From positions 1 through 42,022 of the forward strand of contig JAIBBQ010000033.1 in assembly GCA_019694595.1 (NCBI GenBank): a DNA stretch of 42,022 bases, read 5' to 3'. Each line of letters begins with the position of its first letter. Within the stretch, counting starts at the first letter, position 1. This DNA is from Myxococcaceae bacterium. GTDB taxonomy: Bacteria; Myxococcota; Myxococcia; Myxococcales; Myxococcaceae. Under the pieces are notes generated by a model. That model was given only the letters and a program-made list of their open reading frames with translations, was not told where the DNA came from and ran no database searches. Positions 1 through 42,022 of this stretch are shown here, one piece after another. A program made the translations under genes and the position numbers.

Positions 1-1
1 C

Positions 2-1399
2 ACCGGCGGAGGCATGGGCGGTGGCGGCGTCGACGCGGGAATCGACGCCGGCGTGGACGCGGGCCCCGGCCCGTGCGCCGACGGCGTGCTGGGCACCGAC
101 GCCGGCGAGACCGACGTCGACTGCGGCGGCACCTGCGCCACCTGCGACGTGGCCCGGCACTGCGTGGTCCACGCCGACTGCCAGACCGGCCGCTGCGAGA
201 ACGACTACTGCGTGCTGGTGAGCGCCAACGACGCCGGCGAGCCCAGCCCCACCTGGCGCTACGTCGGTCTGCTCGACCTCGGCGGCGGCTCCACCATCTC
301 CAGCGGGCGCCGCGGCTTCGTGCTCGCCCGCGTGGGCGAGCGCTTCTTCATCGCCGGTGGGCACATCATCATCAAGAGCAACCAGGTCGAACGGGTGACC
401 AACCAGCTCGTCACCTACGACGCGCCGGTGGCCAGCCACCCGTCGCCGGTCACCGGTGCCAGCGTCTTCAACCCGGCGATGAGCTTCGGGCGCGGCAGCG
501 CCTGGGGCGGCATCGGCCCGGGCGGGGGGCTGTGGGTCATGGGAGGAAACGGCGGCAACGGCACCCCCATCACCACCTCCGAGTCGTACCCGGCGCCCGA
601 CGGCGGCTGGGAGCCGCGCAGCGCGATTCCCAACAACTTCGTGAACGCCCAGACGACGCAGCTGCCCGACGGCGGCCTGCTGGTGGCGCGCGGCGGCGAC
701 GTGCTGCGCGTCTACGACTTCGACGGCGGCTTCCCGGTCGTCGGCCCCACGCTCCCGCCCAACGCCGATGGCCTGGCGCTGGGCGACGACGACACCATCT
801 ACGCCTTCGCCAACGACGCGATGGGCCGCGCGGTGTCGCGCTGGAAGCGCGACGCGGGCGCCTTCCAGGTCATCGGCACCGCCCCCACCGTGCGGGGGCC
901 CAACCAGGTGTCCGCGGTCCAGGGCGCCGACGGGCGCTTCTACGTGGTGGGCGGCGCCAAGACGGTGGTGGAGGCCTTCACGCCGGGCGCCGACTTCGCG
1001 CGAGTGGCCGACACCAACGAGGAGCACGACATCGGCCGCGCGATGGTGGGCGCCGACGGCCGCATCTACGTCTTCTTCGGCTACTCGGGCTCGCCCAACA
1101 ACGACTACGGCTACAGCATGCGCATCGAGGCCTACGGCCCCACGCTCGACGTCTCCCCGGTGGCCGGGCCGCGCGGCGTCACCGCCAAGCTGACCGGCGA
1201 CAACTTCGCCGCCAACGCCCAGGTGAAGCTCTACTGGGGCAACCCCGACGGCGGGCAGCTGCTCAAGACCACCACCTCGTCGGCCACCGGCACCTTCACC
1301 AACGTCTCGGTGGTGGTGCCGGCGAGCGGCAACGGGCCGTTCTTCGCCGTCGACTCCCGCGCGCGCTACCCGGCCTTCATTCCCTTCACCGTGCAGTAG
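2..1399 (+). CDS. Kelch-like surface protein with Cys-rich module, 5' end outside window
   Basis: The reading frame is open to the first bases of the window (Thr-Gly-Gly-Gly precedes the first ATG at 14) and no signal peptide remains, so the true start lies upstream. Counting from the ATG at 14, the protein opens with a Gly-rich and Asp-Ala-Gly linker, followed by a module with eight cysteines around 'ETDVDCGG', a pattern common in myxobacterial surface proteins. The middle has repeated beta-propeller signatures ('FIAGG', 'WVMGG', 'YVVGG') that fit Kelch or galactose-oxidase-like blades. The last 80 or so residues look like an Ig-like/IPT or galactose-oxidase C-terminal domain. It ends at a TAG. 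I see no catalytic residues I can assign, so a structural or ligand-binding surface role is inferred. It is probably a lipoprotein, but the lipobox is not visible here. Confidence 0.75.
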   Translation, partial: TGGGMGGGGVDAGIDAGVDAGPGPCADGVLGTDAGETDVDCGGTCATCDVARHCVVHADCQTGRCENDYCVLVSANDAGEPSPTWRYVGLLDLGGGSTISSGRRGFVLARVGERFFIAGGHIIIKSNQVERVTNQLVTYDAPVASHPSPVTGASVFNPAMSFGRGSAWGGIGPGGGLWVMGGNGGNGTPITTSESYPAPDGGWEPRSAIPNNFVNAQTTQLPDGGLLVARGGDVLRVYDFDGGFPVVGPTLPPNADGLALGDDDTIYAFANDAMGRAVSRWKRDAGAFQVIGTAPTVRGPNQVSAVQGADGRFYVVGGAKTVVEAFTPGADFARVADTNEEHDIGRAMVGADGRIYVFFGYSGSPNNDYGYSMRIEAYGPTLDVSPVAGPRGVTAKLTGDNFAANAQVKLYWGNPDGGQLLKTTTSSATGTFTNVSVVVPASGNGPFFAVDSRARYPAFIPFTVQ

Positions 1400-1427
1400 C
1401 CCGCTCGGGTCTGGTACGCGCAGGGAC

Positions 1428-2831
1428 ATGGTCCTCGCGCTCGCCCTGCTGCTCGCCGCCACGCCGCACGCCCCCGACGAAGGCGACGTGCTGTACGTGC
1501 CGAAGCTCGAGGCGCTCTCGAGCCTCGCCCCGTTCCTCGACCAGGCGGCGACCCAGTCGGTGCTGCTGCGCCGCGAGGCCTGGCGCGACGACGTGCACCC
1601 GCTCCTGCGCGTCGACCTCACCCGCGCCGACGACGTGAAGGGCGTGGGGCTCGACCCCAAGGGCCCGTACACGCTCTTCGCGCTCGACGACGCCACGGTG
1701 GCCTGTGCCGAGCTCGGCGACGAGGCACGCTTCCAGACCCTGGCGCAGGAGCGCCTCGCCACCCTGGGCACGGTGGCCACCACCACCGACAAGGCGGGCC
1801 TCAAGACGGTGCTGGCCAAGGACCCCATCGACCGGGTGCTGGGCGCCTACCTCCAGAAGGGCAAGACGGTGTGCGCGGTGCGCTCGGCCGCGGGCCATGC
1901 GGCACGCGTCTTCCCGGTGGTGGCGGCGCTCATGGCCAAGGCGCCCGCCGGCAGCCACTGGAAGCGCGCGGCGCAGCTCACCGGCGCCGCGCTGCTCATC
2001 ACCCGCTACGGCGTGGCCGCGGTGGCCGCCAAGGGCCGCGAGCTTTCCGTGGAGGCGCGCACCGCGGCCCTGCCGCTCTCGCGGCTCAAGGGCGCCGGGC
2101 CCACGCCCTTCCCCGCGAAGCTCCCGAGCCTGCTCACCGCCCGCCTGCGGGTGGAGAGCGCCGACGCCCAGGCGGAAGTCGCGCGGCTGGTGCGCCGGCT
2201 CGCCGACGTGGTGCCCAAAGCCAAGGGCGGCTTCGACGCCGCGGGCGCGGCGCTCGCCCCGCTGCTCACCGGCAACGCGCTGCTCGTGCTCAAGGACGTG
2301 AAGGTCAAGGGCGGCCTCAAGACGCTCCCGCAGCGCTTCTTCGCGCTGCGCACCGTGCTGCTCGCGGAGGTGAGCGCCCCCGCGAAGGCCGCCGCCGCAC
2401 TGGAGCCGCTCAAGGCGATTCCCGGCGCCAAGCCCCTCGATGGGCGGCCCGGCGTCTCGCTGCTGGCCCCCGAAGGCGAGCTCACCGTGGGGCTCGACGG
2501 CAGCGCGCTCTTCGTGGCCAACGACGCCGCGGCGCGCGAGGCGGTGCTGGCCTCCAAGGGCGGCGCGCTGCTCGGCCACGGCCTGGAAGCCTCCATCGAC
2601 CCTGTGCTGGTGGCGAAGGGACTGGGCCAGGTGCCGCTGCTCGAGGTGGTGAGCACGCCGGAGCTCGCGGGGCTCCTCGCCGCCTCGACCGAGCTCGGGC
2701 CGCTCCTGGGCATCACCGAGCGCATCGCGCTGTGGTCCGACACCGAAGGCCTGGGGCACCGGGCCCAGCTCACCTGGACCCTCGCCGCCCCGCCGGCCGC
2801 CGACGCGGGCGTGGCCGACGCCGGGCGCTGA
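1428..2831 (+). CDS. Secreted protein of unknown function
   Basis: A 467-residue protein with a short hydrophobic N-terminus ending near 'LLLAATPHA', which fits a Sec signal peptide without a lipobox Cys. It lies 28 bases after the preceding gene on the same strand, so the two may be cotranscribed. The start ATG has an AGGG-type ribosome site just upstream. The mature part alternates Ala/Leu-rich helices with short beta-like segments and shows two similar halves, each ending in a segment like 'ALFVANDAA'. This layout recalls DUF3352-type secreted proteins, but I cannot confirm that by eye. The C-terminus carries an Asp-Ala-Gly-Val-Ala-Asp-Ala-Gly tail, a myxobacterial low-complexity feature. 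No enzyme motif is recognised. The gene ends 10 bases from a convergent gene. Confidence 0.7.
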   Translation: MVLALALLLAATPHAPDEGDVLYVPKLEALSSLAPFLDQAATQSVLLRREAWRDDVHPLLRVDLTRADDVKGVGLDPKGPYTLFALDDATVACAELGDEARFQTLAQERLATLGTVATTTDKAGLKTVLAKDPIDRVLGAYLQKGKTVCAVRSAAGHAARVFPVVAALMAKAPAGSHWKRAAQLTGAALLITRYGVAAVAAKGRELSVEARTAALPLSRLKGAGPTPFPAKLPSLLTARLRVESADAQAEVARLVRRLADVVPKAKGGFDAAGAALAPLLTGNALLVLKDVKVKGGLKTLPQRFFALRTVLLAEVSAPAKAAAALEPLKAIPGAKPLDGRPGVSLLAPEGELTVGLDGSALFVANDAAAREAVLASKGGALLGHGLEASIDPVLVAKGLGQVPLLEVVSTPELAGLLAASTELGPLLGITERIALWSDTEGLGHRAQLTWTLAAPPAADAGVADAGR

Positions 2832-2841
2832 GAGGCGCGCT

Positions 2842-5124
2842 TCAGGGCGCCGGCTGCTGCTGCGCGCCGCGGATGAGCTGGATGGTCTCGAAGCGCTTGC
2901 GCTCGAGCAGCCGCACTCGCCGGCCGTCGAGCAGCGTGTCGGAGGTCGAGAAGAAGCCGTTCTGTCGCAGGTCGGTGTCGTCCTCGTGGCGGAGCGTGAG
3001 CTTGAGGTCGCCCACTTCCTGCGCCAGCGCCACCAGCTCGACCTCTTCCGGCAGCAGCAGCAGCGACAGGTCGGTGTAGTGCTTGAGCGCCGGGTTCTGC
3101 TGGTAGGCGTTGGTCAGCGGGCTCAGCTTGCCGGTGGTCAAGATGACCACGTTCTGCAGCAGCGTCACCGCGCGGCTCTTCTGCGGGTCGGAAGGGTCCT
3201 TCACCAGGCAGATGAGGTCGACGTGGTCGCTCGGCTGCACCCAGCCGCCGACGGTGGCGGTGGTGCCCACCATCACGCTGGTGGCGCGCGCGTGCTTCTG
3301 GACCCGGGTGCTGAGCCGCTGGCTCGACTTGGCGGTCTCGAACTGGCTCCACAGGAGCGGGTCGCCCGCCTGCACCGGCACCAGCAGCTGCTGGTCGACG
3401 ATGTAGCCGACCGAGTCGGGCTTCACGACGGAAGAGGTGACGAACTGCTCGGGCACCGCGCGAGTGGAGACGAGCTCCTGGGTGATGCGCGCGCCTTCGG
3501 GGATGTCGGCGTTCGCCACCACCACGCTCACCAGCGTCCAGCCGCGCTTCACGGCGTTCGAGGTGCCGGAGACCAGGAGCGCCACCACGCCCGCCGCCAC
3601 CACCGCCAGCGCCGCCGCCACCGCGAAGGGCCAGCGCCCCTGCATGGGGTTGAAGCTCCTGGGCGGCGCCTTCGAAGGCCGCGGGGGCTCAAGCGCGGCG
3701 GCGGTGCGCCAGTCGGCTTCCTTGCTGGCCTCGCGCGCGGCGGCACGCCCGGGCCCCGGCTCGGTGGCCGGCGGCCGCGCCAGCACCGACAGCGGGCGGC
3801 TGTGGGTCTCCGCAGGCGTCGGGTTGATGCCGGTGGGCTCGGCCTCGATGGGCGCGGAGGTGACCGGGTTCATCGGCTTCGACGGCACCTGACGGGTCGG
3901 GGGCGCGTCGTCTTCCAGCGCCGGCGCGGGCCGGGCCGAGAGCACGCTGCGGTCCACCTCCATCGGGCTGAGCGCGGTGAAGTTGGCGGGGACCGCGGCG
4001 GAGCCGGACTTGGCTTCCACCCCCAGGCCCGCGCTCTTGCGAGGGCCGGAGCCGCGGCCGCGCGCGCTCTCGTCGGGCGGCACCGGGCTGGTCGCGCTGG
4101 GCGCGGTGGCCCCGAAGACGGGCGCGGTGGCCTGGGAACGGGTGCCGAGCGCGGGCGGCACGTCGCCGACGCTGGACGCGGTGCGCTCCGGGGACAGGCC
4201 GAAGCTCGCTTCCGCCGGGAGGTTGGCGACGCCGATGGTCTTCACCGCGGTGCCCTGCGCGGCGTGGCCGGCGTCGCGCGGCCCCTTGGCGTCGGGGCGC
4301 ACGTCGGTGAGCGGCAGGAGCGGGGCGCTCTTCGACTGCGGCTCGCGACCGGGAATCGTCGCGCCCTCGCCTTCGTCCGCCGGCACCACCGTCTCGCCGG
4401 TGCCGTGCAGCACCATGCGCACCAGCGAGTTGGTCGGGCGGCGGCCGACCGGCGCCAGGCCTTCGCGGCCGAGCTCGGTCACGCCCCGAGCGGCAGACGG
4501 GGTCTGGTCCTTGTCGCCGGAGCCCGCGAGGCTGAAGCGCAGCGCGGTGAGCTGGTTCTCCAGCGGAATGAGCGCGGGGTGCGGCGTGCCGGCGAGCAGC
4601 CAGAGGTACCCATCGCCCGCGAGCGACAGCTCCTGGCCGTTCAGGCCGCGCACCAGCGCGGCCACCGCCTTCTCGAGGCCCGCGCGCACGTCGGCCTCGG
4701 GCAGCCCGAGCAGCTCGGCGATCTCGAAGCCGGGGATGCCTTCGAGCAGCCGCAGGAGCACCAGCTCGCGCGCGAGCTCGGGCAGCTCGCGCACCCGGGT
4801 GAGCAAGCGGCGGCCCTGGGTGACCAGGGGGTCGGAGTCGGCCTGCTCGACGGCAGCGCCGGTGGAGCGCGCCGACTCGGCGCCCAGGGTGCGCGCGACG
4901 CCGGCGATGCGCTGGCCGAGCTCCGAGTCGTCGCGCAGCTCGTGGAGCCGGAAGAGCACCTGGGCCAGCACCTGGGGCACCAGCGCGGAAGCCACCTGGT
5001 GCGAGACGCGCGAGAGCAGCACGGCGTGCGCGTAGGGCGCGAGCCGTTGCTCGAGCTGCTCGATGGCCGCCACGTCACCCTGCCGGGCCGGAGCGACCAG
5101 CGCGATCCAGTCGGCGTCGGACAT
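2842..5124 (-). CDS. Sigma-factor-like domain fused to CpaB/RcpC-type Flp pilus assembly protein
   Basis: A 760-residue protein with two ends that normally sit in separate proteins. Residues about 10-160 resemble an ECF sigma factor: a helical region-2-like part, then a region-4-like helix-turn-helix ('LPELARELVLLRLLEG' followed by 'EIAELLGLPEADVRAGL'). Residues about 200-495 are a Pro/Ala/Ser-rich linker of low complexity. A single membrane span lies near 500-522. Residues 530-760 match the CpaB/RcpC family: a SAF-type beta-clip segment ('ANADIPEGARIT', 'VPVQAGDPLLWSQFE') and the following CpaB core ('GWVQPSDHVDLI', 'LLQNVVIL'). CpaB proteins line the Flp/Tad secretion channel in the periplasm. 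The topology implied is a cytoplasmic sigma-like head and a periplasmic CpaB tail. No other tad or cpa genes are in the window. The sigma-like part may have lost promoter binding and act only as a protein-interaction module. Confidence 0.8.
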   Translation of the reverse strand: MSDADWIALVAPARQGDVAAIEQLEQRLAPYAHAVLLSRVSHQVASALVPQVLAQVLFRLHELRDDSELGQRIAGVARTLGAESARSTGAAVEQADSDPLVTQGRRLLTRVRELPELARELVLLRLLEGIPGFEIAELLGLPEADVRAGLEKAVAALVRGLNGQELSLAGDGYLWLLAGTPHPALIPLENQLTALRFSLAGSGDKDQTPSAARGVTELGREGLAPVGRRPTNSLVRMVLHGTGETVVPADEGEGATIPGREPQSKSAPLLPLTDVRPDAKGPRDAGHAAQGTAVKTIGVANLPAEASFGLSPERTASSVGDVPPALGTRSQATAPVFGATAPSATSPVPPDESARGRGSGPRKSAGLGVEAKSGSAAVPANFTALSPMEVDRSVLSARPAPALEDDAPPTRQVPSKPMNPVTSAPIEAEPTGINPTPAETHSRPLSVLARPPATEPGPGRAAAREASKEADWRTAAALEPPRPSKAPPRSFNPMQGRWPFAVAAALAVVAAGVVALLVSGTSNAVKRGWTLVSVVVANADIPEGARITQELVSTRAVPEQFVTSSVVKPDSVGYIVDQQLLVPVQAGDPLLWSQFETAKSSQRLSTRVQKHARATSVMVGTTATVGGWVQPSDHVDLICLVKDPSDPQKSRAVTLLQNVVILTTGKLSPLTNAYQQNPALKHYTDLSLLLLPEEVELVALAQEVGDLKLTLRHEDDTDLRQNGFFSTSDTLLDGRRVRLLERKRFETIQLIRGAQQQPAP

Positions 5125-5195
5125 GGTCGTTGCGGAGTGTAGCGAAAAGCCGTGAAGTGGACGTGTTCCCTGTTCCGAAGGACAACTCCCGGCAC

Positions 5196-5468
5196 ATGGC
5201 GCAGATCATCGACCTCGCCCTCGTCGCCGAGTCCCGCAAGACCTTGCACCAGCTGCTCGAGGAGCGGGGCATCGCCTACTTCCTCCGCCGCGACGCCCGC
5301 CGCCCCTTCCAGCTCGAGCCCAAGAAGGTCGAGCAGGTGCTGCGCACCGCCGCCCGCCGCCGCGAGCGCGGCAAGCCGCACCTGCGCGCGGTGGAGCACG
5401 CCCGCACCGAGGTGCGCCGCGAGCTGATCCGCCGGGTGGTGGCGGAGATGCTGCAGACCGGTCTGTAG
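5196..5468 (+). CDS. Small basic protein of unknown function
   Basis: A 90-residue protein starting at the ATG at 5196 (Met-Ala-Gln-Ile-Ile). The frame can be read from 5130, but the extra N-terminal stretch overlaps the promoter side of the divergent sigma-CpaB gene and reads like non-coding sequence. A GAAGGA element lies about 13 bases upstream of 5196, somewhat far. The protein is predicted all-helical and rich in Arg, with a basic middle segment ('RTAARRRERGK') and no membrane span or signal peptide. This could suit nucleic-acid or protein binding, but I do not recognise the family. The following gene begins 50 bases downstream on the same strand. Confidence 0.6.
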   Translation: MAQIIDLALVAESRKTLHQLLEERGIAYFLRRDARRPFQLEPKKVEQVLRTAARRRERGKPHLRAVEHARTEVRRELIRRVVAEMLQTGL

Positions 5469-5518
5469 ACGGCACGCGGCGCTGGCGGGGGCCCCCCGGC
5501 GCGGTTACACGGAGACCC

Positions 5519-5980
5519 GTGAGTTCTTCTTCTTCCGGCGTGCGCTTCTTCGAGCAGGTCCACGGCGTCTACTTCGACGACCTCGACGCCTTCCAGGTGC
5601 TCCACAACGCCCGCTACGTGCTGCTCTTCGAGCGCACCATCGGCGGCTTCTGGCGCCAGCTCGGCTGGGGCGGCACCCTCGACATGCAGAACAACCCCGA
5701 CCAGTACCACCTGGTGCGGGCCAACCACGTCGAGTACCTGAAGCCGGTGGAAGGCACCGGAGAAGTGCGGGTGCGCGTCTGGGTCGAGGAGCTCGGCCGC
5801 ACCAGCCTCACCTTCGCCTTCTGCGTGCTCCCGCTCGACCAGGACGTGGACCACGCGCGCGGTCAGCGGGTCATCGTGCGCGTCGACCAGGGCAGCCGCC
5901 TGCCGTCGCCGTGGACCGAAGGCTTCCGCAAGAAGCTGATGCCCTACGTGCGCACGGTGAAGCCGCTCAAGGGGCCGTGA
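5519..5980 (+). CDS. Hotdog-fold acyl-CoA thioesterase (4HBT/YbgC family)
   Basis: A 153-residue protein of typical single-hotdog length, starting at a GTG at 5519 preceded by GGAG. The N-terminal motif 'FDDLDAFQVLHNARY' matches the family pattern in which an Asp (D23 here) followed by a Gly/Val-His-Asn-x-x-Tyr segment forms the active site that attacks acyl-CoA thioesters. The core hotdog helix ('YVLLFERTIGGFW') and following strands are present. Cytoplasmic, no signal peptide. Family members hydrolyse acyl-CoA, or act with the Tol-Pal system in the case of YbgC, but no tol genes are nearby, so the substrate is unknown. Its 3' end overlaps the convergent fmt gene by 14 bases. Asp at the catalytic position is what I see; thioesterase activity is inferred from family. 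Confidence 0.85.
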   Translation: MSSSSSGVRFFEQVHGVYFDDLDAFQVLHNARYVLLFERTIGGFWRQLGWGGTLDMQNNPDQYHLVRANHVEYLKPVEGTGEVRVRVWVEELGRTSLTFAFCVLPLDQDVDHARGQRVIVRVDQGSRLPSPWTEGFRKKLMPYVRTVKPLKGP

Positions 5981-6911
5981 GCGCGCCGTCGAACGGAGCG
6001 CTGCCCACCGCGAGCGGGCGGCCCCGCAGGTAGTCGGCCACCGGCATCGGCTTCTTGCCTTCGGGCTGCACCACCTCGAGCCACAGCGAGCCCACGCCGC
6101 ACGCCACCTCGAGTCCCTTGGGGCCCGCGGTGAGCACGGTGCCCGGCGCGCCCTGCCCGTCGCCCACGCGCACCTGGTGCACCTTGAGGAGCGCGCCCTT
6201 CTCGGAGGTGAAGGCGCCCGGCCAGGGGGTGAAGGCGCGCAGCCGCCGCTCGAGCACCGCCGCGGGCTTCGAGAAGTCGAGCCGGCCTTCGGCCTTGTCG
6301 ATCATCGGCGCCATCACCACGCCTTCGGCGGGCTGGGGCACCGGGGTGCGCTCCCCGCGCAGGTACGGCACCAGGTGCTCGCGCAGGAGCTGCCCGCCCA
6401 TCGCGCTCAGCCGGTCGTGCAGCGTGGCCGAGGTGTCGGTGGGGCCGATGGGGGTGGCCGCCGAGGCGATGACCGCGCCGGTGTCCATGCCTTCGTCCAT
6501 CTTCATCAGGCACACCCCGGTCTGCGCGTCACCCGAGGCGATGGCCCACTGGATGGGCGCCGCCCCGCGGAAGCGCGGCAGCAGCGAGCCGTGCACGTTG
6601 AGACAGCCCTTGGGAAAGGCGGCCAGCACGTCGGGCGGGAGAATCTTGCCGTAGGCGGTGACCACCGCGACCTCGGCCCCCAGCGCCTGCAGGTCCTGCG
6701 CGAAGGTCGTGCCGCGGAGCTTCGGCGGCTGCAGCACGGGGATGCCGTGCGCGAGCGCCGCTTCCTTCACCGGCGGCGCGGCGAGCGCCTGGCCCCGGCC
6801 CTTGGGCTTGTCGGGCTGGGTCACCACCGCCACCACCTCGCCGAGCGAGAGGCAGGCTTCGAGCGACGGCACCGCGAACTGAGGCGTCCCCATGAAGACG
6901 AGCCTGGCCAT
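5967..6911 (-). CDS. fmt: Methionyl-tRNA formyltransferase
   Basis: A 314-residue protein, the usual length for Fmt, which formylates initiator methionyl-tRNA using 10-formyl-tetrahydrofolate in the cytoplasm. The start is placed at the ATG at 6911 (Met-Ala-Arg-Leu-Val-Phe-Met-Gly-Thr) because a GAGGGGG ribosome site lies just upstream; the frame is open 23 codons further but that part is Arg-rich and unlike Fmt. The signature 'NVHGSLLPRFRGAAPI' gives the catalytic Asn105 and His107, and 'MKMDEGMDTGAV' holds the catalytic Asp143. The C-terminal tRNA-binding domain follows from about residue 205. Usually fmt sits beside def (peptide deformylase), but def is not seen here. The stop codon lies within the end of the convergent thioesterase gene. 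Confidence 0.97.
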   Translation of the reverse strand: MARLVFMGTPQFAVPSLEACLSLGEVVAVVTQPDKPKGRGQALAAPPVKEAALAHGIPVLQPPKLRGTTFAQDLQALGAEVAVVTAYGKILPPDVLAAFPKGCLNVHGSLLPRFRGAAPIQWAIASGDAQTGVCLMKMDEGMDTGAVIASAATPIGPTDTSATLHDRLSAMGGQLLREHLVPYLRGERTPVPQPAEGVVMAPMIDKAEGRLDFSKPAAVLERRLRAFTPWPGAFTSEKGALLKVHQVRVGDGQGAPGTVLTAGPKGLEVACGVGSLWLEVVQPEGKKPMPVADYLRGRPLAVGSAPFDGALTAP

Positions 6912-7021
6912 GCCCCCTCGTCGCTCAAGGCCGCGCCCCTTCACAAGCGCTTTCCTTCGCCGCAGGCGGCGGCTAAGCACCCGCGCGCCGCTCTTTCACC
7001 ACGCCCCAGGGGGTCTCCTTC

Positions 7022-8614
7022 ATGCGCTTCGCGCTCGCCGTCACGCTGTCCGCTGCCCTGCTGCTCACCGCCGGCTGCAAGGGTGACCCCAGCACCGCCG
7101 AGTACTGGGACAAGGCGCTCGACGCGGGCAAGAAGCACAAGGACAAGGTGAAGGTGGTCGAGGAGCTGCGCTCCAAGAACCCCAAGCCCACCGGCATCCT
7201 CGAGGTGCTGCACAAGCACCTCGCGAGCGAGAAGTCGGGCGAGACCAAGGCCGCCATCGCGCGCCTGCTGGGCGAGATGAAGGACCCGTCGAGCGTCGGG
7301 CCGCTCACCGAGGCCATCGCGCCGGGCGCCTCCGACAGCGACGAGAAGGCGATGAACAAGGAAATCGCCGTGGCGCTCGGCAACATCGGCGACCTCAAGG
7401 CGGGCCCCGCGCTGCGCAAGCTGCTGTCGTCGAAGGACGGCTTCACCCAGGTCGCGGCCATCGAGGCGCTGGGCGAGCTCAAGGACAAGGAAAGCTTCGA
7501 CGGCCTCTACAAGCTGGCCACCGACGAGGCGACCGAGCCGTTCATCAACAAGAAGGCCATTCAGGCGGTGGGCGAGCTCGCCGACGCGCGCGCGGTGCCG
7601 GGGCTGACCCGCATGATGTTCAAGGAGCGCCGCGGGGTGAGCTTCTACCTGGAAGCGAGCTACGCGCTGTACCAGATCGGCCCCGCCGCGGCCGACGGCC
7701 TGCTCACCGTGCTCGAGGGCAAGGACCAGGAGCTCAACAAGTGGGCGCAGGAAGCCGGCATCATCGACGCCGCGCTCGCGGCCAAGGCGGCGCAGGTGCT
7801 GGGCGACCTCCACGAGAATCGCGCGGAGAAGCTGCTCACCGAGAAGCTCAAGTTCGACCACCCCGCGCTGGACATCAAGCTCTTCGTCCGCCTCCGCGCC
7901 GCCGACGCGCTCGGCCGCATGCGCTCCAAGGACGCCGCCAAGGCGCTCGCCGGCATGCTGGAGGAGCCCGAGGCCACCGCCCGCGGCGAGTACTGCCGCG
8001 CGCTGGTGAAGATCGGCGCCAAGGACCAGGTCCCCGCGCTGGTGAAGGCCGCCAGCAAGGGCAGCTGGGACGCGCGCGACGGCGCGCTCATCGCGGTGGC
8101 GCTGCTCGGTGAGGAGCGCGACCTCGCGGCCTACGAGAAGTTCAAGAAGGACGAGGAAGGCCTGACCCGCGCCGAGTGCAAGGAAGACGACATGGTCAAG
8201 GGCTGCAAGGACCCGGACAGCCTGGTGAAGCAGCACCTCGCGACCCTGGACGCGTACCAGAAGGCGCTCGAGGCGGCGAAGGAGTGCAAGGCCGACGGAG
8301 CCTGCTGGACCAAGAAGCTCGACGACGGCAGCGAGTGGGTGCGCACCCGCGCGGCGTACGAGCTCGGCCGCAGCGGCAAGGCCGACGCGGCGGCGGCGCT
8401 CACCAAGAAGCTCACCGACTCGAACCTCGAGTCGCGCCTCGCCGTCATCCAGAGCCTGGCGTGGCTCATTCACGACTCCAAGGACGCGGCGGCCAAGGCG
8501 AAGGAAGCGCTCCCGGCGCTCGAGAAGCAGATCGCCGAGGAGAAGGGCAAGACCGAGTTCGTGAAGGTGAACGAGGACCTGCGCCGCCTCGCGGTGCTGA
8601 TGCGCCGCAACTGA
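7022..8614 (+). CDS. HEAT-repeat lipoprotein
   Basis: A 530-residue protein starting at ATG 7022 with AGGGGG about eight bases upstream. The signal peptide ends in the lipobox Leu-Thr-Ala-Gly-Cys, so Cys19 should be lipidated. Most of the mature chain is a series of about 30-35-residue paired helices of the HEAT/PBS-lyase type ('AIARLLGEMKDPSSVGPLTEA', 'AIEALGELKDKESFDGL', 'RTRAAYELGRSGKADAAAAL'), an alpha-solenoid used as a protein-binding scaffold. Residues about 373-427 interrupt the repeats with a charged segment holding four cysteines, which could form disulfides in the periplasm. No enzyme motif is present. It is divergent from fmt and followed 62 bases later by another same-strand gene. 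Scaffold function is inferred; the partner is unknown. Confidence 0.85.
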   Translation: MRFALAVTLSAALLLTAGCKGDPSTAEYWDKALDAGKKHKDKVKVVEELRSKNPKPTGILEVLHKHLASEKSGETKAAIARLLGEMKDPSSVGPLTEAIAPGASDSDEKAMNKEIAVALGNIGDLKAGPALRKLLSSKDGFTQVAAIEALGELKDKESFDGLYKLATDEATEPFINKKAIQAVGELADARAVPGLTRMMFKERRGVSFYLEASYALYQIGPAAADGLLTVLEGKDQELNKWAQEAGIIDAALAAKAAQVLGDLHENRAEKLLTEKLKFDHPALDIKLFVRLRAADALGRMRSKDAAKALAGMLEEPEATARGEYCRALVKIGAKDQVPALVKAASKGSWDARDGALIAVALLGEERDLAAYEKFKKDEEGLTRAECKEDDMVKGCKDPDSLVKQHLATLDAYQKALEAAKECKADGACWTKKLDDGSEWVRTRAAYELGRSGKADAAAALTKKLTDSNLESRLAVIQSLAWLIHDSKDAAAKAKEALPALEKQIAEEKGKTEFVKVNEDLRRLAVLMRRN

Positions 8615-8676
8615 ACCCGCGAAGGTCGGCGGGTGCCTTTCGTGGGCCACGGGGGGACCTCAAGTAGGCTCCCCTC

Positions 8677-9366
8677 ATGATGCTCGCCCTGGCGCTCGCT
8701 TCCACCCTCACCGCCTACACGCCGTCGGCGCGGCTGCTCACCGCCGACGACGCCGCCGAGCAAGACGCCGCGGCGCCGTCCAGCGCGAGCGCCATTCCCC
8801 AGAGCGTCTCGCCCGGCACCCCGGTGCCGCCCGCGGCCTACGTGCCCCCGCCCACGCCGCCGCAGCCGCGCAAGTCGGTGAGCTTCCTGCTCGCCGGCGG
8901 GGAATTCGTCGTCGGCGCGGCCACCGGCTACCTGGGCCTGCTCCTGGGCATCCTGGGGAACTTCCGGTCCGGGGGGCTCACCATTCCTCCCGACGTCACC
9001 GACATCTTGCTGCTCGCCGCGCTCCCCGCGGGCCTCGCCACCGCCGGCGCCTGGCTCATCGGGCTCTTCGACCTGTCGCAGCGCGGCTTCTTCTCGAACC
9101 TCTTCTTCGCGGTGCTGGGCGGCGCGCTGGGCGAGCTGGTGGGCGTGGGCGCCGGCGTGCTGGTGGGGCGCAGCGCCGCGCCGAGCGACTCGTCACTCGC
9201 GGGCATCATCGCGGTGTCGATGGGGCCGGCCTTCGCCGCGCTGGGGGCGATGTTCTTCATGGAGCTCTTCAAGCCCGGCGAGCTGCCCGCGCACGCCTCG
9301 GTGCTCTTCGTGCCCGACGGCCGCGGGGGCCTCGCCGCGGGCCCGTCGCTCATCGGCCACTTCTAG
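8677..9366 (+). CDS. Polytopic membrane protein of unknown function
   Basis: A 229-residue protein beginning Met-Met-Leu-Ala-Leu-Ala with a short hydrophobic leader, then a Pro/Ala-rich stretch to about residue 65 ('VPPAAYVPPPTPP'). From residue 68 on there are about four hydrophobic segments: around 70-95, 108-128, 135-165 and 172-195, rich in Gly ('LGGALGELVGVGAGVLVG'), a pattern like glycine-zipper helices. The N-terminal leader plus exported Pro-rich part suggest an envelope protein. I recognise no family. Its end is five bases from the convergent adenylate cyclase gene. A start at the second ATG (8680) is equally possible. Confidence 0.65.
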   Translation: MMLALALASTLTAYTPSARLLTADDAAEQDAAAPSSASAIPQSVSPGTPVPPAAYVPPPTPPQPRKSVSFLLAGGEFVVGAATGYLGLLLGILGNFRSGGLTIPPDVTDILLLAALPAGLATAGAWLIGLFDLSQRGFFSNLFFAVLGGALGELVGVGAGVLVGRSAAPSDSSLAGIIAVSMGPAFAALGAMFFMELFKPGELPAHASVLFVPDGRGGLAAGPSLIGHF

Positions 9367-9371
9367 GCCCC

Positions 9372-11525
9372 CTACTTCTCCTGCGCGACCCGCACGCCGG
9401 ACCAGCCGGGCGGCGGCGGGCGGGCCTCGAGCTCGGCGCAGCGCTCGTGGAGCCGGGCCGACGGCGGGTCGCCCAGCTGCGAGGCGAGCAGCGCCCGCGC
9501 CTCGGCGAAGCGCCCGCCGCAGTACGCCGCGAGCGCTTCCTCGTAGACCCGCACCACCTGCGCGCCGACGCGCGGCGCGTCCACCGGGCCGAGCAGCTCG
9601 AAGATGTCGACCGCGGTGGTCTTGCCCTTCACCGCCACCCGGTCGACCTTGCGGAAGGCGAAGCGCTCGCGGGCGAGCGCCGCCGTCTGCTCCGACACCA
9701 GCACCGTGGTGCCGTACTGCTTGTTGAGCGACTCCAGCCGCGCGGCGAGGTTCACGCCGTCGCCGATGGCGGTGAAGTTGAAGCGGTCGGGCGCGCCGAA
9801 GTTGCCCACCAGCACCTCGCCGGTGTGCACGCCGTAGCGGGTGACCAGCGGCGGGTGGCCGCCCCACTCGCGCGAGGCGTAGAGCGCCGCCGTCAGGTCC
9901 TGGCAGCGCAGCACCGCCGCGCAGGCGTGCACCGCGTGCTCTTCCACGGTGCGGGCCGAGTTCCACAGTGCCATCACCGCGTCGCCGATGAACTTGTCGA
10001 CGATGCCGTGCTCGGCGTGGATGCCCCGGGTCATCGCCTCGAGGTAGCGGCCGAGCTGGTTGGCCACGTCTTCCACCGCGCGGCCCTCGGCGAGGCTGGT
10101 GAAGCCTTCGAGGTCGGTGAACATCATCGACACCGCCTTCACCTGGCCGCCGAGGCGGGGCTCCTGCTGGTCGACGAAGAGCTGGCGCACCAGGTCCACC
10201 GGCACGTAGCGGCCCATCGCGCGCATCGCGGTCTTGGCGAGCTCGATGCTGCCCAGCGTCTCTTCCACGTCGGTGAAGTGGGAGCCGGGGTCGCTGGGCT
10301 CGAAGCGGAAGGCGCTCATCTGGCGGGCGCGGTCCTCGATGCGCTCCAGCGCCGCGCGCAGCCGCCGCAGGGTGAAGAGCGTCACCAGGAAGACCGCGGC
10401 GAGCAGGCCCGCCGCCGCCAGCACGGTGGTGCGCAGCGCGCCGTCGAGCTCGCGGCGGTAGTAGTCGTCGGGGCCCACCACCAGCAGGCGCCACCCCTGG
10501 AACTGCTCGCCCGCGCTCTTGCAGAGGAAGTGGTGGCCGCGGCCGCCGACCGAGAAGGTCCCGCTCCCGCACGCCTCTCCCGCCGACGCGGCGAGCGCCG
10601 CCTCGAGCACCGGATCCGCCGCGGGGTGCATCACCCGCAGGTCGTCGTCGTCGTCCTCGAGCACGTCGCTCGCTCTCGGCCGGGACACCAGGCGGCCGAG
10701 GCCGTCGGCCAGCACCACGCGGTACGGGTCGTCGTCGCCGGGCGCCGCCACGCGGATGGCGCGAAGGCGCCGGTCGATGGAATCGGCGAGCAGGCTCGCC
10801 TTCAGCACCACCAGCTGCCCGTCGAGCATCGCTTCCCCGCGCAGCGCGGTGAGCTGCACCCGGCGCCGCGCTTCCGGGAGCGCCTGGTCGAGCTGGGAAT
10901 ACGAGAGGTCGGACCAGATGGTCTTGCCCAGGAACTCGGGCGAGAGCGGCTTGGTGAAGCTGAAGCTCTCGGTGGGGTCGTTCGCCTGGCCGTCGAGCGT
11001 CGCCGGCAGCGCCATGAGCAAGATGTCCTTGGGCTCGCGGCACTCTTCCCGCGCGCTGAAGCCGGCGCCGTCGCCGCGGGTGACGCGCACGCACAGCCGG
11101 CGCTCGCCGTGCTCGGCCGGCGCGCGGTACGCCGACACCTGCCAGCGCTCGCTGGACTCGACCGCCACCTCGCCGTCTTCATCGACGTGGCCGTGCGCGC
11201 TGGTGAGGGTGACTTCCGAGAGCTCCTTGTCCTCGAGCAGCACCGACACCAGGCACGACTGGGTCTCGAGCGAAGGCCCCAGGCCGCAGCGGCCGGCAGC
11301 GACGCGCGCGCGCAGCGCGGTGAGCGCCTCGTTGCCGCGGTCGAGGTACGCCGAGAGGTCGTCGTGGATCCGCGCCAGCGCCGCGCTTTCCGCCCGCTCC
11401 GCCGCGGCCGCCGCCGCTGCCGAGGTGCCCTGGCGCAGCAGCGCGTACTGGGCGACCAGCACCAGCACCAGCAAGGCCAGCGTGGCCGAGAAGAGCGTCG
11501 CCAGCGTGGTGCGCGGCCAGGTCAT
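9372..11525 (-). CDS. Class III adenylate cyclase with periplasmic sensor domain
   Basis: A 717-residue membrane enzyme. A transmembrane helix at about 8-30 and a second at 366-387 enclose a large periplasmic region (31-365) of Cache-like length, probably a ligand sensor. A short HAMP-like helix follows. The cyclase catalytic domain covers about 460-640: 'MMFTDLEGFTSLAE' gives metal-binding Asp471, 'VDKFIGDAVMALW' gives base-selecting Lys511 and metal-binding Asp515, and 'FTAIGDGVNLAARLE' gives Thr585, Asn592 and Arg596. All catalytic residues needed for cAMP formation are present. The C-terminus adds about 90 residues resembling a TPR pair. It is divergent from the SCP2 gene across a 250-base spacer. 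ATP-to-cAMP conversion is inferred from the Lys/Thr pair; the sensed signal is unknown. Confidence 0.92.
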   Translation of the reverse strand: MTWPRTTLATLFSATLALLVLVLVAQYALLRQGTSAAAAAAAERAESAALARIHDDLSAYLDRGNEALTALRARVAAGRCGLGPSLETQSCLVSVLLEDKELSEVTLTSAHGHVDEDGEVAVESSERWQVSAYRAPAEHGERRLCVRVTRGDGAGFSAREECREPKDILLMALPATLDGQANDPTESFSFTKPLSPEFLGKTIWSDLSYSQLDQALPEARRRVQLTALRGEAMLDGQLVVLKASLLADSIDRRLRAIRVAAPGDDDPYRVVLADGLGRLVSRPRASDVLEDDDDDLRVMHPAADPVLEAALAASAGEACGSGTFSVGGRGHHFLCKSAGEQFQGWRLLVVGPDDYYRRELDGALRTTVLAAAGLLAAVFLVTLFTLRRLRAALERIEDRARQMSAFRFEPSDPGSHFTDVEETLGSIELAKTAMRAMGRYVPVDLVRQLFVDQQEPRLGGQVKAVSMMFTDLEGFTSLAEGRAVEDVANQLGRYLEAMTRGIHAEHGIVDKFIGDAVMALWNSARTVEEHAVHACAAVLRCQDLTAALYASREWGGHPPLVTRYGVHTGEVLVGNFGAPDRFNFTAIGDGVNLAARLESLNKQYGTTVLVSEQTAALARERFAFRKVDRVAVKGKTTAVDIFELLGPVDAPRVGAQVVRVYEEALAAYCGGRFAEARALLASQLGDPPSARLHERCAELEARPPPPGWSGVRVAQEK

Positions 11526-11633
11526 GGAACGGGTCGGGGAGACTCGCTGCGAACGGCATTTTCCCTCAAGGAATCCCGTTGATGCGATGCGTCAATTTCT
11601 CGGGTTCTGGGAAACTGATCCGACCGCTGACGG

Positions 11634-11689
11634 AAAAAATAAAAAAAAGGGTCGTCTCCTTGATCGGCCTCTTCGCTCGCCGGTAGGGT
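11634..11689 (+). promoter_or_regulatory. Putative promoter with A-tract UP-like element for the SCP2/Ala-rich gene cluster
   Basis: A run of 15 bases that is A except for one T (11634-11648) stands out in a very GC-rich region. It is followed by TTGATC at 11660-11665 and TAGGGT at 11684-11689 with an 18-base spacer, a weak but plausible sigma-70-type promoter. The A-tract lies about 48-62 bases before the implied transcription start, the place of an RNA-polymerase UP element. The box matches are imperfect, so the promoter is an inference; the A-tract is directly seen. Confidence 0.4.
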
Positions 11690-11729
11690 GATGTGTCATG
11701 GGAGGGCAGTAGGACATTTCCCAAGGTGT

Positions 11730-11746
11730 GGCTCCTCTTCGGAGCC
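11730..11746 (+). other. Short hairpin in the SCP2 gene leader
   Basis: GGCTCC and GGAGCC form a six-base-pair stem with a five-base loop, ending 17 bases before the GAGGAGG ribosome site at 11764-11770. It may stabilise the mRNA leader. There is no T-run, so it is not a terminator. Confidence 0.3.
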
Positions 11747-11777
11747 CTGAGTTTCCACTCGCTGAGGAGGCATGACC

Positions 11778-12158
11778 ATGAGCAACAACGAAGCGCTGAA
11801 CAAGGAGCTGGACCAGGTGACCCCGGAAGTCTTCTTCCAGCACATCGTCCCGGCGGTGCTGACGGCGACTGCCAAGCAGCGTGAAGCGGCCAAGATGAGC
11901 GGCAGCTTCGAGCTCGCGGTCCTCGACCGCGGCGTGAAGAGCTGGACCGTCGACCTCAACGAGGGCCGCGTCCACGCCGGCACCCACGGCAAGACCGACT
12001 GCTACATCGAGATGTCGCAGAAGGACTTCAGCGACATGATCCACGACCGCCTCGACGTCGAGGCTGCGGTGCGCGCCGGTCGCGTGCGCTTCTCGGGCAA
12101 GGCGCCGGTGCTCGCGCACTTCGCGGCCATCATGCGCCCGTCTGGCGTCGGCTACTGA
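11778..12158 (+). CDS. SCP2 sterol-carrier-like lipid-binding protein
   Basis: A 126-residue protein matching a stand-alone SCP2 domain, which forms a hydrophobic tunnel that binds fatty acyl chains or sterols. I chose the second of two close ATGs (11778) because GAGGAGG at 11764-11770 is seven bases from it but only one base from the ATG at 11772. The domain shows the usual order: 'SWTVDLNEGRVHAG', 'CYIEMSQKDFSDMI', then the small-residue segment with 'VRFSGKAPVLAHFAAIMRP' at the C-terminus. No signal peptide, so cytoplasmic. It heads a likely cluster with two related Ala-rich proteins (12213 and 13383), spaced 54 bases from the first. Lipid binding is inferred from family; the ligand is not known. 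Confidence 0.85.
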   Translation: MSNNEALNKELDQVTPEVFFQHIVPAVLTATAKQREAAKMSGSFELAVLDRGVKSWTVDLNEGRVHAGTHGKTDCYIEMSQKDFSDMIHDRLDVEAAVRAGRVRFSGKAPVLAHFAAIMRPSGVGY

Positions 12159-12212
12159 AGCGGCACTCTCAAACTTCCACACTGAACTTTCACTCAAAGG
12201 ACCAACGAAACC

Positions 12213-13262
12213 ATGAGCGCGAAGATTGGCAGCAACCCGACTCTCCCGAACACCTTCACCACCACCGACAAGGCCCTCGGCAAGTTCGCCGACGGCGCTG
12301 ACGGCGCGGCGAAGGAGCTGCGCAACGAGGCGAAGGCCGACGCGAAGGCTGGCGTCGAGCACCTCGGCAAGGCGGGCGCGAACGTCGCCGGCGCGGCGGT
12401 GAACACCTTCCGCGCGGCCGAGAACGTGGGCCTCGCGGCGCTCGACGGCTCCGTCGCGGTGGTCGCGGCGGCGGCGGCGGGCATCAACGTCCTCGACGCG
12501 AGCCTCCAGGTGCTCCAGGCCGGCGGCTACGTCGGCGTGGCCGGCGCCAAGGCGGCGGCGGGCGCGGTGGTCGCGGGCACCGAGGGTGCGCGCTTCGTGA
12601 CCGCGGAAGGCCTCAAGGCCTCCTCGAGCGGCATGGCGAAGCTCGCCAGCGGCCTGTACCACTTCGCTGGTGTCGACGCGACCGTGACCACCCGCGACCT
12701 CGCGGCGGCCCCGGGCGCCAAGAACACCTCCACCAAGATTTTCGAGTCGGCCGGCCGCAGCCTGGACCGCGCGGGCGCGAACATCGACGAGGCGAAGCAG
12801 GCGCTGCGCACCTCGGGTGAGTTCCTGCAGATCGGCTTCCAGGCCGTCGACCAGGCCATCACCGACCTGGGCGCGGCGGGCATGAACCTCGCTGGCGCGG
12901 CCTGGAACGTGGGCGCGGCGGCGGCGCAGGTCGGCATGGCGGCGGGCCGTCTCGGCGAGGCTGCCGGCAAGGCGGGCCTCTCCGGCGTGGCGGACCTCGC
13001 GGTCCTCGGCGCCAAGCTGGCGCAGATTGCCAACGAGGCGGCGCGTGAAGGCGTCGTCGGCGCTGGCGACATCCTCCAGCTCGGCGCGCGCGCGAGCGCG
13101 GCGGCGGCCAACGCGGTCAAGGTCCCGACCCAGGCCGGCATCGACGTGCAGGTGAAGGACGGCATGGTCGCCCTGAAGGCGCAGCTCCAGCAGGCGATCG
13201 CGGCGAACGCGAACAACCCCGCGCTGCAGTCGAAGCTGCGCGAGGCGCTCGCGGCGGCCTAA
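12213..13262 (+). CDS. Ala/Gly-rich helical protein, member 1 of a paralogous pair
   Basis: A 349-residue protein of strikingly low complexity, very rich in Ala and Gly, with long amphipathic helices and no cysteine. There is no signal peptide; hydrophobic Ala-rich stretches near residues 70-130 are too small-sided for clear membrane spans. An AAAGGA element lies 11 bases before the ATG. Sections it shares with the next gene: N-terminal 'LPNTF' with a following Lys-x-Leu and 'EAK', a central Thr-Thr-Arg, 'REGVVGAGDIL' near residue 285, and a C-terminal pattern ending Pro-x-Leu-x-x-Lys-Leu. Ala codons are mostly GCG. A terminator hairpin follows the stop. Phasin-like granule-surface or lipid-associated proteins have similar composition, and the SCP2 neighbour would suit that, but I recognise no named family. 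Confidence 0.75.
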   Translation: MSAKIGSNPTLPNTFTTTDKALGKFADGADGAAKELRNEAKADAKAGVEHLGKAGANVAGAAVNTFRAAENVGLAALDGSVAVVAAAAAGINVLDASLQVLQAGGYVGVAGAKAAAGAVVAGTEGARFVTAEGLKASSSGMAKLASGLYHFAGVDATVTTRDLAAAPGAKNTSTKIFESAGRSLDRAGANIDEAKQALRTSGEFLQIGFQAVDQAITDLGAAGMNLAGAAWNVGAAAAQVGMAAGRLGEAAGKAGLSGVADLAVLGAKLAQIANEAAREGVVGAGDILQLGARASAAAANAVKVPTQAGIDVQVKDGMVALKAQLQQAIAANANNPALQSKLREALAAA

Positions 13263-13283
13263 GCCGTCTCGTTCGTCTTCAGG

Positions 13284-13325
13284 CGGGGCGCTGCTCGTTC
13301 CGAGGGCGGCGCCCCGCTTCATTTG
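13284..13325 (+). terminator. Intrinsic terminator after the first Ala-rich gene
   Basis: GCGGGGCGC (13284-13292) and its exact reverse complement GCGCCCCGC (13310-13318) form a nine-base-pair GC stem with a 17-base loop, followed by TTCATTT. It begins about 22 bases after the stop codon. The T-run is short, so termination may be partial, letting some transcripts reach the next paralogue. Confidence 0.65.
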
Positions 13326-13382
13326 AAGGCAGTTCCTTTGTCTCGCGCAGTCACCTCATGAAGTCCTCCTGAAGGGGCGACC

Positions 13383-14282
13383 ATGGCTGGCAACACGATT
13401 CGCACTCCGCTGCCGAACACCTTCGACCGCACCGAGAAGACGCTGCGTGAAGGCGCGACGGAGCTGCGCCAGGAAGCCAAGTCGGAGATGAAGCAGGCCG
13501 GGGCGGCGATGGACCGCGCCGGAGAGCGGGTGCAGGACGCGTACGGTCACGTGGCAGACGCGGGCGACAACGCCCTGCGCGCCTCGGTGGCGGGCGCCGA
13601 AGGGTCGGGCCACTTCCTCGCCGGCGTGGGGTACTCCGCCGAAGGCGTCGCGCACGCCACCGCCAGCGGCGCGGGGCGCGTGGCGCACCTGGCGAAGGAG
13701 ACGGTGGAAGTCGTCGGTCGCGCGGCGTCGCGCTTCTTCGAGAAGCTGGCGAAGGTCTTCGCCCGCATGGGCAACGAGAACCTCGTCACCACGCGGTCGA
13801 TTCGCAACACCGACGACGCGCTCAAGGCCTTCTACGAGCTGCAGGGCGAGATGGCGAAGCAGGGCTTCACCAACGCCTCGCAGGAATTCCGCAGCGCCTG
13901 GACGAGCTGGGGCGAGGCGATGGTCGCCAGCATCGAGGCCGGCGGCGACCTCATCGCCGCGGGCGCGAACCTCACCCAGGCCGCGGGCAACGTCGCGCAG
14001 GGGCTGGGGCACGTGACGGCCGCCGGTGCCGCCGAGACTGCAGCGCTGGTGTCGCGGCTCGCCGAGGCTTCGGTGAACGCCGCGCAGGAAGGCGTCATCG
14101 GCGCGGCCGACCTCGCAGCGGTGACGGCGAAGTTCCTCGGCGGCATGGCGAACGTGGTCTCGCTCGACACGCAGCCGAAGATCGAAGTGGGCCTGCAGCA
14201 GCAGGTCTCGCTCCTGCGCGAGTCGCTGCAGGCGCTCGCGAAGCAGCACCCCGAGCTCGCGCCCAAGCTGCTCGCGGTCTGA
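13383..14282 (+). CDS. Ala-rich helical protein, member 2 of a paralogous pair
   Basis: A 299-residue protein with GAAGGGG five bases before its ATG. It shares with the preceding gene the N-terminal 'PLPNTF' followed by Glu-Lys-Thr-Leu and 'EAK', a central 'VTTRS', the 'AQEGVIGAADLA' motif near residue 235 and a C-terminal region of the form Pro-Lys-Ile-x-Val followed by helices ending Pro-Lys-Leu-Leu. It differs by a more charged first third and a less Gly-rich centre. No signal peptide, no clear membrane helix and no cysteine are seen. It is separated from member 1 by a terminator and 120 bases, so it may have its own promoter. Function unknown; a structural or granule-coating role next to an SCP2 protein is only a hypothesis. 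Confidence 0.75.
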   Translation: MAGNTIRTPLPNTFDRTEKTLREGATELRQEAKSEMKQAGAAMDRAGERVQDAYGHVADAGDNALRASVAGAEGSGHFLAGVGYSAEGVAHATASGAGRVAHLAKETVEVVGRAASRFFEKLAKVFARMGNENLVTTRSIRNTDDALKAFYELQGEMAKQGFTNASQEFRSAWTSWGEAMVASIEAGGDLIAAGANLTQAAGNVAQGLGHVTAAGAAETAALVSRLAEASVNAAQEGVIGAADLAAVTAKFLGGMANVVSLDTQPKIEVGLQQQVSLLRESLQALAKQHPELAPKLLAV

Positions 14283-14381
14283 CGCAGTCTCCGCGGCAAC
14301 GCCGAAGGAACGCTTCGCCGACGAAGGTCGCGCTCCGCGCGGCCTGGGGGCGCAAGGCGCGCGGCAACACCTCTGGAGACT

Positions 14382-15659
14382 TCAGCGCGGCGGCTTCGCA
14401 GCGCCCTGGAGCTGGCGCCGGCGTCGCAGCAACACGAGGAGCGCCGCCGGCAGCGCGGCGAGCGGGCCCACCGCATCGGTGCAGCCGCAGCCGACGCGCA
14501 AGGCCTGCTCGCCCGGTCCGCCCGTGCCACCTCCGCTGCCTCCGCTGCCTCCGCCGCTGCTGCTGCCTCCGGCCCCGCCAGCGCCGCCACCTCCACCACT
14601 GCTTCCTCCCCCGCCCCCGGGTCCGCCCCCGGCGGTGACCTGCAGCGAGAGGGTCGACGGCAGCAGGTCCTCGGGCTCGAGGGTGAGCTCGAGCGCCCCA
14701 GTGGAGCCGGGGCGCACCGAGACGTTCCACGGCCCGCTCTCGTCGGGGGCGATGGTCAGCGCCTGGCCGCCGCTGCAGTCGGGGCCGGCGTGAACCGAGC
14801 CGCTGCCCGCCGTCAGCCGCAGGCGCACGACCTCGCGGACCTGGGGCGTGGGCCCCACCGGTGACCCGGACGAGTCGTGCACCGTCAGGGGCCAGGCCGT
14901 GCACGCGCCGAGGGTCGCGCTGGTGGGCGCGCCCGGGGCGCTCGCGAGGTGGCTGGCCGGCGGCCGCTCGGAGAGACGGACGTCGTCCCAGTCGATGGTG
15001 CCGGCGAACTGCCGGGTGCTGGCGAAGGGCACGCCGACCTGGACCTGCTGCGCGGGCCCCGCGTCCCACGAGAAGTCGAGGCCGCTCTGGCGCGTGGTCG
15101 GCCGGCCATCGAGGAAGGGCACGCGCTCGCCCGCGTCGGTGCCCACGCCGAGCCAGCCGAGCTCGAAGAGGTGCCAGCCGCCGTCGACGGGCCCGATGGT
15201 GGCGGAGCCGTAGCCCCCGGTGTCGAAGCCTCCGCAGCGCAGCGAACCGTTCAGCTCGCGGGTGAGCTCCTGCTGGCGCGCGGTCGGCACGCCGCTCGCT
15301 TCCCCCAGCATTGCGAAGGCGAGCGGGCCTTCGGAGCCGACGTCGGTGAAGCGCACCCAGGCACGGAGCCAGGAGTCCCGGCCCGCCGGGCCGAGTGCTT
15401 CCCGGCTGAGGTGGGCGCCAGTCACTGGCCCAGCCGCAGCCGAGGTGACGTCCACGTGGCGCAGCCCGCCGTCGCCCCGGTGGGCGGCGAGGGGGGTGAA
15501 GGACAGCGCGCCTTCGCCGGACACGTTCCGGGTCCACCCGGCGTCGCCGACCACGAGGCCGCGCTCGAAGTCGTCCGCGAAGAGGACGCTCTGGGCCCAC
15601 GCGGGGCGGGCCACGGCCGCCGCGAGCAGCACCACGCGAAGACGCCCCCCGAACGCCAT
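14382..15659 (-). CDS. Surface protein with lectin-like domain and MYXO-CTERM-type tail
   Basis: A 425-residue protein. Residues 1-22 are a signal peptide cleaved after Ala-Trp-Ala. Residues about 25-235 form a beta-rich domain ('FADDFERGL', 'DSWLRAWVRFTD', 'TIDWDDVRLSE') that looks like a concanavalin-type jelly roll used in carbohydrate binding. An Ig-like stretch follows to about 340. Then comes a Gly/Ser linker, and at the C-terminus 'VGCGCTDAVGPL', a hydrophobic stretch and four arginines, the plan of the MYXO-CTERM sorting signal found in myxobacteria. The signal is cleaved and the protein anchored at the cell surface in that family. About 100 bases of gap separate it from the convergent Ala-rich gene, with no strong hairpin. 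Sugar binding is a guess from the fold. Confidence 0.75.
   Translation of the reverse strand: MAFGGRLRVVLLAAAVARPAWAQSVLFADDFERGLVVGDAGWTRNVSGEGALSFTPLAAHRGDGGLRHVDVTSAAAGPVTGAHLSREALGPAGRDSWLRAWVRFTDVGSEGPLAFAMLGEASGVPTARQQELTRELNGSLRCGGFDTGGYGSATIGPVDGGWHLFELGWLGVGTDAGERVPFLDGRPTTRQSGLDFSWDAGPAQQVQVGVPFASTRQFAGTIDWDDVRLSERPPASHLASAPGAPTSATLGACTAWPLTVHDSSGSPVGPTPQVREVVRLRLTAGSGSVHAGPDCSGGQALTIAPDESGPWNVSVRPGSTGALELTLEPEDLLPSTLSLQVTAGGGPGGGGGSSGGGGGAGGAGGSSSGGGSGGSGGGTGGPGEQALRVGCGCTDAVGPLAALPAALLVLLRRRRQLQGAAKPPR
14521..14635 (-). repeat. Gly/Ser-coding low-complexity tract
   Basis: In-frame tract of Gly-Gly-Ser and Gly-Gly-Gly codons that forms the flexible linker before the sorting tail of the lectin-like surface protein. 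Nearly repetitive C/G-rich DNA, a possible site of replication slippage. Confidence 0.7.
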
Positions 15660-15716
15660 CGGCCACGGACCTTAGCCCGTGGCCGAGAGGAAGCCCTCCG
15701 CCGGGGGGCGGAGGCG

Positions 15717-17867
15717 CTACGGCGTCGAGGTCTTCAGGCTGAAGCTCGCGGCCACGTACCCGTAGACGCCGATGACCAGGGTGCCGCTCGAGGGCGCGGT
15801 GACCTCGAGCGTCTCGTTGCCCGACGCGGTGTAGGCGCGCTTCAAGTACGCGCTGGTGGTGGGCGCGGTGGCGAACTGCACGTAGAGGTCGACGTCCTTG
15901 GTGCTGGTGGTGGCGACCCTCACCTTGGCGCCCGCGGGCACGGTGAGCTCGTAGGTCTTCATCGCGCCCTGGGCCACGTCGCCCGTGACGTCGAGGTGGG
16001 TGATGGTGGCGGGCGGCGGCGGCGGCGGGGGCGGCGTGCCGCTGGCCTCGGTGTACTTGATGGTGAGCGTGTAGGTGCTGGTGGCGGCGTAGCCGTTGAG
16101 CGCGACGTAGACGCTGCCCGGTCCGGCGACGGCGCAGTTCTCCGCGGTGCCCGTCTTGTACGGGCGGCAGTCGTAGCTGGTGAGCGTCGGCGCCAGGCCC
16201 TTCTTGGCGTAGAGGTCGGCGTCACCGGTGCCGGTGAGGTCGGCGGTGAGCGTGGTGCCGGCGGCCACGTTGAGGGGCCCGAAGAGCTTGAGCTCGTTCT
16301 TGGCGACGGTGCCGGTGAGGGTCTGGGTCTTCACGCCGCCGTCGGTGCCACCGGGGGGCGGGGCTTCCTGCACCGACTCGTCGAAGAGCGACTTCACCTG
16401 CGCGTAGGTGATGGCGCCGCCCGCGACCGACTGGGTGGCCACGCCGGTGGGGAGCCACACGAAGTCGGGGTGCAGGGTCTTGCTGTCGCCGACCCACTCG
16501 CCGCCGATGATCTTCCCCGCGGCGTCGAGCTCGAGCACGTACTGGTAGTGGTCGGAGTGCGTGTAGCGGTCGATGGTCGACGAGAGGTTCCCGTCCTGGT
16601 TGCTGCTCGCCTCGCCGATGTACGAGACGTCGGTGTCCACCAGCGCGAAGGTCTTGGCGTCCTTGTTGAAGACGTAGGCGCTCGGGGTGGTGCCACCGGT
16701 GATGATGTTGAGGCCGAAGGTCGAGCTGTCGGCGTAGCCCTGCACCGAGACGAAGGCCGCGGTGGCGCCGGCAGGCACGGTGAGCTCGCAGGTCTCGCTG
16801 GTGCCGCTCTCGTACGGGCGGCAGGCGTAGAGCGCCTCGGTCGGCTGCGCGCCGAAGTTCACGTACAGGTCGGCGTCGCCCGAGCCGCTCATGATGACCT
16901 TCATGCTCTGGCCGGCGGTGACCGGGAAGCTGCCCTGGTGCGCCCACTCGGTCTTCTTCACCGTGCCGGACTTCTTCACCGTGGTGCCGCCGGTGGTGGT
17001 GGCGCCGATGAGCGTGTTGGCCTCGGCGGCGGTGATGGTCTTCTTCGCGGTGACGCGGAAGCCGCGCAGCGGCTGGTTCCACACCTCGTGGTTCCACACC
17101 CGGTCTTCCACGAAGGCCTGGTGACGCAGGCCGAGGTAGTTGGTCATCAGCAGGTGCCAGGTGCCGGCGTTGGTGTCGCGGCACTCGGTCTGCGGGCGGC
17201 CGTACTCGTCGAAGGCCACCACGTCGTCGGCGCCGCTGCCCTTGTCGCAGCGCAGCGAGACGAACTTGCTGGTCGACGAGTTGTGCACCAGCGAGCCGAG
17301 CGCCTTGAGGTCCTGCACCTTGAAGGTGACGCCGTTGCGGGTGACGGGGTGCTTGGGCTCGGGGAGCAGGATGGCCGCCGGCGACCACGCGTGACAGATA
17401 CCCCACCAGGTGGGAATGCAGCGGCCGGTGTCCTTGCCGTCGCGCTTGGCGCACGTCTCGCCCAGCTCGCTCTTGCACTCGCTGGCCGCCTTGCACTCCT
17501 TCGCCTTGGCGGCGGAGTCGATGCCGTGCGCCTTCGACACCTTGTCCTCGATGCCGGTGACGCCGAAGGCCTTGCCGTACTTGGTGGAAGGCGCGTCGGA
17601 GCCGGCGCCGTCCCACTTCATGTTGATGTTGTCCTCGTAGGTCGGCCAGTAGCTGCCCGCCCAGGGAACGACCTGCGCCTCGCCGTTCATCGGCAGCGCG
17701 TCGAGCTTGAACTCCAGACCCGCGCCGAACAGCGCCGGGTCATCGCCGGTGGACCACCGCTCTTCCTGCTTCTCGCCGCCCTGTTCGTCGACCTTGCCGA
17801 CGATGGAGGCATCGAGCTGGCCGCAGGCCAGAAAGAGAAGACCGAATGAAATCAGAGTGTTTCGCAT
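15717..17867 (-). CDS. Lipoprotein with transglutaminase-elicitor-like domain and three PPC domains
   Basis: A 716-residue protein. Start is placed at the ATG at 17867 because the protein then opens with a signal peptide and lipobox (Leu-Phe-Leu-Ala-Cys15); the longer frame from 17921 adds a non-signal leader. No clear ribosome site is seen. Residues about 45-295 match the transglutaminase elicitor family of Phytophthora cell-wall enzymes: 'GSYWPTYEDNINMKW', 'CIPTWWGICHAWSPAA' and 'VWNQPLRGFRV' (residues 262-272), the last matching the Pep-13 peptide. A pre-peptidase C-terminal (PPC) beta domain (about 305-390) follows, then the rest of the elicitor-like domain (391-505; 'IIGGEWVGDSK', 'HPDFVWLP'), then two more PPC domains (512-600 and 620-716). 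Those enzymes cross-link Gln to Lys; activity here is inferred, and I do not assign the catalytic Cys. Surface location fits the lipobox. Confidence 0.82.
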   Translation of the reverse strand: MRNTLISFGLLFLACGQLDASIVGKVDEQGGEKQEERWSTGDDPALFGAGLEFKLDALPMNGEAQVVPWAGSYWPTYEDNINMKWDGAGSDAPSTKYGKAFGVTGIEDKVSKAHGIDSAAKAKECKAASECKSELGETCAKRDGKDTGRCIPTWWGICHAWSPAAILLPEPKHPVTRNGVTFKVQDLKALGSLVHNSSTSKFVSLRCDKGSGADDVVAFDEYGRPQTECRDTNAGTWHLLMTNYLGLRHQAFVEDRVWNHEVWNQPLRGFRVTAKKTITAAEANTLIGATTTGGTTVKKSGTVKKTEWAHQGSFPVTAGQSMKVIMSGSGDADLYVNFGAQPTEALYACRPYESGTSETCELTVPAGATAAFVSVQGYADSSTFGLNIITGGTTPSAYVFNKDAKTFALVDTDVSYIGEASSNQDGNLSSTIDRYTHSDHYQYVLELDAAGKIIGGEWVGDSKTLHPDFVWLPTGVATQSVAGGAITYAQVKSLFDESVQEAPPPGGTDGGVKTQTLTGTVAKNELKLFGPLNVAAGTTLTADLTGTGDADLYAKKGLAPTLTSYDCRPYKTGTAENCAVAGPGSVYVALNGYAATSTYTLTIKYTEASGTPPPPPPPPATITHLDVTGDVAQGAMKTYELTVPAGAKVRVATTSTKDVDLYVQFATAPTTSAYLKRAYTASGNETLEVTAPSSGTLVIGVYGYVAASFSLKTSTP

Positions 17868-17983
17868 GGCTTGGCTCGCTTGGTAGGCCTTGTGCCTACA
17901 TTGTGTGCATCTGTAAGTCAACCCGCGCCAGGAAGACCCCGGCGGGCGGGCGGGAGTGCAATTCCAAGAAAGGGAGAAAGGGC

Positions 17984-18033
17984 CACCACCCAGAAAGAGG
18001 GCCCCGGCGCGGGCGGCCCTCTTTCGGGTGGTG
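17984..18033 (-). terminator. Strong intrinsic terminator after the comEA-like gene
   Basis: CACCACCC plus AAAGAGGGCC on one side (17984-18003) and GGCCCTCTTT plus GGGTGGTG on the other (18015-18033) pair over 18 base pairs, with only a small internal mismatch. On the minus strand the stem is followed by a pyrimidine-rich CCCTTTCTCCCTTTCTT stretch. It lies about 20 bases beyond the stop of the comEA-like gene, whose transcript it should end. Confidence 0.75.
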
Positions 18034-18052
18034 TCCCCAGCCGCGGTCCGCG

Positions 18053-18466
18053 TCAGCGGGCTGCGGGTGCGGAGCGGGCCTGCACCTGAGGCGCGGGCCC
18101 GGCTGGCGTCACCGGGGCCGAGGCGCCGGGGTCCGCCTTCCCCGCCGCGATGGCCTGGAGCGTGGTGGGCCCGGCGACGCGGAGGTACGCCTTGAGCTTC
18201 TCGAACTTCTTCTTCCCGAAGCCCTTCACGCGCACGATTTCCTCGGGCCGGCCGAAGGGCGTCTTCTGCCGGTACTCGATGATGCGCTTGGCGGCCTTCT
18301 CACCGACCCCGGGCAAGAGGTCGAGCTGCTGCGCGGAGGCCTGGTTCAGGTTGACCTGCCCCGTCACCTGCTTCGCCGACGGCTTCTTCGCCGCGTACGC
18401 CTCGCCGCCCAGAGACAGCGCGCCCACCGCCAGTGCCAGCACCCACAGCTTCGTCAGTCGTTCCAT
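18053..18466 (-). CDS. ComEA-like helix-hairpin-helix DNA-binding protein
   Basis: A 137-residue protein. The ATG at 18466 begins a signal peptide ending near 'GEAYA', so the protein is exported. Residues about 40-100 contain tandem helix-hairpin-helix DNA-binding motifs ('VNLNQASAQQLDLLPGVG', 'AAKRIIEYRQKTPFGRPEEI', 'VKGFGKKKFEKL'), the ComEA pattern that binds double-stranded DNA in the periplasm during uptake for transformation. The tail is Ala/Pro-rich. It starts two bases after the stop of the upstream small gene, so the two are cotranscribed and probably translationally coupled. The usual partner ComEC is not in the window, so a role in natural transformation is inferred from family only. 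Many ComEA-like proteins of this kind have no tested function. Confidence 0.85.
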   Translation of the reverse strand: MERLTKLWVLALAVGALSLGGEAYAAKKPSAKQVTGQVNLNQASAQQLDLLPGVGEKAAKRIIEYRQKTPFGRPEEIVRVKGFGKKKFEKLKAYLRVAGPTTLQAIAAGKADPGASAPVTPAGPAPQVQARSAPAAR

Positions 18467-18468
18467 CG

Positions 18469-18711
18469 TCAGTGCCCCCCCATCGATTCGAGTGTGACCA
18501 CGTTCAGCCCGTTCGCCGAGGCGGTGCTGCCCGCGGCGTCCTTGCGTTCCCCCGGCTCGCGAACGTGCAACTTGCCGTCGAGCGGCAGCACGTCGAGGTA
18601 CACGTTCATCGAGTCGTCCTTGTTGAGGAACGCGCTCCCCGCCCGCACCCAGACGCTGCTGCCGTTGTCCAGCTTGCGAATGGCGAAGACCGCGTACCGT
18701 TTCCCCTGCAC
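18469..18711 (-). CDS. Small conserved-looking protein coupled to the ComEA-like gene
   Basis: An 80-residue protein. AAGGGAGGG (18719-18727 on this strand) precedes two adjacent GTG codons; the one at 18711 gives a seven-base spacing and is chosen, the other at 18714 gives four. The frame is open further upstream (to 18876) but that part reads as random Arg/Pro-rich sequence. The protein has no signal peptide and shows a compact alternating pattern, 'RYAVFAIRKLDNG', 'VRAGSAFLNKDDSMNVYLD' and 'LPLDGKLHVREP', that looks like a small beta-barrel domain, and a disordered tail. I do not recognise the family. The downstream ComEA gene begins two bases after its stop, suggesting a shared role. Confidence 0.65.
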   Translation of the reverse strand: MQGKRYAVFAIRKLDNGSSVWVRAGSAFLNKDDSMNVYLDVLPLDGKLHVREPGERKDAAGSTASANGLNVVTLESMGGH

Positions 18712-18917
18712 CACGCATCCCTCCCTTGTGTCGTCACCCGGCCCAAGCGACCGACCGGGCGGAGACTCGGCAGAGCAGCGCGCGCGCCAGGCGAAACCGC
18801 GCAGGAGCACGGGCGGCGCGAGGGCCTTCGCGTCTGCGTGGCAGGACGAGCGTGGACGCTCCGGCGCGCCTCTCACTGCGCGAGAAAAACTGCGCGCAGT
18901 GCTACCAACGCGCCCGG

Positions 18918-20546
18918 GTGCGGCCTTCGCGACGAGACGTGCTGGCGTCTTTCCTCGGCTCGGCGGTGGCGGCCGCCGCCTGTCGCCGCGCGCCGCCGCG
19001 CCCCGTCCCGGTCTCGCTCACCGACGACCTGAGCCGCCTCGGCCACCAGCTGCGCGGCGCGCCGCTGCCCCGGGCGAAGGAGATCTCCCGCGCGCGCGAG
19101 GTGCTGGTCATCGGCGGCGGGGTGGCGGGCCTCTCGGCGGGCTGGCGCCTCGCGGCGACCGGCGTGGACTTCGAGCTGCTCGAGGTGGACCAGACGCTCG
19201 GCGGCACCGCCCAGGGCGGCGAGAACGCGGTGAGCGCCTTCCCCTGGGGCGCCCACTACCTCCCGGCGCCGCTGTCGGCGCAAGGGCCGGTGCCGCGGCT
19301 GCTCGGCGAGCTCGGGCTCATCGAGGGCAGCGACGACGCCGGCCGCCCGCGCTTCGCGGAAGCCGCGCTGGTGCGCGAGCCGGAAGAGCGCCTCTTCTAC
19401 CGGGGCCTGTGGACCGAAGGGCTCTACCTGCGCGCGGGGGCGAGCCAGGACGACCTCGCCCAGCTCGAGCGCTTCGAGGCGGCGATGCGCGAGCTGGCGC
19501 GCGCGCGCGACTCGCGCGGCAAGAAGGTCTTCGCGGTGCCCACCGCGAGCGGCAGCCAGGAGTCGCCCTGGCGGGAGCTCGACCAGCAGACGATGGCGCA
19601 GTGGCTCGACGCGCACGGCTACACCTCGCCGCGGCTGCGCTGGCTGGTCGACTACGCGTGCCGCGACGACTACGGCCTCGAGGCCTCGGGCACCTCCGCC
19701 TGGGCGGCGCTCTGGTACTTCGCGGCGCGGCAGACCGGCGACGAGCGCAGCGAGGGGTACCTGAGCTGGCCCGAAGGCAACCACCACCTGGTGAAGGCGC
19801 TGGCGGCGGCGATTCCCGTCGAGCGGCGCACGCGCGGCGCGCTGGTGCACACGGTGGAGCAGGACGAGGGCGGGCTGTGGCACGCGCACGCGGTGGACGG
19901 CGCGAGCGGCGGGCCTCTGCACCTGACCGCGCGGCAGGTGGTGCTGGCGGTGCCCCGCTTCGTGGCCCGGCACGTGCTCGCCTCCTGGCGCGCGTCGCCG
20001 CCCGACTTCGTCACCGCGCTCGACGTGGGGCCGTGGGTGGTGGCCAACGTCACCCTGCGCGAGGCGCCGCCGTCGCGCGGCTTCCCGCTCTCGTGGGACA
20101 ACGTGCTCTACGAGTCGAAGAGCCTGGGGTACGTGTCGGCGACGCACCAGCGTCAGCGGGCGCGCGACGAAGGGCCGACGGTGTGGACCTGGTACTACCC
20201 GCTCACCGGCCCCGCGAAGCAGGAGCGCGAGCGGCTGCTCTCGGCCACCGCGCAGGACTACGCCGACGTGCTGGTGGCGGACCTGACGCGCGCCCACCCC
20301 GGCTTCGACCGCTTCGTCACCCAGGTCGACGTGCGCCGCTGGGGCCACGCGATGGTGCGCCCGGTGCCGGGCCTGCGCGCGAGCGGCGCGCTGGAGAAGG
20401 CGCAAGCCTCGCTCGGCGGCTCGCTCCACTTCGCGCACACCGAGCTGGGGGGCCTGGCGCTCTTCGAGGAAGCGAACCACTTCGGCGTGCGCGCCGCGCA
20501 GGCGTGCCTCCAGGCCTTGGGCCGCCGGGAGGAGAGCTGGCTGTGA
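18918..20546 (+). CDS. Tat-exported FAD-dependent oxidoreductase
   Basis: A 542-residue protein. I place the start at GTG 18918, where the chain opens Met-Arg-Pro-Ser-Arg-Arg-Asp-Val-Leu, a twin-arginine signal, with a possible lipobox at Cys22 (Ala-Ala-Ala-Cys). No clear ribosome site is visible, and the frame is open upstream, so this start is a judgement. Residues 62-90 form the FAD-binding Rossmann motif ('VLVIGGGVAGLSAGWRL') followed by the flavin-contact 'LGGTAQGGENA'. The overall layout matches amine-oxidase/NAD(P)-binding flavoproteins with a folded FAD taken through Tat. The substrate is not evident. The stop overlaps the start of the next gene (GTGA), and the partner is a polytopic membrane protein with many histidines, so they probably work together. 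Confidence 0.8.
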   Translation: MRPSRRDVLASFLGSAVAAAACRRAPPRPVPVSLTDDLSRLGHQLRGAPLPRAKEISRAREVLVIGGGVAGLSAGWRLAATGVDFELLEVDQTLGGTAQGGENAVSAFPWGAHYLPAPLSAQGPVPRLLGELGLIEGSDDAGRPRFAEAALVREPEERLFYRGLWTEGLYLRAGASQDDLAQLERFEAAMRELARARDSRGKKVFAVPTASGSQESPWRELDQQTMAQWLDAHGYTSPRLRWLVDYACRDDYGLEASGTSAWAALWYFAARQTGDERSEGYLSWPEGNHHLVKALAAAIPVERRTRGALVHTVEQDEGGLWHAHAVDGASGGPLHLTARQVVLAVPRFVARHVLASWRASPPDFVTALDVGPWVVANVTLREAPPSRGFPLSWDNVLYESKSLGYVSATHQRQRARDEGPTVWTWYYPLTGPAKQERERLLSATAQDYADVLVADLTRAHPGFDRFVTQVDVRRWGHAMVRPVPGLRASGALEKAQASLGGSLHFAHTELGGLALFEEANHFGVRAAQACLQALGRREESWL

Positions 20547-21592
20547 GCCGCTGGCTGTTCTCCCCGCGCACCGACCTGCTCGCCTTCGGGGGCGTGGCGC
20601 TGGCGTCGGCGGCGGTGGCCTTCGGCGGGAGCGCGCTGGGCATCACCGGCGAGACGCCGCTGTGGGCGTGGCTCCTCTTCGTGGTGGGCATCGACGTGGC
20701 GCACGTGTGGTCGACGCTCTTCCGCGTGTACCTCGACGGCGAGGAGCTCCGGCGCCACCCGCTGCGCTACGCGGCCGCGCCGCTGGCGAGCTACGCGGCG
20801 GGGGTCAGCCTGCACGCGGTGTCGGGGCCGCTCTTCTGGCGGCTGCTCGCCTACGCGGCGGCCTGGCACTTCGTGCGCCAGCAGGTGGGGTGGATGGCGC
20901 TCTACGGGCGGCGCGCGGGCGACGGCGCGCGCCAGCGGGGCTTCGACGCGCTCGCCGTCTACGCGGTGACGCTGGGGCCGCTCCTGTGGTGGCACGCGCG
21001 GCTGCCGCGGCCCTTCTGGTGGTTCGTGGAGAACGACTTCACCGCCCTGCCCCACTGGGTGGGTCTCGCGGCGCTCCTCGGGCAGCTGATCATCGGCGCG
21101 GCGTGGCTGCTGCACGCGCTGCGAGGGCCCGAGCGGCACTGGGGCAAGGTGGTGCTGCTGCTGTCGACCTGGGTCGCCTGGTTCGGCGGCATCGTGCTGG
21201 CGAAGAGCGACTTCGAGTTCACCGTGCTCAACGTGGCGCTCCACGGCATCCCGTACCTGGTGCTGCTCTTCCGCTACGCCCAAGGCCGCGCGCGCGACGC
21301 CGGCTACGGTGCAGGGCGGGCGCTGCTCAAGCTCGGGGCCGTCGGCTTCGTCGCCTTCCTGGTGGCGCTCGCCTTCCTCGAAGAGCTCGGGTGGGACACC
21401 GCGGTGTGGCACGACCACCCCGAGGTGTTCGGCGCGCACGGCTTCGAGCTGTCGGAAGGGGCGCTGGCGCTGGTGGTGCCGCTGCTCGCCCTGCCCCAGC
21501 TGACGCACTACCTGCTCGACGGCTTCGTGTGGCGCACGCGCGAGGACCCGAAGCTCGTGCACCGGCTGGGCTGGAGCGCCGCCGCGGACTGA
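20543..21592 (+). CDS. Polytopic membrane protein with histidine pattern, partner of the FAD oxidoreductase
   Basis: A 349-residue protein starting at the GTG at 20543, which overlaps the upstream TGA as GTGA, with GGGAGGAG upstream. About eight hydrophobic segments are seen (near 12-34, 40-62, 76-98, 100-120, 135-152, 172-194, 203-222, 228-246, 264-282, 305-322). Histidines recur in or beside them: His54 ('DVAHVW'), His91, His109 ('AAWHFVRQQ'), His234 ('ALHGIPY'), His290 and His292, and His322 ('LTHYLLDG'). Such spacing is seen in membrane di-iron or other metal enzymes such as desaturases or beta-carotene dioxygenase-like proteins, but the exact family is not recognised. The tight overlap with a Tat flavoprotein suggests a joint redox function at the membrane. 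Confidence 0.75.
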   Translation: MSRWLFSPRTDLLAFGGVALASAAVAFGGSALGITGETPLWAWLLFVVGIDVAHVWSTLFRVYLDGEELRRHPLRYAAAPLASYAAGVSLHAVSGPLFWRLLAYAAAWHFVRQQVGWMALYGRRAGDGARQRGFDALAVYAVTLGPLLWWHARLPRPFWWFVENDFTALPHWVGLAALLGQLIIGAAWLLHALRGPERHWGKVVLLLSTWVAWFGGIVLAKSDFEFTVLNVALHGIPYLVLLFRYAQGRARDAGYGAGRALLKLGAVGFVAFLVALAFLEELGWDTAVWHDHPEVFGAHGFELSEGALALVVPLLALPQLTHYLLDGFVWRTREDPKLVHRLGWSAAAD

Positions 21593-21643
21593 CGGCGCCC
21601 CACTTTCCTTGCACCAAAGTTCTCCTGGTGGTGTCCCTTGCGC

Positions 21644-22288
21644 ATGGCCATCGACCTGCAGAAGACCGTCGCGTTCCTCCAGACGCGCACCGGCAACGTG
21701 GTGGCGGTGGCCGGTTGCTTGTCGCTGTTCGGCCTCGCGGCGCTGGTGGGCCGGGCGTTTCCCAGTGCGGAGCTGACGCTGGTGAACGGCTTCGATGCGG
21801 CCCTGGAAGTGCGCGCCGGCGCCAAGCACGTCACGGTGCCGCCGCATGGCCTCGCACGGCTGAAGCTCGACACCCACGCGGCCGAGCTCGACGTCATCGA
21901 CGGCCACGGCACCGTCCTCGAGCACTTCAGCCACGAGGCCTTCGATGGCGACGTCTACAACCTCGTCGGCGCGGCGCCGCTCACGCGCGAGAAGGTGCGC
22001 TGGGACAAGGTGAAGGGCGAGAAGGGCAAGCTCTCGAGCACCGTGGTGGAGAGCACCCTGAAGTGCGGCGTGCGCTACCTGCGCGGAGCAGGCATCAACG
22101 ACCTCTTCCGCGACGCGCCCGACGCGATTCCCATCAGGTCCACCGAAGACTCCGTGGTGCGCGAGCGGCTCGACTTCGACCGTCAGGCGCCCGCGACCGC
22201 GTGCCAGGAGCCGCTACAGCCCATCGCCGCGACGTCACCCGACGCCGCGCGCACGCTCGCGGCCATCGCCTCGCTCGCGAAGCCCTGA
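21644..22288 (+). CDS. Single-span membrane protein of unknown function
   Basis: A 214-residue protein. The ATG at 21644 is preferred over a TTG two codons earlier; no strong ribosome site is visible. Residues about 19-40 are a membrane span, then an exported domain that begins beta-rich ('LTLVNGFDAALEVRAG', 'HVTVPPHGLARLKL', 'AELDVIDGHG'), a pattern fitting a small beta-sandwich. It has a lone pair of cysteines (in 'LKCGVRYL' and 'TACQEPL') that might form a disulfide. No family recognised. It lies 51 bases after the FAD/membrane pair on the same strand and ends 63 bases from convergent btuF. Confidence 0.6.
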   Translation: MAIDLQKTVAFLQTRTGNVVAVAGCLSLFGLAALVGRAFPSAELTLVNGFDAALEVRAGAKHVTVPPHGLARLKLDTHAAELDVIDGHGTVLEHFSHEAFDGDVYNLVGAAPLTREKVRWDKVKGEKGKLSSTVVESTLKCGVRYLRGAGINDLFRDAPDAIPIRSTEDSVVRERLDFDRQAPATACQEPLQPIAATSPDAARTLAAIASLAKP

Positions 22289-22351
22289 AGGCGCAGGACT
22301 CGCTCGCCGCGCAGCTCGGGCGTCCTCGCGGGCTTCACGCCTTGGCCGCGG

Positions 22352-23167
22352 TCACCGCGCAGGCGGGCGCAGCGCCGCCTCGAGCTCGACGAGCCCCTGG
22401 ACGAGCTTGGGCCCCGGCTGCAGGAGCGACTTGGTGGGCAGCGCCACCCAGCGCGCGTCGCGCAGGCCGGGCAGCCGCCGCAGCGCCTCGCGCCCTTCCT
22501 GGGTGTCGGACGCCTCGAGCACCACGTCGGGCTTGAGCCGGGCGGCGCGCTCCGCGGAATAGACCGGGTACGGTCCGGCGGCGTCGGCGGCGAGGTTCTC
22601 GGCGCCCACGTCGGCGAGCAGCTCGTGCGCGAAGCTGTGCGGACCCGCCACCACCAGCGGCGCGTACCCGTAGAGCAGGAGCACCTTGAGCTTCTTCTTC
22701 CCGGCCGCGCGCGCGCGCACCTGGCTGCGCTGCGACTCGAGCCGCGCCGCGAGCGCTTCCCCGTCGGCCGGCCGCCCGAGCAGCTGCCCCACGGTGCGCA
22801 TGGCGTCTTCGACGTCGGCCACCGAGGTGAGCGGCAGCGCCACCACGCTGAGGCCCAGGCGGGCCATGTCCTCGGCGGGCCGCTGGTTGCCGGGCGCCTT
22901 CTGCACCAGCACCACCGACGGCTTGAGCGCCACCACCGCTTCCACCGACGGGTCGCTGAAGCCGCCCACGCGGGGGACCTGGGCCACCTCGCTGGCCTCG
23001 TCGAAGCGCGAGACGCCCACCAGCGTGGAGCCGCCGTCGAGCGCCAGCACGGTGTCGGTGAGCGAGGGCGCGACCGTCACCACGCGGGCGACGGGCACCC
23101 TGGGCGAAGGCCCCAGCGTCTGGCCGCCGTCGGCGCCGAGGAGCGCCAGCGCGAGCAGCGCAATCAC
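22352..23167 (-). CDS. btuF: Cobalamin-binding periplasmic protein BtuF
   Basis: A 271-residue protein starting at a GTG that overlaps the upstream stop as GTGA. The signal peptide has no lipobox. It fits the vitamin-B12 and siderophore-type substrate-binding protein fold: 'VVTVAPSLTDTVLALDGGSTLVG' then 'RVGGFSDPSVEAVVALKPSVVL' in the N-lobe and 'KPDVVLEASDTQEG' in the C-lobe. BtuF carries cobalamin from the outer-membrane receptor to the BtuCD importer. The context supports B12: it closes an operon that starts with a cobalamin riboswitch and contains a BtuB-like receptor. BtuC and BtuD genes are not in the window, so they must be elsewhere or replaced by another ABC transporter. The substrate is inferred from context. 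Confidence 0.85.
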   Translation of the reverse strand: MIALLALALLGADGGQTLGPSPRVPVARVVTVAPSLTDTVLALDGGSTLVGVSRFDEASEVAQVPRVGGFSDPSVEAVVALKPSVVLVQKAPGNQRPAEDMARLGLSVVALPLTSVADVEDAMRTVGQLLGRPADGEALAARLESQRSQVRARAAGKKKLKVLLLYGYAPLVVAGPHSFAHELLADVGAENLAADAAGPYPVYSAERAARLKPDVVLEASDTQEGREALRRLPGLRDARWVALPTKSLLQPGPKLVQGLVELEAALRPPAR

Positions 23168-24765
23168 GGCACGGCCAGCACGTCACCCACGTTGGCGATG
23201 CCGGTGACGGAGTCGACCGCGCACGCCTGCACCGGCCCGGCGCCACCCGACAGCCCGCGGCGCTCGGTGAGGACGCCGCCGTCGACGTCGAGCACGAAGA
23301 GGCGGCCGGCGTTCTGGTCGGCCACCCACACCTTGCCGCCCTGCACCGCGAGCCGGCCGGGGAGCGGCGGCGCGCAGCCGGCATCCGCGACGGGGCAGCG
23401 CGCGGCCCAGGTGGAGCGGCGCACCAGCGCGGAGTCGAGCGTCACCACGCCCGCCGCCTCGACGCCCAGCAGCGCGAAGTTGGAGTCGTAGCGCGCGGCG
23501 CCGGAGCAGCTCACCACCAGGCCGTCGCCGGTGGAGGCGAGCCACACCGGGTTGAGGCAGGCGTCGGCGCCCAGGTCCACCACGGTCACCGCGCGGGTGG
23601 CGGGGTCGACGCGCGCGAGGAGCCCGGGGCCCTGCGGCGCGTAGGTGTCGGGGTCGAGGTTGTTGAGCGCGACGAAGAGCGCGCCCTGGTGCGCCACCGC
23701 CGCGAAGGGCCGCGGCACCGGGTGCCCGCCGTCGAAGGCCTTGAGGTCGAGGCCCGCGAGGTCGACGGTGTTCGCGACCTTGGGGTTGGCCGGGTCGCTC
23801 ACGTCGACCTGCACCACCTTCTGGCCAGCGGCCGCGGACGAGGCGCCGAAGCCGCCGTAGAGCGGCACCCAGAGCGAGCCGCCGAGCTTCACCGCGACTT
23901 CCGGGGTGGTGTTGGCGCCGAAGTTGAGCTCGCCCACCGTGCCCAGCGCCACGCCGCCGCTGCCGAGCACGCCGCCGTCGCCGGTGACGCCCGCGTCGTT
24001 GGCGGCGCCCTGCTTCAGGACCTGCAGGGTGTTGGCGCCGGAGTTGACGACGTAGACGAAGGGCGGATCGGCGAGCACGAAGTTGGGCGCCGAGCCGGTG
24101 CGGTTGAGCTGGGGGAACTGGGCGAAGGCGTGGCCGTTGCTCGAGGCGAGCCGCGCCTGGAGCAGCGCACGGTCGATGCCGTCGGCGACGAGCAGCGCCT
24201 CGCCGTAAGTGGCGAGCGCGGCGGGCCCGGAGCCCAGCGGCTCGAGCGGCCCGCGGGTCTGACCGGCCGCCTCCAGGCCGACGACCTGACCGCTGGTGAA
24301 GCAGGCGGCCACCACGTCGAAGCTGCAGCGGCCCTGGTGGCAGGTCTGGGGCGCCTCGCACTTCGCGCCGCAGGTGCCGCAGTTGAGCGCGTCGCGCTGC
24401 AGGTCGACGCACGAATCGCCGCAGCGGCTCGAGGTGCCGAGCGCGCAGCCGGCCTTGCACTGGCTCGCCTCGCAGACCTGGCCCGACGGGCACGCCACGC
24501 CGCAGCCGCCGCAGTTCGCGGGGTCGGACGCGGTCACCACGCAGCGGCCGTTGCACGGGCTGGTGCCTGCCTGGCACACGCACTGGGAGTCGACGCACAC
24601 CTGGCTCGACTGGCAGGCGATGCCGCAGGCGCCGCAGTTGCGGGTGTCGCTCGAGAAGTCGGCGCAGCCGCCGTTGCACTTGGTGGTGCCGGCGCGGCAG
24701 ACCACGTCGTACGACTGACACGCCGGGAGAAGGGCGAGCAGGGCGAGGGCGGTCAGGCGGATCAT
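23164..24765 (-). CDS. B12-operon lipoprotein with Cys-rich repeats and propeller-like domain (BtuG-like)
   Basis: A 533-residue protein. Start ATG overlaps the upstream TGA (TGATG), giving translational coupling. Lipobox Leu-Leu-Pro-Ala-Cys16. Residues about 20-140 contain three about 40-residue Cys repeats ('NCGACGIACQSSQVC', 'NCGGCGVACPSGQVC', 'NCGTCGAKCEAPQTC'). The remaining 380 residues alternate short beta strands in repeats of about 50 residues ('PALATYGEALLVADG', 'FVYVVNSGANTLQVLK', 'GALFVALNNLD'), the look of a YncE-type beta-propeller. In Bacteroidetes the surface propeller lipoprotein BtuG captures cobalamin and passes it to BtuB. A similar role here is inferred from the fold pattern and from its place between the receptor and btuF. 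I have not confirmed the propeller count. Confidence 0.75.
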   Translation of the reverse strand: MIRLTALALLALLPACQSYDVVCRAGTTKCNGGCADFSSDTRNCGACGIACQSSQVCVDSQCVCQAGTSPCNGRCVVTASDPANCGGCGVACPSGQVCEASQCKAGCALGTSSRCGDSCVDLQRDALNCGTCGAKCEAPQTCHQGRCSFDVVAACFTSGQVVGLEAAGQTRGPLEPLGSGPAALATYGEALLVADGIDRALLQARLASSNGHAFAQFPQLNRTGSAPNFVLADPPFVYVVNSGANTLQVLKQGAANDAGVTGDGGVLGSGGVALGTVGELNFGANTTPEVAVKLGGSLWVPLYGGFGASSAAAGQKVVQVDVSDPANPKVANTVDLAGLDLKAFDGGHPVPRPFAAVAHQGALFVALNNLDPDTYAPQGPGLLARVDPATRAVTVVDLGADACLNPVWLASTGDGLVVSCSGAARYDSNFALLGVEAAGVVTLDSALVRRSTWAARCPVADAGCAPPLPGRLAVQGGKVWVADQNAGRLFVLDVDGGVLTERRGLSGGAGPVQACAVDSVTGIANVGDVLAVP

Positions 24766-26687
24766 CACGGCGCCTCCGTAGTCGATGCGATGGCGAGGGG
24801 TACTGTTTTCTTGAGCGGCGACAGCGCGACGCCCAGGGACAGGAAGAAGCCCCGTCCGGGGAGCGGGTAGCCGTCGAGGTCCATGGTCTGCACGTCGAGG
24901 AGGTTGCGCACCTCGGCGGACACGGTGACCGGCCAGGCGAGCGGCAGCTTCGAGCCCAGGCCCACGGTGACCAGCGCGCGCGCCGGGAGCACCACCGCCT
25001 CGGTGCGGTTGGCGTACTGCTCGGACTGCACCAGGAGCTCCGCGCGGGCGCGCAGCCAGCTCGGGCCCACCGAGGCCAGCGCGTGCGCGGCGTGCTGCGG
25101 CCGGTACGGCAGGTGCTTCAGGTAGTAGCGCGGGTCCTCTTTGAGGTTCTGCGCGAGGAGGAAGGTGTAGCTGGCGGCGAGGGAGACGAAGGACGTCGGC
25201 TCCGCGCGGGCCTCGAGCTCCACGCCGAGCGCGCGGGCGTTCTCGAAGTTGTACGGCCGGGCGCGCGACGGCGGGTAGTACTCGTAGGTGATGAGGTCCT
25301 GCGTCCACTGCCCGAAGACCGCGGCCTGGCCGAAGGCGCGCTCGCCGCGCCAGGCGACCGCGGCGTCGGTGGCGAAGGCGCGCTCGGGCCTGAGGAGCGC
25401 GTTGGGCGCCAGGGTACCCTGCTCCACGTAGAGCTCGAGGAAGCTCGGCGGCCGGTGCGCCTGGCCGACGTTGGCGCGCAGCTCGAAGCCCTTGGGCAGC
25501 AGTGCCACCGCGCCGAGGCGAGGGCTCACTCCGAGGAAGGGGCCGGTGACGTCGAGGCGCACCGACGGCACCAGGCTGAAGGCGCCGTCGAAGAAGAGCA
25601 CCTCGTCGCTCACCGAGAGCCCCAGGCGCGCCCACGAGGGCGCGGCGCTCCCGCCCGAGAGCCACTCGCCCGCGAGGCTGAGCGTGCCTTCGAGCCCGTG
25701 GCGCTCGAAGACCAGCCGCCGCGCGGAGAGCTCCACGCCGGCCGCGGCGTCGACCTGCGCCGCCGCCACCGCCGTCAGCCCGCCGCCGCGCAGCGCCAGC
25801 CGGTCGAGCCGCGCCCACGAGAAGAGCGAGAGGTCGCCGCCGCCGTCCAGGTCGCGGGCGAGCCGCAGCCCGCCCAGCCCGTGCGCGGTGGACTGCCGCG
25901 CGTCGGCCGACGGGAGCGCCGCGGGCCCCGCGAGCCCCCGGTCGAGGCCCATGCCTTCGCCCACCACGTCGAGCGAGGTCGGCCCCGAGCGCGCGCGCCA
26001 GGCGAGCAGGCCTCCGCCCTGCGCAGCGTCGTTGTTCGCGCGCGTGCGGCGCTGGAGCGGGTCGCCCGGCAGCGACGGGGTGTCGTCGGCGAGGTAGCCG
26101 AAGTCGCCCGCGGTGCGCGCGCCGTACACCAGGGCCAGCCCTTCGCCCGGCCCCAGGGGCCCGGCGCCGGTGAGGTGGCCCTGGAAGGTACCGAAGCTGC
26201 CGCCCGCCCCTTCCGCCGACAGCTCCACCGCGTCGGTCGGGCGGCGGGTGACGAGGTTCACGGCGCCGCCCAGCGCGCCCGGCCCCAGGCGGCCCGAGGC
26301 ACCGCGCAGCACCTCGACGCGGTCCACCAGCGGCGCGGGGATGAGCGAGAGGTCGGTGGAGGCGCCGGTGGCGCCCAGGGGGATGCCGTCGAGCAGCACC
26401 AGCACCCCGTTGCTCGAGGCGCCGCGCAGCGACACGGTCTGCCGCTGGAGCAGCCCGGCGCTCGACTGGGTGGCGACACCGGGCGCGGTGGCGAGGAGGG
26501 CGGCGACGTCCTTGCCTTCGCCCGCGTGCTCGTTCGCGTCGATGGTGGTGGTGACGGCGGTCGGCTCGCGGCGGGCCGTGGGCGACGGCTCCGCGGGCGG
26601 CGCGGGCACGTCGACCGGCGGCAGCACCGCGTCCTGCGCGGCGGCGCCGAAGGACACCAGGGCGAGCGCGGCGGCGAGGTGCTTCAA
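24765..26687 (-). CDS. btuB: TonB-dependent cobalamin outer-membrane receptor (BtuB-like)
   Basis: A 640-residue outer-membrane receptor starting at a TTG (26687) that overlaps the upstream stop as TTGA, with GGAGG eight bases before it. The signal peptide ends Ala-Ala-Ala-Gln. A TonB-box-like Thr-Ala-Val-Thr-Thr-Thr-Ile region lies near residue 45. The plug is at about 50-160 ('QTVSLRGASSNGVLVLLDGI', 'LVDRVEVLRGASGRLGPGAL'), and the 22-stranded barrel signatures follow ('NVGQAHRPPSFLELY', 'PERAFATDAAVAWRG'), with a terminal aromatic-rich strand. The length is near that of E. coli BtuB. Cobalamin as substrate is inferred from the riboswitch and btuF; the sequence itself only shows a TonB receptor. 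It would draw energy from TonB-ExbBD, not present here. Confidence 0.88.
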   Translation of the reverse strand: MKHLAAALALVSFGAAAQDAVLPPVDVPAPPAEPSPTARREPTAVTTTIDANEHAGEGKDVAALLATAPGVATQSSAGLLQRQTVSLRGASSNGVLVLLDGIPLGATGASTDLSLIPAPLVDRVEVLRGASGRLGPGALGGAVNLVTRRPTDAVELSAEGAGGSFGTFQGHLTGAGPLGPGEGLALVYGARTAGDFGYLADDTPSLPGDPLQRRTRANNDAAQGGGLLAWRARSGPTSLDVVGEGMGLDRGLAGPAALPSADARQSTAHGLGGLRLARDLDGGGDLSLFSWARLDRLALRGGGLTAVAAAQVDAAAGVELSARRLVFERHGLEGTLSLAGEWLSGGSAAPSWARLGLSVSDEVLFFDGAFSLVPSVRLDVTGPFLGVSPRLGAVALLPKGFELRANVGQAHRPPSFLELYVEQGTLAPNALLRPERAFATDAAVAWRGERAFGQAAVFGQWTQDLITYEYYPPSRARPYNFENARALGVELEARAEPTSFVSLAASYTFLLAQNLKEDPRYYLKHLPYRPQHAAHALASVGPSWLRARAELLVQSEQYANRTEAVVLPARALVTVGLGSKLPLAWPVTVSAEVRNLLDVQTMDLDGYPLPGRGFFLSLGVALSPLKKTVPLAIASTTEAP

Positions 26688-27397
26688 AAGGCGCCTCCGT
26701 CGAGGCGCTGCCCGTGCACCACCGCGACCGCGTCGAGGTCGAAGCCGGCGGTGGGCGAGCCCGTGGGGTTGTGGCCGGTGTCGGTGATGCGGACGAAGCG
26801 CGCGCGCGTCACCCCGAGCTGCGCGAGGTCGAAGAGGTCGCCGCCCGAGCGCAGCGGGTCGGTCGCGGTGCCGCTGTCGGCGGTGGCCAGCACCGGCTGC
26901 ACGCCGGCACAGCCCGGGTAGCCGCCGTCGCGGTCGAGGCTGGCGCAGGGGAACTCGTGCCAGCTCGTCCCGTCGTCGCTCACCGCGACCGCGGCGGTCT
27001 CCGCGAAGCGGCCGAAGGGGTTCTCGAAGACGGTGAGGTCGGGCCCCGGCCCGTCGACGGCGAGGACGTCGGTGAAGGCGAGCACGATGACGCCGCCCTG
27101 CCCCAGCGAGAGCACGTCGAGCGAGCCCATGCCGTCGCCGGCGCCGTCCGGCGGCCCCAGCACCACGCCGGGCAGCCGGTCCTGGCCGAAGCCCGCGCCG
27201 GGGCCAGGGGTGAAGGAGACCACCGCGTCGGCGAAGGGGTCGTCGCCGCGCACCGGCCCCGCGTCCGCCGTCGTCCCTCCGCCTCCGCCCACGCCGCCAC
27301 CGGAGGCGTCGCCGCCGCCGGCGCCACCGGCCCCCCCGCCCGGACCGCAGGCGAGGAGTACGGTGGCCAGCACGCCCATGAGGGCGCGCGCGCTCAC
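26684..27397 (-). CDS. Surface lipoprotein of the cobalamin operon
   Basis: A 237-residue protein starting at a GTG that overlaps the upstream stop as GTGA. Lipobox Val-Leu-Leu-Ala-Cys17, then a Gly-rich linker to about residue 50. The mature domain opens 'AVVSFTPGPGAGFGQDRLPG', then 'GSLDVLSLGQGGVIVLAF', 'GPGPDLTVFENPFG' and 'VAVSDDGTSWHEFPC', a beta-rich pattern seen in 'cell surface proteins' that accompany cobalamin receptors in other phyla. Ligand-facing residues cannot be assigned. It is followed by the TonB receptor through a 4-base overlap. The likely role is to bind or pass cobalamin at the outer surface; this is inference from operon context and recalled family pattern. Confidence 0.72.
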   Translation of the reverse strand: MSARALMGVLATVLLACGPGGGAGGAGGGDASGGGVGGGGGTTADAGPVRGDDPFADAVVSFTPGPGAGFGQDRLPGVVLGPPDGAGDGMGSLDVLSLGQGGVIVLAFTDVLAVDGPGPDLTVFENPFGRFAETAAVAVSDDGTSWHEFPCASLDRDGGYPGCAGVQPVLATADSGTATDPLRSGGDLFDLAQLGVTRARFVRITDTGHNPTGSPTAGFDLDAVAVVHGQRLDGGAF

Positions 27398-28770
27398 GGC
27401 AGTTTGAGCCTCAGGAGGCGGCGGCCGTTCTTGTCCTCGACGCCGAGGAGCAGCGCGGTGCCGTGCGCCGCGAGGAACTGCACGTTGGTGCACCCGTCGC
27501 TGGTGAGGAGCGTGGAGAGCGCGCCCACCGAGACGCCGGCGTCGGTGACGGTCACCGGCACCAGGCTCACCTCCGAGGTCTTCGGCAGGAAGGTGTTGGG
27601 GTCGAACATGCCGCGGTGGAGCACCACGGTGTCGCCCACCCCGGCGGCCTCGAAGAGGTCCTCACCGCTGTAGACGAGCGGCGCGCCGACGAGGCTCTGC
27701 ACGGTGCTCTGCTGGAAGGCGGCCTTCACCTGCGCCGGCGAGAGCGCCCGGAGGTTGTTGGTGAAGTCGTTGCCGTTGAAGTACCCGGCGAGCACCGCGC
27801 CGTTGGCGGTCGATGCCATCACGCCGCTCGACGGGCTCGCCGCGGGGTCGAAGCTCGCCACCTTGGTGGGCGGGGTGGTGCCGAGGCCGTAGACGCCGAC
27901 GCCGGCATCGACGCCGCCGGCGCCGAGCGCGTTCACCAGCACGCCGAAGCTGGACGCGGCCGCGGAGTAGTTCCCCGGCGCGGAGGTGTGCTTGAGCGTG
28001 TCGTAGAAGAAGTCGTACTCCGCCACCGTGCCGGGGAAGCCGGAGCCCGAGCGCGTGTAGCCGGCGAAGAGCCGGGTGTCGGTGCTGACGAGGAAGTGCG
28101 ACGGGTAGACGCCCGCGTCCTGGTCGGCGGCCGTCTTGACGCTCAGGCCCGCGTCGCCGAGCGCGAGGTTGGGGAAGGTGCCCAGCTTCTCGAGGCGCGC
28201 GCTGGTCATCAGCGCCCAGAGGTCGCCCGGGCCGCCGTCGGCGCCCGGGGTGGTGGCCAGGGTCTCGATGCCCGCGGGGAGCGCCGCGGAGCCCAGCACG
28301 GTGACGCCGCTGCCCAGCACCAGCCGGCCGAGCACCGCGTCGTGGGGCAGCTGCGCGCAGGTCTGCCCTCCGTCGCCGCTGCCACCGCCGCTGCCGCCAC
28401 CGGAGCCCGCGGAGCCACCGCCGCTCGACGACGTGCCGCCGCCGCTCGACGACGCTCCGCCGCCGCTGGAGGCGCTGCCGCCGCCCGAGGCGCCGGTGCC
28501 GCCCCCGGTGCCGCCGATGCGCGGCGAGCACGCGCGGTTGTCGCAGCGCTCGGTCATGCTGCACACCGCGCAGACTCCGCCCGCGCGCGGGCCGCACGCG
28601 TCCTCGGAGATGCCGCCGCGACAGACGCCCTTGTCGTCGCAGCAGCCTTCGGGGCAGGAGGTCGCGTTGCACGCCCCGCCCCCCGAGGTTCCGCACGACG
28701 GCGAGAGCGCCGCCAGAAGGCCGAGAGACAGTCCAGCGGCCATGCCCCACCACGTCGACTTCGCGTCCAT
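27394..28770 (-). CDS. First gene of the cobalamin operon: Cys-rich lipoprotein with long Gly/Ser linker
   Basis: A 458-residue protein. ATG 28770 is preceded by AGGAG at a five-base spacing. The signal peptide ends in Leu-Ser-Pro-Ser-Cys26, a slightly unusual lipobox. Residues about 30-80 have twelve cysteines ('CNATSCPEGCCDDKGVC', 'CAVCSMTERCDNRAC'), then a Ser/Gly-rich linker (repeats of Ser-Ser-Gly-Gly-Gly) to about 135, then a beta-rich domain with segments such as 'DLWALMTSARLEKLG', 'VLAGYFNGNDFTN' and 'ALLLGVEDKNGRRLLRL', which might also be a propeller. It is the only gene of the operon with its own ribosome site far from an upstream stop, so the riboswitch is expected to act on this start and through coupling on the rest. 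Confidence 0.75.
   Translation of the reverse strand: MDAKSTWWGMAAGLSLGLLAALSPSCGTSGGGACNATSCPEGCCDDKGVCRGGISEDACGPRAGGVCAVCSMTERCDNRACSPRIGGTGGGTGASGGGSASSGGGASSSGGGTSSSGGGSAGSGGGSGGGSGDGGQTCAQLPHDAVLGRLVLGSGVTVLGSAALPAGIETLATTPGADGGPGDLWALMTSARLEKLGTFPNLALGDAGLSVKTAADQDAGVYPSHFLVSTDTRLFAGYTRSGSGFPGTVAEYDFFYDTLKHTSAPGNYSAAASSFGVLVNALGAGGVDAGVGVYGLGTTPPTKVASFDPAASPSSGVMASTANGAVLAGYFNGNDFTNNLRALSPAQVKAAFQQSTVQSLVGAPLVYSGEDLFEAAGVGDTVVLHRGMFDPNTFLPKTSEVSLVPVTVTDAGVSVGALSTLLTSDGCTNVQFLAAHGTALLLGVEDKNGRRLLRLKLP
28374..28505 (-). repeat. Ser/Gly-coding low-complexity tract
   Basis: Short in-frame repeats coding Ser-Ser-Gly-Gly-Gly and related units (period 18 bases) form the linker between the Cys-rich head and the C-terminal domain of the first cobalamin-operon lipoprotein. 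Confidence 0.7.
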
Positions 28771-28775
28771 GACGA

Positions 28776-28931
28776 CTCCTGCCAGGGCGCCCGACGCACC
28801 CTGCCGTGAAGGAGCCGCCGCGTGGCGGGACACCGGAGGCACTCGCGGGGAGCGAACGACGCAGTCGCGAAGGCCACCGGCACCTCCCCGCGGAGGCTCC
28901 GGAATGTCCGCCACGCACACGCGTGGCGCAC
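28776..28931 (-). promoter_or_regulatory. Expression platform of the cobalamin riboswitch
   Basis: Between the riboswitch core and the start of the first gene lie several competing pairings. CGCCACGC (28928-28921) and GCGTGGCG (28916-28909) form an eight-pair hairpin with a GTGT loop. The same GCGTGGCGGAC segment (28916-28906) can instead pair with GTCCCGCCACGC (28831-28820) with one bulge. A CTCCT at 28814-28810 is complementary to the AGGAG ribosome site at 28780-28776. This is consistent with a switch that exposes or hides the ribosome site. No T-run follows, so translational rather than transcriptional control is more likely. Pairing is seen; the regulatory effect is inferred. Confidence 0.5.
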
Positions 28932-29095
28932 CACGGCAGGTCTTCGGACTCGCAGGCTGCCTACTGACCGTCGCTTCCCAGCCCATGAGGAGGCCAGTGC
29001 GTGTGACGGCGTTCGTTCCTGCTCACCGCTGCGGGGCAGTCCCGGATTCACACCGGGGTTCCCTCTTGCCCTCACCGAGACGCCTCATCGGCGCC
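28932..29095 (-). promoter_or_regulatory. Cobalamin (adenosylcobalamin-class) riboswitch
   Basis: The minus strand carries the hallmark blocks of the cobalamin riboswitch in order. GAGGGAACCCCGGTGTGAAT, continuing into CCGGGACTGCCCCGCAGCGG, spans 29065-29026 (the B12-box-type conserved core). GCACTGG lies near 29000-28994, GGGAAG near 28979-28974, and GAGTCCGAAGACCTGCC at 28951-28935 is the characteristic 3' block. It lies 160 bases before the first gene of a B12 uptake operon. In known cases, binding of cobalamin lowers expression of the genes downstream. The exact 5' edge and helix P1 are approximate. Confidence 0.95.
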
Positions 29096-29118
29096 GCGAG
29101 GAGACCGTGGCGGTGAGG

Positions 29119-29147
29119 GGCGTAGTCAAAAGGGCGAGGCGGGTCAA
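29119..29147 (-). promoter_or_regulatory. Putative promoter of the cobalamin operon
   Basis: TTGACC at 29147-29142 is followed by a 17-base spacer and TACGCC at 29124-29119. The -35-like box is good and the -10-like box is weak, as is common in GC-rich genomes. It lies just before the riboswitch, where a promoter is needed. Confidence 0.4.
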
Positions 29148-29171
29148 ACCGCATCACCCGCGCGGGCGGCT

Positions 29172-30782
29172 TCAGGGGGCGTGCAGCCGGACCTGGGTGT
29201 TGGCGTAGAGGGTGACCCCGGTGCCGGGATCGCACGCCGAGGAGAAGCCCGGCAGCGCGCCGCCGCTCGCCGCCGGCACGTCGAGCACCTGGTAGAAGCC
29301 GAGCGAGCGAAAGCTGGCCGCGTCGGGCAGCACGCCGCCGTCGCTGGAGACGGGCGCCGGGCACGTGCCCCCGGTGGTCTGCGCGAAGGTGGCCACCGAG
29401 AGGATCCGATCGCCGCGGGCGACGGGCTGGGCGCTGAACTGGAGCGCCAGCAGGCCCTGGAGGCGCGCGTCGTCGGTGCTGATGTGCACCAGGTCCGCCG
29501 ACGCCACGTTGCGGTAGACCACCAGCGCCCACGCCAGGTCCTGCGCCGTCGACGGAATGTGCAGGGTGTAGGCGGCCACGGCGCTGGCCTCGTCGGTCCC
29601 CGCGCGGCGGGTGGCCACCTCCGCGCAGTCACCGTCGAAGTCCTGCGAGCCGAAGAAGGTCCACTCCGTCGGCCGCATCGCGGTCTCCGGAACGGACGCG
29701 GTGAAGCGGTCGACGAAGAGCACCATCAGGTCGCCCGGCCGCACCGAGCTGGGCACGGGAATCTGCACCGAACCGGCGTCGTCGCCGCTCAGCCGGCCGA
29801 GCGTGCCGCCGTTGATGGAGACGAGCTCCACCGCCTGACCGGGAATCACCACCACGCCGCCATCTCCGGTGGTGACGCCGCCGTCGTCGGTGTCCACGCC
29901 CGCCGACAGCACGCTGGGCGGCAGCGCGCCGGCGGTGCCGTCGAGGTAGAGGTTGTCGAGCCGCTGCGAGCGGAACCCGGGCGCCGAGATGCGCAGGCTG
30001 ACGACGTCGGGCGCGAGCCCGGTGAACTCGAAGTGGCCGTCGGCCGCCGACTGGGCGGTCGCCTTCTGGGCCACGCCGTCGAGCGACACCAGCGCCTGTG
30101 CCAGCGGGTGTCCGCCTTCGTCGGCCACGCTGCCGCGCAGCGCGCCCGAGGCGGTGGCGGTGGAGACGGCCAGGGTGAGGGGGTCGAGGCGCCGCTCTTC
30201 CCCGGGGCGCACCTCGAGCTGGCCCGTCGCCGCCGCGTACCCGGGGGCGAAGGCGCTCAGGGTGAGGTCTCCCGCGGGCACGCCCTGCAGCACGAAGAAG
30301 CCGTCATCGGCGGTGAACGCCTGGAGCGGACTCTCGGGCACGAACACCCGGATGCCCGAGTGCCCCGAGTTGCCGCTCACGTCGCCGCGCAGCACGTGGC
30401 CGAGCAGCGTCGCGCGGCGCCCGAGCGCCACCGTGCCCAGCGAGGTGTGGCGGCCAGGCCGGACCCCGGCGAGCCGCAGGTCGAAGACGCGCTCGAAGGT
30501 CTCGCCGGTGTCGGGAGAGCGGTAGCTGGCGCGCAGCTGGCCGCTGCTGCGGGTCACCCCTTCCAGCCTGACGTTGCCGTCCTCGTCGGCCACGGCGCTG
30601 CTGTCGGTCCCGACGAGCTCGAGGGTCGCGCCCACCGCGGGCGCCAGCTCCGCCCGCCCCGCCCGCGGCGCGAGGAGCGTGGCGGACACCGAGCCCGGGG
30701 CATCGGCTGCAGGGAGCGTGAGCGGACGACAGCCCACCACCAGCAGCAGCAACGGCCAGACACGGAGCGCGCTCGTCTTCAC
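29172..30782 (-). CDS. Lipoprotein with carboxypeptidase-regulatory-like domains
   Basis: A 536-residue protein starting at a GTG (30782). The signal peptide ends in the lipobox Leu-Val-Val-Gly-Cys18. Three short beta-sandwich repeats are visible: around residues 50-120, 125-200 ('GIRVFVPESPLQAFTADDGFFVLQGVPAG') and 205-275 ('GSVADEGGHPLAQALVSLDG', 'DGHFEFTGLAPDVVSLRISA'). These match carboxypeptidase-regulatory-like (CnaB/transthyretin-type) domains used as structural stalks. The last 200 residues form a further beta-rich domain with no recognised family ('TEWTFFGSQDFDGDC'). It lies downstream of the LPMO-like/haem gene on the same strand (48 bases) and ends 25 bases before the cobalamin promoter. 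Surface attachment or scaffolding is inferred. Confidence 0.78.
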   Translation of the reverse strand: MKTSALRVWPLLLLVVGCRPLTLPAADAPGSVSATLLAPRAGRAELAPAVGATLELVGTDSSAVADEDGNVRLEGVTRSSGQLRASYRSPDTGETFERVFDLRLAGVRPGRHTSLGTVALGRRATLLGHVLRGDVSGNSGHSGIRVFVPESPLQAFTADDGFFVLQGVPAGDLTLSAFAPGYAAATGQLEVRPGEERRLDPLTLAVSTATASGALRGSVADEGGHPLAQALVSLDGVAQKATAQSAADGHFEFTGLAPDVVSLRISAPGFRSQRLDNLYLDGTAGALPPSVLSAGVDTDDGGVTTGDGGVVVIPGQAVELVSINGGTLGRLSGDDAGSVQIPVPSSVRPGDLMVLFVDRFTASVPETAMRPTEWTFFGSQDFDGDCAEVATRRAGTDEASAVAAYTLHIPSTAQDLAWALVVYRNVASADLVHISTDDARLQGLLALQFSAQPVARGDRILSVATFAQTTGGTCPAPVSSDGGVLPDAASFRSLGFYQVLDVPAASGGALPGFSSACDPGTGVTLYANTQVRLHAP

Positions 30783-30830
30783 ACGGCAATTCTAGGACGA
30801 AGCGCACCCGCGCCACGATGAACCGTCGGC

Positions 30831-31691
30831 TCACTGGATGAAGAGCGGCACGTCCTTGGAGAAGGCGCCCTGCCGCACAGGCCCCAGGTCGAAGAGCGCG
30901 TGGAGCAGCTCGCAGCGGGAAGAGCCGTCGTCCGCGGTGACGCAGGCCTGGTGCTCGGCGTCGAGCGCGGTGAGCGGCACGTCGAGGCCCGGGTTCGGCC
31001 GGAAGGCCACCGAGTCGTAGCCGCCGTCGAGGCCCGCGTGAGGGCCTTCGTCGCGGTGACAGAGCCCGCAGGTGGTGCCGATGCCAGGGTGCTCTACGCG
31101 CAGCAGCGCGGCCCGCTCGTCCGGGGGGCTCGTGAGGGGCAAGGCGAGCTCGCCCTTGAGGGAGCGGGTGGGGGTCACCCACTCGCCGAGCTCGAGGAGG
31201 TCCTTGCCCACGCCGTCGAGGGCCACCGAGAGGCTGAGGGAGGTGGTGAGGAGGAAGACCCGGGGGCTGCGCTTGCTCGCGGCGGGCTGGGCGCTCTCGG
31301 TGCTCGAGGTGGCCAGGATGGAGACGGGACGAGCGGTCGCCGCCACCACGCAGGCCGGGGTCACCGGGGTCGGGAGCTCGGCGAGCCGGCGGGTGAGGTC
31401 GAGGATGGTCTTGGGAGAGGGGGAGGACTGGAAGGCCGCGCACGCGCGGAGGGCGGCGCTCGCCTGGTGGCCCGCGTCGGGGAGAGGGAGGGAGCCCGCG
31501 TCGACGCCTGCGTCGATGCCTGCGTCAGCGCCTGCGTCTCGCCCCGGCGAGAGCTCCGGGGGCGAACAGGCCGTGAGCAACACGAGCGCTGGCCACAGAC
31601 CTCGGGGGAGGCGGGGAGACGCGGCCCCCGCCGCGTCCCCGGCAGGGAGGACAGGGCGCGCCAGGACGGGTTCGGGGGCGGGTGCGTTCAC
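30831..31691 (-). other. Alternative reading: separate CxxCH-containing lipoprotein from an internal GTG
   Basis: If the frame above is not one protein, the second half could be a separate 286-residue lipoprotein starting at GTG 31691. Its N-terminus is long (42 residues) before the lipobox 'WPALVLLTACSPP'. Asp-Ala-Gly repeats follow, and near residue 210 there is a 'CGLCH' haem-c attachment site. The +1 frame of the LPMO-like gene has a TGA overlapping this GTG (as GTGA), the same overlap used in the nearby cobalamin operon, which makes two separate genes credible. Confidence 0.4.
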
Positions 31692-32684
31692 GGGGAACCG
31701 GAGACGGGGCTCCGGAGGGCCGGACGGGACGGCACGGGGGGGGAAGGGCCCCGGCGAGTCGGTCAGCTCGCGGACCTCGGCGCGCAGCGCCGCGTGACGG
31801 CGACGGAGGAGCAGCACCACCGCGAAGAGCAGCGTCGCGAGCGGCGCCATCGGCACCGTGCTGCAGCCCACCGACGGGTTGCCGTCGACGACTCCACCTT
31901 CGGGGGGCGACATCGGGTTGCCGCCGCCACTGCCCGACGGCGCACCACCGCCACTCGCCGAGGCCTGGCCACCACCACTCGAGGTGGGGGTACCGCCGCC
32001 AGCACTGCCGGTCTGCTCGCCGCCGCCACTGGAAGACGCCGCGCCGCCACCCGACGCGGCCACGCCACCGCCACTCGAGGACGCCCCGCCACCACCGGAG
32101 GACGCTGCGCCGCCGCCACTCGACGAGGCACCGCCGCCACCGCTCGCGCTGGAGCCGCCACCACCGCCGGCGCCGCCGCCCGCGCCACTCCCCGCGTCGG
32201 GCATCATGCCGCCGTCGGGCATCTGCACCCGGACGTCGGCGCACGAGTAGTAGTTCGACGCGCCGGGCAGGTTCCGCAGACACGCGCCGCCGTCGTAGGT
32301 GTTCAGCATCACCTGGATGAGCTGCACCGTGCAGTTCTGGCAGGTCATGCCGTCGGGCAACTTCGCCATCGCCGTGTACTGACGCGGCAAGGCGCCCTGG
32401 CCGTTGTGCTTCACCGTCGTGAGGGTGGTGAAGTTCTGGTCGTTCTGCTGCGACAGGCTGACGATGAAGCAGCCCGGGTGGTTGATGGTCTCCTCGAAGT
32501 CCACCTTCACCAGGTCGCCCACCAGGTAGACCGTGTTCGAGCTCGTCCGGGGGACGTTGCCGCACGGCCCGTTGGGGTCCTTCAGGGCATCGGAGTTGTT
32601 GCGTGGAACGGGGGCCTTGAGCCGCGCATGACCCCACCCCGCCCCTGCCAGGACCACTGCCATCATCACCACCAGTCGACGCAT
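30831..32684 (-). CDS. LPMO-like copper-site surface protein, in-frame with a CxxCH lipoprotein module
   Basis: A 617-residue open frame from ATG 32684. Signal peptide cleavage after Gly18 would expose His19 as mature residue 1 ('HARLKAPVPRNN'), as in lytic polysaccharide monooxygenases, where the N-terminal His and a second His bind copper. 'INHPGCFIVSL' supplies a likely second His69, and cysteines at 41 and 72 and a 'TCQNCTVQ' and 'YYSCADVRV' pattern complete an LPMO-like core (to about 160). A Gly/Ser linker (165-265) leads to a MYXO-CTERM-like tail ('VGCSTVPMAPLATLLFAV' and three Arg), about residues 270-298. The frame does not stop there. It continues through a G8 tract into a second module with its own lipobox (Leu-Leu-Thr-Ala-Cys) and a 'TTCGLCHRDE' haem-c motif. 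The upstream dehydrogenase gene ends 23 bases before this start. Copper oxidase chemistry on polysaccharides is inferred. Confidence 0.7.
   Translation of the reverse strand: MRRLVVMMAVVLAGAGWGHARLKAPVPRNNSDALKDPNGPCGNVPRTSSNTVYLVGDLVKVDFEETINHPGCFIVSLSQQNDQNFTTLTTVKHNGQGALPRQYTAMAKLPDGMTCQNCTVQLIQVMLNTYDGGACLRNLPGASNYYSCADVRVQMPDGGMMPDAGSGAGGGAGGGGGSSASGGGGASSSGGGAASSGGGGASSSGGGVAASGGGAASSSGGGEQTGSAGGGTPTSSGGGQASASGGGAPSGSGGGNPMSPPEGGVVDGNPSVGCSTVPMAPLATLLFAVVLLLRRRHAALRAEVRELTDSPGPFPPRAVPSGPPEPRLRFPVNAPAPEPVLARPVLPAGDAAGAASPRLPRGLWPALVLLTACSPPELSPGRDAGADAGIDAGVDAGSLPLPDAGHQASAALRACAAFQSSPSPKTILDLTRRLAELPTPVTPACVVAATARPVSILATSSTESAQPAASKRSPRVFLLTTSLSLSVALDGVGKDLLELGEWVTPTRSLKGELALPLTSPPDERAALLRVEHPGIGTTCGLCHRDEGPHAGLDGGYDSVAFRPNPGLDVPLTALDAEHQACVTADDGSSRCELLHALFDLGPVRQGAFSKDVPLFIQ
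31736..31743. repeat. Eight-G homopolymer between the LPMO-like and CxxCH modules
   Basis: Eight consecutive Gs on the plus strand (eight Cs in coding sense) lie between the MYXO-CTERM-like tail and the second lipobox. One base more or fewer would change the downstream reading frame. Confidence 0.9.
31918..32190 (-). repeat. Gly/Ser/Ala-coding low-complexity tract of the LPMO-like protein
   Basis: A 270-base stretch of repeated Ser-Ser-Gly-Gly-Gly and Ala-Ser-Gly-Gly-Gly codons, the longest such linker in the window. It separates the copper-site domain from the sorting tail. Confidence 0.75.
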
Positions 32685-32707
32685 GGTGGATCTGCAGTGC
32701 AATTCCC

Positions 32708-33694
32708 TCACCGCGGCATCTGGACCACGAGGCGGCCCGTAAACCCGCCATCTCTCAGGCGCCAGAGCAGGTCCGGGCTCGCTTCCAGGGGAAAAGTCTC
32801 CACTGTCGAGAACACCCGACCGGTGTGTGCAAGCTCCAGAAGCTCTTGAAGGTCCGCCCGGGAGCCCAGGAAGCTCCCCTGCAACCTCAGGCCCTTGGCC
32901 ACCACCTCTGCCAAGGGGAGGTCCAGCCGGCCCGCCGGCGTCAGCGCCGCCAGCGCCACCGCCCCCGCCGGACGCACCGCCTTCACCGCCTGCACCGCGG
33001 CCTGCGACGACGGCGTGCACAGCACCGCGACGTCGACCGACAGCGGCGGCAGCGCCTCGAAGGCCTCCGCCCCCAGTGACGCCGCGAGCGCCCGCCGGGA
33101 AGGATCCGGATCCACCACCTTCACCTCGCGCGCCCCCAGCACCTTGCCCAGCTGCACCGCGAGGTGCCCCACCCCGCCACAGCCCCAGACGCCGAGCGAC
33201 ACCCCCGCCCCCACCCCGGCCGCTCGCAACGCGCCCAGCGCCGTCCACCCCGAGCCGGCGAGCACCGCCGCCTGCTCCGAGGCGAGCCCCGCCGGGAGCG
33301 CCACCAGCCGGCTCGCGAGGAAGACGCCGTGGGTCGCCAGACAGCCGTCGACGTGCAGCCCGGTGAGGCGCAGCTGCCCGCAGGCACGCTCGAGCCCCCG
33401 CTCGCACGGGCCGCAAGCGCCGCAGGCGAAGGCGAGCGGGGTGACGGCCACGCGGTCGCCCACCGAGAGCGTCACGCCCTCGCCCACCGCCTGCACCACG
33501 CCCGCGCCTTCCTGGCCGGGCACCAGCGGCAGGCGGGGCAGCGCGTCGAGCATCGCGGTGTTCCAGTCGCCGAAGCCCAGGCCGCAGGCCTCGAGCGCCA
33601 CCAGGGCCTCGCCTGGCCCGGGAACCGGCAGCGGGCGCTCCTGGAGGACCAGCGGCGTCTTGGCGGCGGTGAAGCAGGCAGCGAGCGAGGGCAC
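32708..33694 (-). CDS. Zinc-type medium-chain dehydrogenase lacking catalytic zinc ligands
   Basis: A 328-residue protein of the MDR alcohol-dehydrogenase family, started at the GTG at 33694; an upstream ATG at 33748 is possible but adds an unusual leader. The N-terminal GroES-like domain, the Rossmann motif 'GVWGCGGVGHLAVQLG' (about 168-183) and the structural-zinc loop with Cys91, 94, 97 and 105 are present. The three catalytic-zinc positions are not: the ligand Cys of the usual 'GxCHTD' is Gly40 ('GLGFGDWN'), the His of 'GHE' is Gln61 ('PGQEGAGVV'), and the Cys equivalent near 147 is Gly ('VLAGSGW'). It may work without zinc, like quinone-oxidoreductase relatives, or have lost activity. 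It lies 23 bases before the LPMO-like gene on the same strand, and 73 bases from the divergent RND gene. Confidence 0.85.
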   Translation of the reverse strand: MPSLAACFTAAKTPLVLQERPLPVPGPGEALVALEACGLGFGDWNTAMLDALPRLPLVPGQEGAGVVQAVGEGVTLSVGDRVAVTPLAFACGACGPCERGLERACGQLRLTGLHVDGCLATHGVFLASRLVALPAGLASEQAAVLAGSGWTALGALRAAGVGAGVSLGVWGCGGVGHLAVQLGKVLGAREVKVVDPDPSRRALAASLGAEAFEALPPLSVDVAVLCTPSSQAAVQAVKAVRPAGAVALAALTPAGRLDLPLAEVVAKGLRLQGSFLGSRADLQELLELAHTGRVFSTVETFPLEASPDLLWRLRDGGFTGRLVVQMPR

Positions 33695-33767
33695 GGGCCC
33701 ACCACTGTACTTGAAGGCCGATGATTTCCCGGCGGTGGCGCGGCGCATTCGCTATGCAGCGCGCGCC

Positions 33768-36380
33768 ATGAGCGACAAAGCAGCGTTCATCACCCGCGGC
33801 GCCGAAGCGTGGGCCCGCCTCATCGTCGGCAAGCCGGGCACGGTGCTCGCCGTGCTGCTCGCCCTGGGGGTCGCCAGCGGCTACCTCACCAGCCAGCTGC
33901 GCATCGAGTCGGATCAGCTCTCGCTCATCTCCCAGGAGCTGCCCGAGGTGAAGGAGGTCAAGCGCATCATCGACATGGTCGGTGGCGCCGGCTACCTGAT
34001 GCTCGGCCTGCGCGGCAACGACATGGCGACGCTCAAGAAGGTGAGCGACGACCTCGACGCGCGGCTCAAGGCGGCCAAGGGCCCCGACGGTCAGCCGTAC
34101 GTGCGCTTCATCACCTACAAGGTCCCGGTCGAGTTCATCCAGGAGAACATGGTCCTCTTCATCAAGACCGAGGACCTGGTCGAGGGGAAGAGGCGGATCA
34201 ACGCGTACATCAAGGATCAGCTGCGCCGGAACAACCCGTTCTTCATCGAGATCAAGAAGACCGAGCCGGTGAAGCTCGACCTGACCGACCTCATCGACAA
34301 GTACAGCCACGTCGGGAAGAAGGGCATCCGCGACGAGTACTACGTCAGCGACGACAAGAAGATGTTGCTGATGCTCATCAAGCCGATGTGGAACTCCACC
34401 GAGCTCCCGCGGACCAAGGAGCTCGTCGACGCGCTGGTGGGCGAGGCCAAGCTGGGCAGCCCCGCGCAGGGCCTCCTCGGTGAATCGAAGGCCTCGACCG
34501 GCGTGGAGCTCGTCGAGAACTACGACAAGAACGCCTACGGCGACGACAAGCGCGTCTATTTCGGCTTCACCGGCAGCTACAAGACAAGCCTCGACGACAG
34601 CTACGCGGTGCGCGACTCGGTGGACGACGTCTTCATCGTCGCCTTCGCCTTCATCACCATCATCACCATCGCCTTCTTCCGCAAGTGGGCGCCGACGGTG
34701 CTGGTCATCTCCGGCATGGCGCTGGGCACCCTGCTCACCATGGGCTTCGCCAAGGTGACGCTCAACGAGCTCAACATGATCACCTCCATCATCGGGGCGA
34801 TCTTGATGGGCTTCGGCATCGACTACGGCATCCACTTCATCTACCGCACGCGCATCGAGCTCGGCACGGGCAAGAAGTGGGACGACGCCATCATCGCCGC
34901 GATGGTGAACGCGGGCCGCCCGGCGTTCATCGCCGCGGTGGTGACCAGCGGCAGCTTCTTCGTGCTCCTGGTGTCGGGCTTCCGCGGCTTCTCGCAGTTC
35001 GGCTTCCTCGCCGGGTTCGGCACGCTGATCATCGGCTTCACGCTCTTCTCCTGGAGCCCCGCCATCCTCGCGCTGGTGGGCCGCAGGAACCCGGAAGGCG
35101 TCGCCCGGCTCATCGGGGTGATGACGCCGCCCGCGACCAACGACGGCTCGGGCCACGAGCGGCGCATCCAGAACCCCAGGCGGCTGTTGTGGGGCTCCAT
35201 CGCGCTGGTGGCGCTGGTGTGCGCGGCCTCGGTGCCGTGGAAGGACATCCCCTATCCGTCGACGGGCACGCCGAGCCTGGTGGACCGGTTCCTGGGCGGC
35301 GTGCACTTCAACTACAACACCCGCGCACTGGTGCCCGACGACTACTCGAGCATCCTGATGCAGGACGAGATCAACCAGCGGTTCCAGATCTCCTCCGACC
35401 CCATCGCCATTCACTGCCAGACGCTCGAGGAAGTGAAGGAAGTGCACGACGAGCTCACCCTGCACCCCGAGAAGTACCCGTCGGTGGACCAGGTGGTCGA
35501 CGTCTTCACCTTCACCCCGCCGCCCGAGGTCGCCGCCCGCAACGCCGCGGTGCTCGCGGAGTGGGACGAAGAGCTGAAGGACATCGACGTGGCCTCGCTG
35601 CCGCCCGAGGTGCAGGAGAAGGCCGCGCTCTTCAAGCGGATCCTCAAGAAGAAGCCGTACACCGTGGAGCAGGTGCCCGAGGTCTACGCCTCGCTCTTCA
35701 AGAGCCTGCCCACCACGCGCCCCGAGAACCAGGGCCTGCTGGTCTTCATCTACCCGGGCGTCGACCTGTGGGACGGCAAGAAGATGATGGACTTCGCCGA
35801 CCAGGTGCGGGTCATCAAGACGGCGAGCGGCCGCGAGTACCGCAGTGCCGGCCTCGCCATTCTCTTCGCCACGCTGGCGAAGATCGTCCTCTTCGACGGC
35901 AAGCTCACCGTGCTCCTGGCGACGCTGTGGATCCTGATCATGCACTACCTCGACTTCCGCAGCGTGAAGCTGGCGGCGGCGAGCGTGATTCCGCTGGGCG
36001 TGGGGCTGTGGATGATGCTCGGGCTCCTGTCGCTCACCGCGCACCGCCTCAACTTCTTCAACCTCGTCATCTTGCCCATCTTGCTGGGCTTCGGCGTCAG
36101 CCACGGCCTCTACCTGCTGCACCGCTTCCTCGAGGGCACCTCCCCCGTGGTGGCGCTGCGCAGCGTGGGCGCCGCGGTGGCGAGCTCGACGCTCACCGCC
36201 ATCGCCGGCTTCGGCGCGCTCTTCTTCGCCCAGCACAACGGCCTCAAGAGCATCGGCTACGTGGCGTGCCTCGGCCTGGCGACGACGCTCCTGGTGAGCT
36301 TCACCGTGCTGGCGGCGGTGCTGCAGCTCATTCACGACGGACGGGCGAAGAGCGAGCCCGGCCCCGCGAAGGGCCACTGA
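33768..36380 (+). CDS. RND-superfamily exporter (MMPL/HpnN-type)
   Basis: An 870-residue inner-membrane transporter starting at ATG 33768. One span near 22-45, then a large periplasmic loop (46-280), a five-span bundle at about 285-430 ('AFAFITIITIAFF', 'IIGAILMGFGIDYGIHFIY' with Asp in the fourth helix), a second periplasmic loop (480-700) and a second bundle to the C-terminus. The 12-helix two-repeat plan is that of RND proteins. Length and single-gene context fit the MMPL/hopanoid-exporter (HpnN) group rather than multidrug AcrB. In the second repeat the expected Asp of the fourth helix is replaced: 'GFGVSHGLYLLHR' has Ser-His where Asp-Tyr would be. No membrane-fusion partner or hopanoid gene is nearby, so the lipid substrate is unknown. 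Confidence 0.88.
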   Translation: MSDKAAFITRGAEAWARLIVGKPGTVLAVLLALGVASGYLTSQLRIESDQLSLISQELPEVKEVKRIIDMVGGAGYLMLGLRGNDMATLKKVSDDLDARLKAAKGPDGQPYVRFITYKVPVEFIQENMVLFIKTEDLVEGKRRINAYIKDQLRRNNPFFIEIKKTEPVKLDLTDLIDKYSHVGKKGIRDEYYVSDDKKMLLMLIKPMWNSTELPRTKELVDALVGEAKLGSPAQGLLGESKASTGVELVENYDKNAYGDDKRVYFGFTGSYKTSLDDSYAVRDSVDDVFIVAFAFITIITIAFFRKWAPTVLVISGMALGTLLTMGFAKVTLNELNMITSIIGAILMGFGIDYGIHFIYRTRIELGTGKKWDDAIIAAMVNAGRPAFIAAVVTSGSFFVLLVSGFRGFSQFGFLAGFGTLIIGFTLFSWSPAILALVGRRNPEGVARLIGVMTPPATNDGSGHERRIQNPRRLLWGSIALVALVCAASVPWKDIPYPSTGTPSLVDRFLGGVHFNYNTRALVPDDYSSILMQDEINQRFQISSDPIAIHCQTLEEVKEVHDELTLHPEKYPSVDQVVDVFTFTPPPEVAARNAAVLAEWDEELKDIDVASLPPEVQEKAALFKRILKKKPYTVEQVPEVYASLFKSLPTTRPENQGLLVFIYPGVDLWDGKKMMDFADQVRVIKTASGREYRSAGLAILFATLAKIVLFDGKLTVLLATLWILIMHYLDFRSVKLAAASVIPLGVGLWMMLGLLSLTAHRLNFFNLVILPILLGFGVSHGLYLLHRFLEGTSPVVALRSVGAAVASSTLTAIAGFGALFFAQHNGLKSIGYVACLGLATTLLVSFTVLAAVLQLIHDGRAKSEPGPAKGH

Positions 36381-36383
36381 CCG

Positions 36384-38408
36384 TCAGGGCAGGAACTCGA
36401 CCGCGTTCACCGTGAAGAGCGCGTTGGGCCCCGCGCGTCCGCGGGTGACGCGCACCGAGGTCGCCGACAGCCCCGAGCCTTCGGGCACGAAGCTCGCGGC
36501 GGCGACGCCCAGGTAGAAGTTGCCCGAGGTGTCGTCGCTCTCGCCGAGCGCCTGGCCGGCCGGGCCCTGCGAGCCCGAGAAGTAGAGCGTGCGGGTGACG
36601 TCGAAGCTCTGGGTCGCGGCCGAGGTGGTGAGGCTCTGTCCCACGAGCTGCACGGTCACGCTCTGGGTGCGCGCCTGGCCCTGGAAGTCGATGCGGTTGA
36701 AGGAGATGTTGGGCACCGAGAAGCCCGCGCAGGTGGCGCCCGCGGTGTTCACCCCGCGGGTGAAGGTCGCCGAGTTCTTGGTCACCGTCCCGGAGACGAC
36801 GCAGTCGCAGAGCTCGCCGGTGCCGTTGTTGTCGAGCGGCCGGTAGCTGTACAGCGCGATGGGCTCGTTCGCGTTCCCCAGCGCGTTGGCGGTGGTGGAG
36901 TGCGAGCCCACCGCGAGCGAGGCCGAGCCCTGCTTCACCGAGAGGCCGTTGATGCCCACCACCTGCACGTGCGCGCGGGTGGGGTTGGCGTTGAGACACC
37001 CCGAGAAGTTGAGGTCGAGCGTGCTCTGCCCCGTCTGGGTCACCGCCACGAAGTCGCCGGTGTCGATGAAGGGGCTGTCCTGGCTCGAGGAGACGAGCAC
37101 GAAGGACTCGGTGAGCAGCGAGTTGCGGCCGGGCACCGTCACCACGCCGTTGCCGCCGTCGCACTGGGCGTCGAAGCGGTCGACCTCGAAGCTGCGGTGC
37201 TCGGCGGTCTGCCAGCTCACCTTGGCGGCCGCGGGACCGGCGGCCTCGCGCTCGCAGTGCACGGTGGACGCGTTCGCGAGCTTGCAGCGCACGCCCGACT
37301 CGGCGCTCACCGCGCTGTCGGTCTCGGCCTGGAAGACGAGCAGCGTCTGGTCGAGGCGACCCTGCGGCGGGCTCACCGCGCAATCCACGCCGGTGCCCCC
37401 GTCGGGAATCACGCAGCTGCCGCGGCGCACCAGCGGCCGCACATCGAGGGACGCGGTGGTGCTGAGCGCGCTCGCCGTGGCCTTGAGCTCCACCGGGACG
37501 CCCGTGGCCCCGCGCACGAAGAGCCCCGCCTGCGAGCTGCCCGCGGCGATGGTCGCCTGGCCAGCCGGGTTCTGACAGAAGCTGTCCAGGTAGAGCCGGG
37601 GCGCGCCGCCGAAGGGCACCGGGCCCGCGTCGGCCGTCACCGTCACCACCGTCGCCGCGTTGGCGCGCGCAGGCTGACCGGCGTCGTCGCGCAGCGCCAC
37701 CCGGAAGAACTGGCAGTCGCCCGAGCGCACGAAGGCCGGGAGGTTGGTGAGCGCGAGCTCGTACGCGGGCTGGAACTGCGCGGTGACCGACGCCGACGCC
37801 TGCGCGAAGCCAGCCGCGGTCGCGGTGAACTGCGTCGTGCCGGCGTCGCGCGCCAGGGTGAAGAACAGCGCCCCACCGTCGGACTGGAAGGCGACCCGCC
37901 CCGCGTCCTGGGTGCACTGCACGTCGCTGAAGAAAGTGAAGGCGGGGCTGGAGCTCGACAGGTTCACCCACGCGCCCGCGTCGACGCTCGCCGGTCCGCC
38001 GTCGAAGAGGGTCCCCACCACGAAGCCGGGGCTGCACTGGTCGACCGTGAGCGCCTGCGGACCACTGAGCGTCAGCGCAGGCACGGCCGTCGTCGAGCCG
38101 CCCCCCGCGCCTCCACCGGAGCCCCCGCCCGCCTGACCTCCGCCGGCCGCGCCACCACCTGCTGCTCCGCCACCCGCCTGGCCACCGCCGGCCGCGCCAC
38201 CCGTACCGCCCGCGGAACCTCCGCCCGAACCGCCCTGGCCGCCGCCCGAGGCCGAACCCGAGACGCACTCCTGGGCCTGGCAGGTGAAACCGTCGGCGCA
38301 GTCGGCGTCGGTGGTGCAGGCGAAGCGGAACCCGCCGACCCCGGGCCCCGGGGCACAGCCGGACAGCGCGATTCCCCCGATGGCCACGGCGACGACGACG
38401 CCACGCAT
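36384..38408 (-). CDS. Large beta-rich lipoprotein with Gly-rich linker
   Basis: A 674-residue protein. Start at ATG 38408, eight bases after AAGG; a GTG at 38417 is possible. Lipobox Ala-Leu-Ser-Gly-Cys18, then a Cys module ('ACTTDADCADGFTCQAQEC') typical of myxobacterial lipoproteins and a Gly/Ala-rich linker (about 50-105). The remaining 570 residues are beta-rich with repeated Ig-like or invasin-like segments ('PALTLSGPQALTVDQC', 'TTQFTATAAGFAQASASVT', 'GVPVELKATASALSTTASL') and a C-terminal domain with 'SFDVTRTLYFSG'. No catalytic motif. It looks like a structural or adhesive surface protein. Its stop is three bases from the convergent RND gene stop. Confidence 0.75.
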   Translation of the reverse strand: MRGVVVAVAIGGIALSGCAPGPGVGGFRFACTTDADCADGFTCQAQECVSGSASGGGQGGSGGGSAGGTGGAAGGGQAGGGAAGGGAAGGGQAGGGSGGGAGGGSTTAVPALTLSGPQALTVDQCSPGFVVGTLFDGGPASVDAGAWVNLSSSSPAFTFFSDVQCTQDAGRVAFQSDGGALFFTLARDAGTTQFTATAAGFAQASASVTAQFQPAYELALTNLPAFVRSGDCQFFRVALRDDAGQPARANAATVVTVTADAGPVPFGGAPRLYLDSFCQNPAGQATIAAGSSQAGLFVRGATGVPVELKATASALSTTASLDVRPLVRRGSCVIPDGGTGVDCAVSPPQGRLDQTLLVFQAETDSAVSAESGVRCKLANASTVHCEREAAGPAAAKVSWQTAEHRSFEVDRFDAQCDGGNGVVTVPGRNSLLTESFVLVSSSQDSPFIDTGDFVAVTQTGQSTLDLNFSGCLNANPTRAHVQVVGINGLSVKQGSASLAVGSHSTTANALGNANEPIALYSYRPLDNNGTGELCDCVVSGTVTKNSATFTRGVNTAGATCAGFSVPNISFNRIDFQGQARTQSVTVQLVGQSLTTSAATQSFDVTRTLYFSGSQGPAGQALGESDDTSGNFYLGVAAASFVPEGSGLSATSVRVTRGRAGPNALFTVNAVEFLP
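38092..38240 (-). repeat. Gly/Ala-coding low-complexity tract
   Basis: Repeats of Gly-Gly-Gly-Ala and related codons form the linker after the lipobox of the large beta-rich lipoprotein. Confidence 0.7.
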
Positions 38409-38545
38409 CCGCAGCACCTTACGCCGATTGTCCTCGTGGCGCTCCCCGGCGGTCAGCCCGGCACGCGAGGTGCGGGCGGGCCTGGCCCGGGCTACGCTCC
38501 GCCACCTTCAAAGGCCGCCGACTTCGTTGATCCGATGGGTTCACC

Positions 38546-40003
38546 ATGACGACTCGCCACCAGCTGCTCCTCCTCGGCGCTTGCTCCGCCCTCCTCGGCT
38601 TCTCCGCCTGCTTCCAGTCGGTGCTGGAGCTGCAGTGTGACGCGGCCCACCCGTGCGGCTCCGGCTGGCGCTGCGTGCAGGGCGAGTGCGTGCCCCCCTC
38701 CAGCGGCAGCGGAAGCTCGGGCGGCGGCGTGGGGAGCACCTCCTCGGGCGGCGGCAGCGTGACGACCGGCGGAGGCCAGGGCGGCGCGGGAGCGGGCGGC
38801 GCCGGTGGAACGGGTGGCGCGGGCGGATCCGGCGGCGGCGGCGGCGCCCCGCGCCGGTGCACTCCGGCCACGTGCGCCGGCTGCTGCGACTCGAACGACA
38901 ATTGCCAGCGCGGCTTCGACCAGACCTCGTGCGGCCAGGGCGCGATGGCCTGCCGCGACTGCGGCACCAACGCCAAGTGCGCGGGGCAGTGCATCTCCAT
39001 CACCCCGTCGTGCAACTCGACCAACTGCAGCGGTTGCTGCGACGGGAACACCTGCATTCCGCTGGGCAGTGCGCAGAAGGACTCCCTGTGCGGCGCGGGC
39101 GCGGCGGTCTGCGGCGTCTGCCCCGCCGGTCAGACCTGCACCTTCGGCAAGTGCATCTCGCAGGGCTGCTCGCCGCAGAACTGCGATGGCTGCTGCACCA
39201 CGACGCCCGCCGGCGACCAGGTGTGCATTCCGCTGCAGGCCCAGCCCCCGCAGAGCTGCGGCTTCAAGGGCAACGTCTGCGTCGCCTGCGCTGCCGGGCA
39301 GACCTGCAGCAACGGCTCCTGCACCGCGGCCACGTGCAACGGGGCGACCTGTCCGCGCGGCTGCTGCGACGCCGCGGGCAAGTGCCAGATGCCGTCGAAC
39401 ACCGCGTGCGGCGTGGGCGGTCAGACGTGCCAGTCGTGCCCCGGGAGCCTCACCTGCGACGCCAACTTCGGGCTCTGCCGCGGGCCCCAGTGCGCGAGCG
39501 AGTGCAAGGGCTGCTGCAACACCGACGTGTGCATCGCGAACCCGCCGATGGGCGCCTGCTTCACCCCCGGTGGCGCCTGCAGCTTCTGCGGCAACGGCTC
39601 GGTCTGCCAGAACGGCAGCTGCGTGACGCCTCCGACGACGCTGGGGCAGGCCTGCCAGATGAACTCGCAGTGCACCGGCCTGGGCAACAACGCGCAGTGC
39701 CGCAAGACGACCGCCAACGGCACCGCGAGCTACCCCGACGGCTTCTGCACCCGGCAGTGCAACAGCTCCAACCAGTGCGGCAGCACCGGTGCGTGCGTGA
39801 ACCTGAACGGCCGGCAGGGCGAGCAGGGCAACTTCTGCGTGCCGTTCTGCCAGAACTTCAGCTGCCGCATGGGCTACTTCTGCTACCAGCAGATGGGCAC
39901 CGCCGGGGTGTGCTGGCTGCAGCCCCAGGTGGTCGACGCGGGCATGCCGCCCATCAAGCCCGACGCCGGGGTGCCGTTCTTCGACGCCGGCTCCGCGCCG
40001 TGA
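38546..40003 (+). CDS. Cys-rich repeat lipoprotein
   Basis: A 485-residue protein with lipobox Gly-Phe-Ser-Ala-Cys22. After a short Cys module ('CDAAHPCGSGWRCVQGEC') and a Ser/Gly linker (about 53-100) come about six copies of a 45-50-residue unit with the pattern Cys-x-Gly-Cys-Cys-Asp near its start and Cys-x-x-Cys-x-x-Gly-Gln-Thr-Cys near its end ('NCSGCCDGNTC', 'GQTCTFGKC', 'GQTCSNGSC'). The C-terminal part has a 'SQCTGLGNNAQC' module and an Asp-Ala-Gly tail. High Cys content suggests disulfide-stabilised extracellular repeats, like EGF or dickkopf modules in appearance. No enzymatic residues identified. It ends eight bases from the convergent coiled-coil gene. Confidence 0.75.
   Translation: MTTRHQLLLLGACSALLGFSACFQSVLELQCDAAHPCGSGWRCVQGECVPPSSGSGSSGGGVGSTSSGGGSVTTGGGQGGAGAGGAGGTGGAGGSGGGGGAPRRCTPATCAGCCDSNDNCQRGFDQTSCGQGAMACRDCGTNAKCAGQCISITPSCNSTNCSGCCDGNTCIPLGSAQKDSLCGAGAAVCGVCPAGQTCTFGKCISQGCSPQNCDGCCTTTPAGDQVCIPLQAQPPQSCGFKGNVCVACAAGQTCSNGSCTAATCNGATCPRGCCDAAGKCQMPSNTACGVGGQTCQSCPGSLTCDANFGLCRGPQCASECKGCCNTDVCIANPPMGACFTPGGACSFCGNGSVCQNGSCVTPPTTLGQACQMNSQCTGLGNNAQCRKTTANGTASYPDGFCTRQCNSSNQCGSTGACVNLNGRQGEQGNFCVPFCQNFSCRMGYFCYQQMGTAGVCWLQPQVVDAGMPPIKPDAGVPFFDAGSAP
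38698..38850 (+). repeat. Ser/Gly-coding low-complexity tract
   Basis: Repeats of Ser-Ser-Gly-Gly-Gly and Gly-Ala-Gly-Gly codons form the linker between the lipobox region and the Cys repeats of the Cys-rich lipoprotein. Confidence 0.7.
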
Positions 40004-40011
40004 GCTGACGC

Positions 40012-41154
40012 TCAGCGCCGGGTGGCCTGCAGCTGACGCTGCAGCTGGTCGCGCTGCTCCATCACCTGCTCGAGCTCGCGGTGGAGCTCCTGGAACTTGC
40101 GCTCCACGAAGCGCTGCTCTTCCACCGCGTTGACCAGCCGGGTCTGCGAGTCGTTGAGCTGCATGGTGAGCTGCGCCACCTGTGCCTCGAAGTGCTTGCG
40201 CTCCGCGAGCGCCTTGCCGTCGTGGGCGGCGAGCCGCTCTTCCGACTCGGCCACCATGCGGGCGTGGGTGTCGGCGGCGGTGCGGGCGGCGCTCTCCAGC
40301 GCGGCGATGCGCTCGCGCGCCTCGGCGAGGGCGGCCTCGAGCTCGCGCCCCTTCTGACGCTCGGCGAGCAGCTTCTGGGCGGTGCCCTGGTGCTTCGCCT
40401 TCTCCTCGGCGAGCGCGCTCTCCGCCGCGGCGATGGCGGCCTGCCCGCGGGACAGCGCGTCCTCGGTGGCCTTGGCCACCTGGGCCTCGACGCTGGCCTC
40501 GAGTTCGCCCAGCCGGGCTTCCAGCGCGGCCTGCGACTCGCCGAGCTCCTGGCGCTGGCGCTCGAGGTCCTGCACCTTCTGCCGCTCGGCCTCCAGCTGG
40601 CCGCGGGCGTCGTTGAGCGCCTGGCGCGAGAGCACGAGCTGCCGCTCGAAGGCGGAGGCCGACTCGTGGCGCTCGGCGAGGTTCTGCGAGCGGGTGGCCT
40701 CGTGCGCCTTCTGCTCGGCGTCGACGGCCTGGGTGAGCCGCTCGACCTCGGCGGCCTGGGCCTGCACGCTCATCTCCAGCGCGGTGTGGGCGCTGCGGGC
40801 GGCCTCGAGCTCGGACCTCAGCCGCTCGAGTTCGACGCCGGCGGGCGGCACGGCGCTCGCGGTGGGGTCGGTGGCGGGCGTCACCGCCCCGCCGAGCGCC
40901 TTGGTGGGCTCTTCGAGCTTCGGCATCTCGCCGGTGACGTCGCTGCTGCCCTGGTCGAGCGGCGGGTGGGTGACGGAGCGCTCGAGTTCCTGGCGGGCCT
41001 TCTGCAGCGCTTCCTGGGTGGCGCGGTGGGCGCGCTCCTCGCGCTCGAGCCGCGCGGAGGTGTCCGCGAGCTCCGCGCGCACCGTCTTCAGCTCGTCGGC
41101 CGCCCGCTGCAGCAGCTCCAGCAGCTGCGCGGACGACTTCCCGCCCTTCTCCAT
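40012..41154 (-). CDS. Coiled-coil protein of unknown function
   Basis: A 380-residue protein, almost entirely heptad-like: residues about 8-65 and 105-380 are long Glu/Leu/Ala/Arg-rich coiled coils ('ELERLRSELEAARSAH', 'ERQKVQDLERQRQELGESQ', 'EEQRFVERKFQELHREL'). A Pro/Gly-rich break lies at 65-105. No signal peptide or membrane span is seen, so cytoplasmic. Start at ATG 41154; only a weak ribosome site is visible. It lies 32 bases after the upstream gene on the same strand, so the two are likely cotranscribed. Long coiled-coil proteins in this phylum often serve in cell shape, polarity or gliding, but nothing in the sequence points to one of these. Confidence 0.75.
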   Translation of the reverse strand: MEKGGKSSAQLLELLQRAADELKTVRAELADTSARLEREERAHRATQEALQKARQELERSVTHPPLDQGSSDVTGEMPKLEEPTKALGGAVTPATDPTASAVPPAGVELERLRSELEAARSAHTALEMSVQAQAAEVERLTQAVDAEQKAHEATRSQNLAERHESASAFERQLVLSRQALNDARGQLEAERQKVQDLERQRQELGESQAALEARLGELEASVEAQVAKATEDALSRGQAAIAAAESALAEEKAKHQGTAQKLLAERQKGRELEAALAEARERIAALESAARTAADTHARMVAESEERLAAHDGKALAERKHFEAQVAQLTMQLNDSQTRLVNAVEEQRFVERKFQELHRELEQVMEQRDQLQRQLQATRR

Positions 41155-41186
41155 GAGGGCAGTTTTGACAGCGAATCAGGGGCCCG

Positions 41187-42022
41187 TCACTTCTTCTTGG
41201 GTTTCGCTGGCACGGGGGTGACGCCCTTGTGGGGCGCCGACGCGACCGGCTTGGCGGTGACGACGGGGTGCAGCTCGGGGTGTCCCGACGGGCGCACGGT
41301 GCCGACGCTGGCCTGGCTCACCTCGGGCTCGGGGGGCGCCGGAGGGGGCGTGGCCTTGAGCCCCTGCACGGTGAGGTTCTCGAAGCGGCACGCGCCTTCG
41401 AGGCAGCCGACGGCGGCGTGCGGCGGCTCGCCGAAGTGGCGGCGCCAGTCCTTGCCCAGCTCGAGCGACTCGCCGAGGCGGCGGCGGTCCTTGCCTTCGC
41501 CGAGCCAGGCCGAGAGCAGCCCGGTGTCGGGGTTCACCTCGAGGCTCAGCGCCTGGCGCGCCTCTCCGGGCAGCGGCGCCACCATCTCGCCGCGCTTCTC
41601 GCTGCCCAGGGCCCACTCGAGCCGCGGGGGCGAGCCGTCGGCGCTCACCACCAGGGCCACGAAGCGGCCGGAGTCGCCTTCGAGCAGCAGCGCGCTGCGC
41701 GCCGGGGCCCGCGGTCCCTTGAGGAAGGTGCGCAGGCCTTCGAGGCGCCGCGACGGGGGCGGCGTGGTGGTGACGGTGGTGGACACCGACAGCCCGTCGC
41801 CCGGCGGCACCGCGTCGAGCAGCGTGCGGCCCGCGGTGAGCTCCTCGGGGGCCGCGAAGACGATGGTGGCGCGGTCGACGGTGATCGGCCGGCCGTGCGC
41901 CACCAGGGGCACCGCGTCGGGGCCTTCGCCCAGGGTGAGGCGCTGCGCGTCGCGGTCGAGGCGGCCCACCACGGTGCTCGGGCGGCGCACGCCGGAGTCG
42001 ACGGTGAGCTCGAGGCCGGCGC
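41187..42022 (-). CDS. Right-truncated protein with possible lectin-like fold and Lys-rich tail
   Basis: The frame is open to the right edge of the window (the region after the GTG at 41990 continues upstream without a stop, 'GLELTVDSG'), so the start lies outside. The visible part has alternating beta segments ('ALLLEGDSGRFVALVVSADG', 'SLEVNPDTGLLSAWLG') and ends in 'AVGCLEGACRFENLTVQGLK', a pattern common in concanavalin-like glucanase domains (3-keto-disaccharide hydrolase-like), followed by a Pro-rich stretch and Pro-Lys-Pro-Lys-Lys-Lys. No signal or catalytic residues can be assessed. It probably forms an operon with the coiled-coil gene. Confidence 0.6.
   Translation of the reverse strand, partial: AGLELTVDSGVRRPSTVVGRLDRDAQRLTLGEGPDAVPLVAHGRPITVDRATIVFAAPEELTAGRTLLDAVPPGDGLSVSTTVTTTPPPSRRLEGLRTFLKGPRAPARSALLLEGDSGRFVALVVSADGSPPRLEWALGSEKRGEMVAPLPGEARQALSLEVNPDTGLLSAWLGEGKDRRRLGESLELGKDWRRHFGEPPHAAVGCLEGACRFENLTVQGLKATPPPAPPEPEVSQASVGTVRPSGHPELHPVVTAKPVASAPHKGVTPVPAKPKKK

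Follow-up and report, generated by a model that had tools for sequence, protein, structure and literature searches.

A cobalamin riboswitch-led operon of a Myxococcaceae bacterium encodes a putative B12 scavenging system with a divergent BtuH homolog and a predicted propeller lipoprotein

The five genes that follow a cobalamin riboswitch in a Myxococcaceae genome quite probably form a cobalamin-repressed operon through which B12 (cobamides) is scavenged at the outer membrane, with an organization like that of the BtuB-BtuG-BtuH systems of Bacteroides. They lie in the window, i.e., the whole 42,022-nucleotide stretch analyzed here (contig JAIBBQ010000033.1 of assembly GCA_019694595.1), and encode three lipoproteins (L1, L2, and L3) besides a BtuB-like receptor and a BtuF-like binding protein. 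An earlier note on this DNA had proposed that this myxobacterium possesses a surface capture system comparable to that of Bacteroidetes; this proposal is now supported by a predicted propeller in L3, by the homology of L2 to BtuH, and by the association with riboswitches, the function itself being attributed by analogy. No report of BtuG/BtuH-type surface capture of B12 outside (gut) Bacteroidota was found in a literature search, and this scavenging strategy looks far more widespread than reported.

The operon and its import components

From the riboswitch onward, the elements are as follows:

28918..29124, minus strand: cobalamin riboswitch aptamer (RF00174) in the operon leader, complete (Rfam, 96.6 bits, E 5e-23)
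27394..28770, minus strand: L1 lipoprotein; has a Gly/Ser linker, and its C-terminal domain (~residues 136-458) is conserved
26684..27397, minus strand: L2 lipoprotein; folded domain at residues 52-235, by profile and predicted structure a shortened homolog of the BtuH B12-binding domain
24765..26687, minus strand: BtuB-like TonB-dependent outer-membrane receptor, with Plug and barrel domains and BtuB as best solved match
23164..24765, minus strand: L3 lipoprotein, with a Cys-rich STIG1/MXAN_6577-type domain (residues 1-147) and a predicted propeller (residues 148-533)
22352..23167, minus strand: BtuF-like protein (Peripla_BP_2), the periplasmic B12-binding component of an ABC importer, with E. 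coli BtuF as best solved match

The riboswitch matches the RF00174 covariance model far above its gathering score of 31.5 and over model positions 1-189, i.e., as a full aptamer, and is present in one copy in this genome, which was searched at 99% completeness. All four gene junctions are 4-bp stop/start overlaps (GTGA, TTGA, ATGA, and GTGA), and the ATG of L1 at 28770 has a GGAG Shine-Dalgarno sequence about 5 nt ahead of it; the 148-nt leader shows neither an obvious terminator nor a promoter pattern of the sigma-70 type. By inspection, the N-termini of L1, L2, and L3 are all of the lipoprotein type, the lipobox of L1 (SPSC) being imperfect in the window and canonical in several of its relatives. 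The original description of the locus as a cobalamin riboswitch followed by five coupled genes, three of them for lipoproteins, is thus confirmed.

The identification of a BtuB-like receptor and of BtuF is likewise borne out, as the best PDB matches of the two proteins are BtuB (E 3e-16) and E. coli BtuF (E 2e-24), respectively. Both nonetheless score below the curated models, with 103 bits against a cut-off of 599.7 for TIGR01779, the best NCBIfam model for the receptor, and 94 bits against 234 for NF002894, and they are therefore termed BtuB-like and BtuF-like only. BtuC and BtuD had been noted as absent from the operon, correctly so; a BtuC ortholog is encoded instead on another contig (C258), and is 50-55% identical to the permease encoded after BtuF in related genomes. 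This gene adjoins dapD/dapE-like genes and has no neighboring ATPase gene, and no BtuD ABC ATPase was identified. The receptor, the periplasmic binding protein, and the riboswitch are shared with the BtuB-BtuF-BtuCD system of E. coli, which differs in having no accessory lipoproteins, whereas here BtuC is encoded outside the operon and a BtuD has not been assigned.

As to the need for such a system, the host genome encodes the B12-dependent methionine synthase MetH, while CbiC was not found in it (at 99% completeness) and GATase_3 is represented by a weak fragment only. On the basis of this gene content, the host probably depends on imported corrinoids, suggesting that predatory soil bacteria may be dependent on B12.

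L2 and the B12-binding domain of BtuH

The role of two of the three lipoproteins had initially been left blank. This still holds for L1, which matches no known family, and no longer for L2, which can now be related to BtuH. No family scored above cut-off for L2 in Pfam or NCBIfam, and querying the PDB with the sequences and profiles of L1, L2, and L3 returned nothing useful, so that BtuH was reached solely via structure and a bridging protein from another genome. Among its relatives, L2 shows striking conservation. An AlphaFold2 model of L2, built on 57 sequences, has a pLDDT mostly >90 across residues 52-235, and its top two PDB matches with both Foldseek and VIA-align are BtuH domains: that of BtuH2 of Bacteroides thetaiotaomicron (7BIZ; VIA-align Z 13.6, rmsd 3.5, 155 aligned residues) and that fused to BtuG1 (8BLW_B; Z 12.8, rmsd 2.7, 155 aligned residues, Foldseek E 2.5e-4). 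The next-best match reaches a VIA-align Z of 10.2. Of note, the B12-binding domain of BtuH was reported to bear little structural likeness to any other known structure (PMC8941943).

The bridging protein, L167, surfaced in a search of 179 Myxococcota genomes with the L2 profile, which detects it at E 7e-11. Encoded behind a cobalamin riboswitch in a genome of the same family, it is a lipoprotein with Cys-rich, PKD, and BtuH parts, alone among the relatives in carrying the full PKD and BtuH domains, and it matches 8BLW and 7BIZ in the PDB at E 6e-47 and 6e-40, respectively. When a profile made of the two Bacteroides BtuH sequences and L167 was compared with the L2 family using hhalign, a probability of 95.8 was obtained (E 7e-9); the two solved BtuH sequences alone still gave 84.6 (E 7e-6), compared with at most 0.2% for the controls, i.e., L1, L3, and other propellers, against the BtuH profile.

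Residues that contact the vitamin are known for BtuH2: Asn399 contacts the phosphate and Phe401 the lower ligand, while His476, Tyr510, Trp511, and Trp577 contact the corrin amides (PMC8941943). The published numbering was checked on the sequence, where one offset fits all eight listed residues. Asn399-x-Phe401 aligns with N126-x-F128 of L2, and in the alignment the first of these columns holds Asn in 22 rows out of 22 and the second Phe in 18 out of 22. By contrast, the stretch bearing the four corrin-contacting residues is missing in L2. L2 moreover consists of a lipoprotein signal, a linker, and the folded domain, with no N-terminal PKD/Ig-like domains of the kind that L167 does have. In common with the BtuH domains of B. 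thetaiotaomicron (BtuH2, 7BIZ; the C-terminal domain of BtuG1/BtuGH, 8BLW), it thus has the fold, profile homology, the Asn-x-Phe motif, a lipoprotein signal, and co-location with a btuB-like gene in an operon that follows a cobalamin riboswitch; it differs from them as a stand-alone domain of ~185 residues lacking the PKD repeats and the corrin-contacting second half. Judging from profile comparison and modeled structure, L2 is therefore a BtuH homolog, shortened and divergent, and it probably works like part of BtuH. It is called a BtuH homolog, and not a BtuH, because the corrin-contacting stretch is missing, and for the same reason its binding of B12 may be weak, different, or none.

This loss also bears on whether L2, together with L1, might be a B12-regulated surface protein with another job, such as the Ca2+-dependent binding of glycans or prey surfaces. 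F5/8C-like folds are often glycan binders, and the fold class of L2 holds many carbohydrate-binding modules. In addition, 54 of 57 L2 relatives match the model of the Leptospira LIC_13355 family lipoprotein (NF033170; best E 1.8e-15) below its curated cut-off of 120 bits, the L2 of the window falling far below it with 22 bits, and this distant Leptospira relative has been tested as an adhesin; the paper in which its binding to host components was studied does not mention B12. We nevertheless regard another job as very unlikely, since the two best structural matches of L2 are BtuH domains, clearly above the glycan-binding modules, the phosphate-contacting Asn and the lower-ligand Phe are kept, and the association with riboswitches (see below) is near-constant over distant lineages. 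A role in B12 capture, which we prefer, would assign a likely function to the L2 family of proteins, which lacks a Pfam entry and whose relative in Leptospira was investigated as a binder of host components. The invariant Asn of the Asn-x-Phe motif, combined with the loss of the corrin-contacting half, moreover yields a direct prediction on how the smallest B12-grasping domain works.

A predicted propeller in L3, and the L1 lipoprotein

In L3, a YncE-like propeller pattern had been recognized and a comparison with BtuG suggested, and the presence of a propeller was one of the two points on which this suggestion was made to depend. In Pfam and NCBIfam scans, the first 147 residues of L3 correspond to a Cys-rich MXAN_6577/STIG1-type domain, and the part that follows shows only weak NHL/LVIVD traces; self-comparison of the L3 profile revealed no clear internal repeats. 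The AlphaFold2 model of residues 148-533, made from an alignment with 19 relatives, is however all beta with regular strand repeats (pLDDT 83, pTM 0.88), and Foldseek places BtuG1 and BtuG2 at ranks 2 and 4 among its PDB matches. The model thus supports L3 being a propeller lipoprotein encoded beside a btuB-like gene, and it is very likely seven-bladed because its structural matches are.

The comparison with BtuG itself holds in part. BtuG is among the best fold matches of L3, and the Bacteroides BtuG proteins (8PTD, 8PTF, 8OKV, and 8BMX) resemble it as propeller lipoproteins whose genes adjoin a btuB-like gene. Other YVTN and phosphogluconolactonase propellers match equally well, however, and L3 differs from BtuG in its Cys-rich STIG1-type N-terminal domain and in the lack of detectable sequence similarity: no link to BtuG was found in PDB sequence and profile searches, and a propeller lipoprotein from L162, tried as a sequence bridge, had no significant PDB match. 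L3 could hence be a generic structural or enzymatic propeller lipoprotein of the YVTN/lactonase type and not a BtuG-type lid, leaving only L2 and the receptor to handle B12. Such a reading draws on the missing sequence match and on VIA-align, in which an archaeal surface-layer YVTN propeller and 6-phosphogluconolactonases (Z 33) rank above BtuG (~Z 30). Against it stand the Foldseek ranking, the gene order, with L3 immediately downstream of the receptor in 18 of the 21 further L3-containing loci, and the recurrence of propeller-like lipoproteins next to L2-type genes of other clades (L162, L166, L109, and L123), as expected of a BtuG-like partner. We thus consider a generic L3 unlikely and favor a BtuG-like role at the receptor.

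L1 is more restricted. No family was returned for it in Pfam and NCBIfam scans, and no relationship between L1 and L3 is detectable. Its gene is adjacent upstream of 45 of 86 L2 genes and is present in 34 of 75 loci, these 34 being confined to a Myxococcaceae-like group. Two identifications of L1 were considered and not retained. As a propeller, it is unproven: weak Kelch/YjhT hints were seen, and self-comparison of the L1 profile gave no clear internal repeats. The second, which concerned L1 and L2 alike, was BtuJ (DUF4465), a different B12-binding family reported from Myxococcota among others (PMC13398666). BtuJ and BtuK of Bacteroides are, like the lipoproteins described here, accessory lipoproteins of riboswitch-controlled loci, and they bind B12; BtuJ was rejected since no DUF4465 (PF14717) hit was obtained among the proteins of the window or across 30 related genomes.

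Riboswitch association, proposed working, and spread

In related genomes, L1 and L2 occur together in 19 of 20 neighborhoods. Of the 19 neighborhoods scanned with Rfam, 15 have a cobalamin riboswitch directly preceding L1-L2, and two of the remaining four are cut off there by the contig end. These relatives group the receptor and L3, frequently along with BtuF and BtuC, in a second unit, usually located just upstream of riboswitch-L1-L2 and often equipped with its own riboswitch. In the laboratory strain of Myxococcus xanthus, the operon is split into two units. A larger set of 75 public-genome loci was scanned with a model built from the riboswitches of the related neighborhoods, and 53 of the 65 untruncated L2 loci have a riboswitch on the same strand within 3 kb upstream; of the 12 that do not, two carry it farther upstream, at 3.7 and 5.6 kb (WOR-3 and Omnitrophota). 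The same is true of divergent L2-like genes (L2 profile E ~1e-24), which are directly preceded by an Rfam riboswitch in all four loci with enough upstream sequence. Given the handful of such riboswitches in a multi-megabase genome, we estimate the chance of adjacency to be well under one per cent per locus. The lipoproteins are thus conserved mainly in loci with a cobalamin riboswitch and B12 genes, their conservation elsewhere having been named in the earlier note as an outcome that would speak against surface capture.

In Bacteroides, BtuG forms a lid on BtuB, and BtuH has been proposed to help load BtuB-BtuG (PMC10404256). By analogy, a fall in cellular B12 would allow expression of the operon through the riboswitch, upon which cobamide would be caught by outer-membrane-tethered L2 and perhaps L1, with L2 gripping the nucleotide-loop phosphate via its invariant Asn. 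On the BtuB-like receptor, the L3 propeller would serve as a lid or hand the vitamin over; passage through the receptor would be driven by TonB, and BtuF would deliver the vitamin to the BtuC permease encoded elsewhere in the genome.

Since lipoprotein signals by themselves would not fix the leaflet, the three lipoproteins could alternatively sit on the periplasmic face, buffering B12 or passing it between the receptor and BtuF. BtuG and BtuH of Bacteroides are, in contrast, surface lipoproteins (PMC6143338, PMC10404256). Two L2 relatives in other phyla furthermore carry type IX secretion tails. Such tails direct proteins outside the cell, and their presence argues for an extracellular place. 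A periplasmic location is for these reasons improbable, and capture at the cell surface is the reading we retain.

Of the 179 Myxococcota genomes sampled, with a lean to close relatives, 95 carry L2-type genes, as do 34 of 83 genera, and beyond this phylum such genes occur in Sumerlaeota, WOR-3, and Omnitrophota; no relatives of L2 were found in the viral contigs and plasmids searched. It is tempting to speculate, with slightly less than even confidence, that propeller and BtuH-type surface capture is not confined to Bacteroidota but is ancient and modular, being employed by roughly half of the Myxococcota sampled as well as by some members of Sumerlaeota, WOR-3, and Omnitrophota, in which a reduced "mini-BtuH" would recognize only the nucleotide-loop side of cobamides and lineage-specific partner lipoproteins (L1, a CGGFxWT module family, or propellers) would supply the rest of the binding surface. 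Outside the group that has L1, a small lipoprotein with a W...FGG...YC...GCGGFxWT module is encoded between the riboswitch and L2 in about ten loci, and at L109 and L123 the gene found there looks like a propeller.

Probable and possible BtuH-like relatives of L2

The model of the Leptospira lipoprotein LIC_13355 is matched by 54 of the 57 relatives of L2 (window 26684-27397) in the alignment of this family, A5, with a best E-value of 1.8e-15. An earlier study of LIC_13355 in Leptospira addressed binding to host components; this lipoprotein may be a member of a BtuH-like group together with the L2 relatives. The protein bridging the L2 family and Bacteroides BtuH, a lipoprotein of a same-family genome (locus L167), matches the Bacteroides BtuG1/BtuH structure with an E-value of 6e-47. 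Its locus comprises (coordinates, here and below, are locus-internal):

L167:3021-3223, cobalamin riboswitch preceding the lipoprotein gene
L167:3274-4728 (+), lipoprotein whose domains are of the Cys-rich (STIG1), PKD and BtuH types, the last at full length

BtuH profile matches were also found in a 1350-residue beta-helix protein of an Omnitrophota genome (L125:3397-7449), encoded immediately 3' of a cobalamin riboswitch.

Lipoproteins encoded upstream of L2

In the loci listed below, from outside the Myxococcaceae, the gene immediately 5' of L2 encodes a lipoprotein of a family without a Pfam entry, built of at least one module, each with GCGGFxWTxL at its end, and in most cases a riboswitch lies ahead. 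This family is possibly another B12-related protein.

GCGGFxWTxL-module lipoproteins
L052:3636-4538
L059:7790-8914
L085:7412-8710
L089:7619-8866
L093:7607-8836
L107:5080-5637
L108:8336-8827
L111:4086-4748
L114:2186-2665
L116:22-495

Locus arrangements and BtuC

In genomes of the Corallococcus type there are two pairs of L1 and L2, with a separate cobalamin riboswitch ahead of each pair (loci L044, L047, L053, L060, L061, L063, L065, L066, L070 and L074). At L165, two cobalamin riboswitches (316-444 and 503-715) lie back to back, one on each strand, adjoining a divergent L2-type gene. In Myxococcus-type loci, L2 shares its end in a direct overlap with the gene of a small Rieske [2Fe-2S] protein (L082:9579-10118, L055:9606-10157).

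The sole strong FecCD permease of the window's own genome is a BtuC ortholog on another contig (L129:5238-6251, G000:C258), whose gene adjoins dapD/dapE-like genes, with no ATPase or binding-protein gene alongside.
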